Of a stretch of 64,000 bases of DNA, positions 1 to 64,000 are shown piece after piece. The stretch is taken from positions 95,125 through 159,124 of the forward strand of contig WSYH01000843.1 of NCBI GenBank assembly GCA_036426205.1, read 5' to 3'. The notes below the pieces were generated by a model, which saw only the letters and a program-made list of their open reading frames with translations, did not search any database and had not been told where the DNA came from. This stretch comes from Ascaphus truei. Its lineage: Eukaryota > Chordata > Amphibia > Anura > Ascaphidae. Position 1 is the first letter of the stretch. Every line of letters begins with the position of its first letter. Made by a program: the position numbers and the translations under genes.

Positions 1-56
1 AGTATCGTTTTTTATTATTTGTCCTTCTTTATTTCTAGCTTGGATCTATTTTGCAA

Positions 57-520
57 TTAGCAGATCATACGATCCATTATTGACGTTACCCTTATAATCG
101 CTCTTCTCGAAGTCCTTGGATATCCCCTCTCTCTACAAATCTCAAGACATCGTTTATTAGCATGCTTGTTGAAAACCTCTAAACTACTTGCAGTTACGTC
201 TGAGTCTAACGAATTGCACTCCTGTATATTATTTAATCCATGTACTTTTGTGATTTCTATGTCGCCATACAGCAAGTTACTAGTATTCACATCCTTAAAA
301 GAAAGCGTCTCAGTTCACAGTATCATCCACTTTGGAAAGTAGTAAGTCTTAAATCCAAAAAAAATCTATCTCTGGGTGGACCAACTTGTATTGGTAAAAC
401 TCAAGGATTGCAGTAGATTCCGTTTCACCGGTTTAGAGCTACACAATGCACTGCCGAATCGCAATAACACCATCATACGCACAGAAGTCGTCTATGTAGC
501 GTATCCATTGGTCACATACG
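57..520 (-). pseudogene. Penelope-like element reverse transcriptase fragment
   Basis: Read on the minus strand, positions 487-501 encode the peptide RYIDD, the catalytic box of Penelope-like reverse transcriptases, preceded by DQW and followed by FCAYDG. About 370 bases downstream, at 117-128, a second piece encodes RERGYPRTS. This resembles the RGYP motif near the end of the Penelope RT core, where an arginine- and cysteine-containing stretch precedes an RGYP helix. Frames shift and stops intervene between the two, so the fragment is dead. No GIY-YIG domain follows in this orientation; one lies nearby on the other strand, which is common because Penelope copies often sit in tandem or inverted pieces. 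The motif identification is what I see; the family assignment is established knowledge of these motifs. Confidence 0.55.
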
Positions 521-779
521 ACATTCCTGTGGTAGGGTTTATCGGGCCCATAATGAAGGAGACTCCAAACTTCCCCCAATACAGGTTGTGCGAATGATGG
601 GGCGGGCAAAACCTAGTAACCCCCCCCATTGCAGTTTCCGCAACATGTACGGGTAGAAAGTGGAAGGGGGGAGGAACGTGGAAAGGAAAATTCCTTGATT
701 GGAATTAGACTCTTACATTGCCCACCATAAATAGGGAATGTATTTTGAGTCTATTATTTCATATTGGAATGAAAAAAAT

Positions 780-1000
780 ACATTATTTCCGTTTTTATAC
801 AAACGCAGCCTTAAGGTTCTACGTATCAGGAAACACGTCAGAAAGAAATATTAAAAATAGTGAGTTTTCAAAACACAGTGATCCAGACACTTCTGGTTAT
901 ACCCCACATAATAAAGATCCGTCTCTAGTACCCTCACTTTTAAGGGGATTGTGCGCTGTTTTCTTTTGTTTCCATTGCTAGAGTGTGTGGGGTACTGCAA
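780..1000 (+). pseudogene. Degenerate GIY-YIG nuclease fragment of a Penelope-like element
   Basis: Pieces such as RNIKN and HNKDPS, in shifting frames, match the clearer copy at 21,854-22,020. That copy reads as the helical part of a Penelope-type GIY-YIG endonuclease. Here several one-base indels break the frame, so only short peptides survive. It is on the plus strand, opposite to the RT fragment at 57-520. Confidence 0.4.
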
Positions 1001-1785
1001 CCACCCCCGGTGTTTTCTATAGCAGCAGACCCCCTTAAACAGCAAACGGTTATGTGATATAATTCTATTTATTTTTCTAATACCTCCTGTCGGGGGAGTT
1101 GTGGTTTAATTTCTTTTCCACACATTTATTTGGTTTTAGTCACTGCACGTATATTATATAGCTATATATATTCAATATTTTATTTTAGGTTAGTAGTTTA
1201 GGTAGCTTAGCGAAACAGTATTTTCTCTGGTTTTAATTTTTCACTGTAGTAAATATACTGTACTGTTACTAGTACAGACAGTATTACATGTAAGTTTAGA
1301 GCTCGCAGTTCAAGCTTGAGTCTGTTGTCAAATGTTTTTTATTTTAAAAAACAATAATGTACGTCACTTACAGTGCATCAATCACAATACTGTATGCGAG
1401 TTGAGGGACAATACTGTACAATACTGTATGCGATGTTGAGGGATGTTTCTCTGTTGATTAAACTTTGACAGAATGATTGATGGCATCGAAGTAAGTGATG
1501 GCTGCAGCTAAAAAAGGGGAGAGGGTGGGTGATGAAGCGTCAGTAGGCCAATCAGACGTTTGTCTATCTACAGACCAAAGCATGTAGGATATCTGCTTGA
1601 ACGGACTGCTTTAATTTCCAATGGACATGACTTGACGCATGCGCCCCCATACTGGTAATAATAGCTATTTCGTTGGTTTTTCCCAGAAGAAAAGAAACTT
1701 TGGACATCAAGCGGAAAAAAAGACAAAAGAGAGGATTTGTGGGATGGACCTCCAATATCGCTTTTTTTTAAAAGTTGTTGCGGGG

Positions 1786-2087
1786 GAGGCGGGCATGGCG
1801 CGATGGCAAGGGCCAAGGCGTGCTATAGCCCGCATAGCCTTATAGCTCCGTGCCTCCGCTCTAACATAACACCAAACAAAAACCCGATTAACATTAAAAG
1901 ATTAAAAAGCAGAAAAAAACATAACAAAACCCAGGATCATGTTGCAGGGATGTCGGCGGGGGAAGATCCAGCAGGACGGGCCATGGCAATGGTGCCCACT
2001 TCCCCCACACCGGGTTCCGATTCTAGAGTGCAGACAACGAAGATGAACCCAGGGGAGGCTAGGACTGTTGCCGGTGAGACGCTGTGA
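1786..2087 (+). mobile_element. L1 5' end, truncated copy
   Basis: This stretch matches the first roughly 300 bases of the L1 starting at 22,788, including the start of its ORF1 (ATGGCAATGGTGCC context near 1,981). Similarity stops at about 2,087 after GTGAGACGCTGTG, and unrelated sequence follows. The bases just upstream (AAAAGTTGTTGCGGG) correspond to the target-site duplication of the full element. It therefore looks like a copied junction rather than an independent insertion, since 5' retention with 3' loss is the reverse of normal L1 truncation. Confidence 0.7.
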
Positions 2088-2167
2088 GGTAGGTTCGCAG
2101 AGCCATGGCAGTGATAGTATGATTTTATAAGACATTAGTACAAGAAAAGATGAATTGTAATGCAGTA

Positions 2168-2405
2168 TATATATATATACTGCATTACAATTCATGAATT
2201 TATGCCATCTGGTAGACACGCGAAGCATTGCAGCCTATTAAATCCTAATCATTATCATTTAACAGATCAGCCGCCCGTCAGCCAGGCATGAACCCAGGCT
2301 GGGAAGGCAAACACAACGGGGCTTGTCAGAGGTGAGGAGCGGCGCATTCCAGGTATCTGCCAGGTACATACTGGGTATTTGCTCGAATAAAGTGTGTCGG
2401 TGCAG
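2168..2405 (+). mobile_element. Partial MITE, TA-target family (copy A)
   Basis: Matches the right half of the complete MITEs at 4,675-5,071 and 12,045-12,434. It ends in ATTCGAATAAAG-like sequence then TGTCGGTGCAG followed by TA. The left terminal inverted repeat is missing; a short (TA)n palindrome with GAATTGTAATGCAG arms sits at the break (about 2,150-2,200). Confidence 0.65.
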
Positions 2406-2407
2406 TA

Positions 2408-2565
2408 CTGTATATGCTTTCTTGCTACGGAGGACAGAGGGACATGCTGTGGTGGTAAGTATAACTGTATTTATTTACTTTATTTTTATATGCTAATGCA
2501 GTGTTTAATAATGGGCAAATAATCTATTATCCATATCTGGATAATAGTTATTTTGCCCATTACTG
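2408..2565. repeat. Conserved MITE flank with 56-bp palindrome
   Basis: The segment following the MITE is repeated after each full MITE (5,074-5,235 and 12,437-12,600). It ends in an imperfect palindrome built on ATGGGCAAATAATCTATTA and its complement. The constant association with the MITE suggests that both belong to one larger repeat. Confidence 0.6.
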
Positions 2566-4420
2566 TAATAAACCTAACAAAACTCCAAAAAGCCACACTT
2601 CATAAAATAACCAGTATCCAGCAATACAATCAATACAAGCAATAACAACATAACAATTTAATTAATTAAACCCTAACCAATCAACCAATAATTCTAAACC
2701 AACTCTCAAAATGAATAGTGTGACACTTACCCATCAAAACAATGAATTACTACCCATTAATGAATTAAACAGTGAAAAATATAAGAAAGAAAGAAATTCT
2801 AAAACAATATCTGAACACCATAAAACACATTAGCTAACATAATACAACATTAATTACAAACGAACACCAATCGCAAACCTTTTATTAGCATTAAGCATGA
2901 ACAAACAAACAATCACATCCACATAATAAACTGAAATGAAAAAAAGCAACAGCAATATGCCCCCCAAATAGTAAAAGATAACGTAAATAGAATGTAAAGA
3001 ACTATATGATACTAGTCATCAATGTGCCCTCCCCCCAAAAAATCTAAAAAACAAATCCAAAGAATAACCTAGTAAAAAGAGACATTACAAACATTCAAAT
3101 TTATTTACCATTAGAAGCGGTGGCCTCCGACTCCGGGGTAACAGGAAGATCCACGTACCTTGAAGCCCCTGCAACAGCCATCCAATGCCATCCGCCATGA
3201 AGATTCCGGATCAGGTACCCAAACTTCTTTTTCTTTCTTAATCACCTTCTTCTATCTTCATCGTGTAACCATTTTTGACTATCTTATCTTCTATATTTTT
3301 CGTTCTGTAATCAAAAAAACCCCATTGTAATCCAAACCGATTGTTTGTCCTCGCGGCTTCTTGGGCACAAAGAGGCGTCACGGCCTTTAAATAGGGCTTG
3401 TGACGTCACATTTAGCCTCAAAATGGTTAACAGCCACCTGATGGTTTTTTTAAAACCAGTTCCAACTTTAAAAAATGTTTTTTGACATGACGTCACTTGA
3501 AGGGAATGATGCCAGCCAATCAGAATGGCTGTGCTTCATTTGCCTTTAAGATTAGTCACGAAGCAGGCGTCACATGTTATTTCAGCCAATCAGATCGTGG
3601 GAACAAATTCCACACTCGATTGGCTGAAATACCTGTGTGACACCGCCATCTTGGATTTAGTGATGGTAATCTTAAAGGCAAATTAAGCACAACCATTCCT
3701 GACTTGCTGGCATCATTCCCTTAACATGACGTCACTAAATCCAAGATTGGCCATGATCTTCATCTTCATGAGGATGGCATCGGATGCTGTTGGAGGGCCT
3801 TAAGGTACGTGAGTTCCTGTTTCCCCTGGGAGTCGGAGGGCCACGCTTCTAATGGTAAGTAATATATTGAATGTTTGTAAATGTCATCTTTTTACAGGTT
3901 TCTTCATTGGATGTGTTTTTTTTTTTTGGGGGTAGGCACATTGACTGATAAATATATTAATCTGTACCTCTTTAGGGTACAGATTAATACATTATTAGCA
4001 ATATTTGGGGGGGCATTTGTCGTTTGTTATTGCTGTTGCTTTTTTTCATTTCAGTTTATTATGTGGATTGTGATTGTTTGTTGTTCATGCCTAATGCTAA
4101 TAAAAGGTGTTCGTTGTGAGTTAATGTTATATATGTTAGCTAATGCGTTTTATGATTAGTTCAGATATTGTTAGAATTTCTTTCTTCTATTTACTGTTTT
4201 AAATTCATTAATGTGTAGTAATTAATTGTTTTGATTGGTTAGTGTTACTATTCATTTTGAGTTGGTTTAGGAATTAATTGGTTTGATTGGTTAATGGTTT
4301 CATTATTCATTGTTGATGTGTTATTGCTTGTATTGATTGGATTAGCTGGCTACCGTTTTATTTAGTGAAGTGTGGTTTTGGAGTTTAGTTATGTTTTATT
4401 ATTTGTGTGTCTTGTGTATT
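2566..4420. repeat. Large foldback repeat, copy A
   Basis: The arms at about 2,566-3,235 and 3,740-4,420 are inverted copies of each other. For example, CAATATGCCCCCCAAA near 2,955 pairs with TTTGGGGGGGCATT near 4,003, and the GAAGCGGTGGCC block near 3,116 pairs with GGGCCACGCTTC near 3,836. The centre (3,380-3,735) is a second nested inverted repeat around TTTCAGCCAATCAGATCG / CGATTGGCTGAAATA. TGACGTCA-type words (CRE-like) occur at several places in the core. No coding sequence is visible. A second copy lies at about 9,895-11,760. Confidence 0.75.
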
Positions 4421-4586
4421 AATGTATTGTAATTAGGGTGCTCATTGAGTGCTATAGTGGCTTATAATGCCCATATTATTATATATGGGTTATGATGTAC
4501 CACATCTGACTCAATGGGTACAGATGGGTATAGTCAGTCCGGGGTGGGTGCTTAGGCCCCTGGTTTTGTATCGGGTCGGGTGGGGT

Positions 4587-4645
4587 TGGTAACCCCTTAA
4601 TGACTATAGCGGTTAGTAACCGCTAAGGTGATTAAGGGGTAGGGC
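4587..4645. repeat. Short palindrome of the ACCCCTTAATGAC family
   Basis: An imperfect palindrome centred on GCGGTTAGTAACCGC with CCTTAATGAC / TGATTAAGG arms. The same palindrome recurs at about 11,963-12,010, 29,335-29,380, 30,505-30,562, 33,388-33,447 and 34,590-34,655, so it is a dispersed structural repeat. Confidence 0.7.
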
Positions 4646-4674
4646 GCACTTAGAATGTCTTTATTATGTAGATA

Positions 4675-5071
4675 CACTGGCGACACACTTATTCGAGCTC
4701 GGCTAGTCCCACGAATTCGGGTTATCCCGGGTGTATTGAGGTTTGTGACTGTTTTCTGCCCGAGTGCATTGGAGTATTCCAGGCAGGGATTGAAGCATTT
4801 TTATTCCCGCTGGCTGCAATATGCACAGGATATATATATTATATATGCATTACAATTCATGAAATTATGCCATCTGGTAGACACGCGAAGCATTGCAGAC
4901 TATTAAATCCTAATCATTATCATTTAACAGATCAGTTCCGCCCGTCGCCAGCATGAACCCAGGCTGGGAAGGCAAAACACAACGGGGCTTGTCAGAGGTG
5001 AGGAGCGGCGCATTCCAGGTATCTGCCAGGTACATACTGGGTATTTGCTCGAATAAAGTGTGTCGGTGCAG
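4675..5071 (+). mobile_element. MITE with TA target duplication (copy B, complete)
   Basis: A 397-bp element flanked by TA on both sides (4,673-4,674 and 5,072-5,073). The left end starts CACTGGCGACACACTTATTC and the right end, read inward, starts CTGCACCGACACACTTTATT. These ends match the two ends of the 7.1-7.2 kb elements at 51,652-58,743 and 28,338-35,573 (CAGTGGCG... and CTGCTGCGGC...). The internal sequence is also the joined subterminal regions of those elements. TA duplication plus CAGTG-type ends fit the IS630-Tc1-mariner superfamily. It has no coding capacity and is probably a deletion derivative mobilised in trans. Confidence 0.75.
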
Positions 5072-5454
5072 TACTGTATATGCTTTCTTGCTACGGAGGA
5101 CAGAGGGACATGCTGTGGTGGTAAGTATAACTGTATTTATTTACTTTATTTTTATATGCTAATGCAGTGTTTAATAATGGGCAAATAATCTATTATCCAT
5201 ATCTGGATAATAGTTATTTTGCCCATTACTGTACTGTATGCATGTTCCACAGATATATACATAGATTAATATATATAATATATAGATATGTATATATATA
5301 TTCAAAAAAAAAATAACATTGTTTTCTAATTATTTTTTACAGCCTCACACAAACAGAGGGGAAATAAGGGTGTGGAAAGTAATTAAAAAAAATTAAAAAA
5401 AAAAAACAAAAATATTATATAATAATACTTTTTTTGTAATTTTTTCTAAGGAAC
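5072..5454. other. AT-rich spacer with repeated palindrome
   Basis: Holds the MITE-flank palindrome (about 5,178-5,233) and then AT-rich sequence with long A-runs near 5,306-5,410. I see no gene here. Confidence 0.5.
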
Positions 5455-5770
5455 CATTCAGCCTGTAGGGATTCCTTGGGGACTGTTTTAATTTATTTTA
5501 TTTTTTGTCGTTTAAATCCTTGTCTTTTTGAAATAAACACATGTATTATTATTTTGCTTGAGTGCTTTCAGTGGGACACTTTCTTTCTTTTCTTCAGGGT
5601 ATTTAATATATTATAATTATGAATACCTGAAGAAAAAGAAAAGGGTCCCACTGAAAGCACTCAAGCAAAATAATAATAATTTGTTTATTCCAAAAAGGAC
5701 AAGGATTTAAAACGAAAAAAAATAAAATAAATTAAACAACAGTCCCCAAGGAATTCCTACAGCTTGATGG
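5455..5770. mobile_element. Foldback MITE-like palindrome
   Basis: The left half (GCCTGTAGGGATTCCTTGGG... to GTATTTAATATA) is repeated inverted in the right half, ending in CCAAGGAATTCCTACAGC near 5,749-5,767. The stem includes GAGTGCTTTCAGTGGGAC and its complement. About 150 bp per arm with almost no loop. No target duplication could be identified with confidence. Confidence 0.65.
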
Positions 5771-6107
5771 AATACCCTAAACATGGAAAGGAATAAGAAT
5801 AGCATGAACGTGGTTCTAGAAGAAACAAGACAATGTAATGCTAAAACGGAAAATGGGATACCTGCCGCATTAATATACAGGACCGGACGGTCCAAAAACG
5901 CATATATGGTGGGCAGATGAATGCTGTGACCTCAAAGAAACTGCTTATCTATTAATGAAAGCCAATGCCAGTACATCACAAATCACCAACAGGAAAAATG
6001 ATGATTATATTGCTGAGATACAAGATAAAAGTAACCACTAGTAATGGGATTGGCAATATATATACTTGTGGTCACCAAGTAGTAATGTTCCTGCAAGTAT
6101 GATGCAA

Positions 6108-6108
<1 letters not shown>

Positions 6109-6149
<41 letters not shown>

Positions 6150-6162
6150 TATTATATATAAT
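6109..6162. repeat. (TA)n microsatellite
   Basis: Uninterrupted TA dinucleotides followed by TAATATATATATTATA. Similar TA tracts occur at 28,539-28,577, 31,709-31,751 and 39,149-39,168. Confidence 0.9.
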
Positions 6163-6199
6163 GTAGATGTATCGTCACGTGTTAGCCGAGCTTTAATAA

Positions 6200-6388
6200 T
6201 CAAAAAATAAATAGCTGTACCGTTAGTGGCTAACGAAATTGTTTTTATTTGTGCGAGCTTTCAAAAAACGCTGATCTCTTCTTCCGGCGATGTAAAAATC
6301 GCCGGAGAAGAGATCAGCGTTTCTCAAAAGCTCGCACAAATAAAAGCATTTTGGTAGCCATGAACGGTATCATCTATTTATTTTTTGC
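6200..6388. mobile_element. Foldback MITE, about 190 bp
   Basis: Inverted ends AAAAAATAAATAG... and ...CTATTTATTTTTTG surround a near-perfect hairpin whose inner part is GATCTCTTCTTCCGGCGAT, with its complement after a 6-base loop. CTCGCACAAATAAAA and its partner TTTTATTTGTGCGAG form the outer stem. Non-coding and non-autonomous. Confidence 0.7.
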
Positions 6389-6900
6389 ATTATATATATA
6401 TTTAGATATTAGTATAAAATAATGAAGGGCTAATATAGTTCACATAATTTATGTAGTGTTGCTTAATATTTTTGGCACAAGCTTCTTATTTTACACCCCC
6501 CCCCCCCCTGGTTTACTTTTATGAATCATGCTCCTTATATAATATACATCAGTCCAACATTTCAGGTTACATCTATTCTATTACAGGCAGGACAGTATTA
6601 CATGTACAAATCTATTAAAATTACAAATGTGCCAGACAGTCTGTTCTCAGTGCCACGGAAAAGGCAAAGGGCAAATCCTGGCATTATTTTGATTTTTGAA
6701 TACGAGAAGCCGATACTGATTCCTGGCCACAAAAATGGAGTTTAGCGGCAGCTGTAGTACTTGTAGTAACGATATGTGGGGCCTGTTGTGTTAGTGTATA
6801 TTCCTTAATTTAAATGTGCAATCTAACCACCATTTATTCCATTTCATTCATATGGAAATCCACATTTTCCCATGCAAAAAACTTCGATGACTAAAAAGAT
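6389..6900. other. Unassigned, with a C-run
   Basis: AT-rich sequence with a poly-C run at about 6,496-6,509. A 74-codon open frame lies between 6,521 and 6,745 on the plus strand but has no recognisable motif, so I do not call it a gene. Confidence 0.4.
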
Positions 6901-6904
6901 TTTT

Positions 6905-7268
6905 AAAGTTTGAAGTTTTTTTTATTAGTGTAAAGTACAGTTTAACAAGACTGTGTTCTTCTTTAATCTTTTTACAATAATACATCTTCTTCAACCAAAT
7001 CTTCTTGTAACAGGTGTCACCTGGAGGAAATTAATTGTTGATTATCACTGATTAGTCCAGACCCACAGACCTCTGACTGCCAAAAAGTCTATTGCATGTG
7101 TCTTTCACAGTCATGTGAATTCAGCAGTTAGGTGTTTAACTTCTTCTTTAGTTTTTTTTAAAAAACTTACTCAAAGATGTTGGGAATAGCCTTCTTACCC
7201 CTGGAGCCATCAAAGTTCACATGCTGGACCACGGGAATGTGCTCAAAAGTCACATGGTGGGGGCCAAA
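6905..7268 (-). pseudogene. Possible 3'-terminal exons of an unknown gene
   Basis: On the minus strand, 7,171-7,268 encodes a non-repetitive 32-residue peptide beginning FGPHHVTFEHIPVVQ and ending KKAIPNIF. It stops at a good splice donor (GA|GTAAGT). A good acceptor (TTTCCTCCAG) lies at about 7,021-7,030. Joining the two gives a glutamate codon and an immediate TGA (7,017-7,019), followed by a 3' region with AATAAA at 6,921-6,926. That layout is typical of the end of a real gene. Against it, an in-frame TGA lies just upstream of the first exon and I see no acceptor there. I do not recognise the family. It could be a decayed exon or chance. Confidence 0.2.
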
Positions 7269-7289
7269 TCAATAGACTGTTCCTTATGG

Positions 7290-8640
7290 CAGGAATGAGT
7301 CCAGCAGGAATGTGAGTTATGTAAATTAGCAATTCATTTAGAACAAACAAAGATAATGACCAAAGGTCAGTAAGTCCCTATGAAACATGGCAAAATGGTG
7401 CACTAGTACAGAATACAAGGATATATATATCAACAGGAAGAAATACCAATGCCCCACTAAACCCACAAAAAAAGGGATAACAATGGGAAGATGTTGCAGT
7501 CCGGGGTGAAAAACAGAAAAAACAATCTTTAAGGAGTATAATTAACACCAAAAACACAAGGGATGTAGTTCAGTGAAAATAAAAGGAGATATAAAAATTA
7601 TCCCCAGTAGGGCAAGGTGCATAGGAAACCTGGTAGTAGGGCGGATAAGTGAACGGAATAGCGTTACTTAGATGTCAGTAATTCTCTTAGTAAGATGCAA
7701 CTACCAATTGACCTAATAGGTCCAGTGTTAAATAGGCGTCACACATTTAGCAGGTAACGCACCCTGCATAGGACACATAACACAACAGATGCCGGTTATA
7801 TGTTAGTGATGCGGTATACAAATAGGACGCCCAGGCATTACCTGTTTGAGTATAATGGCAGAAAATCCAATTGTGGTGTCAAGTCTATGTTACACCAAAA
7901 TGCCGAGAGACATAGGGGCTTATTAATGCCTGTACACGTAGGAAGTGCGTGCCATACATAACAGGTATGTGTTAGAGACGTGAGTTGGTATGTTGAAAGT
8001 GTATGGTACACACATATGACACAACATGGGCATGATAAATGGAGTATATACAGCAACCCACAGACACGCGTTCAAGAAGCAGGCAAAATCAGGGTGGCTA
8101 ATTGCAAATGCAAGTATACGTAACGATATCCTTGGGCAGAGGTGAAGAGTTCAGTGTAGCGTTAATACCCACCTTAGTGCGGCGCTCCCGCTTGACGGGG
8201 CGTCACAAACGTGACGTCACTGCACCCGCTTTGTCGGTGGCTTTACGTGGGGCAGTTGTATTTCTGTGGGGATATTTATATATGTATAGTGGATCATGAG
8301 TGCGTTGGTGTCATAGGGACTAGGTGACCTTGGTGCACTATCTTTGTTGTTGCTCTTCACTGCTTTCCCTATGCCCTGGAGGAACGTCTTAGTTTGCACT
8401 TGTATGTTAAGGGAATGAGGCGATTTATTATTACTTGTATGTATTGCCAATTCCATTTTAAGCCAAGTAGTGTGTGCAATCATAATGGTGAGCACTCAAT
8501 TAAATGGTCAAATTCTTATAGACAAGAGAATAGACCCATCTAAGTATTTACAAACATTATTTTCGTTGAAGAAAGACACATGCATATTGTTATTTGCGAT
8601 TAAGGAGATTCTAGTAGAAAAAATATCAAAATGATAATAG
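7290..8640. other. Unassigned intergenic sequence
   Basis: Contains a short CRE-like segment (ACGTGACGTCAC near 8,209) in a GC-richer island (8,180-8,260). The open frames here carry no recognisable motif. No repeat boundary could be fixed. Confidence 0.3.
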
Positions 8641-9800
8641 ATGTAACTATTGTCCATATTGTGGTTTGTATTATGCTGTGGGAGGGGATGAGGGTTTATG
8701 CGAAAACAGTTGGGCCTTCATCAGGAAAGCCTCGATCGGCCCTTATATAAGGCATTATCACCAAATTAGCTAGTTGTATACAGTGGAAGCCTCGAAATAA
8801 TGTCGATTAAACGGTCTCGTTGTAGGGTTGCAAATTTTATGATCAAAAGGAAGGAATCGCCAATTGAACGGGCGATCAGCCTCTTATCGACCTATTCGGA
8901 AGAGGGATCATAAACTCATCAGCGACTCAAGATACGAGAGTCGCTGTCGGCGATGGCCTTATCGCAGGCGCCTAAAAGTGCGATTTCGATCCCCAATTCC
9001 AATTAACCTAAACGTTTAGTAAATGTGGATGGGGTAGATGGACTCGATGAGCTGCGATGGTCGGGAACATAGAACAAAAACAAGCCTTTTAGCCTCGATT
9101 AATGCCTGGGGTCGCCGGAGCTATAGCCATTAAATGTACAGCACTGGCGCCCCGCCGGTATGCATCCGATTGCAGGAAAAAATGGCACTTTACAGAAATT
9201 CATTACCGGTTAGGGCTAACCGCGTGAAGGCAAGAGGGGTTAAACACCCGTGCAGGCTTCCGTGGAGTAGCAGAGGATGGGTGAAGGGGGAAGGGAAAAT
9301 TTGGCCGCGTAGTGACTGTTTAGGCCTTGCGGCACGGGGGTTGCTGGGGGCGAGTATCCCCCTGTCCATGGTGCCTGTGGGTGAATATTGCGTAAGGTAA
9401 AAATGAAAGGGGTAAACCCAACTTGCTCGACCACCCGCAAGCGTCTTAGACACCACCTTCCTTAGGGCTATTACCCCTTTTAGCAATTCTGTGTAAACAC
9501 TAAGCACCCAGCCCGGATTGAGGCCCACTATTACCTGAGTTATCTGGCCTATTACCAATTAGATTAGTGCGGATTGATATCATCAAGCCATCTATTGGGG
9601 GAGTGGATAGCTTTACGTTAATGGGAGCCTAATTACCAGGAGCATTAATACAACAAGGATACATAGATAATACTAAGCGAAAAGCTCGTCCAAAAAGAGC
9701 CAACACTTTCAGGCAAAGTATGTAACCAAGTAATGGGGCCACGCAAGCTCAGATGGATCCACAGACACAGACAGACTATCGAATAATTAAAACAACATGG
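8640..9800. other. Unassigned repeat-derived sequence
   Basis: Near 8,700 the words GGGCCTTCATCAGGAAAG resemble the tail of a dispersed retroelement, and similar words appear inside the 39,646-40,053 insertion. At 8,772 TACAGTGGAAGCCTCG resembles a TA-flanked Tc1/pogo-type end, but no matching partner end was found. 9,180-9,560 resembles in reverse and forward pieces the GGGTGAAGGGG.. segments of 29,240-29,450. Confidence 0.3.
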
Positions 9801-9894
9801 TAAGCCAATAGACAATTAATTAACAAACCCCCCCCCCCCCCCTAAACACAACAACCCCAGCCAGTGAATCCCCTACGACCCCACTCAAAGTGAT

Positions 9895-11900
9895 ATGCAT
9901 ACCAATCAAAACAAGTGAATTACGTGACACACATGGATTAATTTTGGATTTGAAACAGTGAAAAATTTAAAGAAAGAAAGTTAACAACTCTGGAAGTAAT
10001 CCATAAGAAAAACACTATTTAGCTAACATAGTTACAACAATTGAATTACAAACGAAACAACCAATCGCAAACCTTTTATTCAGCATTATTAGCTATGAAC
10101 AAACAAACAATCACATCCAACATAATAATACTGAAATGACAAAAAGCAACAGCTCAATATGCCCCCCAAATTTGTCATAATAATGTTATAATCTGTACCC
10201 TAAGAGTGGGTACAGATTGAATAGCTATATCAGTGACAGTGCCTCCCCCCAAAAAATCAAAAAAACACATCCAAGAGATAAACCTGACAAAGAAGAGACA
10301 TTACAAAACATTCAATGTATTACTACCCTTAGAAGCGGTGGCCCTTCCGACCGGGGTACGAACTACGGCGAGCCCACGATCATGCGCATAAAAGATAGGC
10401 AAAGCTCGTTTGTGGATCCCCTTGTTATTTCACGTAACCATTTGAATTCACTATCTTTGCGAAGCCACAACCCCATTGTCAACCGCAACCATGGTCTCCA
10501 ATGCCATATCTCGCTCACTGAGATTCAACCATCAGCCCGACCTACCCCAGTAGCATCTTTCCTTTTCTGCTTACTCCTTCGCAATCACCTTCTCTCGATC
10601 CCCAGCGGTGTAATGACATTCTGCATCCGTTCTTTAGCTCATTTTTCGTGTGTCAATCAACTATAGACCAACATCTGTAACATACCCAACGACTTACTCC
10701 TGCTGCTCTCGTCGGCTTCTTGGGCCAAATGAGGAGTCACGGCCTTAAATAGGGCTTGTGACGTCACATTTAGCCTCAAAATGGTTAACAGCCACCTGAT
10801 GTGTTTTTTAAAACCTGTTCCAACTTTTAAAAAATGTTTTTTAGACATGACGTCACTTGAAGGGAATGATGCCAGCCAATCAGAATGGCTGTGCTTCATT
10901 TGCCTTTAAGATATGTCACGAAGCAGGCGTCACATGTTATTTCAGCAATCAGGATCGTGGGAACAATTCCCACACTTGATTGGCTGAAATACCTGTGTGA
11001 CACCTGCCATCTTGGATTTAGTGATGTAATCTTAAAGGCAAAATTAAGCAAAACCCATTCTGACTTGCTGGCATCATTCCCTTTAACATGACGTCACTAA
11101 ATCCAAGATTGCCCATGATCTTCATCTTCATGCCGGAGATGCATCGGATGCGTTGGAGGGCTTAAGGTACGTGAGCTTCTGTTTCCCCTGGGGGAGTCGG
11201 AGGGCCACGCTTCTAATGGTAAAGTTAATGATAATGAATGTTTTTAAATGTACTCTTTTACAGGTTCTTCATTGGATGTGTTTTTTATTTTTTGGGGGTA
11301 GGCACATTGACTGATAATATATAATCTGTAACCTCTTTAGGGTACAGATAATACATTATGTATGCCAATATTGGGGGGGCATTTGTCGTTTGTGTATTGC
11401 TGTTGCTTGTTTTTCATTTCAGTTTATTATGTGGATTGTGATTGTTTGGTTTGTTCATCCTAATGCTAATAAAAGGTGTTCGTTGTAGTTATGTTATATT
11501 ATGTTAGCTAATGCGTGTTTATGATTAGTTCAGATATTGTTAGAATTCTTTCTTTCATTTACTGTTTAAATTCATTATGTTTGTAGTAATTAATTGTTTT
11601 GATTGGTTAGTGTTACTATTCATTTTGAGTTGGTTTAGGAATTAATTGGTTTGATTGGTTAATGGTTTCATTATTCATTGTTGATGTGTTATTGCTTGTA
11701 TTGATTGGATTAGCTGGCTACAGTTTTTATTTAGTGAAGTGTGGGTTTTTTGAGTTTAGTTATGTTTTTATTATTGTGTTGGTTGTGTATAATGTATTGT
11801 AATTAGGGTTCTCATTGAGTGCTATAGTGGCTTATCATGCCCATATTATTATTATATGGGTTATGATGTACCACTATACTACTCAATGGGTACAGAGTGG
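9895..11900. repeat. Large foldback repeat, copy B
   Basis: Second copy of the structure at 2,566-4,420, with the same order of arms, CRE-like core and palindromes. It includes the CATTGAGTGCTATAGTGGC / TACCACTATAC palindrome near 11,811-11,890. A poly-C run at 9,828-9,842 precedes it. Copy and partner differ by many one-base indels. It continues directly into MITE copy C, as copy A continues into MITE copy B, so the duplicated unit is about 2.65 kb. Confidence 0.7.
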
Positions 11901-12044
11901 GTATAGTCAGTCCGGGGTGGGTGCTAGGCCTCCTGGTTTTGTATCGGGTCAGGGGTTGGGTTAACCCTTAATGACTATAGGGTTAGTAACCGCTAAGGTG
12001 GTTAAGGGTGTAGTAGGCCATAGGAATGTCTTTATATGTATATA

Positions 12045-12434
12045 CACGGCGACACACTTATTCGAGTCGGCTAGTCCCACGAATTCGGGTATACCCGGGT
12101 GTATTGAGGTTTGTGACTGTTTTCTGCCCGGAGTGCATTGGGTATTTCCAGGCAGGGATTGAAGCATTTTATTCCCGCTGGCTGCAATAATTGCACAGTA
12201 TATATTATATACTGCATTACAATTCATGAATTTATGCCATCTGGTAGACACGCGAAGCATTGCACGCCTATTAAATCCTAATCATTATCATTTAACAGAT
12301 CAGCCGCCGTCAGCCAGCATGAACCAGGCTGGGAAGGCAAACACAACGGGGCTTGTCAGAGGTGAGGAGCGGCGCATTCCAGGTATCTGCCAGGTACTAC
12401 TGGGGATTTGCTCGAATAAAGTGTGTCGGTGCAG
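12045..12434 (+). mobile_element. MITE with TA target duplication (copy C, complete)
   Basis: 390 bp, flanked by TA at 12,043-12,044 and 12,435-12,436. Its ends ACACGGCGACACACTTATTC-like and (inward from the right) CTGCACCGACACACTTTATT match copy B. It is part of the larger duplicated unit with 4,675-5,071. No coding sequence. Confidence 0.7.
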
Positions 12435-12654
12435 TACTGTATATGCTTTCTTGCTACGGAGGACAGAGGACATGCTGTGTGGTGGTAAGTATAACTGTAT
12501 TTATTTACTTTATTTTTATATGCTGAATGCAGTGTTAATAATGGGCAAATAATCTATTATCATATCTGGATAATAGTTATTTTGCCCATTACTGTACTGT
12601 ATGGGTTTGGGCGGAGGGGGGGGGGGGTTGTGTATTGATGTTATTACAATATTT

Positions 12655-12945
12655 ATTAATATACATTTCTTTCATAGTGTAGATGTGCAGGGGTCTCCGG
12701 AGCTGGAACCACGTTGGTTTGAGTCCGGGGACCCCTGCTTCCCGAGATAAAGGCACCTTTATGGGGTGTGGTATCCTCTGCATTGAAATGTCCCGCATCA
12801 CGTAAACCGGGACATTTCTTGCATAGGAGATACCGGCACCCCATAAAGGTGCCTGTATTGGGAAGCAGGGGGTCCCCGGACCTGAAACCAATACTGTTCA
12901 GCTCTGGAGACCCCGTGACACTCTACACTATTGAAAGAAATGTAT
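12655..12945. repeat. 285-bp foldback unit with GTCTCCGGAGC arms
   Basis: An inverted repeat that begins with TAGATGTGCAGGGG and GTCTCCGGAGCTGG and ends with GAGACCCC...TCTACACTA. The middle arms are CCCTGCTTCCCGAGAT and their complement. The same unit occurs four more times inside the 28,338-35,573 element (about 28,760-29,010, 29,565-29,825, 34,150-34,415 and 34,980-35,205). The flank TATTTATTAATATACATTT..ATTCATAG is shared too. Confidence 0.7.
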
Positions 12946-12959
12946 ATTTAAAAATATTT

Positions 12960-14130
12960 TCGGGGCGACATTTCAGCTGTGAGAGGCGGCTCTCTCAGAG
13001 CCGCTCTCTCTTGCAGCAGAACGAAATGAATCGCCGGTTCAGGCCTTTTCAGAGGCTCGATGCTCTCGCTGGCAGCAACTCGCCCGTTTTGGGAATTTTG
13101 CTATCACTGGTAATAGAGCCTTTCTAAATACCGTGATAGCAACACCCCAAAAAAAAGGCATTTTAAATGCCGTGGCGATAATTTTTATCAACCCTCTCTG
13201 AATGAGGCCCTTTGTCTTTTTAATAAAAAAAGTTTTAAAAAAGCCTTATTTATTTTTTACCAAGCTTTATTTGCACATAATAAAAACATGTAGTATAGTT
13301 ATTATAGTAAATAAGTAGAAAATCTATGAAATTCATGAATATAATGTGCAAGTAATAAAAGTGACAAGAAAAAAGTTGAAAATTGTATTTGCGTAAATAA
13401 GTGCTTTTAGAGAGAAAAAACAGATTTCAATTGAGATCTTCTGGCTGTATCTTGTACAGTTTAATTCAGTGAAAAATAGTGATATCTTTTCTTATTAAAA
13501 ATAGAGAAGACATGAATGAGTTAACACTGTAAACAGTGCTATATGGAATGCGCATGCATGTTCTATGCAACCTGTACGAGGAAAACAGTTCAATTAATTT
13601 ACCCTAATTATCCATGAAAGTTGTATGAGTTGATCAAAGGGGTTTGCTGCATGTAGTTGTTGGAGTCGACCAAGTAGTTGAGGTGGTGGTTGGTCCGTAC
13701 TGGTACTGGGGCTGGATGTAATCGGGTGGGGGACGGTACTCGGTTGGGATCAGATATTGAAGATCTATTCAATTGCTTTATCCTTTGGAAGTTGCCAACA
13801 TGGAACATATCTATTGAAGGCAACTGAAGTTTGTCCAGTACCCGCCCTTCAAGCCAGGGTGCACTATTCAAATAAAGCAATCATTATTGCTTTAATCGTT
13901 TCAAATAGAATTCTTCCACACTTTTTTGTTATCATAGAATTGGTACTTGATAGCGTTAAATTAATAGATCTCAGAGAGGGTTACCTCTTATGCAAACATT
14001 CCTAAATGGCAAAATATTTCAGAGTCACATAGCTATATTGAGGCCAAAACAGCGATGCCTCATTACTGCAATTTTCCCTGTCATTTAAAATGGTCTGAGA
14101 AAAACTACAGTGTAGTATTAAAGTGATTAA
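12960..14130. other. Unassigned intergenic sequence
   Basis: A GC-richer tract at 12,960-13,110 is followed by AT-rich sequence. No motif-bearing open frame, RNA gene or repeat boundary was recognised. Confidence 0.3.
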
Positions 14131-14134
14131 AGTA

Positions 14135-14433
14135 TGTACAGATGCAGCCACCAGTATCCGACCACTTGCCTGGGAATATACGGGGCAATCTCACAGTAAA
14201 TTCTGCAATATTTCTGTGAGAATCTGCAGCCAGACATAAGGCCCATCCGATTAACACAGCAGGTTTCCCTGCAGTCCCATTCAGTTTGAATGGGACTTTC
14301 AGTAACCCCCACTGTGTTAATCCAATGGGCCATTAGTCTGGCTGCATAAATCTCACAGAAATGTTGCAGTTTATTGGGAGATTGCAGCAGATTTTCCAAG
14401 GCAAGTGGCAGATTCTGATGGCTGCATCTGTAC
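14135..14433. mobile_element. Foldback MITE, about 300 bp
   Basis: The first half, starting GTACAGATGCAGCCA, is repeated inverted in the second half, which ends TGGCTGCATCTGTAC. The centre is CCATTCAGTTTGAATGG (about 14,277-14,293). Stem words include GCAATCTCACAG / CTCACAGAAATGTTGC and TTAACACAGCAGG / ACTGTGTTAAT. Non-coding. Confidence 0.7.
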
Positions 14434-14932
14434 CACAGTTGTTTTTTTTTGGCACAGTACAAGGACAGATTTAACACAGAAATCTATATTTCACTGGAGA
14501 TTTCTAGTTACATTTTATCTTGTATACCGTAGAATACTAGTGAAGATTTTTGCAGCTGCAACATTGCATGGGTAAAGATACTCTACTGTACTCAGCATGC
14601 CATCTGCCATATGAAATAATTGAATCACACAGATTAAAATCATACAGGCCAGATATTTTACTCTTAGATACAGATGTAGTTACATTTACTGTTCGTGGTG
14701 CCGCACGAACCAATGTTTAAATCTGTGGCATTTGTTTGCCATTTGTGGCATTGCGATCACTCTTGAGTATAAGAATCATGCTGTACAGTAATGTACTTCA
14801 GTCCATTTTAAAATCTCTGTATGTCCTTAGTACAAGTCCCACAATCTAGCAACCATAGCACACATTAATTCGTCTTTCTCAAAAACATAAAAATTAGGAA
14901 TTCATTATAATGTATAATAAATTAAAATGTAT

Positions 14933-15034
14933 TTATTTAGCAGCTCTTTTCTTGGCTAGTGGTGGAAGTCCTTTAGTGTGCAGGGACCTCTTGCTTTGGT
15001 CTAATCTGGAGTAGGGGTCAGGATCAGGCTTCAC
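14933..15034 (-). CDS. Possible terminal coding exon of an unknown gene
   Basis: On the minus strand an acceptor (CCTCTGCCCAG) is followed at 15,034 by an open 34-codon exon. Its peptide includes DPDPYSRLDQSKRSLHTKG and ends PPLAKKRAAK before TAA at 14,933-14,935. Charged, non-repetitive composition, a clean acceptor and a lysine-rich end make it exon-like. I do not recognise the protein, and no upstream exon was identified. AT-rich sequence follows, and AATAAA-like words lie close downstream. A chance open frame is possible. Confidence 0.3.
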   Translation of the reverse strand: MKPDPDPYSRLDQSKRSLHTKGLPPLAKKRAAK

Positions 15035-15828
15035 CTGGGCAGAGGATTGGGACTCCTACAACCCACACATGCTCTATTGGGTCCCAGTACTCACATGGGA
15101 ACTCAGGGGCATGGAACATTGGGATGCTCGGTGGGGTCGCGGTGGCCTCAACTTCTGGCTGCCATCTTAATAATAATATGGATTTCTAGACATTATAGGC
15201 ATTTCTAGTGACATTGTTACAATTAAGAAGTATATTGTACAGAAATACATGGGATTTGCCATTGTAGACAACGCATGAGTGGGTACTGGCAAAGATATAC
15301 AGTGCGCCCTCTGCCTGACACATACTGAATTGCAATTACATAAATAAACTGCACAGATAATTATGCCGGTTGATCACAGCCAGGACGCAGAAGAGTTGCG
15401 GTGAATAAAGAGTTTACGCGGCTGTAATCTCGCAAAGGGGTACTGAAAACAGTAATTCTGGATAATCTTAATAGTGGCAAAAAAAATCAATTTGTTATTA
15501 CAACAATTGCATAATCATTATTACTGCAGTGTTGTCTGTTACTCTAACTAACCAACCAAGCATAGCAACCAAAAGGAATGTGTGGTCCAGAATAATATCC
15601 ATAAATTAGGCATAAGAGTTGTGTTAAATATGTTGGCATTAAAGTGGAGTAATTCTGTGGGAAAATGATGCATCAATTAATAATAAAGACAACGAAAGTC
15701 CCATTCTAAGTAATAATATACCCTATTTCCTCGATTCTAAGACGCCATTGATTCTAAGATGCACAATTGATTTAATAAAACATTTTGGGGAAAAAACACA
15801 CTATATTAAATGTGCAGAATTTTTTTCT
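15035..15828. other. Unassigned, with a CGATTCTAAGACGC repeat motif
   Basis: No gene seen. At 15,727-15,765 the words CCTCGATTCTAAGACGC and GATTCTAAGATGC occur, and CATCGATTGTAAGACGC occurs at 17,191-17,207 on the other side of the microsatellite. The microsatellite may have expanded inside one dispersed repeat. Confidence 0.35.
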
Positions 15829-16737
15829 GGGGGGAGAGAGAGAGGGGGGGGGAAGAGAGGAGAGAGAGAGAGGGGGGAGAAAGGAGAGAGAGAGGGGGAG
15901 AGAGGGGAGAGAGAGAGGGGGAGAGAGAGGGAGAGACAGGGAGAGAGATAGGGGAGAGAGACAGGTGGAGAGAGAGACACAGGGGAGAGAGAGAAGGAGA
16001 GAGGGGGAGAACGAGAGAGGGGAGGAGAGAGAGAGAGAGACATGGGAGAAAGAGGGGAGGGGGAGAGAGAGAGGGGGAGAGGGGAAGGGGGAGGGGGAAA
16101 ATAATGGAGAGAATGGTGGAAGTAGAGGAGAGAAGGGGAGAGAAGAGGGGGGAGAGAGGGGGAGAGAGAGAGGGGAGAGCAAGAGAGGGGGAGAGAGAGG
16201 GGAGTGGGAGAGAGAGAGGGGGGGAGAGGAGAAGGGGGGAGCGGGGAAATAATGGAGAGAATGGTGGAAGTAGAGGAGATAAGGGGAGAGAAGAGGGGGG
16301 AGAGAGAGGGGTGAGAGGGAGAGAGAGAGAGGGGGAGAGAGAGGGGGGAGAGAGAGAGGAAGGAGAGATAGGGGGAGACAGAGAGGGGGAGAGAGAGGGG
16401 GGAGAGACAGAGGGGAGAGAGAGGAGGGGGAAAGGGGGGAGATGGGAGAGAGAGGGGGAGAGGGGGGAGAGGGGGAGAGGAGAGATAGGAGGTAAGGGGG
16501 AGAGGGATAGGAGGGAAGGGGGAGAGGGGTAGAAGGGAAGGGGGGGAGAGGTATAGGAGGGAAGGTGGAGAGGGATAGGAGGGAAGGGGGAGAGGGATAA
16601 GAGGGAAGGGGGAGAGGGATAAGAGGGAAGGGGGAGAGAGATAGGAGGGAAGGGGGGAGAGAGATAGGAAGGAAGGGGAGAGAGATAGGAGGGAAGGGGG
16701 GTGAGAGATAGGAGGGAAGGGGAAAGGGAGTGAATGG
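15829..16737. repeat. GA-rich microsatellite array
   Basis: About 0.9 kb of almost pure purine sequence in GAGAGGGG units, with a higher-order part in 16,480-16,730 (GATAGGAGGGAAGGGGGAGA, about 21-23 bases). A near-duplicate sub-block ATAATGGAGAGAATGGTGGA occurs at 16,102 and 16,249. The long open frames in it are artefacts of repetition. Confidence 0.95.
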
Positions 16738-16741
16738 AAGG

Positions 16742-16858
16742 TCACACACACACACACAGAAAGACAAACACACACAGACACACACAGACAGACACACACA
16801 CACACACAAACACACAGACAGACACACACACAGAGAGATACACACACACATACACACA
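16742..16858. repeat. (CA)n microsatellite
   Basis: CACACA with interspersed GA steps follows the purine array directly. Low complexity, non-coding. Confidence 0.95.
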
Positions 16859-16969
16859 GCTCCTTCTGCACGTGCAGCTCACACAGAGATTTCACAGTTG
16901 GGAGGGTGGGGGGGCTGGGCAATGTGAAGACAGACCCCTTTCCGGCATCTCCGCTGAACTCTCTGCACC

Positions 16970-17110
16970 TCATGGAGGAGGAGGGAGAGGGGGGCCGTGA
17001 TCTCTCTGCACGGAGGGGAGAGGGGCGTGATCTCTCTGCACAGAGGGGAGGGGGGGCCTTGATCTCTCTGCACGGAGAGGGGGGGAGGTGGAGGGGCCGT
17101 GATTTCAGCC
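16970..17110. repeat. Short tandem repeat, about 30-bp unit
   Basis: Units of the form GTGATCTCTCTGCACGGAGG followed by GGAGAGGGG recur about four times with variable G-runs. The sequence then changes to GATTTCAGCCATGTTG. Confidence 0.7.
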
Positions 17111-17229
17111 ATGTTGTTTGCTGCACACAGAAAACCTGGTCGGCATCTCCAGCAGCGCCCCCTAGCAGTATTTTTTCTTCTTTTCAGTACATCGATTGTA
17201 AGACGCAGTCCTATTTCAGCCATGGGAAA

Positions 17230-18540
17230 ATGGGAAAATATATATTTGTCTTTGATACATTTTATACAGTTAATTTGTACCCCAACTTTTGTCTTGGTAC
17301 ATTGATGCCATTGAGTTTAATAATTAACTGGTAAAGAGTTGGATCTATCAATGAAATACAAAAAGGTAAATTGTTTACATGAAAAGTGTGTCTGTATTTA
17401 TTTATGTCTTAGGGATCATTTGTCAGGGCTTATTGGTGAATGCTGGGTTAACTGGATATAGACGTTTTATATTTTTCCAATCATTTATACAAACCATTTA
17501 ATCAGGGTCTTGCAAAAATCAAAAAAGCCTCAATGGTGTGTTTAAACCTTCTTCATCTATTGTAGTTTGTGATCATCAGGGTCTGTATTGTATTGTAAAT
17601 TGCTTTCTTGAAACATGCAATACTAGATTATCTTTGGAATAAGAGGAGCACAATGTCATACCGGAATGAAAAGAATGGGGAGGGCACTTTTGTATGTCAT
17701 ATCTATACCCGTTATAAACTGGTAAGAGATGGAATTCCATCACCACTAATCAAAATAATAATATTAAATGTTTATTAATTATATAGAAACAAAGGAAACA
17801 ATATTTAAAACCTATAACTGATAGTTCTTTCTGACAGTTTCAATTCCGTCTCTTACCAGTTTATAATTATATTTCCAACTACTATAGAGGTTGAGTGCAT
17901 ATAATATAGGGATCATTTCCTCCTTTTTGTTCATATATCTTATCCCTGTTTAGCACCCCTCAGAGATATAAAGGCTGAGCAGAGGCCGACATTCTTTATA
18001 TTTCATCGCTTTACCCTTTAAATTTTACTTACCAACCTGACCGTCTAAGCTATTATTCCACAGATTGGGATATGATGTCTGTTTTTTGTAGAACTGACAT
18101 AAACACAACAATCCAACTGGGGTATGAGCCCCCAGTGGGACAAGAAACCCAAAATTGCACTCAAGAGAGAATAAACATTAAAGGGACTACACAATATGTC
18201 CCAGGCCAATAGCCCAGTGCTACGCAACGCAAAACAAAAAAGTTTAATTATATACAAAAAGGGAACAACATCAGGGAGTGTGGGGTAAAAAAGGAAGTGT
18301 GTTTAAAAAATTTGTAGAACTGTATAGTAAGTTGATAGTTCCTCATTTGACTTTTAGATCTCTGACCCAATTTGAAAAGCATTACGTTATATTATGCTCT
18401 TCCTATTCTTTTCTTTCTGATATGACAGTGTGCTCCCATTATTCCGAAGAGATTCTTCACTGGGAAGACCTTTGGAAACAGTACCTCATAGTGTTTGAGC
18501 TCCAAAAGCCTCTGTTTAAACATTTGTCTTCTTGACCATT
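17230..18540. other. Unassigned sequence
   Basis: Outside the MITE at 17,712-17,866 I see no gene or RNA. AT-rich with scattered stops in all frames apart from short open frames without motifs. Confidence 0.3.
17712..17866. mobile_element. Small MITE with 25-bp inverted ends
   Basis: TTATAAACTGGTAAGAGATG starts the left end, and its complement (one mismatch over 25 bases) ends the right end (CTCTTACCAGTTTATAA). The interior is AT-rich and non-coding. The flanking TTATAA makes the exact target duplication ambiguous. Confidence 0.65.
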
Positions 18541-18734
18541 CTACATATTATTTGATATTACAGGCGCATACAACTTGCTCAGGTGGTTCAAACTTTGCCA
18601 ACTTTTTTTGCAGTTGAGTGGTGTCCCCAGCTCCACTGTACCCTTGTCTTCACGGGCATTAGTTTCTTGGCATACAGACACTTGGGGCATGGCCAATACC
18701 TTTTCCTGTAGAGGAGACAACTGTAATTTACTGG

Positions 18735-18880
18735 TCCATGCCTCTTCATCAAGGGTCTTCTTCACATGAGGAACCATGGGCAGCAGTAAAGTCCAACGTG
18801 TCCTCTAACTCAGTCTTCAGAGTCTCAAGCTCCTCTTCCAGATCAAGTTTTTGCTTCTCTGACATCTTGCAGCCAGAACG
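18735..18880 (-). pseudogene. Myosin-II heavy chain rod-like fragment
   Basis: On the minus strand the peptide KQKLDLEEELETLKTELE, then DTLDFTAA, matches the coiled-coil rod of class II myosin heavy chains (vertebrate smooth or non-muscle type), which carry an EELEALKTELEDTLD-type segment. In another frame VKKTLDEEA follows, as expected a little further along the rod. The intervening segment is missing and the frame shifts, so this is a decayed exon or processed fragment. The sequence on either side of it is not recognisable myosin. Confidence 0.45.
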
Positions 18881-18899
18881 CTCAGACCCAGGTCTTTCC

Positions 18900-21330
18900 T
18901 TAGAATCTGAGAATCTTAGAGGACTGGAGAACTACCTACCTGATGGGCGTATGGGTTTTTTAATACTTCTGAGTTTAATTAAAAAAAATACTATAGCCCA
19001 ATCAAAAGCGTGAGAAATTTCTCTGCAGCCACTCAGAGCAGGGCTCATCCGCTGATGATGTCAGAGGAAGGGGGCGTGTTGAGCTAGCTTGAAAAAAACA
19101 GGTGGGAGGGAAATATGAATCATTCAATGGGAAATGTGCCCACAAGCATCATATTCCCCCCAGCTAACCCATTGTCAACTCCATTAAGTCTGATGGGGCA
19201 AATGGAAATGCAAAGAGCATCCATTGATCCCAGGATGTGGATACTTGAGTCCTTCCTGTCCAAATGGTCTTGACACCTCAGACATCCTCTAGGGCTTTCA
19301 TCTCCAGATGAAATGCCAGACCTACTGGCACCAATAGCCCCAGTGATCTGTCAGAGCATTGGTTCTGAAAGTCCCAGCTCATTTCCATGCACAAGCATAT
19401 ATGTTTTGAAACACGCAACTTAATAAAATATACACTTTAAAAATATCCTACATTTTGCTGATATGGGGAACAGAATAAAAAAAACTGCACTTTATTTCTT
19501 TCTAGCCATATTCCCCACACACTATAAAATATACTTAGGATTGAACTTTACAAGCCCCTTCACAACCTTATAGATGGTTGGACTAACCCTGAACCTAAAA
19601 GCAGCTCCGAGTTACCTGTATAGTAACTGGGTATCCCCCCTAACCTGGGGACCCCTTATAGATACAGGGATACTTTACATCCCTTTGTACCATTTACCTT
19701 TCTGGGCTGTGCTGAAGCAGGGAACTCGGGTGGTGAGTCGCGCAAGCGTTTTCAAGGGGAGATATTACCGAGACACTGTGTCTACAAGCATCCAGGAATT
19801 CAACCTGATTTCAGGGTAGCTTTTAGGGGAACCAGCAACTCTGGCCCCTTACTCCCTAGACACATTCTGACAACACTTTCTCTGCAAATCCCCCCACCCC
19901 CCCTTGAAACTCATACCACAGCAATCCCTGCTTGCTGGTATCCCTGGAAAGCTAAAAACATAAACATTCTTTATTGTCACATAAGTACAGGTAAGACTTT
20001 TACAACAGTTGGGTCCAGGAGCTGACACTCCTGAACCACAACACACGAATTAGAGGTGACCAAACAGGCTTAACCTTTATTAGTGATCCGTGTTACCTCT
20101 TTAGCGTCACATTACTATTGACCTTTTATTATCTACTGTATCTATTATGAAAACAAAGTATATTTTGTTAAACTTCTCAGAGTCACACGCCTTCTTTTAG
20201 TCAATTACGGAAACATTTCAATTTCATGAAGAAGTCTGCAGCTTAAAAAAAGTATTTTAGAATGTGTGAGAAATCGGTAAATAAACTGAACCTCCTTTCC
20301 AGAAAGCCTGCTTCCAACATCTCCCTTTGCATTGTACAAGAACTATGCGGGACATCCCTCTTTATTAATCCTAGAGCTTTGTTGAATATTTTCACTGATC
20401 TTGTGTGTTTTTTTAGGTGCAAAGATCATATGATTTTTAATTTATTTAATGATTGTATGCTTTACATTTTATACAGTTATCAACATTGTATTTCAAAACT
20501 TAAAAAAATGGAATGATTATTGCAAATAATGTGGATTCTCATTATTAATTATAACGAAGAAAAAAAATACATAATGTCATGGAACATTGGTGCCAATTAA
20601 AAAGAAAAAAGAAGAATGGAAACCACAACAAATAAAGGAAACAGAGGGGGCAAACCCTTAGCCAAAAAACTGAAAAAATAATCTCTTTAAAGAAAAAAAG
20701 AGCAGTGCGGCAGTTTTAAATGACTCAGAGTCAAACCTATAGACATAAAACAAGATAAACGCTAAACCCAAATTAAAGATAACAACAGCATTTATTAATA
20801 ATTCATGAAAATTATGATCCCCACCACCCCCCAAAAAAGCACAAGATTGCATACCAATTCCCAAACCAAACACCTGTAACGCGTACCTCACAACACAAAT
20901 GAAGAGCGACCACAGTGATGAGGTAGGGAATAGTAACGCCAACCCACAGCCACGCGGGCATGCCTAGAATGTAGATTGGTCGTGCAAGCCAGGTCAGGAG
21001 TATAGATGTGAGAGTAGTAGAGGGTACTTGCTGGATCAGGATTGGAGAGTAGTGGATCGTCAGGGTTGTAGCCTGGTTCAAAATTGGAGAGTAGCGGATC
21101 GTCGGGGTACGTAGCGAAGTTCAGGAGTAGAGAGGTGCGGAGTCCAAGGTATGTAGAAGGGTCAGGCAGCAGCAGGATTAACAGACAAGACAAGGCAAAG
21201 CAGGGGAAACAGGAACTGAATGCAAGAGAAAGAAAAAAACATATAGGAAGCGCAGTAAAAACGGGTTAATGGCAAATTGACAACTTTATGTGGATATAAA
21301 AAACACAAAATGAATAATATACAACAATTG
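18900..21330. other. Unassigned intergenic sequence
   Basis: No supported gene. 20,880-21,160 contains loosely repeated GGTCAGGAGTATAGATG / GTTCAGGAGTAGAGAGG and GGATCGTC(A/G)GGGT words, which suggests LTR-type or satellite-derived sequence. Open frames are short and motif-free. Confidence 0.3.
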
Positions 21331-21333
21331 TTA

Positions 21334-21680
21334 CTGCACCGACACACTTTATTCGAGCAAATACCCAGTATGTACCTGGCAGATACCTGGAATGCGCCGC
21401 TCCTCACCTCTAACAAGCCCCGTTGCGTTTGCCTTCCCAGCCTGGGTTCATGCCTGGCTGATGGTTGGCTGATCTGTTAAATGATAATGATTAGGATTTA
21501 ATAGGCTGCAATGCTTCGCGTGTCTACCAGATGGCATAAATTCATGAATTGTAATGCAGTATATATATATATACTGTGCAGTATTGCAGCCAGCGGGAAT
21601 AAAATGCTTCAATCCCTGCCTGGAAAATAACCCAATGCACTCGGGCAGAAAACAGTCACAAACCTCAATACACCCGGGTG
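21334..21680 (-). mobile_element. MITE/transposon end with TA target (copy D)
   Basis: Starts at 21,334 after TA with CTGCACCGACACACTTTATT. It runs through the same subterminal sequence as the other MITEs in reverse orientation and continues past the central (TA)n into the second half, which breaks off near 21,680 before the CAGTGG-type end. It may be a truncated MITE. Alternatively it may be the left end of the larger transposon region that continues at 22,340-22,787 and 43,641 onward, because the spacing from this end to the shared block resembles that in the inner element. Confidence 0.55.
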
Positions 21681-21853
21681 CTGGGGGCAAACCTAGTACC
21701 CATTGCAGTTCCGCAAACCTGTAGGTAGAAAGTGGAAAGTGGAAAGAAAATTCCTTTTTGGAATTAGACTCTACATTGCACCCATTAAATAGGGAATTTA
21801 TTCTTGAGTCTATTAGTTTCATATTGAAACATAATTATTTCCTGTTTCTTTAC

Positions 21854-22020
21854 TACAAACGCAGCCTTAAGGTCCGTATTCAGGAACACGTCAGAAATAT
21901 TAAAAATGGTTTTGAAAAACACAGTGTATCCAGACACTTTTTGGTACACCATAATAAAGATCCGTCTAGTCTCACTTTTAAGGGGATTGTGCGCTGTTTT
22001 CTTTTGTTTCCATTTTCTTA
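21854..22020 (+). pseudogene. Penelope-like GIY-YIG endonuclease fragment
   Basis: A 55-codon stretch beginning YKRSLKVRIQEHVRNIKNGF, then KHSVSRHF, HHNKDPS and LTFKGI. This is the central helix and the H...H region of the GIY-YIG nuclease that Penelope-like elements carry C-terminal to their RT. The GIY and YIG strands themselves are not visible upstream. It is the better-preserved twin of 780-1,000. Confidence 0.55.
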
Positions 22021-22339
22021 GAGTGTGTGGGGTACTGAACCACCCCCTGTGTTTATAGCAGCAGACACCCTTAACAGCAACACGGTTATGTGATATAATT
22101 TATTTATTTTCTATATACCTCACTGTGGGAGTTGTGGTTTATTCTTTTCCACACATTTATTTGGTTTAGTCACTGCACTGTATATTATATATTATATATA
22201 TTCATATATTTTATTTTTAGGTTAGTTAGTTAGGTAGTAGCGCACAGTATTTTTCTGTTTTTTACTGTATTACACTATACTGTACTGTACAGTACATGAC
22301 AGTATTACTGTAAGTTTAGAGCTGCAGTTCAAGCTTGCG

Positions 22340-22787
22340 TGTGTCAAAATGTTTTTTATTTTTAAAACAATACTGTACGTACTTTACAGTGCATCAATAC
22401 AATACTGTATGCGAGTTGAGGGGACAATACTGTACAATACTGTATGCGAGTTGAGGGGATGTTTCTCTGTTGAGTGAACTTTGAAGAATGATTTGATTGG
22501 CCATCGAAGTACGTGATGCTGCAGCTTAAAAATGTAGGGAGAGGGTGGGGCTGAAGAGTCAGAGCCAATCAGAAGTTTGTTCTCATCCTACAGACACAGA
22601 TGTAGGATATTGCTTGAACGGCTGCTTTAATTCCCAATGACATGACTTGACGCATGCGCAATACTGGTAATAATAGCATATTTGTTTGTTTTTCCCCAGA
22701 AAAGAAACTTTGACATCAAGCGGAAAAAGACAAAAGAAGAGATTTGGATGGACCTCCAATATCGCTTTTTTTAAAAGTTGCTTGCGG
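22340..22787. other. Transposon segment that received the L1-1 insertion
   Basis: The right part (about 22,690-22,787, GTTTTTCCCCAGAAAAGAAA ... AATATCGCTTTTTTT) corresponds to 52,985-53,060 of the inner element (TTTTTCCTCAGAAAAGAAAA ... AATATCGCTTTG). After the target sequence TTGCTTGCG, the homology continues at 43,641 (CATTGTTTGCC versus CACATTGCTGAA). I infer that both L1s sit inside one older transposon copy. Confidence 0.5.
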
Positions 22788-22962
22788 GAGGCGCATGCGC
22801 GATGGCAAGGAGTATAGCAGCATAGCCTTATAGCTCCGTGCCTCGCTCTATACATTAACACAAACAAAAACCGTAAATTAAAAGATAAAAGCAGAAAAAA
22901 ACATAACAAACCCAGGATCATGCTGCAGGGATGTCGGCGGGGGAAGATCCAGCAGGACGGCC

Positions 22963-23841
22963 ATGGCAATGGTGCCCACTTCCCACACGGGTTCAGATTC
23001 AGAGGCAGACAACGAGATAGACCCAGGGGAGGATCCGGGACTGTTGCCGGTGAGACGCTGTGATTTCGAGCGGCTATATACTGATTTAAAGACCCTATTA
23101 CAAGCAGAAATCAAAGCACTAGGCAAAGAAGTGGGGAGCCTAGGAGAAAGAACGAATGAGCAAGAGGGAAAGGTGGACGCCAACGCTAAAACTGGGCAGA
23201 AGAATGCAAAAAAACCAGCGGACTTACAGCTGCAGATAAACGAACTCCGTGAGAGACAAGAAGACGCGGAGAACCGCGACCGCCGCAACAATGTCCGCCT
23301 CAGAGGGATACCGGAGAGTATCGGGGACTGTGAAGAGTATGTGGAGCGGTGGCTGGAGCATCTCTACCCGGACACCCCAAAAGAGAAGCTCATAATGGAC
23401 AGGTGCCACCAAGCACTGAGGTCCAGGCCACAAGCAAATGAACAACCGCGGGACATTATTGTGCGGCTTCATTATTACAAAACAAGAGAGGAGGTGCTGC
23501 AAAAAGCAAGGAATACTGCCAGCATGGAGTTTGAGGGGGCAAAAATATTGGTCTTCCAAGACCTAGCCCCATCCACCCTGGTCCGCCATAGGAGCCTATG
23601 GCCCATTACAAAGATCTTAAGGGACAAAGCGATTCGTTATCGCTGGATGTTTCCGTTCAGCCTGATGGTGATCTGGAATGGATGCCCAATCTCAATGAAG
23701 TCCCCAGAAGAAGGAGCGGAGTTCCTTAAAAAACGTGGGCTAAGGGAAAAAAACCCAGGCACTGGACAGGAGGACGCAGCTCTGGGACCTGCGTGGACAA
23801 CAGTGGGGAGCCCGGTCACTAGAGGAGCTGACCAGTGGTGA
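22963..23841 (+). CDS. L1 ORF1 protein
   Basis: A 292-residue open frame, starting at an ATG in good context (GGCCATGG). Residues about 25-95 are charged and heptad-like (coiled coil for trimerisation). Residues about 105-195 form the RNA-recognition-type core, with RRNNVRLRGIPE, then MDRCHQALR. About 200-250 is the C-terminal domain, with TKILRDKAIRYRWMFPF. This order is that of L1 ORF1p (transposase_22 family), the RNA chaperone that coats L1 RNA in the RNP. The frame is intact. An upstream ATG at 22,931 is in another frame. Confidence 0.85.
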   Translation: MAMVPTSHTGSDSEADNEIDPGEDPGLLPVRRCDFERLYTDLKTLLQAEIKALGKEVGSLGERTNEQEGKVDANAKTGQKNAKKPADLQLQINELRERQEDAENRDRRNNVRLRGIPESIGDCEEYVERWLEHLYPDTPKEKLIMDRCHQALRSRPQANEQPRDIIVRLHYYKTREEVLQKARNTASMEFEGAKILVFQDLAPSTLVRHRSLWPITKILRDKAIRYRWMFPFSLMVIWNGCPISMKSPEEGAEFLKKRGLREKNPGTGQEDAALGPAWTTVGSPVTRGADQW

Positions 23842-25677
23842 CAGAGCCCACAACAACAGATCTAAAGTTTGAGGGCAGTCTAGAACACAGATGACAAGTT
23901 TGAAATGTTTGAAATGTTTACGGTTAACATAGTTATAAGTTACCCCTATGCTGAACTATGTTACTATGCTGAAGTCTAACCGGAGAGGCACCTGCAGAAA
24001 CACCATACTCGGGTCAATGGAATCCTGTTAAAAAGCAATTGGGCTTACCTCGTGGGGGTGGCATGGCACCCAAGATGGCGGAGACAGCACAGGCAGCGTG
24101 GAATGCAGAACCAGGAAGGCGGGAAGATCGGGTTGAGAGGGAAGCGATGGAGATGATGCGTCCGCTTCTGTGAGTTGCCAATTCCAAAATGGCGTCCAGT
24201 GAAAATACGTCACCGGAAGGGGCGGGACCCGGAGCGGCCATCTTGGAGGTGGCGAGGGTCAGAGGAAACATCAGCAACGACGTCACACAGCAGAGCCAGA
24301 AGCAACAGCACCAGCAAGCAAGGGATCGCACGCCGGAAGGAAGGGACCGCCTGGAGCAGGTGATACCCCATACAGAAGGGGCTTCCACATGCAGGCCACG
24401 AGGCAGAAGAAAGATAGCTCTGGAGAATCACAGAGTGATCAGCACGGACTGCACTGGAGATATTAAAATGGAACAAATGTGGATGTGACTTATTATAGAG
24501 CTAAGGGGGCGGCGGAGAGAGAGATTGACAGGTTAGGGAGGGGTATAATAGTGGCACGGGTAGCACAGATAAGGAGGGCAAAAAAGTAGAATGGTGGGGT
24601 AAGTTAGGCGAGATACAAGGAGGGGGAAGTGTAACATGGCGAGAGAGGATTGAGTAAGTAGAATAAAGTAGGTGGCTTAGGGTAAGTGGCAAGAAAGAGA
24701 GAGGCAGTATGTAGATGGGTTGGAGGGTGGACCAGAGAGGAGAAGAGTAGGGAGGAGAAGTATAGAGGAGTAAGTAGGTCGACGGGAAGGAAGGGGGGCA
24801 TGATATGTTGGAAGGCAAGAGTAGGTTAGCTTAAGGGAAGGGTCTAATAGAAGTGATGGAGAGTGATAAGAGATGGAGAGGAGTTTAAACAGGAGAAGGA
24901 GGAAGGCGAGAAGGCAATATCCAAACATGAAGCTAGACAAGATGGAGCGAGAACAGGAAAGAGATAAAGGGGTCACATGCAATCAATCTATAAACGAATC
25001 AGGTGTAGTCAAAGACCCAGAAACATGCCAGCAATACGTGCAGTCGTCCCGCTCACAGAGGTCACCAGACACATGAATTTAGGAGGCACGTATGGCCATG
25101 CACCAAGCAAGGGCTGGAGGCTCCACACAGAGAAGTACGTAAGGGGAATAACAGTCACAGAGAAGGGGTGTTAGGTTCGGTAGGAGTTTAGAAGGCACTG
25201 GAGGGGAGGGGAAATCAGCATAGGAGAGTGTTAGTTTATAACAATTAAAGGAGCGGGCCGGACAGCAGGGGTTAGGGCCTGCACCGGAATCCGCATGGGC
25301 CGATCGCCGGGACACGTGGGGAACTCGTTCCAAGTTTCCAGCGAAGTCCCTTGGGTGGGAATTAAGGTGGGGGAGGGAGCAAGGCGAAAGACGAGGAAGA
25401 GTTTGGCCGCTTCCACTGAGCACCCAAGGGCGCTGGACTCAGGACCAGGGTACTTATGCCTGGGCCCTGAGACCATTGTGTATATGTTGTGTGCGTGTTT
25501 GTGTCGATGTTTCCCTCCCCCCTCCCCTCTTGTGTCTTCCTCTCCCCCTTCCAACACCCGGACGTATCGGAGATGGCGGAGAAGCAGAAGCTTGACAACA
25601 GAAGTAGCGTTTGCAGCAGCGGCCAACACACAACTCAGACCCACACCTGGTCTCGGAGCAAGCACCAATATCAGCAA
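23842..25677. other. Long L1 inter-ORF region
   Basis: About 1.8 kb separates ORF1 and ORF2, much longer than usual for L1. It has purine-rich sequence (24,490-24,960) and several AAGATGGCG / CCATCTTGG words (24,073, 24,187 and 24,238), which resemble YY1-type sites found in L1 promoters. It could contain an unrecognised insertion or a second promoter-like segment. No separate gene is supported. Confidence 0.45.
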
Positions 25678-28337
25678 TGATGAGTAGAGAGCTAGTCATG
25701 TTGTCACACAATGTTAAAGGTTTTAACAGTCCAATCAAGCGCAGAATAGCATTTAGGGACTACAATAGGAAGAAAGCAGATATCATCTTCTTGAAGGAAA
25801 CTCACTTTTCAAATACCAATCAGCCCAAATACCTAGATAAAAATTATAGATCTTTTCATTTGGCCTCAGCTAACGTTAAAAAAAGAGGGGTAGCTATAGT
25901 GGTACACAATAGATTGGCGCTCTCCATAGGTAAAACTCACATAGATAAGGACGGTAGATTAATTATTGTAATAGGTGAAATCCAAGGCCACAGCCTAACA
26001 TTAGCCTCAATCTACGCCCCTTGCGAACAAAACTCAGGATTCTTTAAGCACTTTTTTAACAAGCTGCATAAAGTAGCGAGAGGCAATATTTTCTTAGCAG
26101 GAGATCTCAATCGCGCGTTAGACCCCGACTTGGACAGATGTACAGGAATTAACTCTACCCACAAACTGTACGTACTAACAATACACAAAGGCATACAAGA
26201 CTGCCAGCTAGTCGACATTTGGAGGGATCAACATCCAGGCGCTCGCGAAGATACTTTCTTTTCCCACCCCCACAACAGCTACAGTAGGATAGATTACCTC
26301 CTGGTGTCCAACAGAGTGGTCCCGGTGGTCGGCCATTCTGAGATCCACGATACCTCATGGTCAGACCACGCACCTGTAGAGCTGAGGTGCTCACTAGATA
26401 CACTAGACAGACCTGGAGCAAATTGGAAGCTCAACGAGCTCCTATTGAAAGCCCCGCAACGGAAGCGGAAATAGGGCAACAGATTAAAGAATACTTTCAA
26501 GAAAAAGAGGGGAGTGTTTCTTCACAGTCCTCGCTATGGGAGGCCCATAAGGCTACCCTTAGGGGAATATTAATGAATATAGCCGCTAGACGTAAACGGG
26601 AGAAAGGAAAAAAGATAATAGAGCTGCGGCAGAAATTGGCACACCTCACTGCACAGCATAAAATAAACAAAAGTCAAGACATCTGGAAGGAGCTATCAGA
26701 TACGAAAATTAAACTTAATTTAGTGCTGTCCTCACAGGCCGAAAAGGAGTTAGCATGGTCCAAGCGCAGATTCTACAAAAAAGCCAACAAGCCAGATACC
26801 TTATAAGCCAATAAGCTCCGAAACAAGCTTCCAAATTTTCGTATAGCATCTATCAAATCTCAGGGGGGGGACCTTACCTCCGATCCTAGACAGATTGTAG
26901 AGGTATTTAAAAACTGCTACATGACACTCTATGATGGGGATAAGATCAGCCACACACAAAAGACCGCAGATACATTCGAGAAAATTTTAGCAGAGGCGCA
27001 GCTACCGACGCTGGGCAGGGAGGAAAGAGAGGCGCTGCAGGGGGATTTCACTATAGAGGAACAAACAGAGGTAATGAAGTCCCTAAAACAGCCAAGGCCC
27101 CTGGGCCAGACGGCTTTTCAAATTTATATTACAAGAAATTTAGGAAAATACTGGCTCCACACTTGCTGAAACTATTTAATGGGATACTGGCAGGGGCGCC
27201 CTTTCCAGCACAGATGCTCCAGGTGTCCATCTCACTGATCCACAAGCCCAGAAAGGACCCGTCAGATATAAGAGCTACCGGCCTATATCCCTGATCAATT
27301 CGGATAAAAAAATATTCTCTAAACTTATAGCTAACAGGGTGGGCATTGTCCTTCCTGGGATGATACATCCGGATCAAGTCGGTTTTATAGGGGGTAGGCA
27401 AGCGGCAGACAATACCAGATGGATTATTGATTTAATCGATCTGGTCAAAAGAAAAAATTTCCCGTCTATGGTGTTAAGTCTGGACGCCGAAAAGGCCTTC
27501 GACAGGATCGACTGGCCTTACCTCAGAGAGATGCTTGGGGCATTTGGCTTCGGGGGGCGCTTACTAGAGGCGATTTTAGCCCTTTATAACGGCCCCACAG
27601 CAAGAGTGCGACACCAGGGATTCCCCTCGGAGGTATTTCACATCCGTAGCGGGAAGAGACAGGGGTGCCCATTGTCGCCTCTGTTATTCGCCCTTTGCAT
27701 AGAACCCCTTGTGGCACATTTCAGATTAAGCCCAGATATATCAGGAATAGAGTTGGGGGAGCAATCGCATAAGGTGGCACTTTATGCGGATGACGTGATA
27801 TTAACGTTATCAAAACCTCTCACCTCTCTGCCCAACGTCTTTGAGATCCTGAGAGTATTCAACATGGTTTCGGGTTTCAAAATCAATCAATCCAAGTCAG
27901 AAGCCCTCAACATTAATCTAGCCAAACCGGTCGAAAAACTGATTGAGATAAATTTCAATTTTAAATGGCAGCCCTCTGCAATCAAATATTTAGGGGTATA
28001 TATCACCAGGGAATACAAAACTCTATACAAAGCTAATTTCCCCAAATTAATGCGGAAGCTGAGGGAGGTTCTCAGGGTATGGGCGGGCTATGGCATCTCT
28101 TGGTTTGGCAGGATCAATAGCGTAAAAATGAACTTACTCCCTAGAATGCTATACCTGTTTCAAGCCCTCCCAATACCGCTCGTTCAGGCTCAGATCCTCG
28201 CACTGCAGGCGCATATCATTCGATTTATTTGGAACAAAAAAAGCCCATGAATTGCAAAAGGCATATTGACAAGGCCAGTGATAAAAGGGGGGTTATCAGT
28301 ACCTTGCTTGATGGCATATTATAAAGCGGCACAACTA
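25678..28337 (+). pseudogene. L1 ORF2, 5' part (endonuclease and reverse transcriptase)
   Basis: Starts MMSRELVMLSHNVKGFN. The AP-type endonuclease domain has LKETHFS (about 25,793), LAGDLNRALDPDLD (about 26,095) and SDHAPVEL (about 26,361). The frame shifts near 26,460, a stop lies at 26,804-26,806 and another shift near 27,085-27,300. The RT is then open to 28,250, with GFIGGRQAADNTRW, LDAEKAFDRIDW (27,480-27,515), RQGCPLSPLLF and the catalytic YADD at 27,783-27,794. After a stop at 28,250 the frame continues to AYYKAAQ, where the TA-flanked element interrupts it. Disabled by several lesions, although some may be sequencing errors. Confidence 0.85.
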
Positions 28338-28533
28338 CTGCTGCGGCAGACGTTATTCTAACAAATCACCGGTTTGTCCCTGGCTTGTTCCTGGAGCATG
28401 CCGCGTTCCCAGCCACGGGTCATGCCCGGCTGATGCGAGGTTGATGTGTTAAATTGATAATGGTTCAGGATTTAATAGGCTGCAATGCTTCGCGTGTCCG
28501 CCAGATGGCATAAATTCATGAATTGTAATGCAG

Positions 28534-28579
<46 letters not shown>

Positions 28580-28629
28580 TGTATAACAACAACCCCTATA
28601 ACCCCTAACATACTGTACACATACAGTAC

Positions 28630-31000
28630 TGTATATGCACATCAATGATACTATAGGCCGGCGGGGGTGAGATGAGTTTGCAGCAGAGAGAGATCTGCTG
28701 CTCTCTCTGTGCAAACATCGGCACATTAAAAATTATTTAAAATACATTTTTATTCATAGTTGTAGATTGCAGGGGGTCTCCAGGGCTGAACCGCATTGGT
28801 TTCAGGTCCGGGGACCCCCTGCTTCCCGAGATACAGGCCCCTTTATGAGGTGCCGGTATCCCTCTGCATTAAAAGTCCCGATCACAGTGACCGCGGAATG
28901 TAAACAAAGCAGAGGGATACCGGCACCCCCCTAAAGGGGCCTGTTATCTCAGGGAGCAGGGGTCCCCGGACTTAAACCAGCGTTCCGTCCAAGACCCTCT
29001 CCATCTACGTATGAATAAAACACACACATCAATAAAGAATCATTCCTACTTTTGGGCGGCTATGTTAACGAAGCAGCATGAATGTATTTTTAATAATATT
29101 GAACAGTGAGCAGGGGGTTCCCTGAGCCACAAAAAAGCTCAAGGGACCCCCTCTCTCCTGCACAATATTATTAAAATAATAAATGCTGCTTCATTACCAT
29201 AGCTGATAGCGGACTAAGGCAATGAAGGGGTTAACCCACCGTGCCCGCTTTATTGTGGGTAGCGGGGGTGGGTGAAGGGGTATTTGGCCCTTGGTGTGAG
29301 TTTAGGACTTGCGGGGGGGTTGCGGTGCACTTAACCCCTTCACGACCTAGCTTAATACCGCTAGTCATAAGGGGTTAACCCCTCCCGCCTACCCCCCCGC
29401 AACCTACAAACCACCGTTGGGGCTAATACCCCCTTCACCCACCCCCGCTACCCACAATAAAAAAAAATCACACACAGCAGCAGCGCCCAAAAAATAAAAT
29501 AAATCTAATAAATAAATAAATACATATATATAAATAAATACATTTTTTAAATACTTTTATTCATAGTGTAGATGTGCAGGGGGTCTCCGGAGCAGACCGC
29601 ATTGGTTTCATGTCGCGGGACCCCCTGCTTCCGAGATCAGGCCCCTTTATGAGGTGCCGTATCCCTCTGCATTTAGGGTCCCGATCACGTGACCGCGGCA
29701 TGTAACCAAGCAGTAGGGATACCGGCACCCGCTAAGGGGCCTGTATCTCGGGGAGAAGGGGGTCCCCGGACCTAAAACCAAAGCGGTTCTGCTCCGGAGA
29801 CCCTCTGCACATCTACAGTATGAAATAAAAAACACACATCAATAAAGAATCGTTCTTTACCTTTGTGGCTATGTGCTATGGTAACGAAGCGCATGAATGT
29901 ATTTTAATAATATTGTAAGTGAGCAGGGGGTTCCCTGACCAGAAATCAAAGCTCAAGGGACCCCCTGCTCCCTGCACAATATTATTAAATACAGAATGCT
30001 GCTTCATCCCATAGCTGATAGCCGCTCCAATGAAGGTTAAGCAGAATAGCATGTTTTATTGGGACATTTGCCACATAAACTTGCAATAACAACATACAGT
30101 ACACGCCCTGTGTATTTAAAATACATAAACAACATAAATCATAAATCATATTTTTAATGTGTCTTTAAACCTCCCTGCCTTGACTGTAATCTATATAAGG
30201 CCCCCTCCCCCTAATGTTCGTTAAACTTCCTGGCCATGAGATATCTGTTGTAAGGCCCCTCCCCTAATGTGTCTGTTAAATCTCCCTGTCCTGTGTTTCT
30301 GTGAGTGCATTGGTATGTAAATGTGGGGAGGGGGAGGGGGATCCCGATGTCGATACTATATGCGCGCCTCACTGCCAATGACCCATCCCATGAGCTAACA
30401 CCCTCACCCACTACCCACTACCCACTAACCCACCTACCCATGGTCCCTCCTCCGCTGCTGCAAAACAAGACAAAAAATTAAACATCCAAAGAAATGTCCC
30501 CTAACCCCTTAATCACCATAGCGGTTATTAACCGCTACAGTCATTAAGGGGTTACACCCACCCACACCACCACTCGGACCTACATACCCCCCACTAACCC
30601 CCACCACAACCCCCCACCCCGTGAGGCCTAACCACCCTCACCCACTACCCCAAGGGAGGCCTACCCACATACCCCCCCACCGCCAGTACCACAATAAAAC
30701 AATACAGTGACCCACAATAAGCATCATTATTGTATTAAATATTACCCACCCCCAGTGCCCCCCATAAATACAAGATTTATCCTTTTACAAACAGGTTCAT
30801 AATGCAGCCCCCACGCAGTCCCGGTGTGCTGGCGGGGCACCTGACAGACCTACAGGGTACCAGCACCCTTTTCAAACCGGTTCTGGAGGCCTGCTGGTGG
30901 GGTCCCAGCCAGCACCATGGCCCCCAGGTGGTCTCCTTGGGTCACCGTGGGCCACAATTGGGTCCCCACGGTAGACCCGTGTATGGTCTGGGAGCACCGG
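28630..31000. repeat. Left arm of the giant foldback (partner 33,040-35,340)
   Basis: Read inward, the arm matches the complement of 35,340-33,040 in order. It holds the GATACTATAGGCCGGCGGG block, a 285-bp foldback unit (28,760-29,010), a TCAAGGGACCCCC hairpin (29,090-29,185), a GTGAAGGGG / CTTAACCCCTTC palindrome (29,240-29,450), a second 285-bp unit, TTAAACCTCCCTGCCTTGAC, the 30,505-30,562 palindrome, and CAGTCCCGGTGTGCTGGCGG near 30,820. The arm itself contains smaller hairpins, so structure is nested at three scales. Confidence 0.7.
30505..30562. repeat. ACCCCTTAAT palindrome (with mates at 29,335, 33,388, 34,590)
   Basis: CCCCTTAATCACCATAGCGG / CCGCTACAGTCATTAAGGGG form an imperfect perfect-length hairpin with GTTATTAAC at the centre. 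The mirror copy at 33,388-33,447 is in the other arm. Confidence 0.7.
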
Positions 31001-31708
31001 GTCAGATCCACAGGTGTCTGTGGGGCCTCGGGTGGTTTCCACGGGGGTCTGGGGAACTCACGAGTGCTCACTATGGGTCCGCGTTGCCCCCACAAAGTGG
31101 GACCACACATCATCATCCCCGCACCTATGGCTGGTGGTGCCCCCACAATGTGAGGCCACCGCTTCATCCCGCTACTACGGTCTCGGTGCCCCCATAGATG
31201 TGAGGCCACCGTTCAATCCCCGCTGTGTCACCCGTGGAACTACCCAGCCTGATACCCGTGGTATACCCGAGGAGACACTCAGGTGGTCTCCAGAGGCCCC
31301 ACGCAGAACCACGGAACAAACCTTGAATGGTCAAAAAATACACCCCCCCCCTCCCCCCCCCCAACACCTACAGTACAATAATGTGCAAAATAACTATATA
31401 CAGAATATGGATAATAGATTAATTGCCCATTATTAAACAACATTACTAGCATCTTCAATAAATAAAGTACTACTGACCTCATCAGTACGAAGTGTCCGTT
31501 GCCAGCAAATACCTTGTCTTGTCCACGCATACATAGCAATACAAAGCCAATACCTTGATTGCAAGTACATTCAGTATCAATTAACCCCTTAAACACCTTA
31601 TCAGATGAATACCGCAAAGGTAATAAGGGGTTAACCACACATTCCCGATACCCACCTTCACCCATTTATTTGTACAGTGGCTTCATCATGCACTATATAT
31701 ACAGTTTA
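31001..31708. other. Central loop of the foldback, left part
   Basis: GC-rich sequence with degenerate repeats of GGTCTGGGGA / CACGGGGGTC type, a C-run at 31,343-31,362, a copy of the GCCCATTATTAAAC palindrome (31,385-31,435) and a CCCTTAAACACCTTATCAGA...AAGGTAATAAGGGG palindrome (31,584-31,633). No coding motif recognised. Confidence 0.4.
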
Positions 31709-31714
31709 ATACAA

Positions 31715-31754
<40 letters not shown>

Positions 31755-31870
31755 GAGAGAGATAGAGAAGAAGCGAGAGCGAGTAGCAGGAGACGGAGGA
31801 GGAAGACGATAGAGGAGATAGAGAGAGATATCAGAGAGAGCGATAGATATAGAGAGATAGAGATAGAGGA
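31709..31870. repeat. TA and GA-rich microsatellites
   Basis: (TA)n from 31,709 to 31,751, then GAGAGATAGAGA-type purine repeats. Low complexity. Confidence 0.85.
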
Positions 31871-32084
31871 GAGTGATCGAATACGATCGCTCGAGAGCGC
31901 TATATATATAGAGATCGAGAGTATGAGCATAGCTTCCCCTCTCGATTGAAACTGCGGGAAGTCTTCATCTCTTACTGGTCTTACTGCTCGTGCTTTCGGC
32001 AATAGACGCTACTCTTTCTCTCGTGTAAGGATGAACTTGTGGGGTCAGCAGAGTGGTCTTGGAAAATAGGAGAGATTAAGATAT

Positions 32085-32502
32085 AATATACACACACATG
32101 ATGAACCAATATACAAATAAATGTAGAAGGGTTATCAAGACCAAACTGTACTACAAATAACACTTCTCCATACAGACACACTACATTACAATGAATTTCC
32201 TTTAATAGTCCTAACTGAACTTACAATCTAAATCATCAAATGCCAATGAAAAAACTCACATTCCAATCAATACATTGCATTTACATTNNNNNGAGAGTAG
32301 AGAGAATATACACACACAGATGAACCAATATACAAATAAATGTAGAAGGGTTATCAAGACCAAACTGTACTACAAATAACACTTCTCCATACAGACACAC
32401 TACATTACAATGAATTTCCTAATAGTCCTAACTGAACTTACAATCTAAATCATCAAATGCAATGAAAAAACTCACATTCCAATCAATACATTGCATTACA
32501 TT
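32085..32502. repeat. Assembly gap flanked by a direct duplicate
   Basis: Five Ns at 32,288-32,292 are bracketed by two almost identical copies of about 200 bases (32,085-32,287 and 32,305-32,502), both beginning AATATACACACACA. This is the signature of two overlapping contig ends placed side by side rather than merged, so the duplication is probably artificial. Confidence 0.8.
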
Positions 32503-35500
32503 GTATAATGATGCATAAAATCTATGCACCATATACATTCTGCAAATGAATGTTAACACTGTGAACAATATCATTGCAAGCTAAATACAAATACTGTACT
32601 CCAAACTAGTCAACTATTTTAACCAATCAAGTAAACATAAATCAATTAGCAATCATTATTTACATCCCTAAACAATTGACAGTCCATCCCGAACAATGAA
32701 ACAATTGACTAATTCACGCCTGGAGCAGAACAATTTAGCATGTAAAATTTTTTAAGTACCAACCAGAATACAAACTTTAAAACCAAGGCTAACCCTGAAC
32801 ATAAGCACACAATACAATATCAACAATTATATCTATCTAATTTTAAAATACTTTAAACACACAATAAAGCATAGCAGCATAGACAAATTAATTTAAAACA
32901 CATCAAATCAAGCTTTTAAAGCAACATCATTTCTTACCCTGTATGTATATATCTCTCTAGACATATATACATACATACATACAGTGGCAAGAAATGATAT
33001 ACCACAAAAAAAAGATACACATGTTAAAAAAGCTTTTAAAAAAATTAACCAGGCCTCCAGAACCTGTTTGAAAAAGGCTGCAGTACCCTGTAGGTCTGTC
33101 AGATGCCCCGCCAGCACACCGGGGACTCGCGTGGGGCTGCAGTTATGAACCCTGTTTGTAAAAGGATAAATCTTGTATTTATGGGGGGGCACAGGGGGTG
33201 GGTAATGTATTTAATAAATATAATGATGCTTATTGTGGGTCACTGTATTGTTTTTATTGTGGGTACTGGCGGTGGGGGGGTATGTGGGTAGGCCTCCCTT
33301 GTGGGTAGTGGGTGAGGGTGGTTAGGCCTCAAGGGGTGGGGGGTTAGTGTGGGAGGGTATGTAGGCATCCCGAGTGGTGGGTGTGGGTGGGTTAACCCCT
33401 TAATGACTGTAGCGGTTAATAACCGCTATGGTGATTAAGGGGTTAGGGGACATTACTTTGGATGTTTTTATTTTTGACTCTGTTTTGCAGCAGCGGAGGG
33501 GCCATGGGCAGGTGGGTAGTGGGTAGTGGGTAGTGGGTGTGGGTGGTTAGAAATCACGGGGTGGGCAATTGGCAGTGAGGCGCTGCATTATATGCACATC
33601 GGGATCCCCCTCCCCCTCCCCACATTTACATACACTGCACTCACAGAAACACAGGCTAGGGAGATTTAACAGACACATTAGGGGGAGGGGGCCTTATACA
33701 GATTACAGTCATGGCCTGGAAATTTAACAGACACATTAGGGGGAGGGGGCCTTACATAGATTACAGTCAAGGCAGGGAGGTCTAATAGACACATTAAAAA
33801 TATGTATTTAATGTATTTATTGTTGTTTATGTATTTTAAATACACAGGGCGTGTACTGTATGTTGTTTATTGCAATGTTTATTGGGGGCAAATGTCCCCA
33901 ATAAACATGCTATTCTGCCTTAACCCTTCATTGCCTTAGCGGCTATCAGCTATGGTAATGAAGCAGCATTTCTGTATTTTAATAATATTGTGCAGGGGCA
34001 GGGGGTCCCTTGAGCTTTGATTTCTGGCTCAGGGAACCCCCTGCTCACTGTACAATATTATTAAAAATACATTCATGCTGCTTCGTTACCATAGCACATA
34101 GCCACAAAGGTAAGGAACGATTCTTTATTGATGTGTGTTTTTTATTCATACTGTAGATGTGCAGAGGGTCTCCGGAGCAGAACCGCTTTGGTTTTAGGTC
34201 CGGGGACCCCCTTCTCCCCGAGATACAGGCCCCTTTAGCGGGTGCCGGTATCCCTATGCTTGGTTTACATGCCGCGGTCACGTCATCGGGACCCTAAATG
34301 CAGAGGGATAACGGCACCTCATAAAGGGGCCTGTATCTCGGGAAGCAGGGGGTCCCCGGACCTGAAACCAATGCGGTTCTGCTCCGGAGACCCCCTGCAC
34401 ATCTACACTATGAATATAAATGTATTTAAAATTTATTTATTTATATTCATGTATTTATTTATTTATTTAGATTTATTTATTTATTTTTTGGGCGGCTGCT
34501 GTGTGTGAATTTTTTTTATTGTGGGTAGCGGGGGTGGGTGAAGGGGGTATTAGCCCCAACGGTGGTTGTTTAAGGCTTGCTGGGGGGTAGCGGGAGGGGT
34601 TAACCCCTTCATGATCATAGCGGTATTAACTGCTATGGTCGTGAAGGGGTTAAGTGCACCCGCAACCCCCCCGCAAGTCCTAAACTCACACAAAGGGCCA
34701 AATACCCCCTTCACCCATCCCTGCTACCCACAATAAAGCAGGCACGGTGGGTTAACCCCTTCATTGCCTTAGCGGCTATCAGCTATGGTAATGAAGCAGC
34801 ATTTCTGTATTTTAATAATATTGTGCAGGAGCAGGGGGTCCCTTGAGCTTTGGTTTGTGGCTCAGGGAACCCCCTGCTCACTGTACAATATTATTAAAAA
34901 TACATTCATGCTGCTTCGTTACCATAGCCCATAGCCGCAAAGGTAAGGAATGATTCTTTATTGATGTGTGTGTTTTATTCATACTGTAGATGTGCTCCCC
35001 TGCTCCCCGAGATACAGGCCCCTTTAGGGGGTGCCGGTATCCCTCTGCTTTGTTTACATTCCGCGGTCACGTGATCGGGACCTTTAAATGCAGAGGGATA
35101 CCGGCACCTCATAAAGGGGCCTGTATCTCGGGAAGCAGGGGGTCCCCGGACCTGAAACCAATGCGGTTCAGCTCCGGAGACCCCCTGCACATGTACACTA
35201 TGAATAAAAATGTATTTTAAATAATTTTTAATGTGCCGATGTTTGCGCAGAGAGAGCAGCGGATCTCTCTGCTGCAAACACATCTCGCCCCCGCCGGCCT
35301 ATAGTATCATTGATGTGCATATACAGTACTGTATGTGTACAGTACTGTATGTTAGGGGTTATAGGGGACGGCTTCAAAGACAACAGCTCGCAAACGCCCC
35401 CATGAGTTTTTACACGGCATTGCAGTATTGCAGAAAGCGGGAATAAAATGCTTAAATCACAGCCGCGAAAATAACGCAATATACCCCGGCCGAAAATGAC

Positions 35501-35575
35501 ACAAACCGCACATCACTGGGATATTCTGAAATTCGCGGAGCTAGCCGAGTTAGAATAAAGTTGGTCGCCACTGTA

Positions 35576-36704
35576 TACCAAATTGTCCAATGGAACTCGA
35601 ACCCAGCCAAAAGACAATGGGTAGCCCTGGAAAAAGAGTGCTGTGCCCCAGTACAGTTACAAAACCTAATCTGGCTCCCAAAAAAATGTAAGAAATCAAT
35701 AAAAATTCCACTCTGCGCATTTGCGAACTCGCTGGCGGTCTGGGAGTCTACTAAGTTTAAAGCTAATCTGACCACCAAACAATCGTTGATGACCCCCCTG
35801 GTGGGGTATCCGGATTTTGCTCCAGGGCTGTAAGGTAACAGATTTCTAAAATGGACGCTGGCGGGGTACAAAAGACTGAAAGTCCTGGAAGTAAGGAAAT
35901 TTATCAAGACGTTCGAAATGATTAAAGATGAAAAAAAATTGCCAGATACAGAATTTTTTAGAATCCTCCAGGTCAGGGCATTCTATAACAAAGCTCCAAT
36001 TCGACCAGCGCGTACCAATTTTGAACAGCTGTGTTCTAGAGAAACGGACACCCGGGGACTTACGTCTAGGATGTACAGGGAGGTGATCTGTCCAGAGACA
36101 GCAGAGACCCCCCGACTGAAATATATGCGACAATGGGAGACAGATTTAGGGGAGATTCTAGAGGACGAGGACTGGGACCACATATTGCAAGCGGTAGCTA
36201 AAAGCTCAATATGTGCCACGCTGAAGGAGAACGCATATAAAATCCTAATGCGGTGGTACCATACCCCACTAAAACTCGCTAAATTTGTCAGGGGATATTC
36301 CCCGCTCTGCCCAAAACAGTGAAGGGAAGTCGCTGTGGTCCTGCCCGAAAGTGGTCCCGATTTGGGAAACCATTAGAGATGGGTTACAGCGGATACTCGA
36401 GTTGGAGATCCCCCTTGACCCGTGGCTGTTCCTAGTGGGCAGACGGATCCCGGGCATGTCAAAGGCGACACACAAATTGGTTGCGCATTTCGCAAATGCC
36501 ACAAGGTGCGAGATCACAGCATTGTGGAAACTGCCGGATTTACCAGCCTTGCCTAAAATCAGGAACAGAATTTGGCATGTCTGCCAGATGGAACAGTTGA
36601 CTAGTTGGGTCAACGACTCTGGCTCAAAATTTCTAAAAGTATGGGCCCCATGGTTAGCCCAAATAGACATCCCGGGGATAGACGTCGACACAATCTTGCA
36701 TTAA
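35576..36704 (+). pseudogene. L1 ORF2, C-terminal part
   Basis: Resumes exactly in frame with the segment before 28,336. It runs YQIVQWNSNPAKRQW..., has a stop near 35,833, then MIKDEKKLPDTEFF... to a stop at 36,322, and a shifted frame from about 36,310 with SLWSCPKVVPIWETI, the W-C-P segment of the L1 C-terminal region. It ends IPGIDVDTILH at 36,704. The same tail order is seen in the second L1 at 42,350-43,346. Confidence 0.8.
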
Positions 36705-37080
36705 TAATATCAGATGCGTTCTCCTTCAGCAAAGCAGACCTACAGCTGACATAGTAATGGGCAGAGTAGGGCGCTGCTGGAAAGAGCAAGTTAGGTTGCA
36801 GACCAAGGAGCGGCTCCTCCCCCCCAAGGAAGCAATCTTCGGTGTCCCCCCTTCCCCTGCCTGTTCGCACAGGTACCCCACATGTGTCTCGTCCCAGTCG
36901 GGTAAGTCATGTGTTGTCCCATCCTGTCCGTTGATGTCATTTCTCTAGTATGTCTGTCATCTTGTATACCCATTAAGTTCGTAGCGACGCATTTGGTTAC
37001 CCATCAATACACGCTAATGGGTGGTGATGGAATTTATGCATTGTAAAACCAAATAAAGATGAAAGTTATACAAAAAAAAG
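36705..37080 (+). other. L1-1 3' UTR and A-rich tail
   Basis: Non-coding sequence with AATAAA near 37,055 and an A-run at about 37,072-37,079. The target duplication AAAAGTTGCTTGCGG overlaps the tail end. Confidence 0.7.
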
Positions 37081-37324
37081 TTGCTTGCGGAGACTTCAGG
37101 TGACGTCACCGTGGATGGCTGACTAGGGAATGAGCTCCCGACACCCTCCTATGAAATCGATCAGAAAGAGCCAGCCTCTCCATAAAAAAACACCCAGAAA
37201 AGCTGACAACCACCCTCCTGAAACCAAAGGAATGAAAGGGAAACTTAGAAAAATGCCCAGAACCCGGTAACGAGGTTCTTCCCGCCCACACAGACACAGC
37301 CGGAGCCGACCTCCGACAACAAAA

Positions 37325-38210
37325 ATGGCGACGAGGAGCCGGAGCATGCCGGGGGAAGCACAATGCAGGGTCACATCGACCTCGAAACAAGGGCTCAATA
37401 AAGATTACTTTGAGTCCCTCTTTATTAAAATGAGGAAGGGGTTCCAGGAGGACCTAGCAACAGCCCTGGACGGCATAAGATCTGACCTAAATTGTCTAAC
37501 CAAAAGAATGGGGCCCTCACTGCCCAATCAACACAGAGGATGACATGGCCAGGCTTGGCCATGCTGTGAATGAATTAAAAGACGCCCTGGAGGATCAGGA
37601 AGAAAGGGAGCGCAGGCAAAACCTGCGCTTCAGAAACATACCTGAAACTGTGTCCCTTGATAACCTCCAAGCCTACCTTAGAAAAGTCTTTCTCCAGCTG
37701 GTCCCTGATCTATCTGAACATGATCTAGAAATAGACCGGGCCCACCGGGCTCTGGGACCCAAGTCCTCTGACCCTAATCGCCACAGAGATGTTATCGCGA
37801 AACTACATGTATACTCCGCGAAGGAAAGAATTATGGCCGCCAGCAGAGTTGTGCGAGACCTCCGAATTGAAGATGTTATCCAAATTTTCAGCGACCTCTC
37901 CAGGGTCACCGTCAGCAGGCACCAAGAAATGAAGCCCCTCACAACTATTCTTAGAGACCGAGGAGTTAAGTATAGATGGGGCTTCCCCTTCAAACTGGTG
38001 GTCCTGAGAAACAGCCGATACTTCCCAATATCTGACCCAGAAGATTCCCAAGATTTTCTAAAAGCCCTTGGATTACACTCCCAACAAGATGGCGACCGGG
38101 CCCCACGAGCCCCTACAAGACCGGATCCCTCAGAGACCCCCCCGTATGTCGGAGCGCCTAGCAAACAAGAAGCTCCACTAGTGTCCCTGGAACTCGCTCA
38201 CCCCAAATGA
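37325..38210 (+). pseudogene. L1-2 ORF1 with one frameshift
   Basis: ATG at 37,325 (AAAATGGCGACG) opens a frame with KDYFESLFIKMRKGF, ending at 37,543. A one-base shift near 37,540 leads into MARLGHAVNELKDALEDQEE (coiled coil), RRQNLRFRNIPETV, IDRAHRALG and TTILRDRGVKYRWGF, the same RRM and C-terminal motifs as in L1 ORF1p. Stop at 38,208-38,210. Apart from the shift it is complete (about 295 codons). The shift may be a sequencing error. Confidence 0.75.
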
Positions 38211-39200
38211 AGGAGGCTAAACAACTAACCACTCGAGAAGCCCCCCAACATTCCAAGCAATTCTTTGCCTCAGATGTCCGATGAATCCCCAGCATACCCC
38301 CTTCACCTACCCCACAAACCCCGAGCAAGTAGCCAACCAGACGATTGCCCCCCACCTCCCCTTCTGCCCCTCACCTCCCCCTTGCTGCCCCCTCCCGTAC
38401 CCCTCCTGCACCTACAGTCTATCCGGTCCTCTAAGAATGCTGCAAAAGAAGTCCCCCACAAGGTCCCCTGACTCCCAACACACCCTCCCTCCCGGTTCTT
38501 ACCTCGCTCCCTGAGCCGCCCACTGTCTCCCCTGCCTTTATCTAGGTGTCCGGACACAACATCGAGCAACGTTGGCGGGGTCCCTACGTACCTTCAAACA
38601 GAGAGCCCATAGATTAGGACTACCCCCCCCCCCAACACCACGGGAGAAACCCTCCCGTCCCATTCCTCCCCACCCCCCCAACCCGCTCCTTACCTTGCCT
38701 ACCATGCCCACCTTACTAATGGTCCCCAGCTGCCTACACTTACTTCAACCCAGCCCACCTTCCACCCCCCACCCCCTTTCCCCGCAGCTTCACCATCTCC
38801 CACTAAAGGTACCAATCATCTAGGACATGTTCCTGCTCCAGCCTTGGGCAATCCCCGAACTGCTCCCCTTCATGATGTCCTGGTCGACGCCCTGCCCCTG
38901 TCTGCTGCAGACATGGAGGAAACTACGGCGGTCCCTCGAGCACTCCGTAGGGAGCCACAGAGCGCCGCTCACATTAACTACCACACTCCGTGCGGATGAT
39001 GGAGGGGGGGAATTCCGGACTAAGACCCGACTGAGGTCCGGCGATCCCCCTTCCCCCCCTAGAGGACGCTTCCCTCTGGAGACCCCTCATTTTAACCTGG
39101 ACTACCCAAATATGTTTCCACTAAGAAGGAACACTATGAGCAGGTCGTATATATATATATATATATAGTTCCCTTACTCCTATCTCTTTCCAGTATAAGT
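38211..39200. other. L1-2 inter-ORF region, C-rich
   Basis: C-rich, proline-coding sequence with C-runs (38,624, 38,660 and 39,050) and a (TA)n at 39,149-39,168. It may encode the start of ORF2 in broken frames, because the endonuclease N-terminus expected here is not readable. Confidence 0.4.
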
Positions 39201-39203
39201 GTT

Positions 39204-42200
39204 GTGACACTATTCTCTTCCTGCTCCCCCCACAGGTCCCTGCCAACCCACTTTAACTCCTCCGAACCCTCAATCATGTTTAAAAATTCCTTTCCCCAGG
39301 CTTTCTTTGCTTCCTCCCCAAACAAGAAAAGAGGAGTTGCTATCCTGATCAAAAACAACGTCCCTTTTGCTCCAACAAAAATAACACTAGACCCAGATGG
39401 GAGATTCCTGATCTTACAGGGCACCCTCTCAGGATCCCCTATCTCTTTCATCAATATATACGCCCCCAACTAGAATCAAGTCCCATTTCTCCAAAAGTTA
39501 CTAGATTCACTAGACCAGGCTTTTCTAACCTCACTAGTCTTAACCGGCGATTTCAATATGGTCCTCTCCTCAGACCAAGACAAATCCACCATATTGACTA
39601 CCCCCCACACTGCACAAACCCAAAAAAAGGCTAAAACGTTTCGAGATACAGGATGTCGTGGATGGCGGTGCAGCTGCCTTGGAAAGAAACGTTGGACCGA
39701 AGATTGCAGGATACTGGGTACAAAAGTTTATTGGCACATAAAAAACAACAAAGCAAACACTCTGACGCATTTCAGCCGCACGGGCCTTCAGTTTATCAAG
39801 TTTCACTATATCAATTGTACCTATAGCCTGTGACACCCATACAAAGATACCTATTAAGACTGTTGGGAGTCCACACAGAGTGGCTAGTAAGGGCTTGATA
39901 GTGACATTACTGAGTGCGTATATTGTGGAGTTTGGAGGTCTGAACTCAAGCTTGCTGTTTTTTCTGGAAAGATAATTATGATATAAGGACACATTCATGC
40001 ATGGACTTTTCCTTGTAGCATTGCATAGGGGACATTCCTCTTACTCCATTACTCTAAAAAGTTTCGAGAAATTTTACAAAATTTCTCCCTAGTAGATATA
40101 TAGAGGGCCCAGCACCTGGGTCAGAGAGACTACACGTTCTTTTCAGCTCCTCATCAGTCTTACTCGCAGATCGACTATTTTCTAGGCACCAATAATGTTC
40201 TCCAGGCATCCTCCCAGCCTATTATAGGCCTAATCACATGGTCTGACCACGCCCCTGTCGAATTAACCCTCTCTCTACCCTTCATAAAAAGCAACACATA
40301 TAAATGGAAGCTAAATGACTCGCTTCTCAATGACCCGAAAATAGTTCAGACAATTAGACAAAAATTATCTTCATTTTTCGAAATAAATAGAGGATTAGTT
40401 TCGTCGTCAGCAATGCTATGGGAGGCACAAAAAGCCTCAATAAGAGGGTATGTTTTTTCTTTGGCCTCATATAAGAAAAAATTGAAACTCAAAATACAAA
40501 AAGACCTAACAGATAAGATCCTGAGTATGGAGCAACAACATAAACATTCCCCCTCCAAAATATTATACAAAATACTTAAAAAAACAAGATCGGAACTGAA
40601 ACAAACACAGCTTGAAAAGGTAGAGAGGGTGTTGAAATGGACAAATCAAAGGTTCTACGAAAGGGGCAACAAAGCAGATAGACTCCTGGATGTGAAATTG
40701 AGAGGCATGAAAGCTAAATCCCAAATCACTAAGATACGCACCAAAAACGGCCAGATCTCCTTTGTGGAAAAAGAAACTGCCCAGGAATTCGCCAACTTTT
40801 ATGAAGAGCTATATAACCTCCACCCCACAGATCAGCAACAAGATAGCGCCAAAATAGCCTCACAATAACTAGCAAAGTGAAATCTGCCCTCACTTACGGA
40901 GGAGGAACTAGAAAAATTAAACCAAAAAAATCTCACAAGAAGAATTAACCCAAGCCACAAGCTCCCTTAAATTAGCCAAGACCCCAGGGCCAGATGGCTT
41001 CTCCAACGTATATTACAAGATGTTTGTGTCGACTCTCTCCCCCTACCTCCTAGACACATTCAACTCTTTCTGGAGGGTGACCCGATCCCAGGCACACTCT
41101 CGGCAGCCAACCTAGCCATAATCCACAAGGAAGGAAGGGACCCGCTACAATGCTATAGACCAATCTCCCTACTTAACACAGGCCTCAAACTCTTCAGCAA
41201 GATCTTAGCAAACAGAATAAACCCGATTCTCCCCAGACTTATTCATATTGATCAAGTGGGCTTTATGTCAGGAAAACAGGCCTCTGACAACACCCGCAAA
41301 ATTGTTGATATTATTGACCATGTGCATCTCAATAAACTCCAAGCCATGATATTAAGCCTTGATGCCGCATCAAATGGTCCTTCCTCGACCAAACCATGCT
41401 TAAATTCGGTTTCACAGGTCCTTTTCTAAAGGGAGTTTGCGCCCTCTATCAAAACCCCACAGCATACCTTAAACGTACAGGTGGACAACTAAACCCAATC
41501 CCAATAAAAAACGGAATTAGGCAAGGCTTCCCCCACTACTGTTCGCAATCACAATTGAACCACTAGCGGCCCAAATCAGAGCCGAACTAAATATAAAAGG
41601 TATCCCGATCGCAGACACGGAATATAAAATCTCCCTCTTTGCGGACGACGTAATCTTTACCCTCGCTGACCCACACATATACCTTCCTAACCTTCAAAAA
41701 TTACTATATCAATTAAGCCAGGTTTCTGACTATAAGGTTAATATGGATAAATCGGAAGCGCTTAACCTCTCCCTACAGAACATGTCTGGAGACTACTGCA
41801 GTCTAACTATAAATATAGATGGAACTCTTCCCACATAAAATACTTAGGAGTAAAGATTACCAACACACACAAATCACTTTACCAAACTAACTACCCCCCC
41901 CTATTTAACCAAATTAAAAAAGATTTAGACTCATGGAACAACCACCAAATCTCCTGGATTGGCAAAATTGTTTCCTGTAAAATGAACATCCTCCCCCGTT
42001 TACTAAACTTTTTCCAAACCCTCCCAGTAACAATACCATTATCAGAATTGAAAAACATACAGTCCCACATATTCTGATTTATTTGGAAACAGCGTAAACC
42101 CAGGGTCCCAAGGTCGGTTATGCTATCCTCAAAGATGAGGTGGTGGCTTGGGCGCTCCTGACGTGATCAGATATTATCAAACAGCCCAACTACGCCAGGC

Positions 42201-43346
42201 GGTTGTCTGGAATAACCCCACGACTTCTAATTGCTGGTTGGCGATAGAATCCTATCACGCATCCCCCACCCCCTCCCAGTTATCCTATGGTCCCAAGCAA
42301 ACAAAGAAAAACGAAACCAGAAATTCGATTTTGGAGTAATGAGATGCACATGGTCCATCTGGCTTAAAAATAAAGGGAAGTATGGCCTATCATCATCCCC
42401 CTCTCAACTCACCTCGATCTTCGGAAACCCAGAATTCCCGCCTGGGTGCTCCCTTAACGAAGTCGGTCAATTTCAGGACCTAAATATTAGAATTGTTACA
42501 GATCTGCTGAAGAAAGAGGAAATTATATCCTTCCAAGAGCTCCAAGATAAGTATCACTCATACGACCTCCACCTGTTTAAGTTTTTACAAATCAGACATT
42601 TTATACAAGTTCTCTCCCAAAACTCTAAATTTTCCACCCTGACCAAATTTGAATCCCTCTGCCTCAAAGGCGAATACCAAAGAGGACTAATATCCGAGAT
42701 TTACAGGGGGATCGAGTCGACACTCCCGCCCCCCATCCCATCCCATTCCTATATGCAAAAATGGGCTGCTGATCTTAACCTTCAGATAGACAAAGAGGAC
42801 TGGGAGGATGTCTGGGAATCAGCTACCAAAACATAGATTTGTACCATAACAAAAGAAAACATCTATAAAATCCTATTCCAATAGTACCTGACCCCGAGCA
42901 GACTGAGCCAGATCTTCCCCGGTACACCAGATCTGTGCTGGAGGGGATGGGTCAAAGGGGAGACATGGCCCACATCTGGTGGTCATGTCCGGAGATCCAG
43001 AAGTTCTGGACTAGAGTTCAGAAACTTCTCCATGAAACCCTTGGTCTGAAAGATTCATTGGACTTTTCTGACGTATGTGCTAGGAAAACCATTGGAAGAC
43101 CTCCCTTCCCCATTATCCAGGTTGACCTCCTCTATCTTGACAGCTGCCAGGTACTCTATTGCAGCGGCTTGGAAACAAGTAAAAGCACCCTCCAAAAGAA
43201 CAGTTGTTAATAGAATAAATACGGTCATGAGCATGGAAAAGCTCACAGCTGTGCTGAAGCAGAAGATGCCCCAATTTTACAAAACCTGGGAACTATGGCC
43301 AGGCGCCGGAGCTCCACCGCTCCTTAAGATCCTGGCCCTAGCTTGA
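39204..43346 (+). pseudogene. L1-2 ORF2, multiply broken
   Basis: The endonuclease part has NKKRGVAILIKN, FINIYAPN and LTGDFNMVLSSDQDK, is interrupted by an insertion (39,646-40,053) and resumes with QIDYFLGTNN and WSDHAPVELTLS (about 40,238). The RT has CYRPISLLNTG and DQVGFMSGKQASDNTR. The expected EKAFD after LDA is deleted near 41,366. FADDVIF lies at 41,638-41,658. The C-terminal part is 42,231-43,346. Stops and shifts occur at roughly ten places. It is inactive. Confidence 0.8.
39646..40053. mobile_element. Short retroposed insertion with target duplication
   Basis: About 408 bases interrupt the L1-2 endonuclease codons. CTAAAACGTTTCGAG (39,631-39,645) precedes the insertion and CTAAAAAGTTTCGAG (40,054-40,068) follows it. 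Removing it joins AKTFR to EILQNFSLVDI in frame. Long imperfect duplication suggests target-primed retroposition. The interior includes GCCGCACGGGCCTTCAGTTT, reminiscent of words at 8,700. No poly-A tail or tRNA-type box was clear. Confidence 0.65.
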
Positions 43347-43649
43347 ACCCCATATGGTTAGATGGGAACTGATTTGACTGAAACACTATTTCCCATCAGC
43401 CCCCTCCCTCTCTTACATGCCCCCCCACCATCTCTCTTTGTCTTTCCCATCACTCCCCCTTCCTTTGTCTCACCTTTAACCTATCCTTAAAAAAATTAAG
43501 AAAACAGTTTATTGAGTTGACTTGTACAATCTGCAGTCATATGCCTATGACTTCTGTTAATTTTACAATGCTATTATTTTCTGTATCTCTGTTGCAAGTC
43601 CCCAATAAAGGAAAAAGATTGTTAAAAATGTTTTCAAGAATTGCTTGCG

Positions 43650-45540
43650 CATTGTTTGCCAAGTAGGCAAACATTTAGTGGCAGAGCCATTTTTATTGAT
43701 AGAACAATTGTGAGCTTTATAGAAAACCTTATACTGTACAGTATGCTGCTTTTTTAATTTTCAAATCTTTTTTTTTACATTGTACAGTACTGTCATCTTC
43801 ACAACTTTTCTTATAAACACCAAAAATAAAAATGTATATCTTTTATTCTATACAGTGTGTATTATTTATTATTCAATGCTTTCAACTTTTGCAACAGTAC
43901 AACTGTTTTTCTTTTACTGGTATGTGCATGCGTGTACTGTACTGTGCTGTATGTCTAATTTTGACATTTTTTTTAATAACAGGTAAGAGAAATGCCCTTG
44001 CATTACATTACAGTATGTGAAGTGCAATGCTTTGTTGAACTGTTAATTAAAATTTCAGGTCTGCAATAGGGGGTCGGTCAAAAAATACATTTTATTTTTT
44101 AATTCAAGTTTTACAAATATATATTTTTGGGGGTTATCGCCATGGGCTTGCATAGCAATTCTGGATATTATAAGATTCAAATAGTACTGTTGCTTTTTAA
44201 TTCCACACTAGTCATGTACGTTCTTTCTGAGGTGGGTGGCATACTGTAGTACTGTGATTTTTATTTGGGGGGGTGTGATCAAAACATTATGATGACCTGT
44301 TGAGAATATGTCTTTGAACTACAGCTTTGAACTTCATACAGCTCGCACACCTCCCCCCGCCCCCACACACACACAAGGCTCAAGGATTTCAAATTCTTAT
44401 CAACACCTCTGACAAATCATGCATCATGCCACGCATGTGCTAGTGCGATAAGCTAAGCCCATCTAACTTGCCTTTCCTTCAACACAACACTCCCCCCCAC
44501 TAGTAATAAGATTAACATGTTGTGTGAGATACAGGCCTAGCTAAGCAAGCCCTTCTAAAACTACTATTGTACTGTAACAAAACAAGTCAACTTGAAGTTC
44601 AAAGCTTATCAACAACACAACAACAGAGCCCTCCAATAGAGCCATTTACGTAAATGTACTGTTGTGTGACTATCATGAGCTGGGCAGAAGACATGTTGGA
44701 TAATTCTTAATGCAGGAAAATAGTATTTTTCTATAGAATTGTATTGCATTATTAACAGAAATGATTGATTAAACAATAAAAATATAATAATTTTTATAAA
44801 ACATTTTTTGTTTTTCTATATATTTTTTCCCAAACTAATGTGAAGTGCAATGCTTTGTTTGTTGAACTGTTCATAAGAATTTCACGTCTGCTAGAGGGGG
44901 TCGGTTTAAAAAATACATTTTATTTTTTAATGCATAATACAGTACAATAATACAGTACAGTAGCTCTTGTCTTTCTCTTCGTTATGGCATTGCGAGATGG
45001 GGGGCGATCGGGGAGAGAGGGGGCTGCAGCTCTGAAAATACAGTATTTTAAAAGATTTTTTTTAAAACAAATTTTTGGGGGGCAAAAATGAATTTCTATA
45101 CAGTAACTACTGAGAGAGGGTGGGAGGGGGGGTTTGTGTAAGATACAGGCTGGTTTTTACATGAACACCGTACTATTATCTTACACATCAACCCCCCCTT
45201 CCTTTTTTCATTGCGGCAGTTCTGAAAATGAAAAGAAACAATAAATGCAGACATGGTTAGTTTGAGTGCCATACAGTACTTACAGTGCTGTAAAGTGCCT
45301 GTAACATACTTACCTGTGCCTGATTAACAGAAATAAATGATTAAACAATAACAATACAGTATTTATTTCAAAAGATTTTTTTAAAAACACATATTTTTTG
45401 CAAAAACGAATTCATACTTACCTGTGCCTAATTAACAGAAATAAATGAACAATAACAATATTTCAAAACAATAAAAATAAAAAATAAAATGATTAAACTC
45501 ATTAAACCATAAATCCATGTTTTTTTGGTACATTTTAGCA
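43650..45540. other. Transposon subterminal region, inverted relative to 57-60 kb
   Basis: This non-coding stretch contains the complement of sequences found right of the transposase genes. 44,220-44,470 corresponds to 57,240-57,400 reversed (AAGGCTCAAGGATTTCAAAT versus GTTTCAATACCTTGAGCGAG). 44,930-45,270 corresponds to 59,900-60,250 reversed, including the last-exon acceptor. A block (GCAATGCTTTGTT...AAATACATTTTATTTTTTAA) occurs twice, at 44,018-44,105 and 44,847-44,945. Long subterminal inverted repeats of the large transposon are the simplest explanation. Confidence 0.55.
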
Positions 45541-45611
45541 CTACAGTAGAGTTTGGGAAAAGTCGTTACCATGAGGGTTGCCACTCCAATCACGAGCCCT
45601 TGTATGCCTCA

Positions 45612-46207
45612 TGTTACGTACTTACCGAGAGCCTGGGGTCCAGAGCCGGGAGGTATGTAGGAATCCGCAAACTGGGGTGAAACGGTCAAGAAGTCCAGGA
45701 GGTCAGGATACAAGGCAGGAGACGAGAGTGGATCCACAGCCAGGCCGGTTCGGTACGCAAGGGGATCACTAAAGTGACAAAGAGACAAAGAGACAGAAAC
45801 TGAGGTAGGCACGAGAAGATAGGAAACGCTGGGGAAACCAGCATAGCCGCTACAGCGCGGCAAAGGCGAAGTCTGCCAGGAACAAGGAAAGCAGCGCCGG
45901 GGCTGCTATGCAAGAAGGCCTTGGGATGCCTGGGACTGGAATCAGGATACAAGGCACAAGGAGCCCAGCAGGCCTAACACGGAGTCTGTGACATGCACAG
46001 TTACTTGCAAGTTGGATTGCAAAATCTATGTCCAGCAACTTCCTGAGGGCGGGGCAGGCACTAAATAGCACAAGAGGCCAATTAGGCCAGAGCTGCACAG
46101 GAGGCAGCAAGAGGCAGGTAATTGCAGAGGCAGGGAATAGATTGTCTGAAACCTGCAAAGCTCCGGATGGAAGGGCTCCAGCCAAAGCCAGGAGTGGATT
46201 CCTGACA
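45612..46207 (-). repeat. LTR, 3' copy (596 bp)
   Basis: TGTTACGTAC... to ...CCTGACA on the plus strand. It lacks about 180 bases and a second internal duplicate that are present in the 5' LTR. Confidence 0.8.
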
Positions 46208-46222
46208 TTATCCCCCTCTTAA

Positions 46223-48625
46223 TGCGAGGCCTCCGGACGAGCAGAGATATGATCCCACAGAGGTCTGGGCAACATGGAATTATTTCTGAACCCTCTGGGT
46301 ATAGTTGTAGAACTGCGCCGAGGGCGTTTGTCAATGAGCGCTTTTTTCAGATGGAAAAGCAGTGGCACTGCAATCAATAGGGGTCAGCACTCCTAGGTAG
46401 GTGAGGTTTAGTGAACATCAAGTCCGATGACTGGGCATCTACATAGAACGCAGTAGGCACGAAGGAAAAAGCAGAGAGAAGCATGCCCGTGTCCAGAGTG
46501 AGAGCACAAGAAGCAGGGACGGGCACCTCAAATACTGTGGAAGAGTCACTGGGAAATAGTATTGCCTGAAGAGTGGGAATCCCAGATTCAGAGATAACAT
46601 GAGGTTATGTGGGGGGGGATAGGGAGGGAAAGATGATACTTTACTGTGAGAATCTTTGGATCATCCATGGTTATAGCAGGACGTGCAGGAGAGTCAGTGA
46701 GGCGTCTGTTTGTTCTAGAAATGCATGGCTGAAAGATAGCAACGGCTTCCCTAGACAGATCACGGGGAATCGAAAAAGGTACACCGGTCACTGAAGTGAG
46801 TCCTTGAGAAGCCGCAAGAGCCAAACTAGGTATTTAGATTGAGTCAGAAGGCATTGCGCTAGCTTCTGAAGTGGATATCAGTGAACCAGCAAGGGACAGA
46901 GTAGATGCATCAGTAGAATCAGAGGAAGTTGCGCTCGTCTCTGAAGGGAAAAATTGAGGAAGGACAATAGGCATAACCGGACCTGGGGGTATCTTCATGG
47001 CAGGGACCTTAGAAACAGGGCTAGGTGCATTTAACCATGCGGGTACATCAGGAAAAACACCTCTTACAGCAGGAGTTTTTTTAAAGGGTAAATCACATGC
47101 TACAGGAGAGGCAGAAAGAGGAAAACATGTCTTTTCATCAGGGGCTTTGGAACTTTCACAAATTAACTCAGGAACTGCTGGAAAATCCTGGGATGCAGTA
47201 ACAGGGAACTGAGAATTTGCAAAGAATCAGAGATGGAAAGACTGATCTCTGAAGTGGTAGATTGAGAAACAGCGAAAGGAAAGACAAATGCTGTGGGGGG
47301 TTCTAAAGAGACAGGCTTGGAGTCAAAGGTAGAAACCTTACATGTCTGAGGGGCAGCAGTGATTACACTTGCTCCTATAAAGGGTTTAGTGAAAAGTGCA
47401 CTGGTCTCTGAAATGGGCGTGTGAGAGTTACTGCTAGGGACTGCAACATGATTACAAATCTTTGACAAAGATAACATTGAACAAGAAACTGGAGCTTTAG
47501 ATGCAAAGGCAGAAAACTCAGACATATCACCTACTACAGGGGAATCAGAGAAAGGGGTTATATCAGGGGTTTTAACTGTGGTACAGGTTAACACAGGATT
47601 TGCTGGAGAATCATGAGATGCAATAACAGGAATTTGGCACTTTGCAGGGAAAGGAGAAAAAGGAAACTTTGACTTGGAAACCTGAACTGTCAATGCAGGA
47701 AGGGAAGGCTCTAATAAAAGAGATTTAGAGACACAGGCAGGGATTTCAACTTTTTGAGAAACTGGAGGGGTAACACCAGGTGCTCTAAAGGCTTTAAAGA
47801 CAGGGACGCTGGTCTCTGGAGTGAGAACTTTAGTTAGGGCAGAACGGTGAAAGCAGTAAAATCCAACAGGCTCGGTAGCTTGAGCTTTAGGAGGAACATA
47901 ATATGCAAGTTCTGTCCTTAAACCCAGAGGTTGAGAAGTAGCATGGGTCAAAGCAGACCCTGCATGAGAGTCAGAAAAAGGAGAGTTTGACTTTGAAACT
48001 GGAGGCATAGTAATTTCATCCTTTGGCTTTGGAGATTCAACATTGACTTGAGGATTACAAAGATACATAGAGGGGGCACAAAGTTTCATTAGCAGGGGTT
48101 AAAGCAGGCATAGCTTTAGCGTCAGAGGAAGGGAAACTTGAGTTTGAAACAGGGGACTTGAAAAATTCCTCCTTTGACTTCTGACATGCAACATCGGCTT
48201 GGGAATCCCAAGAAAATCGGGGTACCCCAAGGAGTCCTGGGGCAGGACGTGAAGCATGGGGGGCTGCCTCGTAGCAAAGAGGGAGTCCAGGCACTGGTCA
48301 TTCTTTTTCGTGAACTAGTCCAAGGTTAGGGAGGATTTTCCAGACTGGACCAGCTTTTCAGACAGGGACAGGCTTTTAGACCAGGACAGGTTTTCAGACT
48401 GGGGCAGGTTTACAGACAGAGACTGGCTTTCAGACAGGGAGGTTAAATCAGGGCTAGGGACCGTGGCAGCTGCCATGGCAGAGGAGCCTGGGGAAGGCTG
48501 TAATGAGGAGAGTCTAGCGAGCACCTGCGTCATGGAGGCAAGCTGCGACTCTAGCTGGAGAAGTCGCTCCATGGGGATTGGTTGCTCAACCTCTTTGGGG
48601 TCCATGTCTGTGGGGCTGGACATAA
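46223..48625 (-). CDS. Gag-like and Ser/Pro-rich frames of the LTR element
   Basis: On the minus strand, MSSPTDMDPKEVEQPIP starts at 48,623, only a few bases from the LTR edge. It continues as a coiled coil (LLQLESQLASMTQVLARLSS), like the N-terminus of Gypsy-type Gag, to 48,315. A second frame (47,163-48,089) is a 300-residue Ser/Thr/Pro/Val-rich protein with loose repeats of SKSKFPFSPFPAKCQIPV / PVFKAFRAPGVTPPVS type. No zinc knuckle or pol is visible. The unusual composition suggests a non-autonomous element whose coding space was replaced. Confidence 0.5.
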
Positions 48626-49525
48626 TGTAACGTACGTGCTTGCCACAAACAAGGAGGGACCCCGAAACTGAGGTGATATGGGTAACAAACTGCACCCACA
48701 GCTACGGGGACATGCCTGAAAATTGGAAAATAGGCGTCTGGAACCATCTGGGAGTATAAGATAAAGTAAGATATTCGCCAGACGAGAAGGGAGATTCCAG
48801 AAGATAGGTGGTACCGAGAGCCTGGGGTCCAGAGCCGGGAGGTATGTAGGAATCCGCAAACCGGGGTGAAAGGGTCGAGAAGTCCAGGAGGTCAGGATAC
48901 AAGGCAGGAGACGAGAGTGGATCCACAGCCAGGCCTGTTCGGTATGCAAGGGGATCACTAAAGAGACAAAGAGACAAAGAGACAGAAACTGAGGTAGGCA
49001 CGAGAAGATAGGAAACGCTGGGGAAACCAGCGTAGCCGCTACAGTGCGGCAAAGGCGAAGTCTGCCAGGAACAAGGAAAGCAGCGCCGGGGCTGCTATGC
49101 AAGAAGGCCTTGGGATGCGACAGGAACTGAGGCAGACACGCCACAGGAAACGCTGGGGAAACCAGCGTAGCCGCTACAGCGCGGCGAAGTCTGCCAAGAA
49201 CAAGGAAAGCAGCGCCGGGGACGCTATGCAAGAAGGCCTTGGGATGCCGGGGACTGGAAGCAGGATACAAGGCACAAGGAGCCCAGCAGGCCAAACACGG
49301 AGTCTGTGACATGCACAGTTACTTGCAAGTTGGATTGCAAAATCTATGTCCAGCAACTTCCTGAGGGCGGGGCAGGCACTAAATAGAACAGGAGGCCAAT
49401 TAGGCCAGAGCTGCACAGGAGGCAGCAGGAGGCAGGTAATTGCAGAGGCAGGGAATAAATTGTCTGAAACCTGCAAAGCTCCGGATGGAAGGGCTCCAGC
49501 CAAAGCCAGGAGTGAATTCCTGACA
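48626..49525 (-). repeat. LTR, 5' copy (900 bp)
   Basis: Same ends as the 3' copy (TGTAACGTAC... to ...CCTGACA on the plus strand). It contains an extra 180 bases near 48,640-48,810 and a duplicated internal block: GGAAACGCTGGGGAAACCAG occurs at about 49,010 and 49,146. Confidence 0.8.
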
Positions 49526-50702
49526 CCTCAACAGGCCATTTATAGTGTCTCTCACAGCTCTCCTAATTGTTGGGGTAACACGGAAATAATGTTCCACTTC
49601 TTTCAAAATGGTCTTTCTTAAATTTGCTGGCAGAGTCTTCTTTCTTTTATTTCCTTCATAATTTACATTGTGGGTCCAACGGCTGTACATCTAAAAACTG
49701 ACGTGGTGTTTAAATATTGACAGGGCAAATTTATGGGCTGCACGAGCACTTCCAGTCTTGTATTTCTCCTGGGTGTGCTGGGTCAGGTCAGTCAAGATGA
49801 TGTTCGGCAGCGTTACAATCCTGGGTGCTGGTGTACTTCTGGCAGCGGGCGAGGGTAGGCGGTCTGGGAGGATGCTTAACATGTCGTGGCCTTACCGGAG
49901 TTGTCATCTCATCCTCAAAGGCATACTGGTACAGACGATCTTGTGACAGATGGGGTGAGCGTGTGGGGCTTGGTGATGGAAACGTGAAGGTCACATCATG
50001 TAGATCATCCTCCTGCTCCTGCGTCAGACATACTGGTACAGGGACAGGAACTCGCAGGAAAGAATACATCCCCACAATCTTCCTTTACATCTTCTCCATG
50101 TTCCTTCCCATCTTCTCCATGTTCCTTTCCATTTTATCCATGCGCATATCCATACTCAACATGGTCTCCAAAAGAAGATCAACCTTTTGATCCATGCTGT
50201 AGACATCTGTGTAGGTGGGTGGTGGAGGAGGTGACCAGGGGGTGGCCAGGAGAACAGTGTCGAGGATGGTTGGTGGAGCTGGTGACCAGGGGTTGGCAGG
50301 AGAACAGCCTCAATGATGGGTTGTGGAGCAGGTCGGCAGGGGGTTGACAGGAGAGCAGCCTCAATGATGGGTTGTGGAGCAGGTCGGCAGGGGGTTGACA
50401 GGAGAACAGTAGCGTCGAGGATGGGTTGTGGAGCAGGTGAGCGGTGGGGGTGCAAGGAGAGGATCGGGACTCCACTTGACTTGCACTGTGCTAAGGGCAC
50501 CAAATTTCTTCTTCACAAAATAAGGCCCAGGGGTCTTAACCTTTGGACTCTTCGGAACATTTTCTTTATTCTGCTTTGGTTTTCACTTAGTTTTTGGCTG
50601 GGAAACAGCTTCCGCCTTTCACTTGGCCGGCAAACCAGAAGCAAGCTGGTTCCTGCATCGTAAAATCTGGGGCAATCCAAGGAAACAGAAGGACGAATGC
50701 AC

Positions 50703-50983
50703 AATGCAGTATCTGGACAAGAGCAAGTTCAGATAGAGATCAGTGTGTGAGAGTCTATGCAATTTGTCTCACCTTTTATTTGAAATTTTTTGCGGGCATG
50801 GACACGAAGTGCAGGTGTTAAAAGTGGGCGTACTGTGTACTAATCCTGTCGAGTGACATTGAGGCACATTAAATTAAAGTATAAATACACCATCCATTTT
50901 GTGTATTCAATGCACATTCAATACACATTGAATTCACATCGAATTGCTCTGTGTGTGCTCGCATTTGTTTTCTAACAGCAGCG
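50703..50983. promoter_or_regulatory. Bidirectional promoter between BEN-like and transposase genes
   Basis: 280 bases separate the two divergent starts. A TATA box (GTATAAATAC, 50,879-50,888) faces the transposase, about 100 bases before its ATG. The BEN-side segment TCAGATAGAGATCAGTGTG / CAGTATCTGGACAAGAGCAA is conserved upstream of the inner BEN gene (55,615-55,660), pointing to a functional 5' UTR or promoter. TATA recognition is by eye. Confidence 0.5.
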
Positions 50984-52053
50984 ATGCCAAAGAAAAGGAT
51001 TTAAAAAGATCTCAGCTTGAGAATAAAGGATATGTACCAGAATGGACACTGCATTTTACAGATCCAACGCTGGTAACTTGATTCGGGCTTCGTTTTAGCT
51101 AAAAGCACTGTTAGTTATCATGCGCTTGGGAAGGCCAAAAATATCAAAAGAAATCCGACCGTCACTACAGTACAGTAGTACTTCTTGTCCTCCATACTGT
51201 AACTCTAACAACATCTTGTACTGTTCTGTATGCCTGTGTTTGCCTGTGTGTTCTGTATGCCTGTGGTAACTAATAATCCTGCATTTACTGTACACACACC
51301 CACAAAGCATCAACAGTACATTACTGTATGTCCCCAGTTTTTATGCCAGTGATTGGGTGGTACAGTAGGAGTGACTGAGTGTGTGACAGTGCAGTCTATT
51401 GGGATGCTTTATTTGAGGGAGGGATGCTTAATTTGCCTACTATAACAAATTGTTCTGATTTTCTTTACACTGTAGGGCGACAACACTTCTGGTGGACCAA
51501 ATAAGTGAACAGAATGATGAGACATGTGCCACAAGGGTAAATAATGCACTAGAGGCAATTCACAAAATAAAAGCATCTGTGACCAGCATCAGGCAGATGA
51601 GATAGAAATTGGGATGGAAATATGGGCGTCTTAAGTAAGTACTGTACAATACTGCTGCGGCCCCTTTTATTCTAAAACATCACCGCATTTTTCCTGTTTA
51701 TTTTCCGATTGCGACGCACTTTACCGGGTGCATGCCGCATTCATGTTGCGTTCTCAGCCGCGGGTCATGCGCGGTTGATGCGCTGTTCATGCGTTTATTG
51801 AGAATGGTTCGGATTTAATAGGTTGAAATTCTTCGCGTGTCCGCCAGATGGCAGATATTCATGAATTGTAATGCGCATGCGCTTCAGTAATGTGTCGACT
51901 TGCAGGTGTTTCGTTTAAAAAAGATACCACAGTGTGCTTTTGTAAATTGGCCTTGAGACTGAAGGAAGAGGTTACAATAATGTATCAATTTAGGCTTTTC
52001 ATATTAAATAAAGACAAAGACCAGTTTCTGTTATTCTCCAGAGACCCGCCACC

Positions 52054-52668
52054 ATGAGTGTTCAAGTGCAGCCCGTTTTCCAAAAACCCGACAGAACTTA
52101 CGCGTATTTGATATGGGCCGCGATTAATGCAACAGATGATAAGATGGCAACAGTTGTTCAAATGTATCAGTATTTTATCGAAAACTATAACTTTGACAAA
52201 TTTTCGCCAGCTCCTCATGTGTGGAAGCGTGCAATAAGGAAAAGGTTATGTACCGATCCATGTTTTTATCGTATTGATCCTGAATTTATTGGAGGGTATT
52301 GGTGTGTATCACCGGCTTTTTCCTGTATCTATGATCATGCAGACGGCAAAAGGCGAAAGGTTGTGTTAAAACCAACTAAGAAACGACAGTCGGTGGCAAG
52401 CAATGCGCCAGCACCAGCACCGGCTTCCAATGACGGTCCCACCATCAGTGACAACCCTCGCTGTCTGTCCACGCACGGACACCTGCAGCCTGAGCCGGAT
52501 TTCGCGTGCAGTTTGGAGCAAGCTTGCATGTTCCTAAGCGATTTCCAGCCTAATCAGCTGACTACAGGTGTAGTAGTCCCGCTGCCAACTGTCAACGTGT
52601 ATGATCAAGAATACTGGACTGGCAGTGGCCTGGTGCCGGCGCCAGCTGATTGGGAAATTCTATGGTGA
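52054..52668 (+). CDS. Forkhead (winged-helix) domain protein carried by a transposon
   Basis: 204 codons, intact, with the start in a perfect Kozak context (GCCACCATGA). Residues about 11-85 read as a forkhead domain: KPDRTYAYLIWAAINATDDK (helix 1), TVVQMYQYFIENYNFDKF (helix 2 and turn), HVWKRAIRKRLCTDPCFYRI (recognition helix, in the position of the family W-x-x-x-x-R-x-x-L-x-x-x-x-C-F pattern), then GGYWCVSP (wing). The recognition helix lacks the usual N-S-I-R-H-N residues, so its DNA specificity should differ. The rest is basic (KRRKVVLKPTKKR) then Ala/Pro-rich, acidic and hydrophobic, ending DWEILW. A GTGAGT donor overlaps the stop. Possibly derived from FOXR/FOXN-type genes; family placement uncertain. 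Confidence 0.7.
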   Translation: MSVQVQPVFQKPDRTYAYLIWAAINATDDKMATVVQMYQYFIENYNFDKFSPAPHVWKRAIRKRLCTDPCFYRIDPEFIGGYWCVSPAFSCIYDHADGKRRKVVLKPTKKRQSVASNAPAPAPASNDGPTISDNPRCLSTHGHLQPEPDFACSLEQACMFLSDFQPNQLTTGVVVPLPTVNVYDQEYWTGSGLVPAPADWEILW

Positions 52669-54157
52669 GTATTGTTGCAGTATTATTTTCTGTTTTTTTT
52701 TTTATTTTGACATTATCAATATTGGTGCGATTCAAAAGTCAAGCGATTCTCCTGTAAGCAATATCATTGGCTGAGCGGCTTCTACAGTACTGTACTGCAG
52801 ATACAGTACTGGACAATTGGTGGAACGCTAGGCGCATGCGCATTGGAACCTTCTTGAAACGCATATGCGTGTCATTACATCGACGGTAGGCGCATTCGTA
52901 TGTGAACAGGAGATGCCCCCCGAGAAAATTATTGGTGGGAATGACTGGGAACTTCTTTAGGGGACTGACCATTAACGTAAAACTTTTCTTTTTGTTTTTC
53001 CTCAGAAAAGAAAACGGCTAGTGGAGGGATTTCGATGGATAATATCGCTTTGTGTAACAATGCCTGCACATTGCTGAATCGGATTTAAAAAACCACCTAC
53101 CGGAGTCTACAGTTTAGTGGCCATTGTTATTGATTAGGATAGAATACCTGAAACAGTATGCTGATGTTTTCCGAACGTACAGTATACAATACTTTTTTAT
53201 ATACAGTATACTGTGTAATAAACCCCAAAAAATAAAAAGTATGCATTTATTCTACATGTATTACAGTACATACAGTATGTGTCTTCTATACAGTGCCAGT
53301 ACATACAGTCCAGTACAGTATGTGTCTTCTATTTTTTTTAATACTCTTGTACAGTATCAAAGGAGCCAATGGAACAATTTAAAACAAATCAACATGTTCT
53401 TTTATTGGTGGAGTAAGTACAAAAACATTTATTTACAAATACTGTACAATGTAAAAACATTTTATGTGCACAGCAATTCAAAACATCAACAGGTGTATGG
53501 TTTACTGCTAGTGAAAACATTTATTTACAGAAAGTAAAAACATTTACAGTCAGTCAGTATCGTTTACAGTCACATGTTATAAAAAAAATTCTTATTCATA
53601 AAATATACAAAACGCAACATCTCCTTTATTAAAGAAAGGCAAGTCAAAACATTTACAGTGGGATGGTGTGCAAAACAGTCAGTCAGGCCTGCACCACTGC
53701 AGTCCTCGAGGGCAGCAAACAGGCCCAGTTTTCAGGGTGACCTTTGAAAACCGGGCCTGTTTGCGGCCCTCGGGGACTGGAATTGTGCATGTCTTGTGTA
53801 CAGTAAATACAAAATGTTTTTTATTAATACAAGTTAAAACACACAACATCTCCTTTATTTAAGTACAGCAGGTCAAAACATGTACAGTACAGCACAACAG
53901 TATGGTCATACCTGTTATTAAAAAAAAAATCTTTATTCATAAAATACAAAACAAAACATCTCCTATATTTAAGTACAGCAGGTCAAAACATTTACAGTGG
54001 GATGGTGTGCAGAACAGTAAGTCAGGCCTGCACCACTCCAGTCCTCGAGGGCAGCAAACACGCCTGGTTTTCAGGGTAACCTTTGAAAACCGGGGCTGTT
54101 TGCGGCCCTCGGGGACTGGAACAAAATATTTACAAAACATTTTCAACAGTTGAACAC
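52669..54157. other. Spacer with duplicated hAT-like palindrome
   Basis: Contains the block shared with 22,690-22,787 (52,985-53,060), many CAGTAC/GTACTG words, and two tandem copies (about 345 bp apart) of a segment. In each, CAGTCCTCGAGGGCAGCAAA and its complement TTTGCGGCCCTCGGGGACTG form a 100-bp foldback (53,699-53,780 and 54,038-54,120). These ends are like small hAT-type MITEs. No gene. Confidence 0.45.
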
Positions 54158-55613
54158 TCACTCAAATGCGTACCCCACCAGTTTGTCGTTCCATGGCCGA
54201 TGCCTTGCAAGGCGCAAAACGCCATTAATGCAGTCTCGAACGCCTTTCATTACAGGATCTGTAATTGAAAAATAGCGCCACAATTCATCCATTATGGTCA
54301 TTCTTAAATTGTCAGGAAGCGCCTTTTTAGGCAATTTCCTACGTAGTTCACTTTAAAGGCCCAGTCGCAGTACATCAAGTAGGACACATGGTGCTTAAAA
54401 AGTAACAAGGCATACCTGTGGGGTACACCAGCACTCATCACCCTATACTTCTACCTGAGTGCCGATGGCAGATCGCGCAGGATGATGTCGGGCACCGTAT
54501 CGATGCGAGCGAATGTAGGTCTTCTTTGAGCGGGAGTCCTTGTGGCGGCGGGCGAGGGTAGGTTGTCTGGGAGGAAGCTTTCCTCCTGTCTTGTTCCCCG
54601 TGTTGTCTCCTGGCATGGTCTTGACGGGGTTGTCATGTCCTCCTCAACGGCATACATGTACACAAAATCTTCTTGGGTAGGAGGAGCGCTTGGTGATGGA
54701 AGGTGGTCGATGCTCCCATTCATCACATCCATGCCACCCTCCTGGTCCGGCGTGGAGGAACCAGGGGCATGAACACCGAGCAAATGATGTATCCCCGCTA
54801 TGTCAGCCTCTATCTTCTCCATCCGTCGATCCATCCGTTGATCCATATTTAGCATCCGTTGCTCCATATTTAGCATGGTCTCCAGAAGCAGATCTATCTT
54901 TGCCAGCACAATAGAGTTCCCAGGGATATCCACACTTATCCCATTCAGCATCCGGTCTAACTAGCTGCTTCTTGTGCATGTCGTGCTGTGGACATCTGGG
55001 TGGATGGGTGCTATGGAGGATGAGATGGGGGTTCCATGGAGAGAAGCGGCAGCATTGTCGAAGAAGGGTGGAGGAGGTGACCTGTGGATATCCGGAAGAG
55101 GAGAAGCGGCAGCGTCTTCGAAGAGGGATGGAGAAATTGACCTTTGGATTTCCGGGTGAGAAGCGGCAGAGTCGTCTAAGCGCAAAGGAGAAAGTGACCC
55201 GTGGATTTCAGAGGCACCAGCGGCAGCGGCGTTGAATAGAACTGGCGAAGATGGCCTGTGGGTTTCCGAGAGGGCGGCGGCAGCATCGAGGATGAGTAGT
55301 GGAGAAGACGGGCTGAAGATTTCAGGGACAGCGGTGGCGGAAGTGGTCTGCGGGTTCGATGGGTTGGCTGCCATTTGTTTTGCGTGGAGTGTACAACACC
55401 GTATTTCTTCTTGACATAATAAGGCTGACGTCTATTAAATCCATTAGCCTTTGGGGTCAGCAGAAGGTTTTCTTTATTGACCTTAGCCTGTCGCTTTGGC
55501 CTTGGTGTGGAAACGGCTGCCACTTTTCGCTTTTTCTGCATGACAGGCACGGCAGAGGCGAGTGGGTTCCTGCGTCCGTAGAATCGGGGTTGATCCATGG
55601 AAGCAGATGGCAT
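54158..55613 (-). pseudogene. BEN-domain-like transposon gene (inner copy)
   Basis: ATG at 55,611-55,613. N-terminus MPSASMDQPRFYGRRNPLAS, then basic patches (QKKRKV, RPKRQAKVNKEN), then about six Ser/Pro repeats of 19-21 residues (SEIHGSLSPLRLDDSAAS-type, 55,010-55,330). A methionine-rich coiled coil (LLLETMLNMEQRMLNMDQRM, about 54,810-54,890) and a linker follow. The C-terminal domain has YALLLFKHHVSYLMYCDW, KALPDNLRMTIMDEL and MKGVRDCINGVLRLARH, ending at TGA 54,158-54,160. Frames shift two or three times (near 55,375, 54,960 and 54,335), by small indels. Same architecture as the outer gene. I infer a BEN domain from the L-F, L-P-x-x-L and C-I-N-x-x-L-R pattern, and a nuclear DNA- or chromatin-binding role. 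Confidence 0.55.
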
Positions 55614-55723
55614 AATGCAGTATCTGGACAAGGGCAAGTTCAGATAAAGATCATCGAGTGGTGGGCTATGCAAAGTGTGTAACCTTTTAAGCATGGCGAC
55701 GAGGTACAGGTGTTGAAAGTGGG

Positions 55724-55875
55724 CGAAACCCTCCAAAAAAGATTTGTTTGCGAAAGGCATACTGAGTTTTTGGAACTATCTACTCACCATGGAACGCTGC
55801 AATAAATATATTGACCATATTGCGACTGTGTTGCCCATTGTGATCGCGTGTAATGGGCAAGCATCAGGAAAGTAG
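55724..55875 (+). pseudogene. Transposase exon 5 remnant of the inner element
   Basis: Matches outer 59,729-59,880: KKD/ICLRKAYxVFWNYLLTM-like sequence, then RCNKYIDHIATVLPIVIACN. Upstream of 55,724 the sequence is instead the BEN-side promoter (outer 50,800-50,830, TGAAAGTGGGCG). The element thus lost everything between 50,831 and 59,728 equivalents, by a deletion at a short GTGG homology. A last-exon equivalent is seen near 56,345-56,400 (TCTTTTCAGGAAAAAATGA followed by a G-run). Confidence 0.7.
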
Positions 55876-58529
55876 TACTGTACTGTAGATTTGTAAGTTT
55901 TTTAAGTACAGTATGACACAGGTAAGTATGGCACAGATTTTGTCTTTCCAAATAGTAGAGTATACAGTAGCTCCAGTATAGACTAGTTTGACAGTACTAA
56001 CTGCATACACAATGCCATAATGCCATAATACAGTATGCACCTACAGTACAGTAACTGCTCAATTTTTTTCTTTCCAGAGAGAGCAGCACCAGCCATCTGG
56101 TTACATAGTATTTAACAGTAGTCAGAGTATACAGTAGTTCCAGTATTGACTAGTTTGACAGTACTAACTGCCTACTGTAGTCCAATGTGGAGTAGCTATA
56201 CAATACACAATGCCATGCAGTAATAAAGTACTGTATGCACCTAACTGCTCAATTTTTCTCTTTCCAGAGAAAGCAGCACCAGCCATCTACTGTAGTACTA
56301 CATATTACACAATGCCATAATATAGTACGCACATAACTGCACTCATTTTTTGTTTTCTTGTCTTTTCAGGAAAAAATGATGGACTGGGGGAGAGGGGGGG
56401 TGTTGTGTACAGTATAATCTATTTGTACAGTCAAGTGTACAGTATATAAACAGCAGTAATGATGTGCACAAAACCTCTCCTCTCTCAATGAACTACTGTA
56501 CTGTACACAGAATGAGGAAGAAGAGAAAGACGGAAAAAATGATATTACTATATATATATTATAAATTATATATTATTAAATAATATTATTATAAATGTGC
56601 ATTATTCATTTTTATCAATGTTTTATAAATGTTTTATAAATGTTTATCCAATTTCAATCTACCAGAAGAACTTATTGTAACCATGTATTATTTGTTTTAC
56701 TCTGTGCCCAGGACATACTTGAAAATGAGAGGTAACTCTCAATGTATTACTTCCTGGTAAAATATTTTATAAATAAATAAATAATAAAGACTGCATTATG
56801 TATTATTCGTGATTATTTTTATATTTGTATTTTTTTGTTCCTGATAAAATAAAATAAATATTTATTTACATTCCTGCTAATCATAATCATTGACAACCCC
56901 CTCCCCCCACACCTACAGTACACCAAAGAAAAAGAATGAATGACAAAACAACATGAATCATGTTTATTTTAACTCTCAATTCTCACAATACTGTGCAAGT
57001 CAGATTTACTTTTCAAATTCGAGAAGGGATTTTCCAACGTCTTACCGTAAACAAAGCCTCAAAGGGTTGGGGGGGTTGGGTGAGTCATGCGCATTAATAA
57101 GCTAGCTCCCATCTCAAAGAGGATTACACTCAGGTGCAGTGAGGTGATTGACGCTCGGCTAGGGACGGATTAAAAACACAATGACCTGCTTCAGAAAATT
57201 AATGACTCTGTGGGGGTGTCTGTCGATAAGAGTTTCAATACCTTGAGCGAGCCTTGTGTGTGTGCGTTGGGGAGGGGGCTGCATGAAGGATTAGCTGTGC
57301 AGCAGTTCAAAGAAATTACATACAGTACAGTAATTTAAAAAGGCAGTTCATCATAATAATTTGATCCCTACACCCCCAAATATAGTACATAAAAAGCACA
57401 CAAATCAACCATGTGCAGACAAACGCACAGGGTCGCAGTCAAAAGCTACAGCACAGATTGAATAGCATAATATCAAGATTGTTTTTGCAGGCTTGTGGAG
57501 AAAATGACAATTAAAAAATTATAATAACATTTTTTTTTTTGGTCACTTACTCAAGCAAGCAGTGGTGGGTGAAATTACAGGCGCATGCGCAGTAATCAAC
57601 TAGCTCCCATCCCAAAGAGGATTACACGCAGGCTCAGTGAGGTGACTGACGCTCGGCTATGGACGGATTAAAAACACAATGTTAAGCTTCAGAAAATTAA
57701 TGACTCTGTGGATGGGGGGGGGGGGTAGTTTGAGTCATGCGCAGTAATCAGCTAGCTCCCATCTCAAAGAGGATTACACGCAGGCACAGTGAGGTGATTG
57801 ACGCTCGGCTATGGACGGATTAAGAACACAATGTCAAGCTTCAGAAATTTAATGACTCTGTGGAGTTTCAAATCCTTGAGCGAGCCTTGTGTGTGTTCGT
57901 GGGGGAGGGGGCTACTGGGTACAGCTGCATAAAGTTCAAAGATAATGACATACTTTAATTTCAAAAGGCAGTTAATCATAATAATATGATCCCTACACCC
58001 CCAAATACAGTACGTAAAAAGCACACAAATCAACCATGTGCAGTCAAACGCACAGGATCGCAGTCAAAAGCTACAGCACAGATTGAGTATCGTAATACAG
58101 TATTGAGATGGTTTTTGCAGGCTTGTGGAAAAAAAAAATTAGAATATTTTTTTTTTTTTTTGGTCTCTCACTCAAGCAGGCAGTGGTGGGCGAAGTTACA
58201 GGCGCATGCGCAGTAATCACCTGCTGTCAAGCATGAATGTGATTGAAACCAGACACACATTCAAAGGAATGGTGTGGGAGAGATGTACTGCATTGTAGAG
58301 AAGATAAGAAGTTGAAATACCCTGCAGTGCAGTTAATTATCCTGAGCGAGGGGAGAGTGCCGTATATGCCAAATGTGACACTGTTACAGTACTGTACACG
58401 CCTATCGTTTCAACAATTTTCAAATGAGACATACTGTACAGTACAGCACTGCAAATGCATGTATAATTTAAATATGCAAATTTCAATTACTGCGCGCGCA
58501 CCAACAGACTGTGTACTGATGTAGATTGA
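55876..58529. other. Right subterminal region with a triplicated segment
   Basis: AT-rich, with many CAGTA words and AATAAA-rich sequence near 56,760-56,880. From about 57,070 a 130-200 base segment (GTCATGCGCA..., TAGCTCCCATCTCAAAGAGG, GTGACTGACGCTCGGCTATG) is present three times (57,075, 57,585 and 57,732). A longer part (GAGCGAGCCTTGTGTGTG ... CAACCATGTGCAG) is present twice (57,243-57,420 and 57,877-58,040). No gene recognised. Confidence 0.55.
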
Positions 58530-59974
58530 ACCGCGAAGGTATAGACTTCCAAGACAACAGTTCGCAAACCCCCACTGAGTTTTTACACGGCATTGCAGTA
58601 TTGCAGACAGCAAGAATAAAATGTCTAATATCACGAGCGCTAAAATAACGCAATTCACTCCGGACAAAAAATTAAACGCACCTGACCGAGATTATCTGAG
58701 AGCCGCGGATCTAGCCGATTTAGGTTAAAGGCAGCCGCCACTGTACCACCCACCTCCCTCCCTCTCCAGACTTGTGATTTCTTGTTTAGCCCTCTATTTT
58801 CATGTTAGGCTCCCTCCTAGCCTACTGTACAATAGGGTTGGACAACTGTACTATATGTAATAATGTCCATACTGTATACAGTATTGTTTCAATACATTAC
58901 TTAGTTTTCTATACTGTACAGTAGATGTCTTTGACTTATTTTTTCATTTTTTGAGTGCTGGGAACCATAATACTGTATCTCCAGTATTTAGTACCTCTAA
59001 CATTATTCCTTGTCATTATAGACAGTATCCTATGATAAGGGAAGCCAACAAAATAAAAAGAGTGGACCAGGCATGGGCATGGATCGTTAGTGGCGAGGCT
59101 TTCCAGGATGTCATCTTTACTGACGAGACAACTGTAGCGCTTGAGAGATTTGCCCATTTTGCATTCTACAAAAAAGGACGCCTATCTCTGAAGCCGCGTC
59201 CCAAGCACCCAGTGAAAATGCATGTGTGGTGTGCCATCTCTAGACAAGGACCAAGATGCATCATTATCTTTGAGGGTAAAATAATGCACAAATACACATG
59301 ATGTGCCTGTGGCCTTGCCTCATGCACTGGACAGCTGTACGGTACAGTATTTTGCACCCTAATGTTACTGTACATTTTTCTTTTCTTGTTTCCAGGAATC
59401 ATGAATAAAGCGTTCTTCCAAGATCACATAATTACACATGTTGTTGAATACATTAGGAATGATTTCCCATCTGGTCACCGGTTCTTCGAAAGACAATGAT
59501 CTGAAACACAACGCGTCAACAGCTCACATTCTTGCCAGCAGTATCAACTGGGTTAAGACGCCAGCGGAGTAAGTTGGGTAACCATTTCTCATTGTTTTAC
59601 ACAGTTTATATCTCCTCACAGTAAGTAATTAACTTTTTTTCTCCCCTCCTACTGTATTCCAGATCACCAGATTTTAATCCCATCGAAATGGTATGGCATG
59701 AGTTGAAGGATTATATCAGAAAAGTGTGGAAACCGTCAAAAAAAGATGAATTGAAGAAAGGGATACTGCATTTCTGGAACAATATACTCACCGTAGCCAG
59801 ATGTAATAAATATATTGATCATATTGTGACTGTGTTGCCTATTGTTATACAACGTAATGACCAGGCCTCGGGAAAGAATAAGGCAGGTAAGATATAAATA
59901 CTCTTAAGTATGGCACTCAAACTAACCCGTCTGCATTTATTGTTTTCTTTTCATTTTCAGAACTGCCGCAATGA

Positions 59975-60261
59975 AAAAAGGAAGGGGGGGTGTGTGGGTG
60001 TAAGATAATAGTACATTGTTCATTTAGAAACCAGCCGGTATCTTACACAACCCCCCTCTCCCACCCTCTCTCAGTAGTTACTGTACAGTATAGAAATTCG
60101 TTTTTTGCCTTCCCAAAAATTTGTTTTAAAAAAAATCTTTTGAAATACTGTATTTTAGAGCTGCAGACCCCCTCTCTCTCCAATCTCCCCCTCTCGCAAT
60201 GCCATAACGAGCGAAAGACAAGAGCTACTGTACTGTATTTTTGTCTGTATTATGCACTAGC
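59975..60261. other. Transposase 3' flank, inverted copy of 44,930-45,270
   Basis: After the transposase stop, a G-run (GGAAGGGGGGG), then ACCAGCCGGTATCTTACACA, a CCCACCCTCTCTCAGTAGTT segment and AGCTGCAGACCCCCTCTCTC. Read in reverse the same series is at 44,930-45,270, and in direct orientation at 63,500-63,815. Likely part of the long inverted repeat of the outer transposon. Confidence 0.6.
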
Positions 60262-62450
60262 TCATAAACCCGGTTGCCGTGATTGGAGGGGCAGGGGAGG
60301 AGAGGGGGTGGGCCGGGGGGAGGGGGAGGGCAGGGAGGGGGGGAAGGGCAGGGAGGGGGGGAGGGAGGGAGGGGGGTGGAGGGAGGGATGGAGGGGGCGA
60401 AGGGGAGGAGGGGAGAGAGGGGGCGAAGGGCAGGGAGGGGGGGAGAGGGGGCGAAGGGCAGGGAGGGGGGGGCGGAGAGGGCAGGGAGGGTGGGGGTGGG
60501 GGCAAAGGGCAGGGAGGGTGGGGGCGAAGGGCAGGGAGGGGGGGGCGAAGGGCAGGGAGGGTGGTGCGAAGGGCAGGGAGGGTGGGGGCAACAAAGGGTA
60601 GGGGAAGGTGGGGCGTAAGGGCTTGTGGTGGTGCGCAGGCGAGGGTGGGGGCAGGGCAGGGAGGGTGGGGGAATAGGGCAGGCGAGTGTAAGGTTTGGGG
60701 GCGAATGTAGGGCAGGGAGGGGGGGGGGCGGAGGCAAGAATGGCATGAGGTGGATGCTGGGGGGAAGGGTCCAGTCAGGGTGGTGGGGCGAAGGGCAGCG
60801 GAGGGTGCGGGGGGGGGTTGAAGGGCCAGAGAGGGTGGGGGCGAAGGGCAGGGAGTGGTGGGAGGGCGAAGAGGCAGGGAGTGGGGAGGGGTTGGGCGGG
60901 CAGAAGGGGGGCGAAGGAGGGTGGGGGGTGAATGGCAGGGGGGGGCGGGGGGGTGTGAAGGGAACGGTCGAGGGGGGGCGAAGGGCAGGGAGGGTGGGGA
61001 AAGGGACAGGGGGGGGTGGGTGGGGGGGGGGTGGGAAGGGCAGGGGGGGTGGGGGCGAAGGGCAGGGAGAGTGGGGGCGAAGGCAGGGAGGGTGGGGGGT
61101 TGACAGGCAGGAGGAGTGTGGGCTAGGGGCGAGCGAGTGGGGGTGGAGGGCAGGGAAGGGGAGGGCTCTCGACGGGGTCGGCTGGAGGGCGGAAGGTTAG
61201 GGAGAGGAGGGAGGGGGGGCGGAAAAGGGAACGGGGGGGGAGCAAGGCCAGGCTGGGGGGGCCGGGGAAGGGAAGGGGCGTGGTGGGCGGGGGGTGATCG
61301 AACATGGGGGGGGTGAACGGGCAAGGAGGGTGGCGGCGAGAAGGGAAGGGAGGGTGGGGGAGAAGGGCAGCGGGGGGGGTGGCACGAAGGGAAGGGGGGG
61401 GGGGGTGGGGGAGCAAGGCCAGGGAGGGTGGGGGTGGAGGCGAGGGCAGGGAGGGTGGGTGCAGTGGGGGCGAGGGGCAGGGGAGGTGGGGGGGGGGGGC
61501 GAAAGGGCAGGGAGGTGGGGGGTGGGGGCGAAGGGCAGGCGAGAGGTGGGGGCCAAAGGGGAAGGGAAGGGAGGGTAGGGGGCGAAGGGGAAGGAAAAGG
61601 GAGGGTGGGGGCGGGGGCACAAGGGACACGGGAGGGGGGGGGAGAAGGAAGGGAGGGGGAGGAGAAGGGAAGGTGTGAGGGTGGGGGGACGAGGAGGGTA
61701 CATGGTCCAGAGGGGCGGGGGGGGGAGAATGGGAAGGCCGAGGGGGGGAGGACTCTCCTGGCGAGGGTGGGTATGGGGGTGAAGGGAAAGAAGGGGGGGG
61801 GCGAAGGGAAGGCAGGGTGGGGGCCGAAGAGTAAGGGCAGGGGGCGGGGGGGAAGGGAAGCCGAGGAGGGAGGGCAAGGGCAGGACGGAGGGGGAGGGGA
61901 TGGGGGTGAAGGGAGGGCCGGAGAACCGGGGGGTGAAAGGGCCAGGGGCCGGGGGGGTAGAAGGGCAGAGGCGGGCGGGGGGGTGGTGAGGGAATGGACC
62001 CGGGGGGGGGTGAAGGAGGCATGAAGGGCAGGACTTAGTGGGTGAAGGAGTGAAGGAAGGAAAGGCCGGGGGATGAAGGGCCGGGGGGGGTGAAGGGCAG
62101 GGATGGGGGGGGTGAAGGGCTGGGCCGGGGGGGGGGGTTGAAGGGCTGGGGGTGTGAAGCGGCCAGGCCAGGGGGTGAAGGGGCCGGGGGGTTTAAGGGG
62201 CCGGGTGTGAAGGCGGGTGAAGGGACCGGACGGTGAAGGGACGGGTGAGGGCCGAGGCTGGGGTTACGGGCCGGGTTATGGGCCGGGGGGGTGACGGGCC
62301 TAGGGGGGGGGGGTTGTGAAGGGCGGGGGGGGGTTGAAGGGGCGGGGGGGGGTGACAGGGCCAGGGGGGTCGTGAGTTCCAGGGGGGTGGGGGTGAAGAG
62401 GCCAGGGGGGTGTGAAGGGCCGGGGAGGGGGGGAGGGTTGAAAGATCCTT
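60262..62450. repeat. G-rich minisatellite
   Basis: About 2.2 kb built on GGGCGAAGGGCAGGGAGGGT (about 20-22 bases), degenerating rightward into GTGAAGGGCCGGGGGG. One strand is almost free of C, with dense G-runs of 3 or more, a strong G-quadruplex pattern. Long open frames within it are repeat artefacts. Confidence 0.9.
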
Positions 62451-63165
62451 CCGTGCAGTTACTTACCTCGCAACGGGCCCGCGCTCCTCCGGGGTTCACA
62501 CGGCGGTCTCCGGTCCCCCCGGCGAGGAAAGAGCTGAGGACGCTCCGGTGAGGGCGAGGTGGTGTGGGAATGCGGGCAAAGAAGAGAATCGACATCGAGG
62601 TGGTAGCCCGGAGAAGAGGATAAAGGGGCAGATGGGGAGATGGGGAGGAGTCCTAGAGGATTCGAAGGTGAGAGCGGTGAGATGAGGAGCGTGGCACTGG
62701 GGGGTGGGGGGACGGTATGTGGGAGGGAAGAAACGGGGGGGCGAGGGGGAGAGGGTGAGGATGTTTGTTCAGGTTCCCCGCGGAAGACCCAGTGGGGCTC
62801 GATAGGGGGGTTAGTGGTTTAGGTGGGAAAGAAGAAGAGACAGGGCGGGGGGGGGAAAAGGCAAGGGTAGAAGTTTGAGGACTGGGAGGTGGGCGGCAGG
62901 GGGTTGGGGGCTGATTGGGGGGGTGGGGGTGGGTGAGAGGGGTGGATGGGAGAGGGGGAGGGGTGTGTGGGTTTGTGTGTGTGCTGGGTGTGTGTGGTGT
63001 GTGTGGGTGTTGAGAGTTGTGGTGTTGTGTGTGTGTTGGGGTGTGTCGTGTGTTTCAGAGTGTGTGTGGTGTGTGATGTGGTTTTGTGTGGGGTGTTTTG
63101 TTGTGTTTGTGTGTGTTGGTCTCTCGGTGCCTTACAGCTTCCCATTCATTTTTAAAAGAATTAAT
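62451..63165. other. GC-rich spacer and GT-rich repeat
   Basis: A GC- and CpG-rich stretch (62,451-62,640) that is less repetitive, then G-rich sequence, then GTGTGTGGTGTGTG-type repeats at 62,960-63,120. No gene recognised. Confidence 0.5.
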
Positions 63166-63176
63166 TCTTTTTCCCC

Positions 63177-63815
63177 TCCTACGTTATTCCAAGATCACCA
63201 GATTTTAATTCCCATCGAAATGGTTTATGCATGAGTTGAAGGCTCTATACAGGAAAAGTGTGCGAAAACCGTCATCAAAAAAAAGATGAATTGAAGAAAG
63301 GGATACTGCATTTCTGGAACAATATACTCACCGTAGCCAGATGTAATAAATATATTGATCATATTGTGACTGTGTTGCCTATTGTTATACAACGTAATGA
63401 CCAGGCCTCGGGAAAGTAATAAGGCACAGGTAAGTATAATACTCTTAAGTATGGCACTCAAACTAACCATGTCTGCATTTATTGTTTCTTTTCATTTTCA
63501 GAACTGCCGCAATGAAAAAAGGAAGGGGGGGGTGTGTGTGTAAGATAATAGTACATTGTTCATGTAGAAACCAGCCTGTATCTTACACAAACCCCCCTCT
63601 CCCACCCTCTCTCAGTAGTTACTGTACAGTATAGAAATTCGTTTTTGCCCTTCCAAAAATTTGTTTTAAAAAAAATCTTTTGAAATACTGTATTTTTAGA
63701 GCTGCAGCCCCCTCTCTCTCCAATCTCCCCCCCATCTCGCAATGCCATAACGAAGAGAAAGACAAGAGCTACTGTACTGTATTTTTGTACTGTATTATGC
63801 ACTAGCTCATAAACC
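63177..63815 (+). pseudogene. Second copy of transposase exon 5, exon 6 and flank
   Basis: Repeats 59,648-60,272 about 3.53 kb further on. The first 110 bases carry many one-base insertions (AATTCCCATCGAAATGGTTT versus AATCCCATCGAAATGG), which destroys the acceptor and frame. From about 63,280 the match is almost exact (GATGAATTGAAGAAAGGGAT). No other exons are repeated, so it is not a functional gene. Confidence 0.8.
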
Positions 63816-63825
63816 CGGCGTTGCC

Positions 63826-64000
63826 CGTGATTGGAGGGGCAGGGAGGGGGGTGAAGGGCCGGGAGGGGGGCGAAGGGCAGGGAGGGGGGTGAAGGGCAGG
63901 GAGGGGGGTGAAGGGCAGGGAGTTGGGAGAGGGGGCGAAGGGGAGGGAGGGGAGAGAGGGGGCGAAGGGCAGGGAGGGGGGAGAGGGGGCGAAGGGCAGG
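63826..64000. repeat. Second G-rich minisatellite array (continues past the window)
   Basis: The unit GGGCGAAGGGCAGGGAGGGG starts again after the CTCATAAACCCGG boundary, at the same relative position as at 60,262. The pair of arrays defines a 3.5 kb higher-order tandem repeat. Confidence 0.85.

Follow-up and report, generated by a model that had tools for sequence, protein, structure and literature searches.

A forkhead-domain gene lies inside a Tc1-like transposon of the frog Ascaphus truei, between ends that are shared by copies elsewhere in the genome. It appears somewhat probable to us that a Tc1-like lineage acquired a forkhead DNA-binding domain and kept it as an accessory gene, whose product is predicted to bind the element's own DNA. 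The gene was found in a 64,000-nucleotide stretch of contig WSYH01000843.1 (the window), and positions below are those of the window.

The open reading frame (ORF) runs from 52054 to 52668 on the forward strand; its 204 codons form an intact frame, and both the forkhead profile and a genome search pick it out. The original prediction, made from the DNA letters, gave it a textbook Kozak start. The context of the ATG, GCCACCATGA, is indeed strong, but position +4 is A rather than G. A forkhead identity had also been proposed for the N-terminal part of the protein, and the profile check was positive: the translation matches the Pfam forkhead family (PF00250) with E 1.6e-12 and 47.8 bits (cut-off 27). 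The match covers residues 10–89 (52081–52320, forward strand) and profile positions 1–83 of 88, and the domain is also seen in comparison with the sequences of solved structures. All 36 sequences scanned, chosen out of 52, match the same family. Up to E 1, 44 solved-structure sequences are matched, 43 of them forkhead proteins by name or entry. PDB chain 5a5u_B (eIF3 subunit B) also appears among the forkhead matches, over about 115 residues, probably as an oddity of the record.

The best solved relative is FOXL2, at E 1.6e-8 with the single protein as query and E 3.4e-11 with a profile of the copies; the order of the scores (L2, A, P, C, N, G) points to no clear Fox class for the transposon protein. 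Judged by its profile, the window protein is a divergent forkhead-domain protein, not a Fox factor that has the DNA specificity of that family. It has the forkhead domain in common with host Fox proteins such as FOXL2, FOXA, FOXC, FOXP and FOXN; unlike them, it is multicopy in transposons and falls in a clan of its own in the tree described below. When the ORF was searched against protein databases (60 candidates scored), the sole match was a hypothetical protein of A. truei (P0001). At the best genomic match to P0001, the ORF is identical to it over the last 148 of its 201 residues, and the deposited N-terminus stands in place of roughly the first half of the forkhead domain.

The recognition helix had been described as altered. 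The change is real and common to both subfamilies of the element (A, which includes the window copy, and B), with two of the three base-contact residues replaced. In Fox proteins, the bases are contacted by the Asn, Arg and His of WxNSIRH (Asn317, Arg320 and His321 in FOXN1), and these core contacts are described as strictly conserved (PMC7062188). The corresponding string in the transposon protein is WKRAIRK: the Asn of the host Fox helix is replaced by Arg59 and the His by Lys63, and Arg62 is retained. The helix covers approximately residues 54–67 (including W57, K58, R59, A60, I61, R62 and K63), with limits taken from low-confidence models. Two domain alignments were made, one (A1) from 18 chosen loci or protein rows plus the window and the other (A2) from the window and 35 of 51 distinct open sequences. 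Since A2 had left out three sequences with helix changes (L006, L015 and L022), the helix residues were counted afresh in the full set of 52 distinct open A and B sequences. A60, R62 and L65 occur in 52 of 52, W57, I61 and K63 in 51 each and R59 in 48, the remainder being three His and one Cys. Because the first three positions are invariant and R59 and K63 nearly uniform, the aligned sequences argue that the forkhead framework has been retained and the specificity positions changed.

Structure prediction was of low confidence. The AlphaFold2 models of the full protein and of residues 1–112 have pLDDT values of 35.6 and 42.9, probably because the alignments hold near-identical copies. The order of three helices and two strands in the low-confidence model fits a winged helix. 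In a Foldseek search with this model, ranks 1–22 were all forkhead; none of the 39 matches was significant (best E 0.5), and in view of this and of the model's low confidence the ranking was set aside as proof of the fold.

The ORF had been placed about 400 bases inside the left end of a TA-flanked 7.1-kb element, and more copies between the same ends were expected; both claims were borne out by a genome-wide search and by alignment of the window with twenty fetched 10-kb stretches (21 sequences in all). Shared sequence in the window extends over 7.1 kb, from 51650 to 58745, with TA at both junctions (51650–51651 and 58744–58745) and the forkhead ATG 404 bp inside the left TA. The left end (51650–51671, forward strand) consists of TA and the TIR-like CTGCTGCGGCCCCTTTTATT; the right end (58724–58745, reverse strand) closes with GGCAGCCGCCACTG and TA and is an imperfect inverted match to the left. 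By eye, the terminal inverted repeats are short and imperfect (left CTGCTGCGGCCCC; right, as the reverse complement, CAGTGGCGGCCGCC), and the ends are absent from a repeat finder's 25 longest of 93 inverted pairs. The left junction begins TACTG in 18 of the 21 sequences (it is altered in L016 and truncated in L014 and L026), and the right-end CTGTA falls inside the fetched stretch in eight. Among the 21 sequences, TA is seen at 18 left junctions and 8 right ones, and the sequences that have the element ends in common differ in their flanks.

The genome searched comprises 2.82 Gb and includes the window. With the forkhead ORF as query, a first look gave 17,517 candidates; the 150 that were scored match without exception, at 84–100% identity, 90 of them free of stops and 60 with a stop (by eye). 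With P0001 as query, there were 14,264 candidates, of which 150 were scored and again all match; these brought out subfamily B. In one of its copies the last transposase exon is present, 93% identical, and the left end is similar; the consensus ORFs of A and B are both open and align over their length.

Between its ends, the element measures 7.7 kb in L018, 7.7 kb in L016 and 8.6 kb in L009, nested insertions included; L014 and L026, which are without the left end, are of similar size. Downstream of the forkhead ORF and on the same strand (+) is a Tc1-like transposase gene split by introns into about five exons. Exon 3 is present in 14 of the 20 fetched copies and the last exon in 13. The joined exons match the Pfam family DDE_3 with E 5.7e-16, and a search of solved structures at E 0.001 gave a single relative, Sleeping Beauty SB100X (E 2.5e-14), to which the catalytic residues align. 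The assignment to a Tc1/mariner type is upheld by this transposase between the ends of the fetched copies, the window copy itself having only a remnant of the last exon. The joins up to exon 4 are backed by the annotated Ascaphus proteins P0004 and P0006, and the last join by an intron-free Xenopus relative, P0005, which is continuous across the place of the join (both by eye). Among the best 120 of 417 matches, the closest named relatives outside Ascaphus are P0005 of Xenopus laevis (54%) and P0008 of Latimeria (52%). Like transposons of the Sleeping Beauty/Tc1 group, the frog element has a DDE_3 transposase, TA junctions and short, imperfect inverted ends. Unlike them, it has three genes, a length of about 7.7–8.6 kb and a transposase in about five exons; the spacing from the second D to the E is 32 residues, compared with 34 in Sleeping Beauty (by eye).

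The genes besides the transposase are the forkhead ORF and ORF2, whereas a single gene is usual (though not defining) in Tc1/mariner elements. ORF2 is on the minus strand, divergent from the transposase start; it has a coiled-coil-like stretch, MLNMEQRMLNMDQRMDRRMEKIEADIAGI (by eye), and encodes about 530 amino acids once pieces of two copies are combined. It matched no Pfam family up to E 5. A BEN domain at its C-terminus, an idea formed by eye, was rejected: there was no Pfam match up to E 5, and the best PDB match (E 0.25) is unrelated. A protein search with ORF2, which scored the 7,996 candidates with the most words in common, found two Ascaphus proteins, and gave no locus tag next to P0001 among those candidates. 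In P0002 and P0003, annotated proteins of A. truei, pieces of ORF2 are fused to other sequence; these are either gene models that absorbed transposon exons or cases of exonisation.

The window copy is an internal-deletion derivative from which most of the transposase gene is gone. Its ORF2 (54160–55725, reverse strand; ORF reading and copy comparison) contains a frameshift and an in-frame stop, in agreement with the observation that the forkhead ORF is open while its neighbours are frameshifted; the inference of selection drawn from that difference does not stand. The start of ORF2 is lost at the deletion junction, which aligns to 55715–55725, and a remnant of the last transposase exon occupies 55726–55872 (forward strand; alignment). 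Compared with L014, about 1.6 kb is lost between ORF2 and this exon, so the window copy is not able to move alone. A repeat search also found two direct repeats of about 0.5 kb within 57069–58222 on the forward strand (57069–57601 and 57719–58222, 82.6%).

The forkhead element is inserted within a second, related Tc1-like element, and the transposase DNA of the two is about 73% identical. The exon 2 region of this outer sister (51433–51649, forward strand; 74.5% to L012 1759–1977) is interrupted by the forkhead element. Exons 3 (59026–59277) to 5 (59667–59876) were located at 59026–59876 on the forward strand by profile and alignment, and a diverged ORF2 at 49784–50717 on the reverse strand by sequence comparison. 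Transposase dN/dS between the two elements is 0.20 in exon 3 and 0.10 in exon 5, values that show strong purifying selection on this gene. The window's sister element, a single copy that carries other insertions, showed no forkhead, and because of these insertions we do not assert that the sister lacks one. Comparison by eye of 150 genome places of the sister transposase (those listed of 8,977 candidates) with the places of the forkhead ORF gave no close pair, which says little.

Other repeats are found nearby. The last exon of the sister transposase occurs twice (59667–59876 and 63198–63416, about 3.5 kb apart), with a G-rich, minisatellite-like stretch between the two copies. LTR-like direct repeats of about 0.6–0.7 kb (45623–46207 and 48812–49525, 94–97% in two pieces) flank about 2.6 kb and adjoin the sister's diverged ORF2. 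Small elements at 28397–28531 (+), 21429–21557 (+), 2310–2182 (−), 12340–12214 (−) and 4928–4847 (−) have subterminal sequence around CTTCGCGTGTC...CCAGATGGCA...ATTCATGAATTGTAATGC in common with the forkhead element. The small element at 28 kb, with a left end very similar to that of the forkhead element, may be mobilised in trans.

Candidate binding sites were looked for by motif search. The 5' leader, the presumed promoter (51652–52053, forward strand), has a GCGCATGCGC palindrome at 51873, and a piece of the leader (51742–51874) recurs in small elements elsewhere in the window. The palindrome is present at three further places in the outer parts of the window copy, 52832, 57581 and 58202, where none is expected; the last two lie one in each of the right-side direct repeats. 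It occurs at least once in seven of eight copies (about zero expected) and is missing from L009. These palindromes are candidate sites for the forkhead protein, or they may simply be host promoter elements; GCGCATGCGC resembles a site of host NRF1. The forkhead motif RTAAAYA is about twofold enriched over shuffles in seven of eight copies. We rejected this enrichment as evidence of binding: L019 shows no enrichment, and the motifs in the window are mostly in A/T-rich sequence.

Further forkhead types occur elsewhere in the genome. In a forkhead profile search, 150 of 12,894 candidates were scored; 21 places at 108–141 bits resemble host Fox genes, and the other 129, at 73–94 bits, score above the window ORF (48). 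Ten of the former and eight of the latter were read, and the eight resolve into four further types, C to F. Types C and E are repeats, each with two unlinked copies that share 1.0 and 1.4 kb, respectively, at about 95%; type D was seen once and type F twice, and it is for C and E that repeat nature is evidenced. Some rows of the further types contain stops (L093, L100). The 5' ends of the C and E repeats differ, and in the one copy of each that was read there was no transposase of the kind described above within 1.4 kb downstream. Type E (L097/L101 and L098/L102) has a 225-codon open frame, with a minisatellite-like ACTGGCTCAACC array upstream in the repeat. The helix differs from type to type: D has WKNSIRHNLS, E has WKNSIRRTLS and F has WKNTVRHNLS or WKNTIRHNLS, and two of the three rows of C have WKNSIIHNLS. 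The window also holds a decayed forkhead relic of C/D type with inner stops (13832–14043, reverse strand; tblastn E 0.004–0.02), and a piece of the C-repeat leader lies about 1.3 kb upstream of it (15288–15347, reverse strand).

A tree built from 26 rows unites the 12 of transposon type in a single clan, apart from 14 Fox rows, with support 100/100. The Fox rows comprise 10 host sequences and four from the PDB and sample the Fox classes in part; the tree program marked the FOXP3 branch as long and cautioned that within each of the two groups long branches meet. One origin of the transposon-type forkheads is likely from this tree, and it is not proven, because of the long-branch warnings and the incomplete sampling of Fox classes.

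Comparison of copies bears on selection and age. The 62 sequences of subfamily A diverge from their consensus by 2.6, 2.7 and 4.3% at codon positions 1, 2 and 3. N/S is 0.59 overall and 0.90 without CpG sites, and is alike on internal (0.63) and terminal (0.67) branches. The frame is intact in 40 of the 62 (the window plus 61 of 68 loci, seven being duplicates of other loci or of the window) and not in 22, a count that is weak as a signal of selection, since protein similarity guided the choice of copies and so favours open frames. The same choice of copies weakens the signal from indels, of which 8 of 11 in coding sequence are multiples of three, compared with 20 of 108 in the flanks. Between the A and B consensus sequences dN/dS is 0.75 (bootstrap 0.40–1.77); these were compared as a protein alignment, so that their indels are multiples of three by construction.

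Of the 39 between-lineage pairs, 23 can be measured and give dN/dS of 0.17–0.57, the estimate being rough for several with dS > 1; the other 16 are saturated. The least saturated pairs, C with D, give 0.24–0.34 (bootstrap 0.10–0.60). The measurable pairs of A/B with C give 0.17–0.37, those with C93 and C95 being 0.29–0.37 (bootstrap 0.17–0.67). With bootstraps on unsaturated replicates only, the upper bound is below 1 in 22 of the 23 measurable pairs, and the D94–F100 interval reaches 1, as do the within-lineage intervals for A–B, C93–C95, C95–C96 and F99–F100. We read this as purifying selection on the forkhead lineages and free decay of inserted copies. A comparison of dN/dS among copies had been proposed as a check, and it turned out near neutral within the family, but below 1 between forkhead lineages. 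Given the near-neutral N/S in the family, the window's open frame reflects mostly a young insertion, about 3% from the consensus; of the earlier suggestion of recent activity or selection, youth stands and selection on this copy does not. With N/S near neutral and 0.75 between A and B, current function of the window family's protein is not established.

These data can be read in several ways. In the account we favour, a Tc1-like lineage in the frog gained a forkhead domain and kept it beside its transposase. The protein would be a DNA-binding winged-helix protein that has given up the host forkhead site and instead targets DNA of the element itself, in subterminal regions or promoters; once bound, it would help transposase assembly or activate transcription of the element. 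Copies without transposase, such as the window's, would be mobilised in trans. Alternatively, the gene could be a passenger, a fragment of a host forkhead gene that multiplied with the element and has no role, its open frames belonging to young copies. The near-neutral N/S in the family and the A–B value agree with this, as do the replacement of two contact residues, which decay could bring about, and the frames that are not intact (22 of 62) or contain a stop (60 of 150, by eye), in samples that both favour open frames. The C–D values and those below 1 in the other measurable pairs speak against it, however, as do founders of A and B that both had open frames and a helix change that is a uniform replacement rather than scattered damage. 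We regard a mere passenger as unlikely.

The protein might instead act on host chromatin or gene control rather than on transposon ends, for example as a pioneer-like factor through which element promoters stay open in the germ line. In their fold, forkhead domains are similar to linker histones, and among the 36 sequences scanned two match linker histone weakly (best E 0.05), which may be chance; the changed recognition helix, on the other hand, argues for a changed sequence target, and we consider an anti-silencing or chromatin role rather improbable. That the forkhead ORF belongs to a dispersed host multigene family outside the element could be supposed from the other forkhead types, which sit in repeats of unnamed type. 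This is already contradicted by the left junction that 18 of 21 sequences with different flanks have in common, some 400 bp ahead of the ATG, and by the transposase downstream in 14 of 20 copies, and hardly any likelihood is left to it. The account of a captured, retained accessory gene also has a wider form, for which we see about even chances: a single ancient capture, from which five or more lineages descend that are kept by purifying selection, several of them with rewritten helices and each serving its own element as a sequence-specific accessory factor.

Extra genes in transposons have precedents. Tc1/mariner elements typically encode transposase only (PMC12242761). The Oxytricha TBE elements, which are Tc1/mariner, have two extra ORFs under purifying selection that are proposed to encode accessory factors, and the same paper calls them surprising for this class. 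The frog element likewise carries two extra ORFs. TBE differs, according to that text, in being from a ciliate and in what the ORFs encode, a zinc-finger/kinase protein and a 22-kDa protein with no predicted domains rather than a forkhead. Turmoil-1 of C. elegans is similar in that host coding sequence is found inside a transposable element, by transduplication of coding fragments; these are an rsp-2 RRM and a cpg-3 fragment located in inverted repeats (PMC2572040), whereas the frog element has a full accessory gene for a DNA-binding protein. In the accessible open-licence PMC literature, no account of a transposon with a forkhead gene came to light; in the available text of PMC9341512, forkhead appears solely in the reference list. 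Accessory ORFs and host fragments in transposons are already known, and hence the forkhead gene would be the new element here.

A high-copy vertebrate Tc1/mariner family with a forkhead gene, one whose DNA-reading helix has also been rewritten, would indicate that this simple class of transposon can recruit a host regulator domain. Some amphibian forkhead-like gene models may be transposon proteins, P0001 having been deposited as a hypothetical protein. The element is open to test by transposition and binding assays, and the forkhead lineages offer a comparative set for the evolution of forkhead specificity. If the wider reading of one capture and many lineages is true, no family of Fox-like proteins carried by transposons would precede them, and they would form a natural series of forkhead domains whose DNA specificities are new.
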